A stretch of DNA of 41,249 nt from a virus: the IMG/VR virus record IMGVR_UViG_3300031825_000031, positions 1 through 41,249 of that record, one strand, 5' to 3'. This document shows, in pieces, positions 1-41,249 of the stretch (the first letter of the stretch is position 1; every line of letters begins with the position of its first letter). The position numbers and the translations under genes were made by a program. The notes under the pieces were generated by a model that made no database searches, was not told the origin of the DNA, and saw only the letters and a program-made list of their open reading frames with translations.

Positions 1-127
1 CGTTCAGCCTGATGAATGTTTGCGGTTTGATCAGAAGGAACGAAGCTGGTCCCGACGTCGTAAGAAGGTAGATTGGCGATGTTGATGCCGCTCTCCGCAT
101 AGCGCACGGCGCGGGTGTAATCAACCA
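1..127. repeat. Left copy of the 127-bp terminal direct repeat
   Basis: These 127 bases are identical to 41123-41249. The tape measure reading frame passes through the repeat without interruption when the two ends are joined. This is what an assembler leaves when it reports a circular molecule with a k-mer-sized overlap. A biological terminal repeat is possible but less likely. Confidence 0.97.
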
Positions 128-3100
128 GCGTGGCGAAGCGGCTGATATCCAGTGATTGCAGGCTGTCCGTAAGCGCATTGGTCTGCTCGCGTGCCTGCTG
201 GAAGGCCTGCACCAGCGACGGGAATGCAGCAGCGAGGTTTAGCCCTTCCTCGGTCGTGTAGTCGATGCTCTTTCCAAGATTGATTAGCTCCTGCACGGAT
301 CCAGGAATTTGCAGGTTGAGCGCACCGAACAGTTGCGCAAGATCGGCCTGCATCATGGATCGCTGTTCCGCCGGAGACACAATGCCGAACAGCGATCCCT
401 TCACGCCGCCTTTGATGGCGTCAATCGATTGAACGTACTGGTTGAAGCTATCGCGGATCGCGTAAAGCTCCGTGAATTGCTCGATGCCCGCCTGCGTCGT
501 CTTGTCGATGCCCTTCAATACTTCATCGAAGGCGTTCAGCGTTGCCGGAAGGCTGCCGCCGCCAGAACCAGCAAACGATGCAGTCAGGTTGTCGCGGGCG
601 TCAATCAGTACCTTGCCCATGGTCTTGAACGCATTGGCGGCCCCCACCAGACTGTTGACGAAGGCGATCAGGTTGTCGCCTGCCACGCCCGTCGCGCTTG
701 ACACCTTCGCGGCCTGGTTTACGGTCAGACCGAAACGCTCGGCAAGCTGCTCCTGTGCGCTGTTCAGGTTAATCGACGCCTGGATCATGTTCGTGACCTG
801 CGTTTTATCGGTCATGCCGTTAAAAAGTGCGCGGATGCCGTCTGGCAGCTTCGACATCTGAATAGCCTTGACCAGCTCCTGCCCCAGCACCTTGTTGATG
901 TATGTCTGAAAGTCTTCCTTCTTCGAAATCATGCTGTAGAAATTGCCGCCATCGAACGACGCGCCGAAGAAACCACGAGTGACGGTGCGGTTGCGATAAA
1001 TCGAATTTACCGAAACCTTATCATTTAACCCGAACGCCTTCAGCAGCGTGCCGAGCTGCGTTGCAAAGGCCTTGTTCAGTTCGTTGAGTGAAGAAGCAGC
1101 GCCGATGTCCTTTTTGCCGTACTTGCCAAAGGTGCCGGTGAATTCGCCAGCAGAGAAAGTGCCAGATGCTTGCGAGCCGACCATCGGCGGGCTTTTCTTG
1201 CCGAACAGGCCGCCGACGAATGAGCCGAGCGCGGAACCGATAGCCCCGCCAATCGGGCCGCCGACCGCGTAGCCAATACCTGCACCGATTCCGCTGGCAA
1301 TACCGCCCTTCACGTCACCAGACAAGATGCTGATCACCGAAGGAATGAACGGCGCGACCGATGCAATGGTGTTTGAATACTGGCCGATCCAGCCGCCGAC
1401 ATCTGAAAAGACGCCGCCCATATTGGCGACCGATGCGCCAAAGTCATTGATCGCGCCCACGAACAAGTTATTTGCAGCGTCAAATCCTTTGGTAACCACA
1501 TCAAACATGGACTTGATGCTTCCCATACCGAAACCACTGGAACCGCCCGCTGAACCTCCGAACTCGCCAGGCATGAGGCTAGCCATTGCTGACCCGGCTG
1601 TACCACCCGATACGGCCGCGCTGACGTTGATGATCCATTTCTTAATGGTCATCTGGTACAGCAGATCAAGCAGGCCATTTTTCAACGTATCGCGCAGGCG
1701 GTCAAATGCGGATTTCCCGCTGTCAAAGATACTGATAAAGGTATCGTGGGCGGTCTTCTCGATTGACTCCCACACCTTTTTTTGCTTGTCGAATTGCTGT
1801 TTGTAAATCTCCATACCGTAAAGACGTTTGAGGTCTTCCAACATGGATTCGACGGCGGCATGTGTGGCATCTGTGCCATCGTCCAAGCCGCGGATATAGG
1901 CCTCTTGGCGGTCGTATTCGAGCTGCATTTGCGCAAGGACACGCTTCTCATCGTCATAAATTAGCGCGACATTCAAATCCTCTTCCCGGCGCAGCATTTC
2001 GTCGGCGGACTTTGAAAGAATCGCGTCACGCGCTTCTGTTTGGGCACGTACGGCATCTTCAAGGAGGTTTTGCTGGTCGATTTCGCGCTCAATAGAATCG
2101 CCAAGGATTTCATGCCAGTAATTCTCTTGTTCCATTGCCCGGGCCAAGTCGATCCGAGCTTGCATGGCGGAACGGATTTCTTCCGGTATGCGCGGCATTA
2201 GGTCGAGTTGGCTTTGCAAAATATCAAGGTGGGTTTTTTCTACTCCGCCAAGTTTGAATATTTCATCAGCCAGGTCGCCGACCGAACGCATTTGTTCCTG
2301 CTGTATTTCAATTACCCTTTTCGCTGCTTCCGTTTCTCCTTTGCCTAATTTCTTTCGTTCGGCAGCGATGCCTTCCATAATTTGCGCGTACTGAGTCGCC
2401 GAGATAGCACCATCATCAAGAGCCTTTTTCGCTCTCTTTTGAAGATCATTCATCTTTTCGTATTCGGATGACGTGATGTGCAGGGTCTTGGCCAACTCAT
2501 CAAAAGCGGCTTTTTGCTTCTTCACGATTTCCGGCGTGTCGCCGATCTGCATCCCACTCAGGCCACCGAAGAACATCCCTTTTTTCAGGTTACCGAACAG
2601 GGCATCCTCTGGATTTTCTTTGCGCACGGTCGTGTTGCCGCCGCGACCGGATGCCTCTTTCAGCGCCATGCCGAGGCCGCTGATAAAGGACGAGAAGAAC
2701 GAAGAGCCGCCGACGGCCTTATCGATCTCGCCGATGGACAGGATCACTTCGTTCTTGAATACCTGCCATGCGCCGCCGATGGTTTGCACGTTCTTGGCCT
2801 GTTCGCGCAACGCTGACAGGTATTTCGAATCAGTGAAGGCCTTGGTCAGTTCATTCACGGTGATCTGGCCTTCACTGGCGAGGTTGCGCAGCTGGCCGAT
2901 GGGGATGCCCATGCTGGTCGCAAGCTGGCGCATCAGGTTCGGTGCGGCTTCCATGACCGCATTGAATTCCTCGCCGCGTAGCACGCCGGAGCCGAAGGCC
3001 TGTGAGAGCTGCAGCATGGCCGATGTGCTTTCGCCGACGCTGGCGCCGTTGACCTTCAGCGCCAGGGCGACGGTTTCGGTGACGGTCGCAACTTCCTGCT

Positions 3101-3539
3101 GGCTACGGTTGGCGTCACGCAGGGCCAGATTCAGCCGCGCGTATAACTTGGTTACGCCCTCGATTTCCGACTGTGCCACCTTGGCGATGCGCGTGGTATC
3201 AGCAAAGGCGGCGTTATATTCGTATTGCGTGCGCGTGGCATTGCGAATTTGCGCTGTCAGCTTGGTGTATTGATCGGCGGCAGCGACAAGCGCACGGCTT
3301 GCTTGCAGGGCTGAATACGCGATTCCAACAGCCCCGCCGAAACGGGCGACAGCAGCAGTCGAAAGGTCAGCCGATTTTCCGAGGCTGCCGATTTCCTTTG
3401 ACCCCTTGTTGACTGTCTTCCCGAGGTTATCCGCCTTGCGGGAAGCTTGGTCAGCAGAACGGCCGAGGGCATCGAGATCGCGGGCGCCGGCTTTTACGCC
3501 GGACGTATCGACGGAAATTCCAATCGCCTCTATGTCCAC
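1..3539 (-). CDS. Tape measure protein, N-terminal 1180 codons (continues at the right edge)
   Basis: This is the tail length-determining protein, which fills the tail tube and sets tail length. Reading starts at GTG 3539 (residues MDIEAIGISVDTSG), 6 bases after the stop of the upstream endonuclease; GGGAGGG lies about 11 bases upstream, and TTG 3542 is an alternative start. The frame runs open to base 1 and continues from 41122 to the stop at 40918, giving 1247 residues in all. The N-terminal part carries the alpha-helical tape measure domain (GVLRGEEFNAVMEAAP and following). A glycine-rich hydrophobic stretch with GxxxG spacing (IGAGIGYAVGGPIGGAIG, near residue 760) resembles the membrane-inserting segments of other tape measures. 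Its length and its position just after the frameshifted chaperones support the call. The break is only the linear cut of a circle. Confidence 0.95.
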   Translation of the reverse strand, partial: MDIEAIGISVDTSGVKAGARDLDALGRSADQASRKADNLGKTVNKGSKEIGSLGKSADLSTAAVARFGGAVGIAYSALQASRALVAAADQYTKLTAQIRNATRTQYEYNAAFADTTRIAKVAQSEIEGVTKLYARLNLALRDANRSQQEVATVTETVALALKVNGASVGESTSAMLQLSQAFGSGVLRGEEFNAVMEAAPNLMRQLATSMGIPIGQLRNLASEGQITVNELTKAFTDSKYLSALREQAKNVQTIGGAWQVFKNEVILSIGEIDKAVGGSSFFSSFISGLGMALKEASGRGGNTTVRKENPEDALFGNLKKGMFFGGLSGMQIGDTPEIVKKQKAAFDELAKTLHITSSEYEKMNDLQKRAKKALDDGAISATQYAQIMEGIAAERKKLGKGETEAAKRVIEIQQEQMRSVGDLADEIFKLGGVEKTHLDILQSQLDLMPRIPEEIRSAMQARIDLARAMEQENYWHEILGDSIEREIDQQNLLEDAVRAQTEARDAILSKSADEMLRREEDLNVALIYDDEKRVLAQMQLEYDRQEAYIRGLDDGTDATHAAVESMLEDLKRLYGMEIYKQQFDKQKKVWESIEKTAHDTFISIFDSGKSAFDRLRDTLKNGLLDLLYQMTIKKWIINVSAAVSGGTAGSAMASLMPGEFGGSAGGSSGFGMGSIKSMFDVVTKGFDAANNLFVGAINDFGASVANMGGVFSDVGGWIGQYSNTIASVAPFIPSVISILSGDVKGGIASGIGAGIGYAVGGPIGGAIGSALGSFVGGLFGKKSPPMVGSQASGTFSAGEFTGTFGKYGKKDIGAASSLNELNKAFATQLGTLLKAFGLNDKVSVNSIYRNRTVTRGFFGASFDGGNFYSMISKKEDFQTYINKVLGQELVKAIQMSKLPDGIRALFNGMTDKTQVTNMIQASINLNSAQEQLAERFGLTVNQAAKVSSATGVAGDNLIAFVNSLVGAANAFKTMGKVLIDARDNLTASFAGSGGGSLPATLNAFDEVLKGIDKTTQAGIEQFTELYAIRDSFNQYVQSIDAIKGGVKGSLFGIVSPAEQRSMMQADLAQLFGALNLQIPGSVQELINLGKSIDYTTEEGLNLAAAFPSLVQAFQQAREQTNALTDSLQSLDISRFATLVDYTRAVRYAESGINIANLPSYDVGTSFVPSDQTANIHQAE

Positions 3540-3544
3540 CAAAG

Positions 3545-4324
3545 CTAGAGCCCTCCCACGTTAGGCCAATTTTTACCTGTGATGATTGATCCCACAGATG
3601 TCTTGTCAAGCCCGAAAATTTCTCCCAACTTCCTGTAGGAAAGCCCTTGTAGTTTTCTCAACTGACGCATCTCAATCACTTGCGATTCAGTAACTTTTGC
3701 ATATGGGCATGGCTTGCTACGCTTGGCTTCTATAATCTTTGCCTTAACCGCTTCAGTTCTCGGCACGCCCTTCATAGATTTATATTCAACCTTTGAACGA
3801 TCCCATGATGGCTTGCCTTTTTTGGCAGCGCTTATCTTCGCTTTCGTTTCTTCGCTCATGGGCTTGCCAAAGGTGTGATGATTCTCGCCGCGACGCTGAG
3901 CAGCGAGTTCGAGCAGCTTTGCGTAACGTTCTGGATCGTTTTTGTGAACTGGCTTCCCCAACCTTTGCAGAGACATTTGTTTCCTACGCTCGGCGCTGTA
4001 CTCCACTACAGGCGGGCGCGTTACATCCTTTGAAATGTTGTAACCCTTGCCAGGGCATGCTGAATCGTAAAAATCCATAAGGGATTGCTCGTAGACCAGC
4101 AACATATCTGGTGAGCAAATAAGCACGGTTTCAAACTCAAATGCATCTTTACCGTGCTTATTCCATGCGCGCTGCAAAGTAATGGAATGGTGTTCGTTTC
4201 GGTTCAGTTCCCATACGTGCTGGTACGCGCGATTTTCAATGGCCTTGGACGAGCCAATATAGACCTTGCCATTTACACGATTAGTAATCCGGTAAATCCC
4301 ACAGGTCGTATTGACTCTTGCCAT
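3545..4324 (-). CDS. GIY-YIG homing endonuclease with NUMOD-type repeats
   Basis: A free-standing homing endonuclease of 259 residues. The N-terminal nuclease domain shows GIY at residues 9-11, YIG at 22-24, the catalytic-type Arg32 and a Glu in the YEQSL segment near 80. Two or more NUMOD3-like repeats follow (FGKPMSEETKAKISAAKKGK and a second degenerate copy). A C-terminal helix-turn-helix (LSYRKLGEIFGLDKTSVGSI) probably reads the DNA target. The start ATG directly abuts the TAG of the tail chaperone gene and has an AAAGGA ribosome site; the stop lies 6 bases before the tape measure GTG. The gene is visibly more AT-rich than its neighbours, as expected of a mobile intruder. It has no structural role in the tail. 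Confidence 0.93.
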   Translation of the reverse strand: MARVNTTCGIYRITNRVNGKVYIGSSKAIENRAYQHVWELNRNEHHSITLQRAWNKHGKDAFEFETVLICSPDMLLVYEQSLMDFYDSACPGKGYNISKDVTRPPVVEYSAERRKQMSLQRLGKPVHKNDPERYAKLLELAAQRRGENHHTFGKPMSEETKAKISAAKKGKPSWDRSKVEYKSMKGVPRTEAVKAKIIEAKRSKPCPYAKVTESQVIEMRQLRKLQGLSYRKLGEIFGLDKTSVGSIITGKNWPNVGGL

Positions 4325-5124
4325 CTACTTTTCCTTTGAATAGTCAGTTAATGCAAGGCGATCCAGCGTGCGGATCGCTTCCAGTTCAAACAGGCTCATG
4401 CGCATGCTGCGGTTATGGCAGAACGCGCTAATTTCCTGTTCGGTGATCGGGCATGCGGCCATGCCTATTTGCCGCGTGTTATGGAGTGAAATGAACCAAT
4501 CCCACAGGTACCCTAAGGCATCCGGGAACTCTGGAACTGAAGCGTTAATTTCGATGAGTTCAGCAGGTGGACGGCCTTTCATCCGCTCGACTACCTGCAG
4601 CGTTTCCAGCAGCGTCTTGCCGTCCTTGCCTACCTTGTTCAGCTTGGCGTCGGCCCTGAACTTGGCCTGTGCATAGTCGAGCAGCTCGGTCAGCTGCTCT
4701 TGATAAAATTTCCCGCGTCATCCGAGGCCGATACGATCTGATCGATCCAGTGCGGGTTGCGCACCAATGCGGCCTTGAGCAGTTCCTTGCTGAATTCCTG
4801 CTTGACGTTCTTCCAGCCGGTGACGCGTAGGATGGCGTCGTCGCGGGCCTGATCCGCGAGTTTTTCGACATCGATCTCGACATCCTTGCCGCGACGTTTT
4901 GCCATCTGCTCATCGCGTACCAGCTTATTGAGGCGAACCCGTTGCGCAGCCACCACGACATCAGAATGCTTGCCGATAATTGTCACAATCACACCCGTGC
5001 CGGTCGATCCGTCGGCATGCTTCAGTTCCAGGTCGTAGCCTTCTTCGGATTCGGCCACGGCGTCGAAAGCGGTAATGTCCAGCGGTGCGGTTTTGTTTTG
5101 CTTTTCCATTTTCGATTGCTCCAT
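4325..5124 (-). CDS. Tail assembly chaperone, -1 frameshift fusion (gpGT-type)
   Basis: This is the long form made when ribosomes slip -1 at 4705-4711 near the end of the upstream frame. It has 140 residues from the first frame and 126 from the second, 266 in all. The second frame begins YQEQLTELLDYAQAK immediately after the slip and runs open to the TAG at 4325. In lambda-like phages the short and long chaperones coat and fold the tape measure before tube polymerisation, and both are absent from the virion. The position between the tail tube and tape measure genes is the conserved one. An ATG inside the second frame (4582, MKGRPPAEL) could give a separate 85-residue protein, but it lacks the whole start of the extension. 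Family known, slippage inferred from sequence. Confidence 0.87.
4690..5124 (-). CDS. Tail assembly chaperone, short form (gpG-type)
   Basis: The unshifted product of 144 residues. It starts at MEQSKMEKQNKTAPLD and is mostly charged alpha-helical sequence, ending NFIKSS four codons past the slip site. It lies directly after the tail tube gene and a minus-strand hairpin and before the tape measure, which is the constant place of gpG-like proteins in long-tailed phages. Sequence identity between gpG families is low, so the call rests on position, size and the adjacent frameshift signal. Confidence 0.85.
   Translation of the reverse strand: MEQSKMEKQNKTAPLDITAFDAVAESEEGYDLELKHADGSTGTGVIVTIIGKHSDVVVAAQRVRLNKLVRDEQMAKRRGKDVEIDVEKLADQARDDAILRVTGWKNVKQEFSKELLKAALVRNPHWIDQIVSASDDAGNFIKSS
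4705..4711 (-). other. Programmed -1 frameshift slippery heptamer A-AAT-TTT
   Basis: On the minus strand the zero-frame codons are GGA AAT TTT ATC, so A|AAT|TTT fits the X-XXY-YYZ rule exactly and both tRNAs can re-pair after slipping back one base. The zero frame ends at TGA five codons later, while the -1 frame is open for 126 codons. Confidence 0.87.
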
Positions 5125-5156
5125 AAAAAATACCCGCCAGCACCATGCCAGCGGGT
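5125..5156 (-). terminator. Terminator-like hairpin between tail tube and chaperone genes
   Basis: Read on the minus strand, ACCCGC (5156-5151) pairs with GCGGGT (5137-5132), with a small inner GCA/TGC helix, and is followed by A then six T. It lies 50 bases past the tail tube stop, so it may lower the amount of downstream transcript relative to the abundant tube protein. Confidence 0.8.
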
Positions 5157-5205
5157 CATATGCCCAGGGCGAGCAAAAGCTGCTCAGATAAATCGATATG
5201 CCGTC

Positions 5206-6423
5206 TTATGCGGCTTGGCTGTCGTGCACCATGATCGTCGTGGCGTGGTTAGCCAGCGCAGCACCGCCGCCAGCGTTGTAAGTTGCCACGAACGAATAGG
5301 TGCGCTTGAGTCCGGTTTCTGCATCGTCCGGGGTCGAAGTGTTCAGCTTCAGCTCGGACAGGGTGAAGGTGACAAAATCGGCAGCAGCGGCCGTGCCAGC
5401 GGTGAGGGCCGAGATAATGCTGGTCTCGGTTTCATCGCGGAACAGGTCGGGGATGGTGCCGCCTTCAAAGTAGGCCGTGAACGAGCCGTTCACCATGACC
5501 TTGCCGCGGAACACGTCCGGGCGCAGGTTGGTACCGACCACACCATCAGCCGGCGAACCGTTGCCATTGATGCTGATGCTCAGGTCGGTGATGGTTGCCT
5601 GCGCGGTACCGCCTACATACAGCGCACCATTCGCAGCGGCCAGTACGTCGGTCGAGGTTTCGGCGGTCGGCGAAGTGAAATAGACGGTAGTGTCGTCAGT
5701 TTGGTCGAGCCCGATGGCGGTGAAATTAATCGTTGCGTTTCCGGTACCAGGCAGAGACAGGTCGGCTTGCGTAAATTTCACGTCCAGATTGCGCTCGGAG
5801 ATCGAGGCATCCGGGTACCACTCTTCGACAGTCCAATAGATGTCTGTATGGCCGGTTTCAGGAACGTAGGTGACCTTGCCGGGAACTGACACGGTGGCGG
5901 AAGCAATCGGGCCTTCTGCGGTCAGCGTGGAGCCGTTCAGCACAATCACCGTCAGCACCAGGGCAGTCACGCCGGTAACAAGCAGGTTCTTGTTCAGGTT
6001 GGCGGCGTTGAACGATCCGGCAGTAAGCCGCACGACCATGCCGATCTTGATGCCGTCGGTCAGGTAGGAGCCGGCGGCACGGGTGACAGTGTACGGGCCG
6101 GTTCCTGCAATCGTGATTGATGCGGCGGTGATCGCAGTAACCGCAGCGAAGTCGCGGCGAAGCACGGCAGAAAGCAGGTCGGCATAGGTGCCGGGAGACA
6201 GCAAGCCATTCAGCGAACCATTGACGGTCTTGACGCCGTGGCGGTTGCTCAGTAGTTGCTGCTTGGAGGTGATTTCCGAAGCGGTGTCATAGGTATCTTT
6301 CACCAGTTCAAAAATCGATTGTTCACGGCGCATAATCTGCCCGCCGGACGTGCCGGCGAGCGAGCCTTTTGCGCTCTGACGCTTAACTCGCGTCTGTTTG
6401 GATGTGCCTTGTGCGATAGTCAT
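5206..6423 (-). CDS. Major tail tube protein
   Basis: The main subunit of the long non-contractile tail, 405 residues. Translation is placed at ATG 6423 (MTIAQGTSKQTRVKRQ) because an AAGGAG ribosome site sits just upstream; an earlier in-frame ATG at 6456 has no such site and would overlap a hairpin. The sequence is rich in Thr, Ala, Gly and Val with alternating beta-strand patterns. A central insertion (roughly residues 85-190, many VTxVTxxLT strands) looks like an extra beta-sandwich domain, which is common in tube proteins displayed on the tail surface. Its place between the tail terminator and the chaperones, plus flanking hairpins before and after, fits a highly expressed gene. Confidence 0.85.
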   Translation of the reverse strand: MTIAQGTSKQTRVKRQSAKGSLAGTSGGQIMRREQSIFELVKDTYDTASEITSKQQLLSNRHGVKTVNGSLNGLLSPGTYADLLSAVLRRDFAAVTAITAASITIAGTGPYTVTRAAGSYLTDGIKIGMVVRLTAGSFNAANLNKNLLVTGVTALVLTVIVLNGSTLTAEGPIASATVSVPGKVTYVPETGHTDIYWTVEEWYPDASISERNLDVKFTQADLSLPGTGNATINFTAIGLDQTDDTTVYFTSPTAETSTDVLAAANGALYVGGTAQATITDLSISINGNGSPADGVVGTNLRPDVFRGKVMVNGSFTAYFEGGTIPDLFRDETETSIISALTAGTAAAADFVTFTLSELKLNTSTPDDAETGLKRTYSFVATYNAGGGAALANHATTIMVHDSQAA

Positions 6424-6439
6424 TTCATTTGCTCCTTGC

Positions 6440-6464
6440 AAAAAAAACCCGCACAAGGCGGGTT
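6440..6464 (-). terminator. Terminator-like hairpin upstream of the tail tube gene
   Basis: On the minus strand AACCCGC pairs with GCGGGTT around a 5-base loop and is followed by a run of eight T. It falls between the tail terminator stop and the ribosome site of the tube gene, so it could act as a partial terminator or an RNA-processing and stability element. Confidence 0.82.
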
Positions 6465-6491
6465 GTTGGACTACATAAATTTATGTGCTAT

Positions 6492-6899
6492 TTAGAGGCT
6501 GATATGCGCCTGGTAATAGATCGAAACAGGGATGCAGTAACGGTCGCCAAGCGGGAACCCACCGGCGACGGACGGCGTTCTGATCACAATCACGTTGATG
6601 CCGTCTTGCACCATCGTTGTGCCGCGCTTGAAGTGCGCTTTAATCAGTTCCGCACGGGCCTGCGCTGCGGCTGGGCCATTGCCGAGCGGATATTTCAGCG
6701 TCACCTGGAACACACCGACTTCGAGGTAGTTCTTCGCGCCCATTTCCGCGTTGTCGGGCTGTCCGGGGAGCAGAAAGCATTCTTGATAGGGCGTGCCGTT
6801 GACCGGCGCAAATGGAAAGTTTTCATAGGCGATGCTGACAGCCGGAGATAACGCGGCCAGTTTCGTTTCCAGCGCCTTTCTTATTGATGCAGTGCTCAT
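6492..6899 (-). CDS. Tail terminator / tail-head completion protein (DUF4128-like)
   Basis: A 135-residue protein starting MSTASIRKALETKLAAL. Proteins of this type (lambda gpU and DUF4128 families) form a hexameric ring that caps the tail tube and ends its growth. Recognisable features are the N-terminal helix with R-K-A-L-E, the YEN segment near residue 25, and the late strands GFPLGDRYCIPVSIYYQ. The start overlaps the stop of the preceding gp10-like gene by four bases, and the tail tube follows. Assignment is by size, position and overall pattern. Confidence 0.78.
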   Translation of the reverse strand: MSTASIRKALETKLAALSPAVSIAYENFPFAPVNGTPYQECFLLPGQPDNAEMGAKNYLEVGVFQVTLKYPLGNGPAAAQARAELIKAHFKRGTTMVQDGINVIVIRTPSVAGGFPLGDRYCIPVSIYYQAHISL

Positions 6900-7315
6900 G
6901 TCCTCTTAACCTCATTCGCAATTTGGCGCGCTACGCCGGAGAGTTCAGCCAAGGTGACGCGCACCATTCCGGCCGGAGCTTGCTGCGACCAGCCCTCGTA
7001 TTCCAGCCTGCGAGCATACGGAAGCGAATTGGTTACAAAAATTGTCCGTCCGTCCACCTTGATCGCCATGATCGCGGCCTGATTCGCGGCTATCGTGCTG
7101 GCGCCGCTCTTGTCGGTGAGCTTGTCGGTCTTGAGGTTCGGCGATCCATAGCCGACAAACCAGTTCGCCCGGAAGCGGCCGGTATCGACCGGTGATTTCA
7201 TGACCACGCGGCTCGAAATCTCAAGCACCAGTTTCTTGTAGAACAGTTGATGCTTGCCTTTGGCCTTTGCAATCCGCTTCGCCATGTTGGCGCGGAAACG
7301 GTCATTGGTTGCCAT
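6896..7315 (-). CDS. HK97 gp10-like neck / tail completion protein
   Basis: A 139-residue basic protein. The segment KSPVDTGRFRANWFVGYGSPN is typical of the HK97 gp10 family (minor tail or head-tail joining protein), as is the later LPYARRLEYEGWSQQAPAGMVRVTL. These proteins sit at the head-tail interface or on the first tail ring. The gene sits between the head-tail connector and tail terminator genes, its usual place. Confidence 0.87.
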   Translation of the reverse strand: MATNDRFRANMAKRIAKAKGKHQLFYKKLVLEISSRVVMKSPVDTGRFRANWFVGYGSPNLKTDKLTDKSGASTIAANQAAIMAIKVDGRTIFVTNSLPYARRLEYEGWSQQAPAGMVRVTLAELSGVARQIANEVKRT

Positions 7316-7318
7316 GCT

Positions 7319-7696
7319 CTACTTCCTAAGGTGCAGCTTGTGCAGGACGGCGGTTCCAGCAGGGGCCAGCGTCTTCACGTTGAGCACCGTCCAGGTATCG
7401 CTACCGAAAATCAGCAGGTCGTTCGTGACGGGGGCCACGGTGATGCCGGACGGTGCCAGCAGAAGGTATTTGTCGCCCTGCTGAATGGTGGAGCCGCCCG
7501 CAAAGTTGGTGCCGAGCTGGCGCTCGTTGAAATCGAGCAATGCGCCTTGGCCGGTGTAATCCGTGTTCGTGATTGTGTTCGAGCTGGTCGCCGGATCGTA
7601 TGCGCCTGGCGTCTGCTTGCGTAGCGTCACCGAGCGGCCGAACTTGGTCAGCAGTCGCAATGCGGTCGCGGCGGATTTGGTGTAGTCGAACGTCAC
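7319..7696 (-). CDS. Head-tail joining / neck protein
   Basis: A 125-residue protein. I start it at GTG 7696 (MTFDYTKSAATALRLL), which overlaps the stop of the upstream gene in a GTGA arrangement and has GAGGG about nine bases upstream. An in-frame ATG at 7783 lies inside that gene. The pattern RLLTKFGRSVTLRKQTPGAYDPATS is typical of small neck proteins that follow the head-tail adaptor. The body is beta-rich and ends in a basic LHKLHLRK. Confidence 0.75.
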   Translation of the reverse strand: MTFDYTKSAATALRLLTKFGRSVTLRKQTPGAYDPATSSNTITNTDYTGQGALLDFNERQLGTNFAGGSTIQQGDKYLLLAPSGITVAPVTNDLLIFGSDTWTVLNVKTLAPAGTAVLHKLHLRK

Positions 7697-7926
7697 TTGG
7701 AGCCCTCGATCTTGCGCTGTGCAATAGCAAACAATAGGTGAGCTTCCGCTCCAGATGAAGGTGACTTTCCAGCCAATCCGCATTCAACACGGCCATCGCC
7801 GCAATCAATCACCCAAGCCAGGTTGTGCGCATCCCCAAAATTTCCGCTTTCGATGCTATCCGCGAGGTTGCGAAGAGAGGTTGGGACATCTTCAACACCG
7901 CTTGCCGGAAATTGAACAACCTTCAC
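7693..7926 (-). CDS. Small conserved phage protein of unknown function
   Basis: 77 residues beginning at GTG 7926 (MKVVQFPASGVEDVPTS), overlapping the upstream stop in GTGA and the downstream start in the same way. The middle part (NLAWVIDCGDGRVECGLAG, then LLFAIAQRKIEG) is a compact alpha/beta pattern. I recognise similar small proteins from phages and prophages but know no role. It lies inside the neck gene block, yet its sequence does not look like a virion protein. Confidence 0.72.
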   Translation of the reverse strand: MKVVQFPASGVEDVPTSLRNLADSIESGNFGDAHNLAWVIDCGDGRVECGLAGKSPSSGAEAHLLFAIAQRKIEGSK

Positions 7927-8438
7927 GCCCGCACAACCTTGCGAAACGCCCCGCCCACCGAAGACAGCACCGGCAGCAGCATGTTATCGATGGCCCGGTA
8001 CTGCGTGTACTGCGAGCCGTAATCGGCATACTCAACTTCCAGCGAATCCACCTTCTCGCGCTTCACGCGCTGCTCGATGTCCGGCGCCAGTTCACCGGCC
8101 GCCGCCTTCAAGGCCAGTTCGGCGCAAGCGTTCTTGACGATCTGCGGCACGGAATCGCTGTCGTAGTAGGCGTAACCATAGCCGACATCTTCCAGCGGCA
8201 CGTCATAGCGCGGCCAGCTCAGTGCCTGCGTAGTTGTCTTGCGAATGCCAGCCCAGCGGCTGCGGTAGACCTGCTCCATATAGTCCGTGGCGCGGCGCAG
8301 GTCCTCTTCCTTTTGTGCAGTTGTCAGCGTGGCCCAGGTCGTGTTCCCGCGATTGCTGTGGTACGTGTCGGCATTAGCAACGCTGACGAAGCTCTCGGCG
8401 TCTACCAAGCCGGTGCCGTCTTCTACGGTGAGTGTCAT
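7923..8438 (-). CDS. Head-tail adaptor (DnaT-like / connector family)
   Basis: A 171-residue protein starting MTLTVEDGTGLVDAESFVSV. This family is often labelled 'putative DnaT-like ssDNA binding protein' in databases, but in phages its constant place between head and neck genes marks it as the adaptor that docks on the portal. The segments SFVSVANADTYHSNRGNTTW, LRRATDYMEQVYRSRWAG and LSWPRYDVP are characteristic. A ribosome site AGGAC precedes ATG 8438, and this ATG overlaps a TGA in the -1 frame of the upstream repeat protein gene. Confidence 0.83.
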   Translation of the reverse strand: MTLTVEDGTGLVDAESFVSVANADTYHSNRGNTTWATLTTAQKEEDLRRATDYMEQVYRSRWAGIRKTTTQALSWPRYDVPLEDVGYGYAYYDSDSVPQIVKNACAELALKAAAGELAPDIEQRVKREKVDSLEVEYADYGSQYTQYRAIDNMLLPVLSSVGGAFRKVVRA

Positions 8439-8610
8439 GGGTATGTCCTGTCTGATCCTGCCAATGGGTAATCGATTGATGCACCGGCAAGCGGTCGCGT
8501 CTCTGATGTTGTCAACACAGGCGAAGGAGTTATGCCGTAAAGCGGCCTGATAATCGAGGCTCCTGCCAGCGGGAACCGAACAATGCTTGCGCCATCGCGG
8601 CGCCGGATAG
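8435..8610 (-). other. Open -1-frame tail of the repeat protein gene, ending ATGA with the adaptor gene
   Basis: Past the zero-frame stop of the repeat protein (TAA 8532-8530) the -1 frame is open and reads a patterned sequence: FPLAGASIIRPLYGITPS, then RPLAGASIDYPLAGSDRTYP, ending in a TGA that shares bases with the ATG of the adaptor gene. The repeated PLAGASI units and the tight stop/start overlap suggest this is the genuine C-terminus of the repeat protein, reached by a frameshift or separated by an indel. No clear X-XXY-YYZ site is visible; an A-AAA at 8611-8614 is the only weak candidate. Confidence 0.55.
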
Positions 8611-9723
8611 TTTTATCTGCGTGCTCAGGCTGGCATTCGCCGATGCTGCTGCCTGTGCCGCGCCGTTCATCTGCGGAGATCCGCCAGCTAGTTGCCCTGT
8701 TGCCTCGGCAACCGCCTGCGCCGCCGCGGCGAGTTGTATCTGTGTATTCAACGACCCGCTCGCCTGCGAAGTTGCCGCAGTTGCTGCGATCAGGTTGATC
8801 AGTGTGGTCAGGTTGCCGATGGCCGCTGCATTGGCGACTGCTGCGCCGGTCAGCTGGATTCCGGTGGACAATGCCGCCGAAGCGACCGCTTGCGCTATGG
8901 CAGCACCGTCCAGCCGGATCTGCGTTGTCAGGGCGCCAGATGCGCTTGTGACAGAAGCCATGCTGCCCGCCAGTGAGATCTGGGTAGTAAGCGCGCCGGA
9001 TGCCGTCATCACTGCGGCCGCATTGCCAGTGAGTTGTGCGCTTCCTCCCCCTGTTGTCAGATCACCTGTCGCGGCTGCAATCACCAACCCGGCACCAGTC
9101 AATGCGATCTGCGTAGTGATATCGCCAGTGGCCGTTGCTTCGGATGTTGCTGAGGCTTCAAGTACCGCAGCAGGACCTTGGAAGGTCACGGTTTCCGTGA
9201 GACTAATCCGGGTATCGAAAGAACCGCCACCTGGTCCGTCGTAATACATAAAACATTGCCGGCCGTTTCCCATCGTCCCGCCGGCATTCGTGATGTACCA
9301 CTTGACGACGATCTGGTCGCCAACTGCGAAAGCGGTCGAGGTTGGTGTCGCGGACCATGAGCGCTCGACGTTGCTTGTTCCCCATTCCGTACCGTAATCA
9401 GCCGGCCCAGCAATCAGCGTCTCAACGCCACCGGACCGCTTGTAAACTCTCGCGCGCGGCCCGCAATTGGCGGCCGTCGCAGATTCCCGCCCTTGGTGCA
9501 AGAAAGTGATTGCACCCGCAATCGTTACTGCACTGGCAAATGGCGGAGAAATCCAGGCCAGCACATTGCCGCCCGCCGCATCCGTCCATTGAATATCTGT
9601 CCCGGATGCTGCCGTGTTGACCGTTGCAATGGTGGTGCTGGAAGATCCGGCGGTAGTGCTTAAATCAAGATAATTGGCGATCCCGTTCTGAACTGTTGCC
9701 CGGCAAAATAAAGTCGTTGCCAT
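8530..9723 (-). CDS. Repeat-rich virion protein (possible head fibre/decoration)
   Basis: 397 residues starting MATTLFCRATVQNG. Residues 1-180 look like a beta-sandwich (RVYKRSGGVETLIAGPADYG, then FAVGDQIVVKWYITNAGGT). From about residue 190 there are around nine tandem 20-residue units of the form SGALTTQIxLxGAAxAxAxA. These should make a regular rod or solenoid with strand-forming TTQI and small-residue A/G/S turns. The gene lies between the coat-associated genes and the head-tail adaptor, so a capsid fibre or decoration role is likely but inferred. The zero-frame C-terminus (FGSRWQEPRL and following) breaks the pattern, and the -1 frame continues more sensibly. Confidence 0.75.
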   Translation of the reverse strand: MATTLFCRATVQNGIANYLDLSTTAGSSSTTIATVNTAASGTDIQWTDAAGGNVLAWISPPFASAVTIAGAITFLHQGRESATAANCGPRARVYKRSGGVETLIAGPADYGTEWGTSNVERSWSATPTSTAFAVGDQIVVKWYITNAGGTMGNGRQCFMYYDGPGGGSFDTRISLTETVTFQGPAAVLEASATSEATATGDITTQIALTGAGLVIAAATGDLTTGGGSAQLTGNAAAVMTASGALTTQISLAGSMASVTSASGALTTQIRLDGAAIAQAVASAALSTGIQLTGAAVANAAAIGNLTTLINLIAATAATSQASGSLNTQIQLAAAAQAVAEATGQLAGGSPQMNGAAQAAASANASLSTQIKLSGAAMAQALFGSRWQEPRLSGRFTA

Positions 9724-9751
9724 CGCACTCTTTCAGGCGCCCCACACATTC

Positions 9752-9775
9752 CCCATGCGTGGCGCTGCGCATGGG
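9752..9775. repeat. Perfect 8-bp inverted repeat between two virion genes
   Basis: CCCATGCG pairs with CGCATGGG around an 8-base loop. There is no T-run on either side, so it is not a standard terminator. It sits 3' of the signal-peptide virion gene and 5' of the repeat protein gene on the transcribed strand and may be an RNA processing or stability element. Confidence 0.5.
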
Positions 9776-9798
9776 AAGGTAAATCAATCAGGCATGCA

Positions 9799-10302
9799 CT
9801 AGTTATCGATTTGGAAGGTGGCAGCGCCTGTGGCAAAGCTCGGCGCGGCGTCGCCGTTGTTGATGGTCTTGTTGACGGTGAGCGCCGAGAATATCCAGAT
9901 ATTCCCAGCAGTCGAGGCGTCGGTCAGTGCCCAGCAGGTAACCGTTCCCCAATTCGCCGTGGGCGCGGGGAAGGTGATCGTGGCATTGTTGGAAGTCATG
10001 CCGCCGGTGCCGCTCGATGCCGTTGTGCTGCCGGCGGATTGCGTGCCGACCCACTGCGTCAGGCCGGCGGTCACCGACACGCGGGCATAGCTGCCGCCAG
10101 TGACTTCGGTACCAGCGGTGCTGTCCGTCGGGCATGCGGTGTAAAGCGCGACGTACCAGGTGGCAGGCGTGCCAATAGCTTGCGCACGAATCAGCGCATC
10201 TACCACCTTGTTCTCGGCGTAATCAGTCAGAGCACCGGCTTGCGCGGTAAGCGCAGACAGGGCCAGCAGCAGGCCGACGGTAAATGTGCGTAAGAATTTC
10301 AT
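9799..10302 (-). CDS. Virion-associated beta protein with an N-terminal signal peptide
   Basis: 167 residues. The first 22 residues (MKFLRTFTVGLLLALSALTAQA) form a classical signal peptide with Lys/Arg, a hydrophobic core and an AQA cleavage motif. The mature part begins GALTDYAENKVVDALIRAQA and continues WYVALYTACPTD, a pattern I associate with phage proteins labelled tail fibre or decoration protein. The body is Thr/Ser/Ala/Gly-rich with beta-strand alternation. It is encoded between the HeH-type protein and the repeat protein in the head gene block. A signal peptide on a virion component is unusual, since export before assembly would remove it from the cytoplasm. Confidence 0.78.
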   Translation of the reverse strand: MKFLRTFTVGLLLALSALTAQAGALTDYAENKVVDALIRAQAIGTPATWYVALYTACPTDSTAGTEVTGGSYARVSVTAGLTQWVGTQSAGSTTASSGTGGMTSNNATITFPAPTANWGTVTCWALTDASTAGNIWIFSALTVNKTINNGDAAPSFATGAATFQIDN

Positions 10303-10419
10303 GATTCATTCCTCAGTTGATCAGACTACAAACTGAAACGCCCCATTGCTGTGGCGCTTGGATTTGCGAGCTTGGTTACTCTTTCGGCGGTCAGGGCCAT
10401 ACCAGGCCACCGCCGTGAA

Positions 10420-10644
10420 TTACTGCGACAACAGTGCCAAGAGATCGGACTTTTTTGCGTTGGCGGGGAATTCGATGCCGGCTGCGGTCAGCTTTTCCTT
10501 GATCTCGGGGACGGTCAGATCGCCGTCGTCGGGCTCGCCTTCGACGTACAGCTCATGCTGGCCTTCAATGAAATCGGCCTCGTCAATGATGACGAAAGGG
10601 CCTTGCGATTCTGGATGGGTAGATTTGATTTGAACGGTGGACAT
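10420..10644 (-). CDS. Small acidic HeH/LEM-domain phage protein
   Basis: 74 residues starting MSTVQIKSTHPESQGPFVII. The C-terminal half (LTVPEIKEKLTAAGIEFPA, then KKSDLLALL) matches the helix-extended-loop-helix (HeH/LEM) motif that phages often encode next to the coat gene. The N-terminal half is acidic. The role is unknown; DNA or protein contact is known for the motif elsewhere. Beyond its TAA the same frame stays open for another 32 codons, reported separately. Confidence 0.77.
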   Translation of the reverse strand: MSTVQIKSTHPESQGPFVIIDEADFIEGQHELYVEGEPDDGDLTVPEIKEKLTAAGIEFPANAKKSDLLALLSQ

Positions 10645-10720
10645 GGCAATCTCCTGTTGATTTGGTTCGACTAGTCACAGCAGCCCCCTCTTACGAAGGG
10701 GCTGGAATTACTAGCCGCTG

Positions 10721-11896
10721 TTACTGGCCGATCAAAAGACCAGCATGACGCGGTGCGATCATCTTGACGCCCCATGCCAAGTTGACCTCATAGCGCACTT
10801 GTCGCTTTTGCTTGTAGACCGTGAACTCGAACGGCAGGCCAGATACCGGATCAACGATGATGATATTGTCGTCCGCCGAGTCGCCGCCTTCTGGCATGGC
10901 TGGAGCGCGTGCCAGAAGATGGATGGCACTGCGATGAAAGAACATATTGCGAGTCGTCGCGGCAATCACGGTGATGGCCGTTGCAGATGCTGGAATAGCC
11001 ACTTGCAACCCCGGCTCGGCAATCACAATAGACCCGCCGTTGGATACATCAGCATCGCCGGTCACTACGAGGTACTTGTTGGTATCCCCCGCAAAAGTGA
11101 TGATGTCGCCCGCAATAACAGTACCAGTACCCGCTAAGGCCAGCGTGATGGTGGTAGCGCCAACGGCATAACCTGCGGTGTTGGTCGTGGCAGAGGCGCC
11201 TGTGCCTGCGGTGACATTACGCTTTACGCCGGCCGACTGGTGGATGTCGAAGCCTTCCACGTTACCAACGATGCCACGACGCAACATTTCATCGGTACCT
11301 GCTTCATTCACCTTGAACAGGCCAGATTGCTTTCCGCGAATGTTGGCGATGGCAGCAGAGCCCAGCACCATTTGCCAATCGGACATCGGTGCGCCGTTGT
11401 CATCCAGAATCTTCGCCGATTGAGCGAAATCGGATAGATCGGCAGCAGTACCGAATGGCACGCTGTTATAAGTACCGTAAGCACGCGAAGCGTAGATATG
11501 CAGGGCCCCGATGTCGGACTCGATTTCGTTGGTCAACGTGCGCAGTGCTTGGGCAATGCTGTCACGGTTGATGACCGGCAGAGAATTGCCTTCGCGCTGG
11601 CTCAAGGACTTTGCTTCTTCGCCAGTGAAGCCGAACGGCACAGAACGGGCCTTGCTAATCGTCATGTCGACGTAGTTGATGGTACGAGCCGGAACGTCAG
11701 CAGCATAGGCAGCGGCCGTCAGGTCTTCGGCAGTCATTGCGCCAACCACTGGAGAACGGACGGTTTCATTAAGAGCGGCGCGGACGGACGAAGAATCTTT
11801 AGAAACGGCCGGGATAAACCCAACTCGCTCGCGAGAAACGACGTCCATGGCATCGTGAATGGTCGGGATCAGCCCGGTAAGGGTAATTGCAGCCAT
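10721..11896 (-). CDS. Major capsid protein (P22 coat-like family)
   Basis: 391 residues, starting MAAITLTGLIPTIHDAMDVV. Its order matches the P22 gp5-like branch of HK97-fold coat proteins: an N-terminal arm, a long helical part (LTNEIESDIGALHIYASRAY), then near residues 228-310 an inserted beta-rich domain (ITLALAGTGTVIAGDIITFAG) resembling the P22 I-domain, and finally RNMFFHRSAIHLLARAPAMP as in the closing P-domain. The protein builds the icosahedral shell. It lies directly after the scaffold gene with a hairpin between them, and no separate protease gene is present, consistent with a P22-type non-cleaved coat. The start has an AAGG ribosome site within TTAACCTTTC read in reverse. Confidence 0.9.
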   Translation of the reverse strand: MAAITLTGLIPTIHDAMDVVSRERVGFIPAVSKDSSSVRAALNETVRSPVVGAMTAEDLTAAAYAADVPARTINYVDMTISKARSVPFGFTGEEAKSLSQREGNSLPVINRDSIAQALRTLTNEIESDIGALHIYASRAYGTYNSVPFGTAADLSDFAQSAKILDDNGAPMSDWQMVLGSAAIANIRGKQSGLFKVNEAGTDEMLRRGIVGNVEGFDIHQSAGVKRNVTAGTGASATTNTAGYAVGATTITLALAGTGTVIAGDIITFAGDTNKYLVVTGDADVSNGGSIVIAEPGLQVAIPASATAITVIAATTRNMFFHRSAIHLLARAPAMPEGGDSADDNIIIVDPVSGLPFEFTVYKQKRQVRYEVNLAWGVKMIAPRHAGLLIGQ

Positions 11897-11918
11897 GATA
11901 TTTAACCTTTCTAAGAAT

Positions 11919-11940
11919 GAAAAACCCGCTTAGAGCGGGT
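11919..11940 (-). terminator. Terminator-like hairpin between scaffold and coat genes
   Basis: On the minus strand ACCCGC pairs with GCGGGT around a 5-base loop, followed by five T. It precedes the ribosome site of the coat gene by about ten bases, so it may also stabilise the coat mRNA 5' end. Confidence 0.75.
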
Positions 11941-11965
11941 CTGGATTTGAATGCTTGTCTTTCTG

Positions 11966-12682
11966 TCAGTCGGTGAGAACGGCTTCGCCTTTATTTACAG
12001 CCTTCGACAAATTGGCCTGATCTTGCGGATTCATATTGTCGAATTGCTGGCGGGTATAGGTCTTGGCATTGCCTTGACCACTGCCGCCGCCTGCACCGCC
12101 GCCGCTATTGCCAGGTGCCGAAGCAAAGCGCTTGCCTTCGTCCGACTTCGCCCATTCCGCGACGTGATCCGCGAGCGCCTTGTCGCCGACCTTCGCTACA
12201 CGATTTTCACCGTCAACCACGATCTGAACACCGGAGCGCAGCATCGCAACAGCGGCTTTCTGATAAGCGGGGTCGGTCACGCCGTTCTTGCTCAGCGTTT
12301 CCAGCAGTCCGTTATCGATCAGCAGCTTTTGCGTGAAGCCTTGCTCATCGGCGAGCGCCTTCGTTGCCTTCTCGGCGGTTGCCGTGGCGGCCTTCAGATC
12401 CTTGCTGGCCTTGTCGAGCTGGGCTTTCAGGTCATCGCGTTCAGATTCGATCCGGTCTAAATCCTCTGGATTTACAGACTTGCCCTTGCGCAGCTCTTTC
12501 ACTTCCTTGAGCAGTTCGGCGTTTTTCGAAGAGAGGCCAGCGACTGCTTCATCGATTGCGGCCTTGACCTCTGGCGCGTTCAAGTCGATGTCTCCCGCGT
12601 ACAGGATCAACCCGGACCGGCCCATATATGCCGTTAGCCAAGAAAATGCGATGTAGAGCAAAGAGCGATTCGTCTTAAACAT
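11966..12682 (-). CDS. Capsid scaffold protein
   Basis: 238 residues from ATG 12682, chosen because GAGGG lies about ten bases upstream; an in-frame ATG at 12766 lies within a terminator hairpin. Residues from about 30 are strongly charged and coiled-coil-like (KNAELLKEVKELRKGK, then LKAQLDKASKDLKAATATAE), followed by a glycine-rich linker and a C-terminal helical clamp (RQQFDNMNPQDQANLSKAVN). This is the usual build of phage scaffolds, which line the prohead and leave before DNA packaging. The first 30 residues are unusually hydrophobic (LLYIAFSWLTAYMG) and may be an upstream extension or a membrane tether; a later start is possible. Confidence 0.8.
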   Translation of the reverse strand: MFKTNRSLLYIAFSWLTAYMGRSGLILYAGDIDLNAPEVKAAIDEAVAGLSSKNAELLKEVKELRKGKSVNPEDLDRIESERDDLKAQLDKASKDLKAATATAEKATKALADEQGFTQKLLIDNGLLETLSKNGVTDPAYQKAAVAMLRSGVQIVVDGENRVAKVGDKALADHVAEWAKSDEGKRFASAPGNSGGGAGGGSGQGNAKTYTRQQFDNMNPQDQANLSKAVNKGEAVLTD

Positions 12683-12721
12683 GGTGTTTTCCCTCAGGGA
12701 TAGTTGCGGCCTCAGGCCAAT

Positions 12722-12747
12722 AAAAAAGCCCCAGCAGCCTCGGGCTG
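12722..12747 (-). terminator. Terminator-like hairpin upstream of scaffold
   Basis: On the minus strand CAGCC (12747-12743) pairs with GGCTG (12739-12735) around a 3-base loop; the alternative outer pairing AGCCC (12746-12742) with GGGCT (12731-12727) overlaps it. Six T follow (12727-12722). It is the second of two hairpins in the 215-bp gap between the 70-residue zinc protein and the scaffold gene. Confidence 0.62.
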
Positions 12748-12764
12748 TGGAGCTTCGGAAAAGC

Positions 12765-12786
12765 AAAAACCCGCCGGAGCGGGTTT
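12765..12786 (-). terminator. Terminator-like hairpin, AAACCCGC stem
   Basis: On the minus strand AAACCCGC pairs perfectly with GCGGGTTT around a 4-base loop and runs into five T. It lies about 110 bases past the stop of the 70-residue zinc-ribbon gene; I see no gene in the rest of this gap. Confidence 0.8.
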
Positions 12787-12897
12787 GTTAATGTGTCAGC
12801 GCGGCATCAGAGACGATGCAGCCGCTTCCTGCGCGGAAGCCACGAGGGTCGATCAGTTACCCATAACCATTTCGCGCTGACGAAACTATAATATCAC

Positions 12898-13110
12898 TTA
12901 AATCATCACGACCATTTCACCCTTCATCGAGCAGAAATAACACACCTTCTGTTTCGAGTCTGCGGTCTGTATTGTCAGATACGTGCGCCCAGCGCAGCGC
13001 GGACATTGCGGAATGCCTTTCACCTTCGTGTCCTTCAACCGTTCCGATGCGCGCTGCTTTTCGGGCGGCGGCACTGACTTCACGATTTTCAGCTTGGGTT
13101 GGTCATCCAT
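12898..13110 (-). CDS. Small zinc-ribbon phage protein
   Basis: 70 residues starting MDDQPKLKIVKSVPPPEKQR. A basic N-terminal arm is followed by a C-x2-C ... C-x2-C zinc ribbon (CPRC and CYFC, residues 36-39 and 57-60). Small proteins of this form occur beside head genes in many phages of Proteobacteria; function unknown. It starts seven bases after the head morphogenesis gene on the same strand. Confidence 0.75.
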   Translation of the reverse strand: MDDQPKLKIVKSVPPPEKQRASERLKDTKVKGIPQCPRCAGRTYLTIQTADSKQKVCYFCSMKGEMVVMI

Positions 13111-13117
13111 TCACGGA

Positions 13118-14188
13118 TTATAGCCCTGCCCGCGCAAAAGCGGCAGCATCCCGCGTCCGCAGCTCGGCAAGCGTATACTCGCGCCCGAATCTGTTCACGA
13201 ACCGATCAACCGGCAATCCGCCATCGCGGAAGAGTTTACCTTTTGCTACGCCCAACACCTCGTCCTGACGCGCAGCAGGTTGTTTCTTTAGCCATTCCGA
13301 ATAAGTAATATCAGCGGGAATCTGACCGTCCAAGCTGGATCTGGTGCTGGTCGGCGTTTCATCCATGTCAAAGCCCAGCTCGCGCCAGCTTTTTATGACA
13401 GGGGCGGTTGTCCCTCGGCATGCAAGATGATGAGGCGGTCGCGGCCCCTTGTCCAATGGGAACACCTTGCCATCCAGGCTCATGCACTGAATGCATGTCC
13501 GATGATCCAGCGTTTCGACCAGTTTTATTCCCTTGATCAATTCCGCGTTGGCGTCGTAGAACGCATCATGCGCATAGTTGGCCGTGTGACCAACCGCCGT
13601 CCTGACTACCGCCTCGGCATGCCTGCGATCTATCGTCAGCAGACCGTCGGCATAGCCCAGCGAGCGAGTACCACGAACCCGCCGCACCATCTGGTCGATA
13701 GTCTGGTTCTCGACGTAGCCGATGCGGATGGCGTCACGAATACGTGTCATGCGGGCCGCTTCTATACCGCTGGCCCATTCTTTCAGAATCCGGCCTTGAA
13801 AGGGTCGCGCCATCGCTGCAGCGTAAACCTGTTCGGATGCCACGGCGGCGACTTGAACCTGCACCGGAACCACGCTGGTGAATAGCTGCTGTTGGTAGGC
13901 GGCTTCATAGTCGGCCAGCTCGGCCAGTTCTGTCAACAGGCCGTCGGTCATCGCGTCGTAGGCCTTGCCATTGAGCGAACGCACGGAACCAAGTAGATCG
14001 TCCAGGCGCTGCACGGTGAATCTGTCAGCGGGTAAACGCTCGAGAGCCGCCTGCAATTGCGCCATCAGGTCAGGATCGACACGGTTCAGCAGTGCCAGCA
14101 TCCGGCGCACTACGCCGTTGCCGTACCGCGTAATGTCGATCTGGTGATCTACTGCGGCATCCAGCAGCGTTTCGTTAATCGTTGCCAT
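13118..14188 (-). CDS. Phage head morphogenesis protein (SPP1 gp7 / minor capsid type)
   Basis: 356 residues from ATG 14188 (MATINETLLDAAVDHQID); an upstream ATG at 14203 is also in frame. The N-terminal two thirds is helical. The C-terminal region holds the family signature around VRTAVGHTANYAHDAFYDAN followed by HRTCIQCMSLDGKVFPLDKG and RPPHHLACRG, that is, Cys-x2-Cys and His-x-x-x-Cys positions as in MuF / gp7-type minor head proteins. These associate with the portal and are packed in small number inside the procapsid. The start overlaps the end of the portal gene by 14 bases. Confidence 0.88.
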   Translation of the reverse strand: MATINETLLDAAVDHQIDITRYGNGVVRRMLALLNRVDPDLMAQLQAALERLPADRFTVQRLDDLLGSVRSLNGKAYDAMTDGLLTELAELADYEAAYQQQLFTSVVPVQVQVAAVASEQVYAAAMARPFQGRILKEWASGIEAARMTRIRDAIRIGYVENQTIDQMVRRVRGTRSLGYADGLLTIDRRHAEAVVRTAVGHTANYAHDAFYDANAELIKGIKLVETLDHRTCIQCMSLDGKVFPLDKGPRPPHHLACRGTTAPVIKSWRELGFDMDETPTSTRSSLDGQIPADITYSEWLKKQPAARQDEVLGVAKGKLFRDGGLPVDRFVNRFGREYTLAELRTRDAAAFARAGL

Positions 14189-15587
14189 CGTCAGCGCCAC
14201 CAAGCGGCGTGCCGTCGTCGGCTATCTGTTCCTTCTCTTCCTCGACCGTCTTGTCGCCGCGAATGATTTCGCCACGCTGCAAGTTCTCGAAGTAGGTTTC
14301 AAAGCTGATTGCGCCGGCCTGCATGGCCTTGGTCAGTTCGCTCAATTCCTGCGCGGTCATTCCCTTCGGCATGAAATCGGTATTCAGGGCGATGGAAATG
14401 TCGCCCTTCACGTCCGCCCACTCGGCCATGAATGCCAGCATGCGCGTAAAGCTTTGGCTGACCAGATTGGCAATCGATGCCAGTACGGACGTTTCGCCGT
14501 TGCTGCGCAGTTGCATCGCCCCTTCGGATTCGACGCCTGCTTTCTGCTGTTCCAGCATGCGCGCGCCGATGGCGGCCATCTGGTTTTCTTTACTCTTGAG
14601 GTTGTTTTCGAGTGCGCCAAGGCCTTGGCCGGTGAACTCGATGAACTTTCCGTCTGCTCCTGGTGCTGGGCTGTCGGTCACAAGCGCTGTCTGTGAGCCA
14701 AGCGATACATTCTCGCCCTCCTTGAGCTGTACACCGGCAATGAACAGCATCGGCAGGCCGGTGAAATGGCAACCATGTTCATAATCCGCACTGACGCGGT
14801 AATGCGCGAGGTTGAGGTCAACCAGATCCAGCAAAGGAGGTTCCTGCACCATCAGGTCGTTCGAATTCGGCCCGAAAGCATAGAACGGGATAAACGATAA
14901 GGGCTTGCCCTTATTCAGCGGGATAATCGGATCGCCTTCCGGTACCCATTCGCCACGGTCATTCTTGCGATATAGCTGCTGCTGGTAGCCAGTTTCGGTC
15001 AGCGACAGCACGCGCAGCTGCTTTTCCATCTTACTTTCGAAGCCATCATTGCTGACTTCGTAATCCTCGGACAGCACAACCAGAACGAGCTGCATCACGT
15101 TATTCACGCGTGCGGACTTCCAGTTGATGATCGATTCGGCTTGGTAGGTGCTGGTGTACGGGCGCAGGTTCTGCGCAGCGGCTTGCGCCAGGTTGGACGG
15201 CTGCTCTACCACGACAGGAAATTCAACCAGTAGGCCAATGCGGCCTACGTCCAGCACTTCACGAACAACCTTCTCAGCCTGACCGATCAATGTCGTTCCG
15301 GCGAGGTCGATGTCGTTCGCAATGTCTTCCATCGCAGCCGGCATCACTACGACCGGCGCCTTGCGGAAGATCATGCCTACCAGCCCGTCCAGCGTACGGC
15401 CCGTGGCGTTGAAATACGTGGCGCGGCACTTGTAGGCGTCGTAATCCTCTTTCGACTGATCCTTCAGCTTCGGCAGGTACTTTTCGCCGGCCATGTGGAC
15501 GGCATCCTGCCCGGCTACGGCGTCACGGCAGCGCGACCATTTGGCGGCTCCGTGTTCATAGCTGGGATGTTTGCTGTCGGCTGGCAT
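14175..15587 (-). CDS. Portal protein (DUF4055-like)
   Basis: 470 residues, starting MPADSKHPSYEHGAAKWSRC directly after the terminase stop. Residues near 50-75 (CRATYFNATGRTLDGLVGMI) and the helical segment LEQQKAGVESEGAMQLRS near 340 fit the DUF4055 family of portals. The acidic tail (EEEKEQIADDGTPLGGADDGND region) is usual. The portal forms the dodecameric ring through which DNA enters and leaves the head and on which terminase docks. Confidence 0.88.
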   Translation of the reverse strand: MPADSKHPSYEHGAAKWSRCRDAVAGQDAVHMAGEKYLPKLKDQSKEDYDAYKCRATYFNATGRTLDGLVGMIFRKAPVVVMPAAMEDIANDIDLAGTTLIGQAEKVVREVLDVGRIGLLVEFPVVVEQPSNLAQAAAQNLRPYTSTYQAESIINWKSARVNNVMQLVLVVLSEDYEVSNDGFESKMEKQLRVLSLTETGYQQQLYRKNDRGEWVPEGDPIIPLNKGKPLSFIPFYAFGPNSNDLMVQEPPLLDLVDLNLAHYRVSADYEHGCHFTGLPMLFIAGVQLKEGENVSLGSQTALVTDSPAPGADGKFIEFTGQGLGALENNLKSKENQMAAIGARMLEQQKAGVESEGAMQLRSNGETSVLASIANLVSQSFTRMLAFMAEWADVKGDISIALNTDFMPKGMTAQELSELTKAMQAGAISFETYFENLQRGEIIRGDKTVEEEKEQIADDGTPLGGADDGND

Positions 15588-16871
15588 TTAGATTCCTGAG
15601 ATAGTTGTCCTGGTGATATTGCGGCCCGGTATCGGGTAGCGCTTCACGATGAAATAGCCTTCTGCGTCGTTCGGGTGATCGTGGCCTGATTTCTTGTCCG
15701 GCTCGCCGTTCTTGTCCCACGTCTGCTGCTCGAGCGCTTCGGTCGACACCGGGCAAAGGTCCGTATTGATCCGGAAATGGCGCTCGCCCAGGTCATTCAA
15801 TATCTGGCCGTTGAACGCATTGATGCGATCCTTTACGGCCGGATTGCTGTGATTCACTTCGATCTGAAATCCCATGCTGCGCAGGATCGACAGATCGGAT
15901 TCGCTCGCATTCTTGCTGCTCGTATTCTGGCCGCTGGCGTCCGGGTAGATCACAATCGGGTGCTCGGCATCCTTCACGCGGTAGCGATCTTTCAGCATGC
16001 GGCCCATCGTCGGCGTATCGCGTACGCCGGTAAGTTCAGCCAGTTGCATCGGCCTGCCCTCGCGTACCACGTTGACGGTCGCGGTCATGTTCAGCACGTT
16101 GAAGTCCATCCCGATATGCAGCGGTTCGCGCAGCTTGATCTCATCCGTGGTGCGATTCAGCACCCGGTCGAAGTTCGCATACACCGAACCGCTGAGCAGG
16201 TTGCAGAACTGGCCGCGCAGGTAGGCATCGATCAGCTGCGGCGGGTAACTGGCGCGCAGTGACGGGATGTAGTCCGCCGGCAGGTTCTTCGCGTTCTCGT
16301 ACGTGCTGGCCTGCACCAGACCGTACAGCTCGCGCAGCGCGGGATTGTCGCGCAGCTGCTTCACGAACTGCTCGTACACGAACTTGAAGCCCTCGGGCGT
16401 CGTTGTTACGTCAACGCCGTTCATGAGCCCGTCGACCTTGTAGCGCATCCGCGCCAGCACCTTGCGCCAGGCTAACGTTGCCTTGTCTTTCTTCAACAGG
16501 TCCAGCTCATCGATCAGAGCCCGGCCGATCTTGAAGCCTACGATGTCGCCCGGCTTGTCCAGCGAGCGGCAAAGGATCGTGTTGCGGTAAATGCGCCCGC
16601 TGAACAAATGGACTTCCTTGTTCCCCTCGTTGATCTTGCAGGTCAGCCCCCAATCGCTGGCGACCTCTTCAATCGTCGGGTAGAAAATATCGCGGATATG
16701 TCCGTACGTCGGTGCGAAATAGCCGGCGTGTATGCGCGGGTGTTCCCATGAATGCTGACACTGCGCGGCACAACCCACCCATGTTTTACCGGAACCAAAC
16801 CCGGCCACGAATGCGCGGTACTTGTTCGGCAACGCAAGGAATCTGGCCTGCGGCTTATTTAGCTTCGGCAT
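15588..16871 (-). CDS. terL: Terminase large subunit
   Basis: 427 residues. The ATPase half shows Walker A GFGSGKT at residues 24-30 and Walker B ALIDELDLL (Asp-Glu at 121-122). The nuclease half shows GMDFNV with Asp256, VIYPDASG with Asp311, and a late acidic HDHPNDAEGY. These are the metal ligands of the RNase H-like nuclease that cuts the concatemer. It packages DNA into the prohead with the portal. The start overlaps the small subunit gene by 17 bases, and the stop is followed at once by the portal ATG. Confidence 0.95.
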   Translation of the reverse strand: MPKLNKPQARFLALPNKYRAFVAGFGSGKTWVGCAAQCQHSWEHPRIHAGYFAPTYGHIRDIFYPTIEEVASDWGLTCKINEGNKEVHLFSGRIYRNTILCRSLDKPGDIVGFKIGRALIDELDLLKKDKATLAWRKVLARMRYKVDGLMNGVDVTTTPEGFKFVYEQFVKQLRDNPALRELYGLVQASTYENAKNLPADYIPSLRASYPPQLIDAYLRGQFCNLLSGSVYANFDRVLNRTTDEIKLREPLHIGMDFNVLNMTATVNVVREGRPMQLAELTGVRDTPTMGRMLKDRYRVKDAEHPIVIYPDASGQNTSSKNASESDLSILRSMGFQIEVNHSNPAVKDRINAFNGQILNDLGERHFRINTDLCPVSTEALEQQTWDKNGEPDKKSGHDHPNDAEGYFIVKRYPIPGRNITRTTISGI

Positions 16872-17325
16872 TCGGATCGCTCGCGTCTTCGACGGTGACC
16901 TTCACGCTGGTCGGCAATGGTTCGTCCGGATCCTGTATCGGGTCCGGGTTACGGCTGAAGCGTGTGCGCTGGCGATTGTTCAGCCAGTACATCCCGGCCA
17001 TTACGTTCGGCGGGATGCGCTCGGTGACTTCGACCACCTTCTGGCTTTCGCCCTTACCGATGACCTTCTGCGTCTTGATTGTCTGCCCCACTGCCGCCTG
17101 GTAGATCGCGTTCAGCACTTCGGCGTCGGCAATTTCCTTGTGGCGCAACGCATCCGCAACGGCCGGATATTGGTTTTTCCAGTAACCGAACGTGCGCAAG
17201 GACACGCCGAGATTTTTAGCTATTTCCTTGTCGGTCCAGCCGAGCAAGGCCATCTTGCGTATGTGCTCGGCATACTCTGGGCGGTAAAGAGATTGCCGCC
17301 CAGCTTTCGGCTTGGCGTCTGTCAT
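16855..17325 (-). CDS. terS: Terminase small subunit
   Basis: 156 residues starting MTDAKPKAGRQSLYRPEYAE with a GAGGG ribosome site. The N-terminal helix-turn-helix (KMALLGWTDKEIAKNLGVSLRTFGYWKNQYP, residues 24-54) is the DNA-recognition domain of small terminases that choose the packaging site. The middle (IPPNVMAGMYWLNNRQRTRF) and acidic C-terminal tail fit the family. It is the first gene of the late operon, directly after two terminators. Confidence 0.9.
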   Translation of the reverse strand: MTDAKPKAGRQSLYRPEYAEHIRKMALLGWTDKEIAKNLGVSLRTFGYWKNQYPAVADALRHKEIADAEVLNAIYQAAVGQTIKTQKVIGKGESQKVVEVTERIPPNVMAGMYWLNNRQRTRFSRNPDPIQDPDEPLPTSVKVTVEDASDPNAEAK

Positions 17326-17364
17326 CTTTCGCCCTCGGGGCTGGTTTCGCCCCTCAGGGGCATG

Positions 17365-17398
17365 AAAAAACCCGCCGAGGCTCAGCCAGAACGGGTTC
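17365..17398 (-). terminator. Second terminator before the late operon
   Basis: On the minus strand AACCCG pairs with CGGGTT around an inner GGCT/AGCC helix and is followed by six T. It lies between the early operon and terS, 40 bases upstream of the terS start, and would block late transcription unless bypassed. Confidence 0.78.
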
Positions 17399-17407
17399 TA
17401 TAAATGC

Positions 17408-17433
17408 AAAAAGCCAGCGTTTCGGCTGGCTTT
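17408..17433 (-). terminator. First terminator before the late operon
   Basis: On the minus strand AAAGCCAGC pairs with GCTGGCTTT around a 6-base loop and runs into five T. Together with the hairpin at 17365-17398 it makes a double terminator downstream of the putative antiterminator gene, as at lambda tR'. Confidence 0.82.
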
Positions 17434-17474
17434 ACGTTTCGGCTGGGCACCCAACTGCTCAGCCGAGGGAAAAT

Positions 17475-17714
17475 CTACGCCTTGAATTTTCCTTTGTCAA
17501 TAGCAAATGAAAACTTTAAATATCGGGTTCCATCCCGGAAGTTCTTCTCGGTTTCGCTGAGAAGGTCATCGTCATCCTCGCCGGAAGGTTCACGGATCAA
17601 GCTATCAAGGTGTTTTTGATGAGCCTCCTGATTCCTCCGCGCTTTGTCATTATCCGCCGCACAAGATTTCTTCTTCGGCGGGATATACGGCAGGATGGTA
17701 ACTTTTTCACTCAT
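17475..17714 (-). CDS. Small hydrophilic phage protein, unknown
   Basis: 79 residues, MSEKVTILPYIPPKKKSCAA, with GAGGG upstream and a start overlapping the previous stop. The middle is charged and helical (QEAHQKHLDSLIREPSGEDDDD). It is the last gene before the double terminator. No family recognised. Confidence 0.68.
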   Translation of the reverse strand: MSEKVTILPYIPPKKKSCAADNDKARRNQEAHQKHLDSLIREPSGEDDDDLLSETEKNFRDGTRYLKFSFAIDKGKFKA

Positions 17715-18061
17715 ATCAACGCCCTCCGCTTCAGCCCTTTCATGATGATTGCCAAGGCCTGTTCATAGCACTCTTCCAGGCTGAACCGCTGCGGCCGCCA
17801 TACTGCCGCAAGGTGAAAGTGATCGATTGCCATCTGCTGCGTGTCGCTCAAATCCTCGTAGAGCGCCATGACATTGATCGCCATGTTCTTATCGACCCTG
17901 CGGGCGAAATCATCCCAGCCGCTGACACTGCGAGAATTGAACCCGACGCCGGATGCACCGTAACCGAGCTTGTCGGATTCGTCGCGATTCATCCACTTCG
18001 CCCACACGTCGAGCGCATCCTTGACGGCCTTGAGCTCGTCAGTAATCTCAGCCTGTTCCAT
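17711..18061 (-). CDS. Possible Q-type late antiterminator
   Basis: 116 residues from ATG 18061, chosen because GGGAGG lies four bases upstream; ATG 18073 is also in frame. The sequence begins with a helix (ITDELKAVKDALDVWAKWMN), continues YGASGVGFNSRSVSGWDDF, and ends with a helix-turn-helix-like part (LSDTQQMAIDHFHLAAVW, then SLEECYEQALAIIMKGLKRRA). This order, a WAKW helix then a sigma-4-like end, resembles phage Q / antitermination proteins of this size. The place, the penultimate gene before two terminators and the terminase operon, is what Q-like proteins occupy. Sequence alone does not prove it; another DNA-binding late regulator is possible. Confidence 0.62.
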   Translation of the reverse strand: MEQAEITDELKAVKDALDVWAKWMNRDESDKLGYGASGVGFNSRSVSGWDDFARRVDKNMAINVMALYEDLSDTQQMAIDHFHLAAVWRPQRFSLEECYEQALAIIMKGLKRRALI

Positions 18062-18263
18062 TGCGCCTCCCATAGAACTTCGTCCCGATGTTTTCGATGA
18101 ATGCCCGTTCCTGCGGCGTCAGGCTTGGATGTGCACGGTCTATTACCAGGATCCCAAGTTCCTGCCACCCTGCCCTCTTAATCTCGTGCGGATCGGTGGG
18201 CTTTGGCTGGAATCCGGCCAGCTGGGACCGGATGCGGAAGTCGTCTTTAATGCGGAATGACAT
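18048..18263 (-). CDS. Small conserved phage protein, unknown
   Basis: 71 residues from ATG 18263 (MSFRIKDDFRIRSQLAGFQP). The body (HEIKRAGWQELGILVIDRAHPSLTPQER...) reads like a conserved phage protein but I know no function. An alternative in-frame ATG at 18362 would add 33 residues without a ribosome site and would overlap the 37-codon frame upstream. The end overlaps the next gene by 14 bases. Confidence 0.72.
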   Translation of the reverse strand: MSFRIKDDFRIRSQLAGFQPKPTDPHEIKRAGWQELGILVIDRAHPSLTPQERAFIENIGTKFYGRRNGTG

Positions 18264-18268
18264 TCGCT

Positions 18269-18382
18269 TCAGCCTTGTGGATAGCCCAAATTCCGGCAGA
18301 TGCGGCCAACCAGCACTGGAATAATCTTCATGCTTGAAGGCACGCCCCAATATCGCTTCCATTCGGCATTCGGTAGTTCCAT
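18269..18382 (-). CDS. Possible 37-residue gene with a strong ribosome site
   Basis: ATG 18382 is preceded by AAAAGGGG at good spacing and opens a 37-codon frame (MELPNAEWKRYWGVPSSMKI and following) ending three bases before ATG 18263. The alternative is that this is the true start of the downstream protein and a one-base indel separates the frames. Composition gives no decision. Confidence 0.4.
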   Translation of the reverse strand: MELPNAEWKRYWGVPSSMKIIPVLVGRICRNLGYPQG

Positions 18383-18422
18383 CACAACCCCTTTTGTTTT
18401 ATTGCCTGCAAAATGTGCAGGA

Positions 18423-18875
18423 TCAAATCAGCGCCGCTTGCGGTGTCACTACCTGCAGCGGCCGTATCGTCACCACAACCCGGGCCTCGCCGTCCGGCTC
18501 CATGCGCTCGGAAGTCAGCCTGCGCACCCACTTGTCATCCTCGATCGCAATGCCCTTGATCGCGTCGAACAGCACCTTGTTCACGTTGTCCAGGTCGAGG
18601 CATTGCACGTCGTCGTCCCATGAGTCCGGTGATTTTTTGGCGCGCTTTGCCCAATCCTGCGGACGCTTCGGGTACAGCTGGATGTCGATATGCACGCGCC
18701 CGATGATCGGTTGCTTGATGCCGGCGGCCTTGCACATCCAGCCGACCTGCTGCTTGTAGCTCTTGGCTTCATCGCTCAGCGTCACGATGGCCCGCTGATG
18801 TCCGCGAGGTACGAAGCTGCGCCAGTAGCGGTTTGCGCTGATCGGGTACGGGAGAACCAGCTTGATTTCGCTCAT
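18423..18875 (-). CDS. rusA: RusA-family Holliday junction resolvase
   Basis: 150 residues from ATG 18875 (MSEIKLVLPYPISANRYWRS), overlapping the stop of the winged-helix gene as ATGA. The signature VQCLDLDNVNKVLFDAIKGI, containing the conserved Asp residues that bind metal, and the following IEDDKWVRRL are clear. RusA is a homodimer that cuts four-way junctions symmetrically to resolve replication and recombination intermediates before packaging. RusA genes commonly sit at the end of the replication region of lambdoid phages, as here. Confidence 0.93.
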   Translation of the reverse strand: MSEIKLVLPYPISANRYWRSFVPRGHQRAIVTLSDEAKSYKQQVGWMCKAAGIKQPIIGRVHIDIQLYPKRPQDWAKRAKKSPDSWDDDVQCLDLDNVNKVLFDAIKGIAIEDDKWVRRLTSERMEPDGEARVVVTIRPLQVVTPQAALI

Positions 18876-19174
18876 GCTGCATACCCTCCCCACTTGAGCA
18901 TGATGTCCGGCTTGGGTCCGTTGCATTTCGGTTTAGCTTCCAATGCCTTCATGGTCCCGAGGCTCCAGAAGATCGTGCTATCACGCTGGTCATACCGAAC
19001 TTTTCCGTCATTGCGCAGGATCCGCAGGCGGTGGTGTAGCGCATGCTTGCTGAGCTTTGTCCGCTTCTGCAGTGACGAACAGGTCAGCGGGCCTTTGGTC
19101 AGCATCTTCTCGATCCGTTGCAGCTGCTGCTGCATCTGCTTGCGGGTGTAGCGTTTGTAATTTGGCCGCGTCAT
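18872..19174 (-). CDS. Winged-helix DNA-binding protein
   Basis: 100 residues with an excellent ribosome site (GGAGGTGA) before ATG 19174. After a basic helix (RKQMQQQLQRIEKMLTKGP) comes a winged-helix pattern: LTCSSLQKRTKLSKHALHHR as helices 2-3 and LRNDGKVRYDQRDSTIFWSL as the wing. It probably binds DNA as a small phage regulator. Its first 56 codons overlap the end of the preceding gene in another frame. Confidence 0.78.
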   Translation of the reverse strand: MTRPNYKRYTRKQMQQQLQRIEKMLTKGPLTCSSLQKRTKLSKHALHHRLRILRNDGKVRYDQRDSTIFWSLGTMKALEAKPKCNGPKPDIMLKWGGYAA

Positions 19175-19349
19175 ACGCCTTCACCTCCGAGATCAGCTGC
19201 AGCATTGCCTCCTGTCCGTGTTGGCTTCGATACCGATTCAGCCAGGACTTTGCATGAGGCTTGTATGCACCAGATACCCAGCGAACCAAGCAGCATCGCA
19301 ACGCGAAATCGAAGGTTAAAGATTTGGTTTTGCATAGCTCGCATGTCAC
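19008..19349 (-). CDS. Small conserved phage protein (DUF7696-like)
   Basis: 113 residues starting at GTG 19349 (MTCELCKTKSLTFDFALRCC), which overlaps the P-like stop as GTGA. Residues 1-55 (CxxC, then RWVSGAYKPHAKSWLNRYRS) look conserved; I associate this pattern with small proteins downstream of phage replication genes. From residue 57 on the protein is Ala/Gln/Asp-rich and out of frame with the winged-helix gene, so the tail may be unconstrained. Confidence 0.65.
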   Translation of the reverse strand: MTCELCKTKSLTFDFALRCCLVRWVSGAYKPHAKSWLNRYRSQHGQEAMLQLISEVKAYDAAKLQTLHPQADAAAAATDREDADQRPADLFVTAEADKAQQACATPPPADPAQ

Positions 19350-19726
19350 TGACTCACCTTCATGCCGTTTGCGAGGGATGCCACGATGCTCGCCATCCGG
19401 CCGCGGTTGGTTTTCATTTCCTCTTCGGTGAACTTCCGTGGAAGAGCCCGCATGATTGGCGCCCGCCTCTGCTCTTTGCACAACAGCTTGAAATCCGGCA
19501 GCGTCGGAGGAAATTTGTTGTGATCAAGGCAGTAGTTCAAAGCCGCGCTGATGTCGTCGTAGGGGTAACCGGCGAGACCTTCCGACCATTCGGCCTTTAC
19601 CTGGTCGATGGGAATGTCCTTCCACATGTCCAGAAACAGGCGCCCGTAGTTCAGGCTAAGCCGCTGGAAGAGCCGGTCGATGGCCTTCATCGGGATCGGT
19701 TGCTTCGTGTTCGATTGTGCGTCCAT
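19346..19726 (-). CDS. Helicase loader, lambda P-like replication protein
   Basis: 126 residues from ATG 19726 with AGGAGGA upstream. The segment LFQRLSLNYGRLFLDMWKDIP, followed by VKAEWSEGLAGYPYDDISAALNYCLDHNKFPPTLPDF, matches the lambda P-like replication protein family, which recruits host DnaB helicase to the phage origin. It is shorter than lambda P (233 residues) and seems to lack the C-terminal part. It follows the DUF1376 replication gene with a 71-base overlap, the O-P order of lambdoid phages. Confidence 0.8.
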   Translation of the reverse strand: MDAQSNTKQPIPMKAIDRLFQRLSLNYGRLFLDMWKDIPIDQVKAEWSEGLAGYPYDDISAALNYCLDHNKFPPTLPDFKLLCKEQRRAPIMRALPRKFTEEEMKTNRGRMASIVASLANGMKVSQ

Positions 19727-20648
19727 GCTTTGCTTCCTCCTGTTCCTGTGTTCCCCAAATTTCCTGCGCGACTTTCGCCCTTGCGTCATGCACCGATGGC
19801 TTACCGATTGGCGGTGGCGCGGTCATGCTGGCCAACACGCGATCAACGTACAGCGCGAGGTTGGCGATGGGCTCTTTCGCTTCGGCGTGCGCTCGCTTGA
19901 CTGCTTGGCTGACTTGCTCGGGGGTAATGCCTGCGGTGTTCCAGTTTGTGAAAACCGTCATGAGTTTCTTGCGGTCGTGCAGGCTGTTGGCGTCGTATTG
20001 CGTTCCGTGGTTTCGGTTGAACCAGCCGAACCATTCACCAGGTTGGCGGGGGGTGTCATCGCCAGTGAGTTGAGGTGATGATTCCTGTATAGGTTTTATA
20101 TCTGGTGTCTGGTGTCTGGCTTCTGGCGTCTGGTTAGCCGTTGCATTACACGTGACAGGTGGTGTGACAGGCTGTGACATTTTGGCATTGTCACGTGTGA
20201 CAGGTATGTGACTTTGAGCGTCAGTCAATAGTGACCGAAGTGTTTCGGTTTTAGCGTCGTAAGGCGGAACGATGTCGAACTCGCGCAGCTTTTCAAACAG
20301 CTTTGCGCGCTCTTCACGGTGACGTCTTTGGCGTTCACGCTCGTTTGCAGCCTTGGCTTCGCGCTCGCTTTCGAGCTCGTTGCTTACGGCCAATTCAGCA
20401 TCGCAGCGCTTGTTGTGCCAGCCATCATCACGCAGCTCGAAAAACTCATTCAGAACATCTTCGACGGCTTGCTTTTCTTCTTTGGTGCGTGCTGCGATAA
20501 GTCGCTGGACGGCGCGAATGTCAGCCGGCAATGGCTTCTCTTCAGCATAGTATTTCCGGATCATGCGGCTGTATGCGGCATCCTCGACAAACGATAGGTG
20601 GGCTGTGGCCTGGGCGTAATCGCCGATGTGGTGCTTGTAGAAGTTCAT
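19656..20648 (-). CDS. DUF1376 (YdaU-like) replication initiation protein
   Basis: 330 residues from ATG 20648 (MNFYKHHIGDYAQATAHLSF), overlapping the upstream stop as ATGA. The N-terminal DUF1376 domain includes EDAAYSRMIRKYYAEEKPLP and is followed by a long charged helix (EREAKAANERERQRRHREER). The middle, residues 145-190, is low-complexity with repeated PVT and QTP units and is encoded by tandem DNA repeats. The C-terminal part (WFGWFNRNHGTQYDANSLHD, then ITPEQVSQAVKRAHAEAKEP) resembles the DnaA/O-type partner-binding ends of such proteins. It likely takes the place of lambda O: origin recognition and handing over to the P-like loader. Confidence 0.83.
   Translation of the reverse strand: MNFYKHHIGDYAQATAHLSFVEDAAYSRMIRKYYAEEKPLPADIRAVQRLIAARTKEEKQAVEDVLNEFFELRDDGWHNKRCDAELAVSNELESEREAKAANERERQRRHREERAKLFEKLREFDIVPPYDAKTETLRSLLTDAQSHIPVTRDNAKMSQPVTPPVTCNATANQTPEARHQTPDIKPIQESSPQLTGDDTPRQPGEWFGWFNRNHGTQYDANSLHDRKKLMTVFTNWNTAGITPEQVSQAVKRAHAEAKEPIANLALYVDRVLASMTAPPPIGKPSVHDARAKVAQEIWGTQEQEEAKHGRTIEHEATDPDEGHRPALPAA
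20101..20212. repeat. Direct repeats inside the DUF1376 gene, candidate replication origin
   Basis: Five perfect-phase 7-bp units TCTGGNN lie in tandem at 20101-20135. Five GTGAC(A) units in the same orientation follow at 20152, 20164, 20174, 20197 and 20208, spaced 10-12 or 23 bp, that is, on one face of the helix, with one inverted GTCAC at 20190. An AT-rich stretch (20080-20102) adjoins. In lambda the origin also lies within the O gene as iterons next to an AT-rich region. The repeats could instead reflect low-complexity protein sequence. Confidence 0.55.
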
Positions 20649-21238
20649 GCGGCCGCCCTTTGAGCGGCAATCGAAGTGCCGCGTGCCACGCGGCAAAGCC
20701 AATCGGCGAAAGCTGGTGGGGTAGCCTCGCGCTCCGCCTTGGAGATATGTGGCCGGTAATCCTGCCGCTTCCGTGATTGCACGACGTGCGTAGGCTCATC
20801 AATGCGATATGGAATCGGTGGTAAATCTTTGGGATCTATACCCACGATGTAGAGCCAAGTAGCTTTTTCTGCTCTATGTCCCCACCAATGCTGATTTACC
20901 GGTAAAGACCATCCGCCGAAGCTGTCCTTACCGCAACCAGGTCGAGGCAAGTTCACAGCATCCCAAAGAGTCGAATATGCAGGATGCTCGAGAACACCCC
21001 CATAGGTTCGAACTTGATCAACAGCATAGATGGCTAGCTGTTTCTCATCAGGACGAGGATTTGCGAACGCGCGAAGCCTGCCCCAAGCACGGCACGGAGG
21101 ATGTGTAACTGCTGGGGAGCCTCCTTTCCATGATCTAGCATCGCGATCAATGTCGTACACGTCACATCCTGGCAAGGTTTTGTAAATTGAATCATGGCGG
21201 GCGAACAGGACGGCAACGTTCCGAAGAATTCCGCTCAT
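20645..21238 (-). CDS. Conserved phage protein with HPPCRxWG motif, unknown function
   Basis: 197 residues, MSGILRNVAVLFARHDSIYK. The pattern CDVYDIDRDARSWKGGSPAV, then HPPCRAWGRLRAFANPRPDE and LEHPAYSTLW, then HQHWWGHRAEKATWLYIVG (with small changes) belongs to a protein I recognise as widespread in phages of Beta- and Gammaproteobacteria. The HPPCR loop superficially resembles the Pro-Cys motif of cytosine methyltransferases, but no SAM-binding motif is visible. Start and stop overlap the neighbours as ATGA, so it is translated together with the replication genes. Confidence 0.78.
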   Translation of the reverse strand: MSGILRNVAVLFARHDSIYKTLPGCDVYDIDRDARSWKGGSPAVTHPPCRAWGRLRAFANPRPDEKQLAIYAVDQVRTYGGVLEHPAYSTLWDAVNLPRPGCGKDSFGGWSLPVNQHWWGHRAEKATWLYIVGIDPKDLPPIPYRIDEPTHVVQSRKRQDYRPHISKAEREATPPAFADWLCRVARGTSIAAQRAAA

Positions 21239-21492
21239 GCCGCCACCCTGAACCGATCAAGATTGATAGTGATGGGCTCCTGCCCAGGATGCCGCTTGCG
21301 GGTAAGATGAAAGCCGAAACACGCTGGACATTTGTATCGGTACAACTTCGTGATTCCGTTCTCGGTGCCGTGCTGTTCCAGGCTGATCATGCCCCCGGCA
21401 ATCGCCGCCAGCTCATCCGCATAGCGCACCTTGCCCTCGCACATCTTGCGGCGTTCAGCGTCGGTCAGGCCGTGATTGCGGGTTGGTCGCAT
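21235..21492 (-). CDS. Small phage protein with a C-x2-C finger
   Basis: 85 residues from ATG 21492 (MRPTRNHGLTDAERRKMCEG). The C-terminal half has YRYKCPACFGFHLTRKR, a short possible metal-binding knuckle typical of small phage proteins. I place the start here because the upstream region is coded in another frame by a 53-residue gene ending three bases before. Function unknown. Confidence 0.68.
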   Translation of the reverse strand: MRPTRNHGLTDAERRKMCEGKVRYADELAAIAGGMISLEQHGTENGITKLYRYKCPACFGFHLTRKRHPGQEPITINLDRFRVAA

Positions 21493-21494
21493 GA

Positions 21495-21656
21495 TCAAAT
21501 GAGCCTCAATTGGATAGCTTGACCAGCAGCCAGCCGCCGCCGATTCGCGGCCCACGTGAGCAAGGTGGCGTGCCAGTTCGGATGATTGCGACTGTGCCTG
21601 GCCTGGCCGAGATAGACGCGGGCCATGTGGAGGTGACGGGAGCGGAGTTCGATCAC
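21495..21656 (-). CDS. Small basic phage protein (53 residues)
   Basis: Starts at GTG 21656, overlapping the CII-like stop as GTGA, with GGAGGG upstream. The sequence, IELRSRHLHMARVYLGQARH and then WHATLLTWAANRRRLAA, is helical and basic and resembles small proteins in betaproteobacterial prophages. Function unknown. Confidence 0.66.
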   Translation of the reverse strand: MIELRSRHLHMARVYLGQARHSRNHPNWHATLLTWAANRRRLAAGQAIQLRLI

Positions 21657-22051
21657 TTCTGCTCACCCTCCGGATCAGTGACGACGGTTTTGATCAGCGC
21701 CATCAATTCGGGGAGGTCGCGCATCAGCTTGTTCACGGCGGCCTGCTTGACTACCTTCTGGTCAACGAGATATTTCGCTGCCAGGTAGAGGATCGGAGTC
21801 GTGTCACCGGATGCTTTGACGAAGGCTTCCAGATCGTCAAGGGTGAAGCGGCGAGTATCGGTTGGATTTTGCGACAGCTTGCGCGAGAGTTCGGACTCTG
21901 AAAGGTCCATGTCTGCCGCGAGTGTCTTGAGAGGGTTTCGGTGCGTGTAGGCCGACTGCTTGACGCAATCCAAAGCTGTGCGATGGCGCTCAACCAGTGA
22001 CGGCTCAAAGTCCAGCGTGAGCTGTAGGTCTGCGGGTGGCCGCGATGTCAT
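21653..22051 (-). CDS. CII-like phage regulatory protein
   Basis: 132 residues, MTSRPPADLQLTLDFEPSLV, with an AAGGGG ribosome site. The central helix-turn-helix (PLKTLAADMDLSESELSRKLSQ) is followed by FTLDDLEAFVKASGDTTPILYLAAKYL. This layout fits the phage regulatory CII family (P2-type) found just past cro-like genes. Members help set up lysogeny by activating repressor or integrase transcription. It is the first gene after the terminator downstream of the Cro-like gene, as in lambda. Confidence 0.75.
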   Translation of the reverse strand: MTSRPPADLQLTLDFEPSLVERHRTALDCVKQSAYTHRNPLKTLAADMDLSESELSRKLSQNPTDTRRFTLDDLEAFVKASGDTTPILYLAAKYLVDQKVVKQAAVNKLMRDLPELMALIKTVVTDPEGEQK

Positions 22052-22072
22052 GTGTAACCCCTTTTTTACCCT

Positions 22073-22103
22073 ACCGGAATGAACCGGACTAATTCTTTCC
22101 GGT
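22073..22103. repeat. Inverted repeat ACCGGAA / TTCCGGT upstream of the CII-like gene
   Basis: ACCGGAA at 22073-22079 pairs with TTCCGGT at 22097-22103, and a further ACCGGA (22084-22089) lies between. It sits 20 bases before the CII-like start, between the terminator and the ribosome site. It may be a regulator binding site or an RNA hairpin controlling translation. Confidence 0.45.
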
Positions 22104-22126
22104 ACTTTCCTGTAGCCATTTCAAGC

Positions 22127-22155
22127 AAAAAAATATGCTGCCCACATGGACAGCA
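22127..22155 (-). terminator. Terminator after the Cro-like gene (tR1-like)
   Basis: On the minus strand TGCTGTCC pairs with GGGCAGCA (one G-T pair) around ATGT, followed by TA and seven T. It lies seven bases past the Cro-like stop and separates it from the CII-like and replication genes, so an early antitermination step is implied for full expression. Confidence 0.83.
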
Positions 22156-22161
22156 CATCAA

Positions 22162-22404
22162 TCAAGCGACTTTCTTTTTCGTTCCGCGCAGGTATTGCCA
22201 ATCAATCTTCGAGTTCAGCTGCTCGCAGAGGAATTTCCGCTTTGATAGCTTTTCTATTTTTATGCACATATCCGCCGGCACTTCACGTCCGTCACGGTAG
22301 TTGCAGATCGTTTGAATTGAGCATTCAAGCGCTTCGGCAGCGGCAGTTGCGGTGCCTCCAAAGTGCTGAATAACGTCGGGGAATATGTTTGTCGATGTGT
22401 TCAT
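22162..22404 (-). CDS. Cro-like / YdaS-type helix-turn-helix regulator
   Basis: 80 residues from ATG 22404 (MNTSTNIFPDVIQHFGGTAT). The helix-turn-helix spans GGTATAAAEALECSIQTICNYR, followed by a basic end (GTKKKVA). It is divergent from the S24 repressor gene with the shared operator between them, the standard place of Cro. The proposed promoter puts transcription start at or one base before the ATG, so the message would be nearly leaderless. An ATG at 22443 upstream would include the operator in the coding region and is unlikely. Confidence 0.83.
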   Translation of the reverse strand: MNTSTNIFPDVIQHFGGTATAAAEALECSIQTICNYRDGREVPADMCIKIEKLSKRKFLCEQLNSKIDWQYLRGTKKKVA

Positions 22405-22411
22405 GCGGAAA

Positions 22412-22440
22412 ATTCTACTCTTGTAGAAATAGCAAATCAA
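22412..22440 (-). promoter_or_regulatory. Promoter of the Cro-like / replication operon
   Basis: On the minus strand TTGATT (22440-22435), a 17-bp spacer and TAGAAT (22417-22412) form a good sigma-70 promoter. The spacer end and -10 box coincide with the perfect operator at 22413-22428, so a bound repressor would exclude polymerase. Confidence 0.75.
22413..22428. promoter_or_regulatory. Operator 1, TTCTAC-TCTT-GTAGAA
   Basis: A perfect 6+4+6 palindrome in the 71-bp gap between the Cro-like and repressor genes, overlapping the minus-strand -10 box. A near copy lies at 23858-23873 on the other early promoter. Confidence 0.82.
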
Positions 22441-22458
22441 CACCTGTCCTATATTTTT

Positions 22459-22474
22459 TTCTACGGATGTTTAA
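22459..22474. promoter_or_regulatory. Operator 2 (imperfect), TTCTAC-GGAT-GTTTAA
   Basis: A perfect left half and four of six matches in the right half, immediately upstream of the repressor start. Binding here could repress the repressor's own gene. Its centre is 46 bp from operator 1. Confidence 0.5.
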
Positions 22475-22475
22475 T

Positions 22476-23126
22476 ATGATGAGCATGGGAATTGGCAAAA
22501 ACATTAGATATCATCGGGACACCCGATTAGGATGGACGCTTGAACAGCTTTCGGTAGCTTCAGGTGTCGACGTAGGCACTATCAGTGCGCTCGAATTGAG
22601 AGATAGCAAACGATCGATGTACTTTGCCCCGATTGCGAAAGCGATGGGGTTGACCATCGATCAGTTGCAGGCCGACCCCACGGATTGGACTAGAAACCAG
22701 GCAGGGGAAGCGTTCGCGGGGACTCCTGACAATAAGAGTAATAAATTTCCGCGCGTAGTGGGGACCGCAAAGATGGGCGACAAAGGGTACTACCTGGATT
22801 TGGAAGGCGGCGACGGGTATGTCGAGTTCGAAGCCGAAGAAGGATCCATAGCAATTCGAGTGCGTGGAGATTCCATGTTCCCCGCTATCCGTGATGGCTG
22901 GTATGTAGTGCTTGAGCCAAGCGGCGTTCCCACTGTTAATGAATATGTATTAGTCAGCTTCAAGAATGGTAAGAAGATGGTCAAGGAACTGCTTCAATTC
23001 CGCGATGATTGCTACATTCTGATGTCGGTCAATGGCTCGGAGCGGATCACGGCCATGAAGGAAGACATTCACGACATCAAGGCGATTACCGCAGTAGTGC
23101 CGCCCAGCAAGCACAAGGATATTTGA
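22476..23126 (+). CDS. Phage repressor, XRE helix-turn-helix plus S24 peptidase domain
   Basis: 216 residues if started at ATG 22476 (further ATGs at 22479 and 22485 are equally possible). The N-terminal XRE helix-turn-helix runs from GKNIRYHRDTRLGWTLEQLS through VDVGTISALE. A linker with two Ala-Gly pairs (76-77 and 81-82), candidate self-cleavage sites, follows. The C-terminal LexA/CI-like S24 domain has Ser133 in GDSMFP and the general-base Lys170 in KMVKEL. Such repressors keep the prophage silent and cut themselves when RecA filaments form after DNA damage. It is divergent from the Cro-like gene, with shared operators in between. Confidence 0.93.
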   Translation: MMSMGIGKNIRYHRDTRLGWTLEQLSVASGVDVGTISALELRDSKRSMYFAPIAKAMGLTIDQLQADPTDWTRNQAGEAFAGTPDNKSNKFPRVVGTAKMGDKGYYLDLEGGDGYVEFEAEEGSIAIRVRGDSMFPAIRDGWYVVLEPSGVPTVNEYVLVSFKNGKKMVKELLQFRDDCYILMSVNGSERITAMKEDIHDIKAITAVVPPSKHKDI

Positions 23127-23127
23127 T

Positions 23128-23472
23128 ATGGATGCCACCCTGATATTCCTGTCCTGGATTTCATTCACTGGCCTCATCGCATGGTGGGCCAAGGAATGGG
23201 GGCGCGATTGGCTGCTTTGGGGCGCGCTGGCACTCTTCCTTTCGCCGATCATCGCCGGGATCGCCCTTGCGGTGCTTGGTGAGGATGAAGATGCCACAAT
23301 CGAAAGCCGCGACCTGCGCAAATGTCCGCAGTGCGCGGAGCTGATCAAGGCCGAAGCTATCAAGTGTAAGCACTGCGGTTCGGAGATTGCCAGCATTAAG
23401 GGTGCAGAATACCTCGAAGAAGAAAAGCTCAATGCCCTCATTAAAAAGCTGCAGGCTTCAAAATCTAAGTAA
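23128..23472 (+). CDS. Membrane protein with C-terminal zinc ribbon, co-transcribed with the repressor
   Basis: 114 residues; ATG 23128 lies one base past the repressor stop and has AAGGA at good spacing. Two membrane helices (about residues 3-21 and 28-50) are followed by an acidic link and a zinc ribbon, CPQC at 66-69 and CKHC at 80-83, then a charged helix. The ribbon would be cytoplasmic if the N-terminus is inside. Being tied to the repressor it should be made in the lysogen, the position of lambda rexAB and other superinfection-exclusion genes. No function is known to me; an immunity role is inference. Confidence 0.8.
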   Translation: MDATLIFLSWISFTGLIAWWAKEWGRDWLLWGALALFLSPIIAGIALAVLGEDEDATIESRDLRKCPQCAELIKAEAIKCKHCGSEIASIKGAEYLEEEKLNALIKKLQASKSK

Positions 23473-23737
23473 ATGGCTGATGCCATTTTTGGCGCTGAGT
23501 ATCGCAGCAAGTCCGGCATGGGCAGAATATCGCCGCAGCGCCAAAGCGAAATCGCAGTTCAAACAGATGCAGCCCTGCCCTTCGACCGGCCATCCTAAAG
23601 GATCCTGCCCCGGATATATCATCGACCACATAAAACCGCTTGCCTGCGGCGGCGCTGATGCGCCCGAGAACATGCAATGGCAGACGAAGGATGACGCCAA
23701 AGCCAAGGACAAGTGGGAACGCATAGGCTGCTCTTGA
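23432..23737 (+). CDS. Small secreted HNH-type protein in the repressor operon
   Basis: 101 residues from ATG 23432 (MPSLKSCRLQNLSKWLMPFL), which overlaps the membrane protein gene by 41 bases. Residues 1-31 form a signal peptide (basic start, hydrophobic WLMPFLALSIAAS, PAWA cleavage site). An ATG at 23480 gives a shorter, less convincing one. The mature part has the pattern of small HNH proteins found widely in bacteria: YRRSAKAKSQFKQ, CPSTGHPKGSCPGY, IDHIKPLACGGAD, ENMQWQTKDDAKAKDK. Here IDH gives the first His and ENMQW the Asn; the final His is replaced in KAKDK. Four cysteines suggest metal or disulphides. A periplasmic nuclease could attack incoming DNA, but this is untested. Confidence 0.75.
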   Translation: MPSLKSCRLQNLSKWLMPFLALSIAASPAWAEYRRSAKAKSQFKQMQPCPSTGHPKGSCPGYIIDHIKPLACGGADAPENMQWQTKDDAKAKDKWERIGCS

Positions 23738-23760
23738 TCCGCTAACCAGCCCAACAGACA

Positions 23761-23782
23761 ACCGCCGCCAGGCGGTTTTTTT
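23761..23782 (+). terminator. Terminator of the repressor operon
   Basis: ACCGCC pairs with GGCGGT around GCCA and is followed by seven T. It closes the repressor, membrane protein, HNH operon 23 bases past the last stop. Confidence 0.88.
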
Positions 23783-23835
23783 ACGATCGCACTTTCAACA
23801 TGTGGAATCGAAAACAGCATTTGTTGAAAATATTT

Positions 23836-23873
23836 CTCTACAACTGTTGACAATGATATCTACAAGCGTAGAA
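23836..23873. promoter_or_regulatory. Operators 3 and 4 at the plus-strand early promoter
   Basis: ATCTAC-AAGC-GTAGAA (23858-23873) differs by one base from operator 1 at 22413-22428. CTCTAC-AACT-GTTGAC (23836-23851) is a weaker copy with nine of twelve matches. Their centres are 22 bp apart, two helical turns, suiting cooperative dimers. They cover the -35 and -10 boxes respectively. Confidence 0.75.
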
Positions 23874-23874
23874 T
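23847..23874 (+). promoter_or_regulatory. Early promoter of the recombination / integrase operon
   Basis: TTGACA (23847-23852), a 16-bp spacer and TAGAAT (23869-23874) make a near-consensus sigma-70 promoter. Both boxes are overlapped by repressor-type operators, so it should be silent in the lysogen and strong after induction. Confidence 0.82.
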
Positions 23875-23918
23875 TACTCCCATACCGCAACACAAACGCG
23901 GAAACAAGGGAGGTTCAG

Positions 23919-24134
23919 ATGAACGGTTTCGATGTAGTGATCAAGGAAATTCAGGCGGCAACGTCCGAACTGCAAGAATCCAACGATTACGCGGAATTCC
24001 TCGCCGAAGAGCGCGCGAAACTCCAGCGCAATATCGACATCAACGCCGTCACCTTTCGCCACGCTCCCCGCGTTGCCCGCGACCTGACCAATGACCGTAT
24101 CGCCATGTTCTGCGGCGATAAGAAGGTGGGCTGA
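23919..24134 (+). CDS. First early gene, 71-residue protein of unknown function
   Basis: ATG 23919 with GGGAGG upstream; about 38 bases of leader from the promoter. The protein (MNGFDVVIKEIQAATSELQE, then LAEERAKLQRNIDINAVTFR) is largely helical and may form a coiled coil. In-frame ATGs further upstream lie inside the promoter and are rejected. No family recognised. Confidence 0.75.
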   Translation: MNGFDVVIKEIQAATSELQESNDYAEFLAEERAKLQRNIDINAVTFRHAPRVARDLTNDRIAMFCGDKKVG

Positions 24135-24137
24135 ATC

Positions 24138-24287
24138 ATGTGCGAAATCAGCATCTATCAATACTTTCTGCAAGCCGTTGGGCTGGTGACGCTGGCCCTG
24201 CTGATCGGCAGCGTCATCTTCATTGCTGCCAATCCTGAGCGTGTTGGGAATTTTATGGACCATGACAAGAAAGGCGGCCGGAAATGA
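24138..24287 (+). CDS. 49-residue single-pass membrane protein
   Basis: MCEISIYQYFLQAVGLVTLA followed by LLIGSVIFIAANPERVG; one membrane helix at about residues 12-32, basic C-terminus (DHDKKGGRK). It starts four bases after the previous gene and overlaps the next as ATGA. Confidence 0.66.
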   Translation: MCEISIYQYFLQAVGLVTLALLIGSVIFIAANPERVGNFMDHDKKGGRK

Positions 24288-24412
24288 ATCCGCATGACCT
24301 TTCCTGTTTCAACGAGCAAGAGCAGGAACACGTGCGCTTCTTCGAGGGCGTCTGCTTTGTACTTACGTTTTATGGCGTCGTCGGGCTGATCCTTCTGGTG
24401 TTGCCGTCATGA
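24284..24412 (+). CDS. 42-residue membrane protein
   Basis: MNPHDLSCFNEQEQEHVRFF then a membrane helix (CFVLTFYGVVGLILLVLP). Start and stop both overlap the neighbouring genes, supporting a translated unit. No function known. Confidence 0.62.
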   Translation: MNPHDLSCFNEQEQEHVRFFEGVCFVLTFYGVVGLILLVLPS

Positions 24413-24882
24413 ACGCAAAGCGAGCCGAACAATTCAAGCAATGGCTCTCGCGCATGGGCGCCGAAGTGCTGATGCCCACAAATCCGTATGAGCTTGCCCG
24501 CTTCATCGCGCACGGTGGAACGCACGTCGTCTATGTGAACGGCAAAGGAAAGATCAGTGCCGCAGGTTTCGCCCTGGAAGCGCTGGCTGCATTCGATGGC
24601 GGCAAGGTGCTGTCGATGGGATTTGCCAAAGCTGCCAGAACAGCGAATTCAAAACGCAAGGCCGTGCTTATGCAGCGTGACGGTCGCGGATGCTTCTACT
24701 GCGGCATAGATATAGCCGACGAAGACATGACCGTTGAGCACCTTATCGCACTCGACAAAGGCGGCCAGAACAGACTCGAAAACATGGCTCTTGCGCATGC
24801 CAAATGCAACAACAAGGCAGGGAATCTATCGCTGACCATGAAGATCAAGTTGCGCGACAGGATGCGGGGCTATTGCTCATGA
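24409..24882 (+). CDS. HNH endonuclease
   Basis: 157 residues. The C-terminal half is a clear HNH nuclease: CFYCG at residues 95-99, VEHLIALDKGG with His111, LENMALAH with Asn125, and KCNNKAGN with the last metal-side residues; Cys95, Cys98 and Cys133 suit a structural zinc. The N-terminal half (RAEQFKQWLSRMGAEVLMP, then THVVYVNGKGKISAAGFALE) is a small separate domain. It may cut DNA during recombination or replication. Because it lies inside a run of overlapping early genes, it looks like a resident phage gene and not a recent intruder. Confidence 0.87.
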   Translation: MNAKRAEQFKQWLSRMGAEVLMPTNPYELARFIAHGGTHVVYVNGKGKISAAGFALEALAAFDGGKVLSMGFAKAARTANSKRKAVLMQRDGRGCFYCGIDIADEDMTVEHLIALDKGGQNRLENMALAHAKCNNKAGNLSLTMKIKLRDRMRGYCS

Positions 24883-24977
24883 GCTACCCCACTACCGAAT
24901 GGCGCTGCCCGTATTGCCGCGCGATCAATGAAACCGTCCGGATTTGTCGTGTTTGTAAAAAAGGGAGTAAGCCATGA
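24879..24977 (+). CDS. 32-residue zinc-knuckle protein
   Basis: MSYPTTEWRCPYCRAINETV, then CRVCKK: a complete CPYC...CRVC rubredoxin-like knuckle. ATGA overlaps on both sides make it likely that it is translated. Confidence 0.65.
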   Translation: MSYPTTEWRCPYCRAINETVRICRVCKKGSKP

Positions 24978-25165
24978 AATTCGTCCCGCCCTATTTCTAC
25001 CGTCCGGACGTGTGCCAGTGCCAGCTGTGCGTTGCGCATCGCGCAGAGCAGGAAGTTCAGCGCGTGGTTCGTGTGCTGAATAGCTGGCCAAAAGGTGGCG
25101 TGATTGGCCGCGCCCATACCGTTCGTAAACCTCAATTGAAATCAGTGAAGGGGGCAAGAGCATGA
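24974..25165 (+). CDS. 63-residue phage protein, unknown
   Basis: MKFVPPYFYRPDVCQCQLCV, then a helix (AEQEVQRVVRVLNSW) and a basic tail. The CxCxxC cluster may bind metal. Overlaps the exonuclease start. Confidence 0.66.
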   Translation: MKFVPPYFYRPDVCQCQLCVAHRAEQEVQRVVRVLNSWPKGGVIGRAHTVRKPQLKSVKGARA

Positions 25166-26058
25166 ATGCACGTGAGCAATGGTTACAAGACCGTATGACC
25201 GGGATCGGCGGGAGCGATGCCGCTGCCGTTCTCGGCCTATCGAAATACAAGACGCCGCTGCAGGTGTATCAGGAAAAGCGCGGCGAGATCGGCGGCATTC
25301 CTGATAACGAGCCGATGCTTTGGGGCCGCGTTCTTGAGCCGGTAATTCGCCAGCAGTATGCAGAGCGCACCGGCCGCACCGTTCGCTTGCCCGAGGGCAT
25401 CATTCGGCACCAGACGCACCCTTTCATGCTTGCCACGGTTGACGGCATTACCGATGACGGCCGCCTGGTGGAAGTAAAGACAGCGCGCACCGCGCAGGAT
25501 TGGGGCGAGCCCGGTACCGATGAAGTGCCACAGGCATATCTCATTCAAGTGCAGCACTACCTCGAAGTCACGGCCCTGCCGGTTGCAGATGTTGCCGTGC
25601 TGATTGGCGGCTCTGATTTCCGCATGTACGAGATTGAGGCAGACCGCGAGCTGCAGGGAATGATCATCGATGGCGAGGCTGATTTTTGGCGCCGTGTCGA
25701 GCAGGGAATTCCGCCTGATCCGGTGAGCTTTGCAGATGTGCAAGCGATGTTCGGGAAGTTCAGCAAGGAGGGCGCCGTAGAAGCAGACGCCGCAACTGCC
25801 GAAGCCATCGCCAATATCAAGCGGATCAAGGAAATGGTGAAGGCATTGGAGGAAGAGGAAGAAACAACCAAGGCCGTGATCATGAAGGCGCTGGGAGAGA
25901 ACGACACCCTTATCCAAAAAGGCAAAGTGCTTGCCACATGGAAAGCGCAAGCCGGTGCCAAACGCTTCGATTCCAAAACATTCCAGACTCACCATCCCGA
26001 TTTGTATGCGCAGTTCGTCGCCATTGGTGAGCCAACCCGCCGTTTTTTACTCAAGTAG
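25162..26058 (+). CDS. YqaJ-family exonuclease (lambda Exo-like)
   Basis: 298 residues starting MNAREQWLQDRMTGIGGSDA. Motifs in order: GIGGSDAAAVLGLSKYKTP (residues 14-32), the Glu of RVLEP (59), the active site TVDG...VEVKT with Asp94, Glu104 and Lys106, and QVQHYL (129-134). This is the PD-(D/E)xK fold of lambda exonuclease, which degrades the 5' strand of double-stranded DNA to leave 3' tails for annealing. The C-terminal third has a coiled coil (RIKEMVKALEEEEETTKAVI), usual in phage versions. The next gene is the expected annealing partner. Confidence 0.93.
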   Translation: MNAREQWLQDRMTGIGGSDAAAVLGLSKYKTPLQVYQEKRGEIGGIPDNEPMLWGRVLEPVIRQQYAERTGRTVRLPEGIIRHQTHPFMLATVDGITDDGRLVEVKTARTAQDWGEPGTDEVPQAYLIQVQHYLEVTALPVADVAVLIGGSDFRMYEIEADRELQGMIIDGEADFWRRVEQGIPPDPVSFADVQAMFGKFSKEGAVEADAATAEAIANIKRIKEMVKALEEEEETTKAVIMKALGENDTLIQKGKVLATWKAQAGAKRFDSKTFQTHHPDLYAQFVAIGEPTRRFLLK

Positions 26059-26071
26059 GAGGTTTTAGATC

Positions 26072-27169
26072 ATGAACCAGGTTGTAGAAAACCCATTTGG
26101 CAACGCTCCTGTTGCGGCCAGACCGTCAACGAATGCTGTTGCCCAAACTGATCAGCAACGCGCCATTGCAGAAGTTCAGGCCGCGATGATGATTGCCCGC
26201 CTTAACCCGCGCGATCCGATTGCATCGATGGATCGCATCCTGAATGCCTGCGCACGTCCCGCCCTTGCGGATTCTGCTGTTTACACCTATAGCCGGGGCG
26301 GTTCCGATGTATCAGGCCCGTCGATCCGGCTGGCTGAAACGCTCGCGCAAAACTGGGGAAACATCAAAACCAGCGTGCGCGAACTGGATCAGGTCAACGG
26401 CGTTTCTACCGTGCAAACCATCGCTTGGGACTTGGAGACGGGTTATCAATGCGACAAGGTTTTTCAGGTACCGCACATTCGCTACACCCGCCAAGGCGCA
26501 AAACGCCTCGAAGACCCTCGCGACATTTATGAGTTGATCGCCAACCAAGGCGCGCGCCGCCTTCGTGCCTGCATTCTGGCCGTTATCCCTGGCGACGTTA
26601 CCGAGGCCGCTGTCTCGCAATGCGAAGTGACCATGAAGGCGAAGGCAGATACATCGCCCGAGGGTATCGCCAAGATCGTGGCCGCGTTTGAAGCCTTTGG
26701 CGTCACCAAGGAACAGATCGAGAAGCGCATTCAGCGCCGCCTTGATGCCATCCAGCCCGCCCAGGTTGTGAGCCTCAAAAAGATTTACGCCAGTTTGCGC
26801 GACGGCATGAGCCAGCCTTCTGAATGGTTCGACGCGGTTGAAGCTTCTGAGGGCGATAAAAATCCGGCAAGCAAGACCGAGAACGTCAAGGATGCATTGC
26901 GGAAGCGCAAGGAAGCGGCTGAGCAAGAGGTAGAGCAGCCCCAGCCAACACCGGCCAGCGATAACCCGTTCGATGAAGCACAGCCACAGCAAGACTTGGC
27001 CGGCGATCCTGTTCTTAAATTCGCAGACGTTGCCAGCAAGCTCGAACGCTCTCCCGATCTAGACACGCTCGACGTTGCCGCCGACCTGATCCAGTACGTG
27101 CCGGACCTGCAGCAGCGCGAAGACCTCGGCGCGATTTACAAGCGCAAGGCAGCAGAGTTTAAGCAGTAG
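26072..27169 (+). CDS. Probable single-strand annealing protein (RecT-like role)
   Basis: 365 residues with AGGAGG before ATG 26072. The N-terminal two thirds is conserved-looking: IAEVQAAMMIARLNPRDP, YSRGGSDVSGPSIRLAETLA, PHIRYTRQGAKRLEDPRDIY, NQGARRLRACILAVIPGDV. I recognise this pattern from phages where it follows a YqaJ exonuclease, the standard exonuclease-annealase pair. The C-terminal third is acidic and low-complexity (EVEQPQPTPASDNPFDEAQP), then a short helical end (LDTLDVAADLIQYVPDLQ...). Sequence similarity to RecT, Redbeta or Erf cannot be shown by eye, so the function is inferred from the neighbour. Confidence 0.72.
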   Translation: MNQVVENPFGNAPVAARPSTNAVAQTDQQRAIAEVQAAMMIARLNPRDPIASMDRILNACARPALADSAVYTYSRGGSDVSGPSIRLAETLAQNWGNIKTSVRELDQVNGVSTVQTIAWDLETGYQCDKVFQVPHIRYTRQGAKRLEDPRDIYELIANQGARRLRACILAVIPGDVTEAAVSQCEVTMKAKADTSPEGIAKIVAAFEAFGVTKEQIEKRIQRRLDAIQPAQVVSLKKIYASLRDGMSQPSEWFDAVEASEGDKNPASKTENVKDALRKRKEAAEQEVEQPQPTPASDNPFDEAQPQQDLAGDPVLKFADVASKLERSPDLDTLDVAADLIQYVPDLQQREDLGAIYKRKAAEFKQ

Positions 27170-27177
27170 CAGTTTAT

Positions 27178-27306
27178 GGGGTGCTCACAACGGTTCAATA
27201 CCTGTGAAGGTGGATACCCGGGGACTTAAGGCAGAACGGTCCCGGTCAGCGATAGCGCCCCATTGCGGAATGGGGAGAATGCCACCGGCGAAATGTGCAG
27301 CACCCC
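27178..27306 (+). ncRNA. Candidate structured RNA in the intergenic gap (129 nt)
   Basis: The 168-bp gap contains a nested set of helices. P1: GGGGTGCT (27178-27185) with AGCACCCC (27299-27306), perfect and enclosing everything. P2: CACA..GGT with ACC..TGTG (27186-27206), loop TCAAT. P3: GGTGG (27209-27213) with CCACC (27282-27286). P4: ACC..GGGAC with GTCCC..GGT (27216-27246). P5: CCCCATT (27258-27264) with AATGGGG (27269-27275), perfect. An 8-bp closing helix with no conflict between the inner ones is unlikely by chance. It is not a terminator (no strong T-run after P1 apart from CCCTATTTTT), and I cannot match it to a known family. Confidence 0.6.
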
Positions 27307-27337
27307 GCCCTATTTTTAACAGTAAAGGAGCAGCGAA

Positions 27338-27793
27338 ATGGAAACGAATCAAACCCATTTAATCGAAATTAACGGCGTGAAGTTGGAAGTTGATCTTCGC
27401 ACCGCGAAACGGATTGAAACCCTGCAGGTAGGTAGTCGCGTGAAATGCCTCATCAAGAAATACAACGATGAATTCGATGTACTGCCTGGCGTAATCGTCG
27501 GCTTCGAGCCTTTCGAAAACCTGCCATCGATTGTCGTGGCGTACTTGGAAAACGACTACAGCTCGGCCTCCATCAAATTCAAGTCTTACAACGCCAAAAC
27601 AAAAGACTTCGAGCTGGTTGCTGACATCGACCATAACTCACTGGAAGTCAACAAGACAGACATTCTCAACAAGTTTAATCGAGAGCTCGAGAAGAATCGG
27701 ATTGAGATTGAGGAAATCGAGCAGCGCAAGCAGTTCTTCCTCGACAAATTCGGCGTCTATTTCGCCGACCAAGCCGCGCTGCAAGCGGCATAG
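27338..27793 (+). CDS. Early phage protein, unknown (151 residues)
   Basis: AAAGGAG precedes ATG 27338. METNQTHLIEINGVKLEVDL begins a beta-rich domain (SRVKCLIKKYNDEFDVLPGV, then ENLPSIVVAYLENDYSSASI) followed by a C-terminal coiled coil (FNRELEKNRIEIEEIEQRKQ). It lies between the annealing protein and the acidic-tailed protein, downstream of the RNA candidate. No family recognised. Confidence 0.78.
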   Translation: METNQTHLIEINGVKLEVDLRTAKRIETLQVGSRVKCLIKKYNDEFDVLPGVIVGFEPFENLPSIVVAYLENDYSSASIKFKSYNAKTKDFELVADIDHNSLEVNKTDILNKFNRELEKNRIEIEEIEQRKQFFLDKFGVYFADQAALQAA

Positions 27794-27839
27794 CCAGCGC
27801 CCCACTCCCTCATTTCATGTTGAAAAAGGAGAAGTAACG

Positions 27840-28367
27840 ATGTTCAGCCTCAAAAATGCAAAAGCGAAACTCTCGAACGTCAACCTTCGCAGTGAGCTTC
27901 ACGGCGACAAGCATGTGCTCGCGACCGATCTACACATCGAAGCCACGGTCAGCAACGATGTTCTGAGCGAATTCCACCCTTCCCTCAAGTCAGCCATGTA
28001 CGAGAAGGCCGACGATGCGCAGGGTGAACTGCTGGACGAGCCCGGCCGCCTGACCGCCCTGAAATTACCCAACTTGGCCCAGCCGCTGAAATGGAATGCT
28101 GAGCTGGAAGGTTACGAAACGACCGTCCATTACGGCATCGGCGGCGACTCCGATATCACGATGATCGAGTGCGAGGTCGATTCCTTCAAGTTCGAATGTA
28201 AGGACGGCGGCAGCGTGAATATAAAGTTCCGCGTCATCGCGCACCCATCCGAGGAACAAGTCGGCAAGTTGTCCGGAATGATCCAATCCGAAATCGATAT
28301 CAGCCTGACACCGCCCGAGGAACAAGTCGAGCAGGAAGAACAGCAGGAACTTGCCGAAGCCGCCTAA
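27840..28367 (+). CDS. Possible ssDNA-binding-type early protein with acidic tail
   Basis: 175 residues from ATG 27840 with AAAGGAG upstream. MFSLKNAKAKLSNVNLRSEL leads a beta-rich body (IECEVDSFKFECKDGGSVNI, then KFRVIAHPSEEQVGKLSGMI) and ends in a strongly acidic tail, PPEEQVEQEEQQELAEAA. Single-stranded DNA-binding proteins of phages often have such a tail, and the place next to exonuclease and annealase suits one. The family itself is known to me only as a hypothetical phage protein. Confidence 0.75.
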   Translation: MFSLKNAKAKLSNVNLRSELHGDKHVLATDLHIEATVSNDVLSEFHPSLKSAMYEKADDAQGELLDEPGRLTALKLPNLAQPLKWNAELEGYETTVHYGIGGDSDITMIECEVDSFKFECKDGGSVNIKFRVIAHPSEEQVGKLSGMIQSEIDISLTPPEEQVEQEEQQELAEAA

Positions 28368-28372
28368 CCACT

Positions 28373-28401
28373 TTCCGCGCTTCTCCTCCCTGAGAGCGGA
28401 A
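28373..28401 (+). repeat. Hairpin after the acidic-tailed gene
   Basis: TTCCGC (28373-28378) pairs with GCGGAA (28396-28401) and TCTC (28382-28385) with GAGA (28392-28395). It precedes a terminator-like hairpin and may compete or cooperate with it. Confidence 0.5.
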
Positions 28402-28405
28402 CCTT

Positions 28406-28429
28406 CCCATCGGCAACGGTGGGCTTTTT
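28406..28429 (+). terminator. Terminator-like hairpin upstream of the helicase-methyltransferase gene
   Basis: CCCATCG pairs with CGGTGGG (one T-G pair) around GCAA, then C and five T. It lies within the early operon, 40 bases before the next ribosome site, and may reduce transcription of the large downstream gene. Confidence 0.68.
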
Positions 28430-28475
28430 CCAGCCGGTTCCTTGAGCCGGTTGAACAAAGCAAAAAAGGATGAAT

Positions 28476-30989
28476 ATGGACTATCTCGAATTCCTGCAAG
28501 CGAAGTGCAAATTCTCGAAGGCCTTGGGCATTGAGATCGACCCTGCCGAAATCAATCCGGCGCTGAAGCCGCACACACGCGACATCGTTCGCTGGGCTGT
28601 CGCAGGCGGCCGCCGCGCGATCTTCGCCGCCTTCGGCCTGCACAAGACCGCGACCCAACTCGAAATCATGCGGTTGATCGGTGCGCATGAATCGGCAATG
28701 CGCCTGATCGTCCTACCTCTCGGGGTGCGTCAGGAGTTCAAGCGCGAGATCGCGGAGCGGTTCACGGGCGATTACGGCATGGACCTGCGCTTCATCCGTC
28801 GCGACAGCGAAATCGAAGATGACCGCACGGTCTACATGACGAACTACGAGAGCGTACGCGAAGGCCTGATCAATCCCGGCTTGTTCCATGCCGCCAGCCT
28901 GGACGAAGCGAGCGTGTTGCGCAGCTACGGGAGCAAGACATATCAAGAGTTCTTGCCGCTATTCGATGGCGTGAAATACCGCTTTGTAGCCACGGCAACG
29001 CCCAGCCCGAACCGCTTCAAGGAACTAATCCACTACGCCGGGTTCCTCGGCGTCATGGACACCGGGCAGGCATTGACCCGCTTCTTCAAGCGCGACAGCA
29101 GCCAGGCCGGGAACCTGCAGCTTCACCCGCACAAGGAAGCCGAGTTCTACCTGTGGCTGCACAGCTGGGCATGCTTCATCCAGAAACCGAGCGACCTTGG
29201 TTACAGCGACGAAGGCTACGAGCTGCCGGAACTGGACGTGCGCTATCACGAAGTGCCGAGCGACTACGCAGCGGCCGGCGCCGACCGTGACGGCCAGAAC
29301 CTGATGTTCCCCGATGTCGCCCTGGGCGTGCAGGCGGCTAGTGCCGAGAAGCGCAACAGCCTGGACGCGCGGGTCGGCAAGGTGCAGGAGATCATCGGGC
29401 AGGGTGCTGACGATCATTTCATCGTCTGGCACGACCTAGAGGATGAACGCCACGCCATTCAGAAGGCGGTACCGGATGCCGTCAGCGTGTGGGGCTCGCA
29501 AGACCTCGATGAACGCGAACAGCGCATCATCAATTTCAGCGACGGTGCGCACAGGATTCTTTCGACTAAGCCGGTCATTGCCGGTAGCGGATGCAACTTC
29601 CAGCGGCATTGTCACCGCGAAATATTCGCCGGCATCGGGTTCAAGTTCAACGACTTCATCCAGGCGATCCACCGCGTTCACCGTTTCCAGCAGCAGCACC
29701 AGGTGCGCATTGACATTATCTACAGCGAGGCCGAGCGCGAAGTGCTGGCCAGCCTGCAAGAGAAGTGGGAACAGGACAAGCAGATGCGTGTCCGTATGAG
29801 CGAGATCATCAAGGAATATGGGCTGTCGTCGCTGGGGTTCGAAACTGAGCTGGCCCGTACGATTGGCGTCGAAAGGATCGAAGCCAAGGGCGAACACTTC
29901 CACGTCGCGAACAATGATTGCGTGATCGAAACGCAAGGCATGGACGAAAACAGCGTCGGCCTGATCGTGACCTCGATCCCGTTCAGCAATCACTACGAAT
30001 ACACGCCGAGTTATAACGACTTCGGCCACACCGAAAGCAATGATCATTTTTGGGCTCAGATGGACTATCTCACGCCCGAACTGTTGCGCGTGTTGCAACC
30101 CGGCCGGATGTACTGCTGCCATGTGAAGGACAGGATCCTGTTCGGCAATGTCACCGGTGCCGGCGTGCCGACCGTTAGCCCTTTCCACTGCGAAGCCATC
30201 ATGCACGCTCGCAAGCATGGGTTCGACTACATGGGGATGATCACCATCGTCACCGACGTGGTGCGCGAGAACAATCAGACCTACCGCCTCGGCTGGTCGG
30301 AGCAGTGCAAGGATGGCACGAAGATGGGCGTCGGTTCGCCGGAGTATGTGCTGCTGTTCCGCAAGCCGCAGACCGACCGCAGCCGCGGCTATGCCGACGT
30401 GCCGGTGGTGAAGTCGAAGGACGAATACAGCCGGGCGCGCTGGCAGGTCGATGCACATTCCTTCTGGCGCTCGAGCGGTGACCGCTTCCTGTCCGCCGAG
30501 GAAATGGCAGGCTACGGCCCGGATGTGCTCGCCAAGATGTTCACCGAGCGCAGCCTGCAGACGATCTACGATTATGAGCAGCACATCGCCCTCGGTGAAG
30601 CGCTGGACGCGCGCAATGCCCTGCCTTCGACCTTCATGAGCATTGCCCCGGGCAGTCACGATGATGAGGTATGGCACGACGTGAACCGCATGTTCACCCT
30701 CAATAGCGAGCAGTCGGCGCGCAACCTGAACAATCACATCTGCCCGCTGCAATTTGACATCGTGGACCGGCTGATCACGCGCTACAGCAACAAGGGCGAC
30801 GTGGTGTTCGATCCATTCGGCGGGCTGTTCACGGTGCCTTATCGAGCGATAAAGCTGGGTCGGAAGGGGCGCGCGGTCGAGCTGAACACCGGCTACTACT
30901 TCGACGGGATTCGGTACCTGCAGACGGCTGAAAAGCAGGTAGGCATGCCGACGTTGTTCGACTTCGAAGAAGTGCAGGCGGCAGCATGA
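28476..30989 (+). CDS. SNF2-type helicase fused to an N4/N6 DNA methyltransferase
   Basis: 837 residues. I start at ATG 28476 because AAGGA sits at normal spacing there; ATG 28470 is too close. Residues 1-430 carry SF2/SNF2 motifs: a degenerate Walker A (FGLHKT, 53-58), DEAS (143-146), TATPSP (173-178) and QAIHRVHR (396-403). Residues 470-837 are a beta-class amino-methyltransferase with motif IV TSIPFSNHYEY (499-509) before motif I DPFGG (779-783). The catalytic motif is S-I-P-F where S-P-P-Y is usual. The protein probably modifies phage DNA against host restriction, the helicase half moving along DNA. I know closely similar proteins from phages of Betaproteobacteria. Confidence 0.9.
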   Translation: MDYLEFLQAKCKFSKALGIEIDPAEINPALKPHTRDIVRWAVAGGRRAIFAAFGLHKTATQLEIMRLIGAHESAMRLIVLPLGVRQEFKREIAERFTGDYGMDLRFIRRDSEIEDDRTVYMTNYESVREGLINPGLFHAASLDEASVLRSYGSKTYQEFLPLFDGVKYRFVATATPSPNRFKELIHYAGFLGVMDTGQALTRFFKRDSSQAGNLQLHPHKEAEFYLWLHSWACFIQKPSDLGYSDEGYELPELDVRYHEVPSDYAAAGADRDGQNLMFPDVALGVQAASAEKRNSLDARVGKVQEIIGQGADDHFIVWHDLEDERHAIQKAVPDAVSVWGSQDLDEREQRIINFSDGAHRILSTKPVIAGSGCNFQRHCHREIFAGIGFKFNDFIQAIHRVHRFQQQHQVRIDIIYSEAEREVLASLQEKWEQDKQMRVRMSEIIKEYGLSSLGFETELARTIGVERIEAKGEHFHVANNDCVIETQGMDENSVGLIVTSIPFSNHYEYTPSYNDFGHTESNDHFWAQMDYLTPELLRVLQPGRMYCCHVKDRILFGNVTGAGVPTVSPFHCEAIMHARKHGFDYMGMITIVTDVVRENNQTYRLGWSEQCKDGTKMGVGSPEYVLLFRKPQTDRSRGYADVPVVKSKDEYSRARWQVDAHSFWRSSGDRFLSAEEMAGYGPDVLAKMFTERSLQTIYDYEQHIALGEALDARNALPSTFMSIAPGSHDDEVWHDVNRMFTLNSEQSARNLNNHICPLQFDIVDRLITRYSNKGDVVFDPFGGLFTVPYRAIKLGRKGRAVELNTGYYFDGIRYLQTAEKQVGMPTLFDFEEVQAAA

Positions 30990-31339
30990 AACACATCATT
31001 TTCCCCATCGGCCTAGCCGAGAAATTCAAGGCACATGCCGGCGAGAAATACCAGCCCAGCAATGGCACTGAAGGCGAATTCTTCTTCTCCGCTTGGTGCG
31101 AGCACTGCGCGCGCGACAAGACTATGAGCGAGGGCAAGGATTACGACGAGTGCGATGAAAGCGAAATCTGCGAAATCATCGGCGCGACGATGCGCTTCAA
31201 GGTCGAGGATCCTGGCTATCCGAAGGAATGGGTTTACGGCACTGATGGCCAGCCGAAATGCACGGCCTTCGTCCAGGTAGGCGACAAGATTGTTTTCCGC
31301 GACCCGCTCACCACCGATATGTTCGAGGCCAAACCATGA
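30986..31339 (+). CDS. Conserved early phage protein, Cys-rich, unknown
   Basis: 117 residues, MKHIIFPIGLAEKFKAHAGE, overlapping the methyltransferase stop as ATGA. Contains FFFSAWCEHCARDKTMSEGK, then YDECDESEICEIIGATM, with five Cys that may bind zinc, and ends PKCTAFVQVGDKIVFRDP. It often accompanies the helicase-methyltransferase in related phages (recollection). No role known. Confidence 0.76.
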   Translation: MKHIIFPIGLAEKFKAHAGEKYQPSNGTEGEFFFSAWCEHCARDKTMSEGKDYDECDESEICEIIGATMRFKVEDPGYPKEWVYGTDGQPKCTAFVQVGDKIVFRDPLTTDMFEAKP

Positions 31340-31554
31340 AGCCCATTAACTGGCAAAAAGTCTGCCTCAACCTCCGCCGCCACTACAAACCGCTGTCGCA
31401 AGTCGCGAAGGAAGTCGGCAGCGATTGGAAGCATCTGAACAACCTCGCGCGCGGTGACGTGCAGCAGCCGCGATTCGATACGGGGGTGAAGCTGCTGGAT
31501 CTGCATTCGGACGTTTGCCCGGATCGGCATAACTTGGGGGAGATTGGGCTGTGA
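31336..31554 (+). CDS. Small helix-turn-helix protein
   Basis: 72 residues, MKPINWQKVCLNLRRHYKPL, then SQVAKEVGSDWKHLNNLARG, a probable XRE-like helix-turn-helix, and LLDLHSDVCPD at the end. It overlaps the previous stop as ATGA. Proteins of this type act as small regulators; target unknown. Confidence 0.7.
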   Translation: MKPINWQKVCLNLRRHYKPLSQVAKEVGSDWKHLNNLARGDVQQPRFDTGVKLLDLHSDVCPDRHNLGEIGL

Positions 31555-31559
31555 GGAAA

Positions 31560-31754
31560 TTACTTGATTCTGTAATCCCTCATGACCTTCTGGGACACAT
31601 CGATATACACCTTCTCGTCGTCCATGTTGTCGTGCGGCCAATCGTAACCGCCGGACAATTGAATGAATGGGTCGAGACCTGCGCCCATGGGGTGCTACGT
31701 CAGTTCTTCGTTGAGGATTTGGAAATACCTTTCTTCACTAACAAATGTTTTCAT
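31560..31754 (-). pseudogene. Antisense small gene split by one in-frame amber codon
   Basis: Read on the minus strand, ATG 31754 has an AAGGGGG ribosome site and opens MKTFVSEERYFQILNEELT, then TAG (31697-31695), then in the same frame HPMGAGLDPFIQLSGGYDWP followed by HDNMDDEKVYIDVSQKVMRD and TAA. Both parts look like one coherent 64-codon protein. Neighbouring genes are all on the plus strand. The plus-strand frame here (31551-31772, GTG start) overlaps both neighbours neatly but has the His/Val-rich look of an antisense shadow. I favour a nonsense-mutated or amber-suppressed minus-strand gene; which is right is open. Confidence 0.5.
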
Positions 31755-31768
31755 CTTGGAGCCCCCTT

Positions 31769-32392
31769 ATGAAAGAACGTGGAATGTTATTCAGCAGGCC
31801 GATGGTATTGGCTTTGCTCGACGGGAGCAAGACGCAGACCAGGCGGATATGCAAGCCACAACCTGTATTAAATGGTCACTTTTGGGAGCTTTACGGCGCC
31901 GGCTGGTCGGAAAATATTCGACGCGTTCCCGCTGTGCCAGGTCACTCACTTGCTACTCGCAACCCCTACGGCCAGCCCGGCGACCGGCTGTGGGTGCGGG
32001 AGACTTTCGCCGAGGTCGGCAATGTTGATCCTGGATACCTGATTTATCGTGCGAACGATTACATGGAGCAAGTGCGCAAGCATCGCTTCGATACATATCT
32101 TCCAGAAAGCAAGGTTCGCTGGACTCCATCCATCCACATGCCCCGCCGGGCTTCGCGCATAGACCTCGAAATAACAAGCGTGCGCGTCGAAAGGCTGAAT
32201 GATTGCAGTGAGGCGGATGCGAAAGCCGAGGGTGTGACTGACTTCGGAAACATCACCGATATAGCCACTGGTGAAATAGACCGCGATGCCGTGGAAGCCT
32301 ACGAGGCACTTTGGGAGACCATCAACGGCGCCGGCTCCTGGGATGCAAACCCGTGGGTATGGGTGATCGAGTTTCGGAGGGTGAAGCCATGA
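31769..32392 (+). CDS. ASCH / PUA-like domain protein
   Basis: 207 residues from ATG 31769 with TTGGAG upstream. MKERGMLFSRPMVLALLDGS followed by KTQTRR is the typical start of phage ASCH-domain proteins; RNPYGQPGDRLWVRETFAEV and DLEITSVRVERL continue the beta-barrel, and NPWVWVIEFRRV ends it. ASCH domains are thought to bind RNA or modified nucleotides. Phage members are of unknown role. It is followed by the MazG-like gene in ATGA overlap. Confidence 0.85.
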   Translation: MKERGMLFSRPMVLALLDGSKTQTRRICKPQPVLNGHFWELYGAGWSENIRRVPAVPGHSLATRNPYGQPGDRLWVRETFAEVGNVDPGYLIYRANDYMEQVRKHRFDTYLPESKVRWTPSIHMPRRASRIDLEITSVRVERLNDCSEADAKAEGVTDFGNITDIATGEIDRDAVEAYEALWETINGAGSWDANPWVWVIEFRRVKP

Positions 32393-32733
32393 AAAAACTA
32401 AATTTCTCGACGTTACGCGAGGCAAATATCGCCAGAGACATCGAATGGGCAAAAGGTCAAAAATTCAGCCTTTCCTACCGTGGCAACGAATTGGCCGGCG
32501 AGACCGGCGAAGCCTGCAACGAGTTGAAAAAAATCGAGCGTGAGCGGATGGGGCTTGTCGGCTCGCGATCCACTGTTGACAAGGCGGCCGATGAGTTGGC
32601 CGATGTGATTATTTGCGCAGACCTCGCGGCGATGGAACTCGGCATTGACCTTGCCGCGGCTGTTGCCCGCAAGTTCAACAAGACAACCGACAAGTACGGC
32701 CTTGAAACAAGGTTGCCAGAGGTTGACGCATGA
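32389..32733 (+). CDS. MazG-like nucleotide pyrophosphohydrolase
   Basis: 114 residues from ATG 32389 (MKKLNFSTLREANIARDIEW). The all-alpha NTP-pyrophosphatase signature is present: YRGNELAGETGEACNELKKI (metal-binding Glu residues) and DKAADELADVIICADLAAME (the E-x-x-D part of the second helix). Such phage enzymes hydrolyse nucleoside triphosphates, probably to clear modified or alarmone nucleotides during infection. Confidence 0.87.
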   Translation: MKKLNFSTLREANIARDIEWAKGQKFSLSYRGNELAGETGEACNELKKIERERMGLVGSRSTVDKAADELADVIICADLAAMELGIDLAAAVARKFNKTTDKYGLETRLPEVDA

Positions 32734-32870
32734 ATCCCATCATCATCAATTACGCCCTGCTGCTGCAGTTCGCATGCCTAGCCTTTGGATGGTTAATTGC
32801 CGGCGACCGCATGCAGGCGGTTTACTGGACCGGGGCTTTCATCTGCACCGCAGGAGTGACATTTAAATGA
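32730..32870 (+). CDS. 46-residue membrane protein
   Basis: MNPIIINYALLLQFACLAFG followed by a second hydrophobic part (VYWTGAFICTAGVTF). Overlaps both neighbours as ATGA, so it is probably translated. Unknown function. Confidence 0.64.
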   Translation: MNPIIINYALLLQFACLAFGWLIAGDRMQAVYWTGAFICTAGVTFK

Positions 32871-33313
32871 CCCTACCATACTCCAGCGCCACAAGCGGCG
32901 ATAAAGCCCTCGCCGAGATCCAGCGCATCCTGCAGCAGTTCGGGTGCAACAAGTTCGGCGTGATGACCGATTGGGATGCCGGCACGCTGATTGTGCAGTT
33001 CGAGTGGCACGGCGCGCGCGTCAGTTTCCCGGCCAACTTCAAGGGCTATGCGACCGCATGGCTGAAAGAGAATCCGTGGACGAGCCGCAAAGCATCGACC
33101 AAGGCCGAATGGGAAGCGAAAGCGCTTGAGATCGGCTCGATTGCCGTCTACTCGATTCTCCGCGATTGGATCAAGGCCCAGGTCGTGGCAGTCGAGACCG
33201 GCCTGATCAGCTTCGATGAGGTGTTCATGGCCCACGTATTACTACCCAACGGCCAGCGGATGATCGAGCACGCCAAGGCAAACAATCTGCTGCCGAATAA
33301 GGAGGCGAAATGA
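32867..33313 (+). CDS. Early phage protein, unknown (148 residues)
   Basis: MTLPYSSATSGDKALAEIQR, then FGVMTDWDAGTLIVQFEWHG, WTSRKASTKAEWEAKALEIG and AVYSILRDWIKAQVVAVETG. The beta-hairpin plus helices pattern is known to me only from hypothetical phage proteins. It ends in overlap with the next gene. Confidence 0.75.
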   Translation: MTLPYSSATSGDKALAEIQRILQQFGCNKFGVMTDWDAGTLIVQFEWHGARVSFPANFKGYATAWLKENPWTSRKASTKAEWEAKALEIGSIAVYSILRDWIKAQVVAVETGLISFDEVFMAHVLLPNGQRMIEHAKANNLLPNKEAK

Positions 33314-33921
33314 GCCAGCCATACTATGGGCCAGCAGTAATTTTTAAATGCGAATCTTCTTTCATTGACGAAAGCGATCATGCGATGGAATTAACAGATG
33401 TTTTACGAGGCGGACGTCAATGCGACGAGGATGGCGTAGAAATCATTATGAGCCGTCAGGCATGTGTGGAAGCAGCGGATGAGCTCGACCGACTCCGCAC
33501 TGAACTCGCCCGCCTCAAGGAACAGAACGCCCTGCTCACCGTACAGGTGCAGGGATTGCGGGATGCGTTGGAGGATTTGTTGGAGCAGTTTGATCCGCGC
33601 AACCATCAGACATATTGCGAGTGCGATCCTAGCGTTGGCTATCAATGCGCGGCATGTAAGTTCCCTAGCATTCCAGCAGTTGGCGCAGCGCATGACGCCC
33701 TCACCGCCCTTCCCCAGCAGGTTAAGAGTGAGGATTCGAGGGATGCAAAAGCGCTAGATCGTGCCGAGATCATGAGATTGGCAAAGCTGTCTGGCTTCTA
33801 TGTTGATCAAGACAATCCAACCAATGAATACGGGGTGACTTGGTACAACGGGACGGTGACAACTCTTCAGAATTTCGCCGCTCATGTAGCAGCCATATCC
33901 GCACAGGAGACGCAGGGCTAA
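33310..33921 (+). CDS. Coiled-coil phage protein, unknown (203 residues)
   Basis: AAGGAGG precedes ATG 33310. A leucine-rich coiled coil occupies residues 52-92 (ADELDRLRTELARLKEQNAL and on). A Cys-rich part follows (YCECDPSVGYQCAACKFPS), then an Ala-rich linker and a C-terminal piece (FYVDQDNPTNEYGVTWYNG). Such mosaics are common near integrase genes and vary between phages. Function unknown. Confidence 0.72.
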   Translation: MSQPYYGPAVIFKCESSFIDESDHAMELTDVLRGGRQCDEDGVEIIMSRQACVEAADELDRLRTELARLKEQNALLTVQVQGLRDALEDLLEQFDPRNHQTYCECDPSVGYQCAACKFPSIPAVGAAHDALTALPQQVKSEDSRDAKALDRAEIMRLAKLSGFYVDQDNPTNEYGVTWYNGTVTTLQNFAAHVAAISAQETQG

Positions 33922-34281
33922 ATGTCCGCTAGCGTCACATTGCTGCCCAGGCTGATCCGGTTGCGCGATGCGCCGGAATATCTCGGTATGGACAAAAACA
34001 GATACAACGCCGAAGTACGGCCGTTTCTGACCGAAATTCCGGTCGGCGTACAAGGCATCGCTTTCGACAGACTTGAACTTGACGCCTGGGCGGATCAATA
34101 TATCGAGCGGAACGGTCGGAAGCGCGAAGCACAACAGGAAGGGGGCATTACATGCCAAAACGCGCAACCGGTCTCACGAAAAAAGGCGACTACTGGCAGA
34201 TCGACAAGCAGGTCCGGGGGTACGGCCGCCTTTGCGAAAGCACTGGAACAAGCGACCTCGAAGAAGCAGAGCGTCATCTGA
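33922..34281 (+). CDS. Putative excisionase
   Basis: 119 residues; ATG 33922 abuts the previous TAA. Residues 9-60 (PRLIRLRDAPEYLGMDKNRY, then IPVGVQGIAFDRLELDAWAD) have the winged-helix MerR/AlpA-like pattern of small excisionases that bend attachment DNA and steer integrase to excision. It directly precedes integrase and overlaps it by 130 bases. The last 40 residues, coded in the overlap, are Ser/Thr/Lys/Ala-rich and probably unconstrained. Confidence 0.72.
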   Translation: MSASVTLLPRLIRLRDAPEYLGMDKNRYNAEVRPFLTEIPVGVQGIAFDRLELDAWADQYIERNGRKREAQQEGGITCQNAQPVSRKKATTGRSTSRSGGTAAFAKALEQATSKKQSVI

Positions 34282-35294
34282 ACCGAAGGCTTGAGCAAAT
34301 CCGGCAACAGCTAGTTTACGGCGTCCGACAGCGGCGCCTTTTTCGTGAAGCGGCAACCAAGTACCTGCAGGAAAATCTGCATAAAGACTCCATCGCTACT
34401 GACGCGATCCACCTGAAGCAGCTCGACAAGTGGATCGGCGACGTACCGCTCGACCAGATACACGACGGCACGCTCGCAGCATTCGTCAAGCATCGCCTCG
34501 GGGAAGGCCGGAAAAGAAAGACGGTCAACCTGGCGCTGCAAGTGGTGAGGCGCATCTGCAATCTTGCATCGCGCAGCTGGCGGGACGAATTCGGCAAAAC
34601 ATGGCTGGAAACTGCCCCGCTGATCACGATGTTGGATACCAAGGATGCGCGGCCGCCTTATCCGCTTTCATGGGAGGAACAGACCCATCTACTCAAGCAT
34701 CTGATGCCGCATTTGCAGCGCATGGTGCTGTTCAAGGTGAATACCGGGAACCGGGAAGATGAAGTCTGTCAGCTTCGATGGAAATGGGAAGTTGAGGTGC
34801 CGGAGCTGGAAACGTCTGTGTTCATTATTCCGCGAGGGATCGTGAAAAACGACGAGGATCGGGTAGTCGTATTGAACCGCGTGGCTAAGTCGGTGATTGA
34901 AGAATGCCGCGGCCAGCACAAGGAGTTCGTCTTTACCTGGAAGCGTGGACCGAAAGGAAAGCCGACGCCGACGGGATCGATGAATAACACGGCCTGGCAG
35001 GATGGAAGGAAAGCGGCTTCAGATAGTTATGAGGACGTTTTCGGCTATCCAGCACCGGAGGGGTTCAAGACGCTTCATGTCCACGACTTGAAGCATACTT
35101 TTGGGCGACGGTTACGCGCTGCTGGCGTGTCTCTGGAAACTCGGAAGGTGCTACTTGGGCATAAAAGCGACGACATTACGACGCACTACTCGGCCCCGGA
35201 ATTGTTGGAATTGATCGAGGCAGCGAATCGGGTTTGTTTTGATAAGTCCCGAAAAAGTCCCGAACTGACAATTCTGAAAAGAAAAGCCGGTTAG
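34152..35294 (+). CDS. int: Tyrosine recombinase integrase
   Basis: 380 residues; ATG 34152 with GGAAGGGGG upstream. The N-terminal arm-binding part (TKKGDYWQIDKQVRGYGRLC) is followed by the core-binding SAM-like domain (about 65-160). The catalytic domain has Arg201 in NTGNREDEV, His311 in HDLKHTFGRR, His337 in LLGHKSDD and the nucleophile Tyr346 in THYS. The second motif is H-x-x-K, with Lys314 where Arg is usual. The enzyme joins attP with the tRNA-Arg gene of the host. Its last codons contain two of the four arm-type repeats, and attP follows 40 bp past the stop. Confidence 0.95.
   Translation: MPKRATGLTKKGDYWQIDKQVRGYGRLCESTGTSDLEEAERHLNRRLEQIRQQLVYGVRQRRLFREAATKYLQENLHKDSIATDAIHLKQLDKWIGDVPLDQIHDGTLAAFVKHRLGEGRKRKTVNLALQVVRRICNLASRSWRDEFGKTWLETAPLITMLDTKDARPPYPLSWEEQTHLLKHLMPHLQRMVLFKVNTGNREDEVCQLRWKWEVEVPELETSVFIIPRGIVKNDEDRVVVLNRVAKSVIEECRGQHKEFVFTWKRGPKGKPTPTGSMNNTAWQDGRKAASDSYEDVFGYPAPEGFKTLHVHDLKHTFGRRLRAAGVSLETRKVLLGHKSDDITTHYSAPELLELIEAANRVCFDKSRKSPELTILKRKAG
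35244..35263. promoter_or_regulatory. Arm-type integrase binding sites, left pair
   Basis: AAGTCCCGA occurs at 35244-35252 and 35255-35263, 11 bp apart in the same orientation, inside the 3' end of the integrase gene. The identical pair with identical spacing lies at 35471-35490 on the other side of the attP core. Confidence 0.75.
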
Positions 35295-35315
35295 CTTTGC
35301 AGAGCGTAACCGGCT
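35285..35315 (+). terminator. Hairpin at the integrase stop
   Basis: AGCCGGTTA pairs perfectly with TAACCGGCT (9 bp) around a 13-base loop and includes the TAG stop. The following GACTTTACT is a poor T-run, so termination may be partial; it also sits in attP and may have an architectural role. Confidence 0.6.
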
Positions 35316-35333
35316 GACTTTACTACTGAAATA

Positions 35334-35378
35334 TGGCGCGCCCGAAGAGATTCGAACTCCTGACCCCTTGGTTCGTAG
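35334..35378 (-). other. attP: attP core: 3' part of a tRNA-Arg(ACG) gene
   Basis: On the minus strand these 45 bases read from the anticodon loop (CTACGAA, anticodon ACG) through stem CCAAGG, the T arm with GTTCGAATC, the acceptor strand GGGCGCG and the CCA end. Only this part of a tRNA is present; no 5' half lies upstream, so it is not a functional tRNA. Phages with tyrosine integrases carry such tRNA tails so that the host gene is restored on insertion. Confidence 0.92.
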
Positions 35379-35406
35379 TTTTATAGTTTCTCTGACGGTG
35401 CAATAA

Positions 35407-35419
35407 AATCAATCGCTTA
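35407..35419 (+). promoter_or_regulatory. IHF binding site in attP
   Basis: AATCAATCGCTTA matches the IHF consensus WATCAANNNNTTR at every position and lies between the attP core and the right pair of arm sites, with an AT-rich flank on the left. IHF would bend DNA here to bring integrase arm and core sites together. Confidence 0.72.
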
Positions 35420-35470
35420 CGCTGATACCGACTGTTCCAACTTTCACGACAGCGCATAACCGATCACAAC

Positions 35471-35490
35471 AAGTCCCGAGAAAGTCCCGA
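35471..35490. promoter_or_regulatory. Arm-type integrase binding sites, right pair
   Basis: AAGTCCCGA at 35471-35479 and 35482-35490, again 11 bp apart and in the same orientation as the left pair. They lie just past the stop of the DUF1353 gene. Confidence 0.75.
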
Positions 35491-35494
35491 AGTG

Positions 35495-35917
35495 TTAAGG
35501 GGCCGTAAGCGGCGGCTTCCACTCTGAAGTAACGTAATCTCCACCACCAATTCTGACGCCCTGATATACCCACCATGCCCGGATCGAAGTCATGCCGTCC
35601 TCGATACAAATCTGGCGCAGCAGTTCGTCGGCCGCTTTACGACATGTCGTCGGCAAGTGGTCATCGCGCATGAGCTGGTACAGTACATCATGGACAAGCG
35701 ACCCGCGCATGAAGTTTTTAGTGTCGAAGGTCGGGCCGCTTGGACCGTCCCAGGCATAGCCGGCCTTGATCGTCAGAAGGCCATCGATGCCAAGGATGTA
35801 ATACGGCTCATAGATGTCCAGGATGGAATCGGGCTTGAAGGTGTCGGGAAGCTGGATCGCATAATCCTCGTCCAACTGATACTTGTAATTGTCCCGGTAG
35901 ACGATCACAGGCGGCAT
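35495..35917 (-). CDS. DUF1353 family phage protein
   Basis: 140 residues starting MPPVIVYRDNYKYQLDEDYA. The DUF1353 core is clear: TIKAGYAWDGPSGPTFDTKN, then FMRGSLVHDVLYQLMRDDHL with the conserved His-Asp, and the late helix AADELLRQICIEDG. The family is found at the end of lysis or tail regions in many phages; the role is unknown. It is the last gene of the late operon before attP. Confidence 0.86.
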   Translation of the reverse strand: MPPVIVYRDNYKYQLDEDYAIQLPDTFKPDSILDIYEPYYILGIDGLLTIKAGYAWDGPSGPTFDTKNFMRGSLVHDVLYQLMRDDHLPTTCRKAADELLRQICIEDGMTSIRAWWVYQGVRIGGGDYVTSEWKPPLTAP

Positions 35918-36069
35918 GATGCCTCCGCCTGCACTTCGTTCCCGTTCCGCTCATACTTCACATGATCGCAGGATGACAGCGGCAGCCATTGCACAAGCGC
36001 GCAGCCGCTTAACGCGAGCACGGCGATACCGATGGCCGTCGCAGTCCGAAATAATCGCTTGTAGCGCAT
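35905..36069 (-). CDS. Small lipoprotein in the lysis cassette (possible Rz1-like)
   Basis: 54 residues from ATG 36069 with TAGGAG upstream. MRYKRLFRTATAIGIAVLAL followed by SGCA is a lipobox, with lipidated Cys23. The mature part is short (ALVQWLPLSSCDHVKYERNG and a few more) with two further Cys. It lies right after the endolysin gene, where Rz/Rz1 spanins are encoded; however, no overlapping Rz-type inner-membrane gene is visible, so spanin function is uncertain. Confidence 0.68.
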   Translation of the reverse strand: MRYKRLFRTATAIGIAVLALSGCALVQWLPLSSCDHVKYERNGNEVQAEASCRL

Positions 36070-36077
36070 CGCAGCTC

Positions 36078-36566
36078 CTAATCCATTTTTGTTTCGTTGA
36101 GGAAGAGAGCCGGATTCACGACGGGAGCCGGCTCGCCAAGCGGCAATATTTCCGGCCAGCGGAACCCCTTGACCGTAGCAATATCGAACAGCGAATAACG
36201 CACCTTGTCGGATTGATTACCGCCCAGCCCGATCACGCGTCTGCCGTCGCTGCTGATTCCGACAACAAAGAATGTATGATTCCCGCCCGGGCGCGAGACT
36301 ACGGCCACGCAACCCAGCAATGGCCGGCGCACCTCTGCGCCCCAATGAAGATACGAAGCCGCACTCTCGAACCGAGAAGACACGATGCCGGCTTGTTCAA
36401 GGCATCCGCCGACGAATGCCGCGCACCAGGGCGTTTCATCGTCCTTGATGCCGCCGCGCTTGATCAGCTTCCAGAAGCCTACGATTATCGGGTTGTGGCG
36501 AATGCCCTTGAATTCCGTGGTGCCGATGTAGCTTTCGGCGATTTCCAACCATGCTGGTTTTTTCAT
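36078..36566 (-). CDS. Endolysin, NlpC/P60-CHAP-like peptidoglycan hydrolase (TIGR02594 type)
   Basis: 162 residues from ATG 36566 (MKKPAWLEIAESYIGTTEFK), overlapping the membrane protein stop as ATGA. The catalytic Cys48 lies in DDETPWCAAFVGGCLEQAG, His97 in PGGNHTFFVV, and GLGGNQSDKV (113-122) completes the usual pattern. These enzymes cut peptide bonds in peptidoglycan and cause lysis after holin opens the membrane. No signal peptide is visible, so release depends on holin. An upstream in-frame ATG (36749) is inside the neighbouring gene. Confidence 0.9.
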   Translation of the reverse strand: MKKPAWLEIAESYIGTTEFKGIRHNPIIVGFWKLIKRGGIKDDETPWCAAFVGGCLEQAGIVSSRFESAASYLHWGAEVRRPLLGCVAVVSRPGGNHTFFVVGISSDGRRVIGLGGNQSDKVRYSLFDIATVKGFRWPEILPLGEPAPVVNPALFLNETKMD

Positions 36567-36841
36567 TGAGGCCCCCAAAAGCTGCGACCTTGCCGCCAGC
36601 GCAAGGCGCGATGAACCATCTTCGGCCAGATGTAGAGTGCCAGCGGCACGGCGAGCCCAACATGAAGCCAATCGATTTGGCCGTGTAGCGTGTACCAAAG
36701 CAAGGCAATGCCGGCGACACCGGTAAGCACATCCCGCGCGACCAGGCACGCACGATCAAAGCCGCTGTAGCGGTCTACATCGTCAATGGCTTCCAGCAGA
36801 ATGTAGATGGCAGTAAGGAATGCGATTGCGTAAAGAGTCAT
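36563..36841 (-). CDS. Membrane protein of the lysis cassette (second holin-like)
   Basis: 92 residues, MTLYAIAFLTAIYILLEAID, with three predicted membrane helices (about 2-18, 33-50, 55-72) and a basic end (RALRWRQGRSFW). It overlaps holin and endolysin genes as ATGA. It may be a holin, antiholin or pinholin partner; which of the two membrane proteins makes the hole cannot be told from sequence. Confidence 0.73.
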   Translation of the reverse strand: MTLYAIAFLTAIYILLEAIDDVDRYSGFDRACLVARDVLTGVAGIALLWYTLHGQIDWLHVGLAVPLALYIWPKMVHRALRWRQGRSFWGPQ

Positions 36842-37206
36842 TGCTTTAAGCCCTCGATTTTGCTGCGCGCCAGATCGAGCACTTCCTTTCGGAAATAGAT
36901 CAGGCAGAACGCAAGCGCGAACGCGACCCCTCGCTGCGGGTATTGCCCAGCGGAATCCTGCTGGTAGAACATCCCCGCGAAATAAATCAGTAGACTTGTC
37001 AGCATTGCCGCAGCGAAAGTACCGCCAGCAATCAGTCCGAATGTTTTTTTATAACCGACGGTTTCCCCAAGCCGTGCAGCGAAGAACGCCCCGGCTGCTG
37101 CGGCAAATACAGTGCTGCCCGGCACATCGAAGATGAACCCAAACACCGCTGACGCGGCGCCGGATACCGTGAGCAACATGCCCGCGTGTGTTACCGGTTC
37201 AGCCAT
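36838..37206 (-). CDS. Putative holin
   Basis: 122 residues from ATG 37206 (MAEPVTHAGMLLTVSGAASA) with GGAAGGGG upstream. Four hydrophobic stretches (about 9-25, 30-48, 55-75, 90-107) end in a charged tail (RKEVLDLARSKIEGLKQ). First gene of the lysis cassette after a terminator-like hairpin. Holins time lysis by forming membrane holes. Confidence 0.75.
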   Translation of the reverse strand: MAEPVTHAGMLLTVSGAASAVFGFIFDVPGSTVFAAAAGAFFAARLGETVGYKKTFGLIAGGTFAAAMLTSLLIYFAGMFYQQDSAGQYPQRGVAFALAFCLIYFRKEVLDLARSKIEGLKQ

Positions 37207-37228
37207 TTCGACCCCTTCCAATAGGCGT

Positions 37229-37249
37229 AAAAAAACCGCCCGAAGGCGG
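37229..37249 (-). terminator. Terminator-like hairpin before the lysis cassette
   Basis: On the minus strand CCGCC pairs with GGCGG around a 4-base loop and runs into seven T. It lies between the spike and holin genes. Confidence 0.82.
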
Positions 37250-37280
37250 CTTGGTTATTGTGTTTTTCGAGTTTTATGGG

Positions 37281-38192
37281 CTAAACAATTCTGTTCCCCG
37301 AGCCAGAATTCTGAATCGGAGTATTCGCAGAAATCGTTCCACGCAGCACCAGGTTATTGTTCGACTGCGGATACAGCTTCACGCCTACGGAAGCCAGCCC
37401 TTCAACCTGTAGCACCGACACATTGATAATGGAGCCTTTATCCATCGTCTCCATTCCTGTGGTTCCGGCCTTCGTAGCGAATACCAGGTCGTACTGATTG
37501 CCGCTGATATTGCTGTTGCCGAGATTGCCAATCTGCGCGCCTGTGGTGTTCTGATAATGGATATGGGGGCAAGACACTTTATTGCCGAAAAAGCCCACGT
37601 CCGACTGAGCGCCCGTTTCACAAACATGGAATCCGTAGCCGCCTCCGCGCAATTCAAGGAATTCAAATTCATTGTGGCAAACGCCGTGATTCTGCACCAC
37701 GGAGCGGATACAGGCCGAGTTGGCCTGATTGCTGCCAATGATCGTTTTGAAGAAGAACCGGGAGTTCTTGATGCCGGTATCCGGGTCGAGGTTCAGCGGC
37801 GTGCGCGGCAACAACAGCACGGCAGCGTTGACACCCTGATAATAAATCTCACCGTGGAACTCGCATTCGAACTGCATGCAGGAATCGAACACAAGTCCGT
37901 CGCTCTGCACATCGGCAGTGAAGGCGATGGTACAAGGCCCGATTTCCCAGCGCTGGTTGTGGATGACCGGAACGTAAATTGGCGTCGAGCACGTAATCAT
38001 TGCCTTCTGTGCATACGGGGGATTGGCGGAGTTGATGCCGCGCCCATGAATCTTGAGTCCATAAGCATTGTTCACCGCCTCGTTAATAGCCTCCTGCAAC
38101 CCGCATGTGGTCGATGCGGTAATGTCGATTTCCGTACCGTCAGCGCGGTACACATGCCACACGCCTAGCGCGTCCTGCTTCATTTCAACCAT
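37281..38192 (-). CDS. Receptor-binding tailspike / beta-helix protein
   Basis: 303 residues, MVEMKQDALGVWHVYRADGT. The central part has short alternating strands with Asn, Gly and His turns (FEFLELRGGGYGFHVCETGA, then FGNKVSCPHIHYQNTTGAQI, NLGNSNISGNQYDLVFATKA), the look of a right-handed beta-helix as in pectate-lyase-like spikes. The end, VKLYPQSNNNLVLRGTISAN, keeps the pattern. Such proteins bind or cut surface polysaccharide. It follows two small tail-assembly genes and its ATG shares a base with the preceding TAA. No catalytic residues can be named. Confidence 0.78.
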   Translation of the reverse strand: MVEMKQDALGVWHVYRADGTEIDITASTTCGLQEAINEAVNNAYGLKIHGRGINSANPPYAQKAMITCSTPIYVPVIHNQRWEIGPCTIAFTADVQSDGLVFDSCMQFECEFHGEIYYQGVNAAVLLLPRTPLNLDPDTGIKNSRFFFKTIIGSNQANSACIRSVVQNHGVCHNEFEFLELRGGGYGFHVCETGAQSDVGFFGNKVSCPHIHYQNTTGAQIGNLGNSNISGNQYDLVFATKAGTTGMETMDKGSIINVSVLQVEGLASVGVKLYPQSNNNLVLRGTISANTPIQNSGSGNRIV

Positions 38193-38497
38193 TACTTGAT
38201 CCTTTTTGGCAACATTGAAATAACATCATCCATTTCTGACTTCCCCGATTTAATGTCATCCATGAAACTGTAAAATTTTTCCCAAACATCCGCGCGCCAC
38301 GCCACGAATGATTGTGCTTCTTTCTGGTATTTGTTCGGATACGCGGCATAGGAGCAGGCTCTATCAATCGACGGGATCTTGTTCTCTGGATGTTTATATC
38401 CATAAGCCTCCGCCTCTTCGTCCAGAAGTCTTTCAACCATAATTTCCTGATTCTGGACGAAGAGACTGAGCAGCTTTTCCTTATTCAGCTTGATCAT
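38192..38497 (-). CDS. Small tail-fibre-associated protein (possible chaperone)
   Basis: 101 residues, MIKLNKEKLLSLFVQNQEIM. A helical protein with ENKIPSIDRACSYAAYPNKY and QSFVAWRADVWEKFYSFMDD, a pattern met in tail fibre assembly proteins near fibre genes. It overlaps both neighbours. It is AT-richer than the core tail genes, suggesting exchange with the fibre. Confidence 0.7.
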   Translation of the reverse strand: MIKLNKEKLLSLFVQNQEIMVERLLDEEAEAYGYKHPENKIPSIDRACSYAAYPNKYQKEAQSFVAWRADVWEKFYSFMDDIKSGKSEMDDVISMLPKRIK

Positions 38498-38732
38498 TAT
38501 TCACCCCTTGCAATTCAAACCATGCTTCCTGGCCAATGCCAACCCCATCGTTGTCGGAAAAATCGTGATCCCACGCATCGCGATATTCCCTCGACGCTGG
38601 CAAATCATCGCTAGATATAATCTTGAATGGGACGCCAGCCGGGACATCTTTCTTTGCCACCTCGTTGATGTCCCAACCAGGTGCGGGCCAGATGACCGAG
38701 ATTCCATTTCCGTTCGGATAGATGATGAACAT
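38481..38732 (-). CDS. Small protein between fibre and chaperone, unknown
   Basis: 83 residues, MFIIYPNGNGISVIWPAPGW, then VAKKDVPAGVPFKIISSDDL and YRDAWDHDF. This pattern (IPxGxPFxIxxxDLPxxREFRDAW) is common in small phage proteins next to tail fibres. The start is in TAATG overlap with the fibre gene. Confidence 0.72.
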   Translation of the reverse strand: MFIIYPNGNGISVIWPAPGWDINEVAKKDVPAGVPFKIISSDDLPASREYRDAWDHDFSDNDGVGIGQEAWFELQGVNNDQAE

Positions 38733-39718
38733 TATTTACGCCCCATGATGATGATGCTGTTATAGACCGCATCCAGCGATGTATTGGCCCCGTTGGAAAT
38801 CCTGCATCTAACCGAAGTAGTAGTAGGACCGGAAACTGTTGCGCCGGAAATAGTCGGGAAATTGTTAACGGTATCGCGCGCCCACCCACCAACCGCCATG
38901 TTGGCCGATGACAGGGTGATAGACAGATTTACGGTAATATCGCCGACGCCGTTATCAGTTAGAGAACTTACGTTGTACGAATCTGCAATCGCCGGCACCC
39001 CGGTTGCATTAAATGACACCCATGCCTTGGCAATGGCTGGATGATAATCTGCGAGTCCGGGCGTCATCGCAAGCGTCTGGTCTGTACCTGTCGTGGTCTC
39101 AGCCGAAGTTGCAATTTCGATAAGGCCTTTTACTGTTTGCGATGCTGTCGGAACAAGTGCTTTTTTATTTTTCCCGGCATCACTTCCATCCGCAATCGCA
39201 ACAAAATCGGCGGCAGGATCTAGTATTACCGTCGTCAGGCCATTAAAGGCGCCATCAGCCAACTTTATAGTAGATACCGCCCCATCCTGCAATGCTGCCG
39301 TCGCAACCGAGTTGTTGATCGGAATGGGATTTGTCGTCTGAGAGATGATCCATGATATGAAGGTTCCGCTCCCGAGCGTGGCCTTGACATCGACCACAAG
39401 CGCCCCTGTGCCAGAGTTGTAGCTCGTCACCTGCGCAATCATCGAATTGGTCGAAGGCGCTGCCGTGTCCGCGATGACAATGAACATACCACCGAGCCAG
39501 CTCTTGCTGGCTGATACCGTAAATGTCTTCGCGCCGGTCCCGATGCTATTGCTAGTTGAGCTAGTGTCGGACGTTGCATTCAGGTTCAATGCCAAAGTCG
39601 CTGCATTGACTTCCGTCACGAGCTGAGCAAGGGCAACTACAAACGCATCCGCCTTTGTAATAAATTCCGCAGGGGGGTCGCTTCGCGCTGGCGCGGCCGG
39701 CAATGAGGTAATAGTCAT
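38732..39718 (-). CDS. Tail fibre protein
   Basis: 328 residues, MTITSLPAAPARSDPPAEFI followed by TKADAFVVALAQLVTEVNAAT, a common start of phage side-fibre proteins. The middle is Thr/Ser/Gly-rich beta sequence, then ATSAETTTGTDQTLAMTPGL, a fibre segment found repeatedly, and a C-terminal beta domain (SLTDNGVGDITVNLSITLSS) that may bind the receptor. It lies between the tail-tip protein and the small assembly genes. Confidence 0.83.
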   Translation of the reverse strand: MTITSLPAAPARSDPPAEFITKADAFVVALAQLVTEVNAATLALNLNATSDTSSTSNSIGTGAKTFTVSASKSWLGGMFIVIADTAAPSTNSMIAQVTSYNSGTGALVVDVKATLGSGTFISWIISQTTNPIPINNSVATAALQDGAVSTIKLADGAFNGLTTVILDPAADFVAIADGSDAGKNKKALVPTASQTVKGLIEIATSAETTTGTDQTLAMTPGLADYHPAIAKAWVSFNATGVPAIADSYNVSSLTDNGVGDITVNLSITLSSANMAVGGWARDTVNNFPTISGATVSGPTTTSVRCRISNGANTSLDAVYNSIIIMGRK

Positions 39719-39734
39719 GTCTACCTTTCAGGCA

Positions 39735-39760
39735 ATAAAAAAGCCGCCCGAAGGCGGCTT
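39735..39760 (-). terminator. Terminator-like hairpin before the tail fibre gene
   Basis: On the minus strand AAGCCGCC pairs with GGCGGCTT around a 4-base loop and is followed by six T (the last bases of the stem included). Confidence 0.85.
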
Positions 39761-39777
39761 GTGTTGTGATGCTGGGC

Positions 39778-40917
39778 TTATGTCAACCCTTCCAGTTCCA
39801 GATTGCAGATCGAGTAATCAACGTATGAAATGACCGTTGAGAAATCCTTATAGAACCCGTAAATAAATGTCGATGTGAAATATTCAGACCCAATATAAAG
39901 GGTCGGCGTGGCGCGGTATTCGGCGAGAATCTTGTTGAGTTCATCGACGAGGTAATTTTCGACATAGATGGCCCAGACCCCGCGCTTGCTGAATGCCCGC
40001 TCAAGGATCGTGTAGTCGCCGAAATCGTTCTGCTGCTTGACCGAGTAATCCTGAATCCCGACGCTGGCGCCGTATTGCACCCCGCCGATTTCGCGGGCAA
40101 GGCCTAGCAGCGCAGCGCCACACAGCACAGCACTGCCGGTATCGGTCAGGGTGATATCGATCTGCGCGTCGGCGTATGGCGGAAGATCTGAAAACAGCGC
40201 GTCCGTGGCGCGGATAATCGGCTCGAAAAAGTAGGCATACCAATCGGTAATACCGCTGTCGCTGGCTAGCGTTTGCGTCTCGTCAAAGATCACGCCGTCC
40301 ACGTCGTCGGTCATGACGACTCGCGCCGTTGCCGCGCTCACATTCAGCAATGCCACAGTATTGACCCGGCCAGTCGCGAGCAGAGATACGACAATCTGAT
40401 CCGTGGCCGAAGTTTGCGAGGTGACCGATGTATCGAACATCTTCCAGCGATTGGTAGCCCCGCTATCCAGCCACCAAGTTGGACTTGATGGCGGATAATG
40501 GTTCAGGTTGCTGGCCTGCAATGACTCATAGACCTTGTGAATCTGAGCCGTTGCAGTATGAACGCCGGATTGCGTACCGGTCGTGATGATGGCCGTTCCG
40601 CCAATCTTAGTGCAAAGTCGGAACGTGTTTACTGCCGCATCGCGGATGAAATAGCGAGTGCCGGCCACAATGCCCGTGGGAAGGTTGCCGGTCGTGGTAA
40701 ATACAATCGGCGTTCCATCAACCAGGCCGTGCGCTGCCCACGTAACCACGCCAGGGTTTGCAATGCTGATCGTGACTGCCGAAGAAGGTGATACCAGAAT
40801 CACGCGATCCGACAACGCATAGGTCGTACCGGCGTTATAGGCGGCGTAATCTGTTTCAGCGACATTACTGGACAGCAGATTCGCATCGTTGACTGTCATT
40901 GGCCTTACGATTTTCAT
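39778..40917 (-). CDS. Tail-tip / distal tail protein
   Basis: 379 residues, MKIVRPMTVNDANLLSSNVA, starting immediately past the tape measure stop. A first part with a beta-sandwich insertion (TISIANPGVVTWAAHGLVDG, then VAGTRYFIRDAAVNTFRLCT), a galactose-binding-like part (WWLDSGATNRWKMFDTSVTS), and a C-terminal domain (KQQNDFGDYTILERAFSKRG, then EYRATPTLYIGSEYFTSTFI). The position after the tape measure is that of the distal tail protein or hub. No separate hub, NlpC/P60 or host-specificity gene follows, so this one protein may perform several of these roles. Exact family uncertain. Confidence 0.7.
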   Translation of the reverse strand: MKIVRPMTVNDANLLSSNVAETDYAAYNAGTTYALSDRVILVSPSSAVTISIANPGVVTWAAHGLVDGTPIVFTTTGNLPTGIVAGTRYFIRDAAVNTFRLCTKIGGTAIITTGTQSGVHTATAQIHKVYESLQASNLNHYPPSSPTWWLDSGATNRWKMFDTSVTSQTSATDQIVVSLLATGRVNTVALLNVSAATARVVMTDDVDGVIFDETQTLASDSGITDWYAYFFEPIIRATDALFSDLPPYADAQIDITLTDTGSAVLCGAALLGLAREIGGVQYGASVGIQDYSVKQQNDFGDYTILERAFSKRGVWAIYVENYLVDELNKILAEYRATPTLYIGSEYFTSTFIYGFYKDFSTVISYVDYSICNLELEGLT

Positions 40918-41249
40918 TTAGACTGTCCTCACCGCCGGCATACCATCGCCGTCCCACTTGCGATTGATTCGGGCCGTCTCGCCGGTATTGGAGGCGACGG
41001 AATACAAGCCGGCTTTTAGCTCTTCGCGGAGTTGACGAATTTCAGTGACCAGTGCGGCGTTATTTCCGTTCGAGTTCTGCACTGCGGCAACAATGTCGGC
41101 GTTTTGAACAGCTGTAAAAATCCGTTCAGCCTGATGAATGTTTGCGGTTTGATCAGAAGGAACGAAGCTGGTCCCGACGTCGTAAGAAGGTAGATTGGCG
41201 ATGTTGATGCCGCTCTCCGCATAGCGCACGGCGCGGGTGTAATCAACCA
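40918..41249 (-). CDS. Tape measure protein, C-terminal part (duplicate of the left-edge gene beyond 41122)
   Basis: The frame enters from the right edge and ends at TAA/TAG-type stop 40918, directly before the distal tail protein. Residues read RYAESGINIANLPSYDVGTS, then IHQAERIFTAVQNADIVAAV and a final helix (VTEIRQLREELKAGLYSVAS). Positions 41123-41249 repeat 1-127. Joined with 1-3539 it gives 1247 residues. The C-terminal helical tail is where tape measures bind the distal tail proteins. Confidence 0.94.
   Translation of the reverse strand, partial: VDYTRAVRYAESGINIANLPSYDVGTSFVPSDQTANIHQAERIFTAVQNADIVAAVQNSNGNNAALVTEIRQLREELKAGLYSVASNTGETARINRKWDGDGMPAVRTV
41123..41249. repeat. Right copy of the 127-bp terminal direct repeat
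   Basis: Exact copy of 1-127; see the left copy. Only one copy should be kept when the genome is circularised. Confidence 0.97.

Follow-up and report, generated by a model that had tools for sequence, protein, structure and literature searches.

What occupies the longest intergenic gap in the recombination operon of this phage, and could it be an RNA that functions in its own right? The window, that is, the whole 41,249-nucleotide stretch of IMG/VR record IMGVR_UViG_3300031825_000031 analyzed here, carries in order a RecE-like exonuclease gene, the gene of a putative annealing protein (phrog_3657), the gap, a phrog_15098 gene, an unmatched gene, and a helicase-methyltransferase fusion. An earlier note, made from the letters alone, placed a multi-helix RNA at 27178-27306, between an annealing protein and the next gene, and this location is confirmed: the gap spans 27170-27337 (168 bases, the largest in this operon stretch), between a stop at 27169 and an ATG at 27338. 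The designation of the upstream gene is supported by the adjoining RecE/YqaJ exonuclease, but its own match, phrog_3657, is a family of unknown function, and the annealing role is taken from the neighbor. The two flanking genes are:

26072-27169, plus strand: upstream gene, putative annealing protein, phrog_3657 match
27338-27793, plus strand: downstream gene, phrog_15098, function unknown

The fusion gene at 28470-30989 encodes 839 amino acids joining a phage helicase (phrog_16) to an N6/N4 DNA methyltransferase domain, and a frame at 24409-24882 looks by eye like an HNH-type nuclease (CFYCG..HLIALDKGG..NN).

The earlier note saw no open frame preceded by a ribosome site in the gap, a fair description: it is crossed only by a GTG-started frame of 52 codons and an antisense frame of 57 codons, the latter rejected as a protein (best phage relative with E 0.1, not significant). 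In the reading of that note, the element also resembles neither a terminator nor a nameable riboswitch class. No terminator-like or sigma-70-like site was found in the gap, nor any sigma-70-like promoter on the plus strand of 24000-31000, and the element has no GC-rich stem with an immediate T run, as an intrinsic terminator would. ARAGORN detects no tRNA gene in the window, ARAGORN and the Rfam models detect no tRNA or tmRNA at the element, and none of the 4227 families of Rfam 15 matches 27100-27400 at its gathering threshold or at E <= 10.

On the plus strand, 27178-27306 is predicted to adopt a closed, branched, multi-helix fold with a minimum free energy (MFE) of -54.6 kcal/mol (z -2.74). 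The opposite strand folds almost equally well (z -2.53), and 3.1% of sampled 129-nt plus-strand windows reach z <= -2.74; folding energy by itself is poor evidence for an RNA, and the case is carried by comparison. The perfect 8-bp closing stem of the earlier description is present, with GGGGTGCT (27178-27185) pairing with AGCACCCC (27299-27306) across 113 bases, and it extends over a 1-nt bulge by four more pairs to 12. The window has 51 perfect 8-bp stems that enclose loops of 80-140 nt, but no second stem of 8+4 pairs with one bulged base or none. The parts of the element are listed below; L008 is the contig that carries its homolog.

27178-27306, plus strand: structured RNA element; homolog at about L008:5465-5584 by covariance model and local alignment
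27178-27189, plus strand: 5' arm of P1, GGGGTGCTCACA, pair probabilities 0.8-1.0
27190-27200, plus strand: segment ACGGTTCAATA, with a similar counterpart, ACGTTTAATA, in the homolog by local alignment
27191-27194 with ACCG at 27284-27287, plus strand: putative P2, evaluated by folding energy
27199-27212, plus strand: P3 hairpin TACCT/AGGTG, details not conserved
27212-27246, plus strand: P4, with compensatory changes on both sides of two pairs in the homolog, whose 13-nt loop segment is identical
27230-27233, plus strand: GGCA of the P4 loop, invariant in both members, which may pair with 27280-27283 in a pseudoknot
27258-27275, plus strand: P5 hairpin CCCCATT-GCGG-AATGGGG, 100% paired, with compensatory changes on both sides of two pairs and on one side of a third
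27278-27283, plus strand: conserved AATGCC, whose TGCC (27280-27283) is complementary to GGCA at 27230-27233
27294-27306, plus strand: 3' arm of P1, TGTGCAGCACCCC, one bulged base

P4 is composed of a conserved GGATACC, a GGT beyond a bulge, the variable stem GGGACT/GGTCCC, and the conserved loop segment TTAAGGCAGAACG, whose ends form a T-G pair. An extension of this helix (UACC/GGUA in L008, and ACC/GGU, possible in the window beyond a 2-nt bulge) would explain why GGATACC is conserved. Pairing of CGGU at 27191-27194 with the ACCG of P2 could free TGCC for GGCA; we offer this refolding as a hypothesis, because the P2 fold is ~8 kcal/mol less stable than the MFE fold, the pseudoknot being left out of the energy. 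Elsewhere in the window, strong inverted repeats lie just past the terminase small-subunit gene (17341-17465, z about -5, partly terminator-like by eye), and a near-perfect inverted repeat, CTCTTCGTCCAGAA..TTCTGGACGAAGAG, lies inside a minus-strand frame (38412-38466, z -6.3).

The comparison comes from a covariance model built from the window sequence alone and run over 97 related loci (640 kb), where the only match besides the element itself was L008 5485-5574 (E 0.0076 for the 640 kb). The identical sequence is carried by L009; these two contigs of a second phage lineage appear to be one lineage, so that the family would number two members. The homolog is situated in a 405-base intergenic region, ~1.4 kb downstream of the L008 annealing gene homolog and on the same strand, and both copies are intergenic and on the coding strand of related recombination operons. 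Aligned locally, the two gaps score 190 versus a shuffle mean of 103 (sd 14, z 6.2), and none of 3000 shuffles reaches this score. Conserved between the two are the 13-nt P4 loop segment, the P5 tetraloop (GCGG/GCAG, or GCRG), and AATGCC, while two pairs in P4 and two in P5 are changed on both sides and one further P5 pair on a single side. When the partners are slid by 1-3 columns, only 0-1 double changes are seen. The column-shuffle control is weak with two sequences (33 of 500 shuffles reach four double changes), and the case therefore rests on alignment score, position, strand, and paired changes together.

The earlier note looked to compensatory changes in P1, P3, and P5 for support and to loss of pairing in homologous gaps for refutation. 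The L008 homolog retains the pairing of P4 and P5 and the loops, with compensatory changes in P5 and also in P4, and the claim of a structured multi-helix RNA is upheld to that extent; the outer stem and P3 are unsupported as drawn. P3 differs in the homolog, and the only comparable closing stem in L008 uses bases that also form the long stem of a neighboring RNA, a competition that kept us from a full-length consensus with P1 and P2. For the proposed GGCA/TGCC pseudoknot, both partners are conserved but do not vary between the two members and hence give no covariation, so it is possible, if unproven. All the features proposed as marks of a window/L008 family, namely compensatory P4 and P5, the TTAAGGCAGAACG loop, and AATGCC, are present in the pair.

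Could the gap instead be a recombination scar or a decayed gene that folds well as GC-rich DNA, its likeness to L008 arising by chance? The modest energy, the similar folding of both strands, and the lack of the element in most relatives would suit such an origin, but an alignment score that none of 3000 shuffles reaches and four pairs with compensatory changes on both sides speak against it, and we consider it very unlikely. As judged from sequence comparison, the phage encodes at 27178-27306 a genuine structured noncoding RNA, whose family has not been described. Its supported parts are the hairpins P4 and P5, the conserved loops, the orientation with the operon, and the intergenic placement.

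We looked for a third member in phages, plasmids, viral contigs, and about 770 proteobacterial genomes, and none emerged. The collections were scanned for exact patterns, and absence from the genomes is weak evidence because the search of these 770 or so Proteobacteria applied strict filters. The gap DNA has no significant similarity in phages and plasmids (an Aeromonas match was rejected as antisense to a dnaN-like gene), and in 399 Burkholderiales genomes it gave a single 31-base chance match and model R1 gave none. Exact terminal-stem and P4-stem patterns have no matches in viral contigs; the loop-plus-AATGCC and GATACC-plus-loop patterns have true matches only in the L008/L009 contigs, other loop-pattern matches failing the model and looking coding. 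The core covariance model R2 (75 columns) recovers the L008/L009 contigs only from 73 phage or genome records, and no credible member from 369 genomes of the class and 399 of the order. Its two best genome matches lie within rhodanese-like (L172) and ComEC-like (L183) genes, and the remaining ones score lower and equal the chance expectation in number. The element is single-copy in the window and the record, and a MITE-like terminal-inverted-repeat element was rejected on that ground, on the lack of a flanking direct repeat by eye, and on the lack of copies in the phage, plasmid, and 399 Burkholderiales genome searches. A literature search found no published description of the element.

Relatives of the upstream gene were found at 46 viral loci and 7 in genomes, and relatives of the downstream gene at 80 loci; none of the inspected flanking gaps at these loci resembles the 27170-27337 gap. 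In the closest operon relatives, L003-L005, the element is absent; because they join the annealing gene directly to a homolog of the 27840 gene, the RNA and phrog_15098 look like an inserted cassette missing from these operons. One relative of the upstream gene has at the same place a 100-base gap of unrelated sequence that folds strongly (L006:1785-1884, -34.8 kcal/mol).

The position directly 5' of phrog_15098, and the appearance of a single cassette, would be expected of a cis-regulator of that gene, whether riboswitch-like, a leader, or a translational switch; a cis-regulator is among the roles suggested in the earlier note. Yet in L001, L002, L071, and L072, which carry phrog_15098 relatives, the gaps are short and lack the element, so the RNA is not conserved with the gene, and the L008 homolog precedes a different frame of 145 amino acids. 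Moreover, there is no terminator, and the downstream ribosome site is not sequestered, its opening costing nearly the same energy with the element as without it (7.0 versus 6.2 kcal/mol). Given unrelated downstream genes in the two members and an open ribosome site, a gene-specific cis-regulator is quite unlikely, which leaves a processed RNA and an antiterminator-like RNA among the roles suggested. EAR-type antiterminators and riboswitch leader RNAs have several helices, conserved loops, and a possible pseudoknot. The element shares these features, but it has neither an Rfam match nor a visible expression platform, and its downstream genes differ between the two members.

The L008 region has at least three structured stretches, among them L008:5356-5465, another structured RNA beside the homolog, with a relative in Aeromonas phage ST4 (72.6% identity, E 3e-8). 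This relative sits in a 595-nt unannotated gap (fold z -5.3) directly 5' of tRNA-Pro/Thr/Gly, and parts of the gap match 177 phage records. A further structured stretch beside the homolog is L008:5626-5700 (z about -3.3), and TCGTGTGAG at L008:5458-5467 has two possible partners, the upstream arm of the first RNA and the downstream CTCACATGA, in structures that are mutually exclusive there. Unannotated phage RNA modules were located at:

L161:3986-4580
L162-L168, around 2000-2150
L072:3581-3707

The ends of module B, the part of the ST4 gap most often listed among the matches, are fixed (GTGGTGAATGCGCAGGCTGATG and GCCGGAGATCAGCACCGGCCACCAC), and its interior varies in sequence and length (88-220 nt overall); as read from the sequence, the end hairpins have complementary loops, GCTGAT/ATCAGC. 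Module B immediately precedes phage tRNA genes in L164, L166, and L167 and lies in the Q-to-holin late leader of L162 and HK620; it has no Rfam family. The HK620 stretch, whole or in part, is present in 166 of 5426 E. coli genomes and is unannotated in the matches listed.

The element may be considered a mobile phage RNA module of the same system as the tRNA-adjacent arrays of ST4, HK620, and many enteric phages. Its homolog adjoins an ST4-type RNA, L072 has module B directly behind its homolog (73% identity) of the phrog_15098 gene next to the element, and GGACTTAAGGCAG recurs within a module of Aeromonas phage 62AhydR11PP. However, our models match none of these modules, the 13-nt GGACTTAAGGCAG match could be chance, and the GTGGTGAATGCGCAGGCTGATG..GCCGGAGATCAGCACCGGCCACCAC scaffold is absent from the window; the element was rejected as an ST4/HK620-type module-B RNA, and common membership in a mobile system is unlikely. 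The shared setting of the element and module B would be an association only, the ties to tRNA-adjacent arrays running through the neighboring RNA. RNA C and RNA D of phage T4 are stable structured RNAs of a phage tRNA region. As structured phage RNAs of similar size they may be set beside the element, but the window has no tRNA gene, and the relation is only through the neighbor of the L008 copy.

A cis-acting processive antiterminator, in which the nascent RNA would bind the elongating RNA polymerase and read through early-operon terminators, has a precedent in the put RNA of phage HK022. This RNA of ~70 nt has two stem-loops, lies downstream of early promoters, and acts alone from the nascent transcript, reaching terminators 10 kb or more away (PMC9378689). 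The variable stems with their conserved loops, the early-operon position, and the coding-strand orientation are all consistent with this mechanism, indifference to the following gene would be expected, and the element resembles put in folding on its own within an early phage operon and in not having to regulate any single gene. In contrast to put, the element is 129 nt long, a closed and branched multiloop, and lies well inside the operon rather than near an early promoter; in addition, it has one copy only in the window, and the core model finds nothing in the 10 kb of HK022 from the annealing gene to the replication genes. On this analogy, antitermination is a possible role, to which we give limited credence, although more than to any other rival of the preferred explanation. 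Another kind of phage-borne small RNA of proteobacteria is represented by the STnc100/Pas prophage sRNAs (RF02076; PMC13192938). Pas sRNAs end in a terminator-typical stem-loop and U tract (PMC13192938), whereas the element has no terminator stem-loop and Rfam gives no match to the window.

The explanation that we tentatively prefer, at slightly less than even confidence, is that the early transcript is processed to yield a stable RNA, which would act through its loops and not regulate one neighboring gene. It fits best because the two members have different genes downstream, the ribosome site is unblocked, and there is no terminator; the ST4-type RNA beside the L008 copy and module B behind the L072 gene also count in its favor. 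Against it are the two members only, the lack of a detected promoter or terminator, and the absence of the element from L003-L005. Transcription of the early recombination operon would include the element, whose RNA may be cut out of, or protected within, the early transcript to give a stable RNA. The latter would act in trans, its conserved loops serving to bind the translation machinery or a protein of host or phage origin, and TTAAGGCAGAACG of P4, GCRG of P5, and AATGCC near the 3' side may be joined via the GGCA/UGCC pseudoknot. We infer all four of these: transcription, processing, the pseudoknot, and trans action.

Structured RNAs are seldom sought in phage intergenic gaps, and this one has comparative support and belongs to no described family; the same loops on rewritten stems suggest a specific binding partner. 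In addition, the element leads to a far larger unannotated set beside phage tRNA genes. A broader and quite doubtful proposal is that it represents one type in an undescribed set of phage RNA modules, located by tRNA genes and in early operons and built of fixed scaffolds with hypervariable interiors. If this is true, such modules might serve as decoys or adaptors against host RNA-targeting defense, or retune translation.
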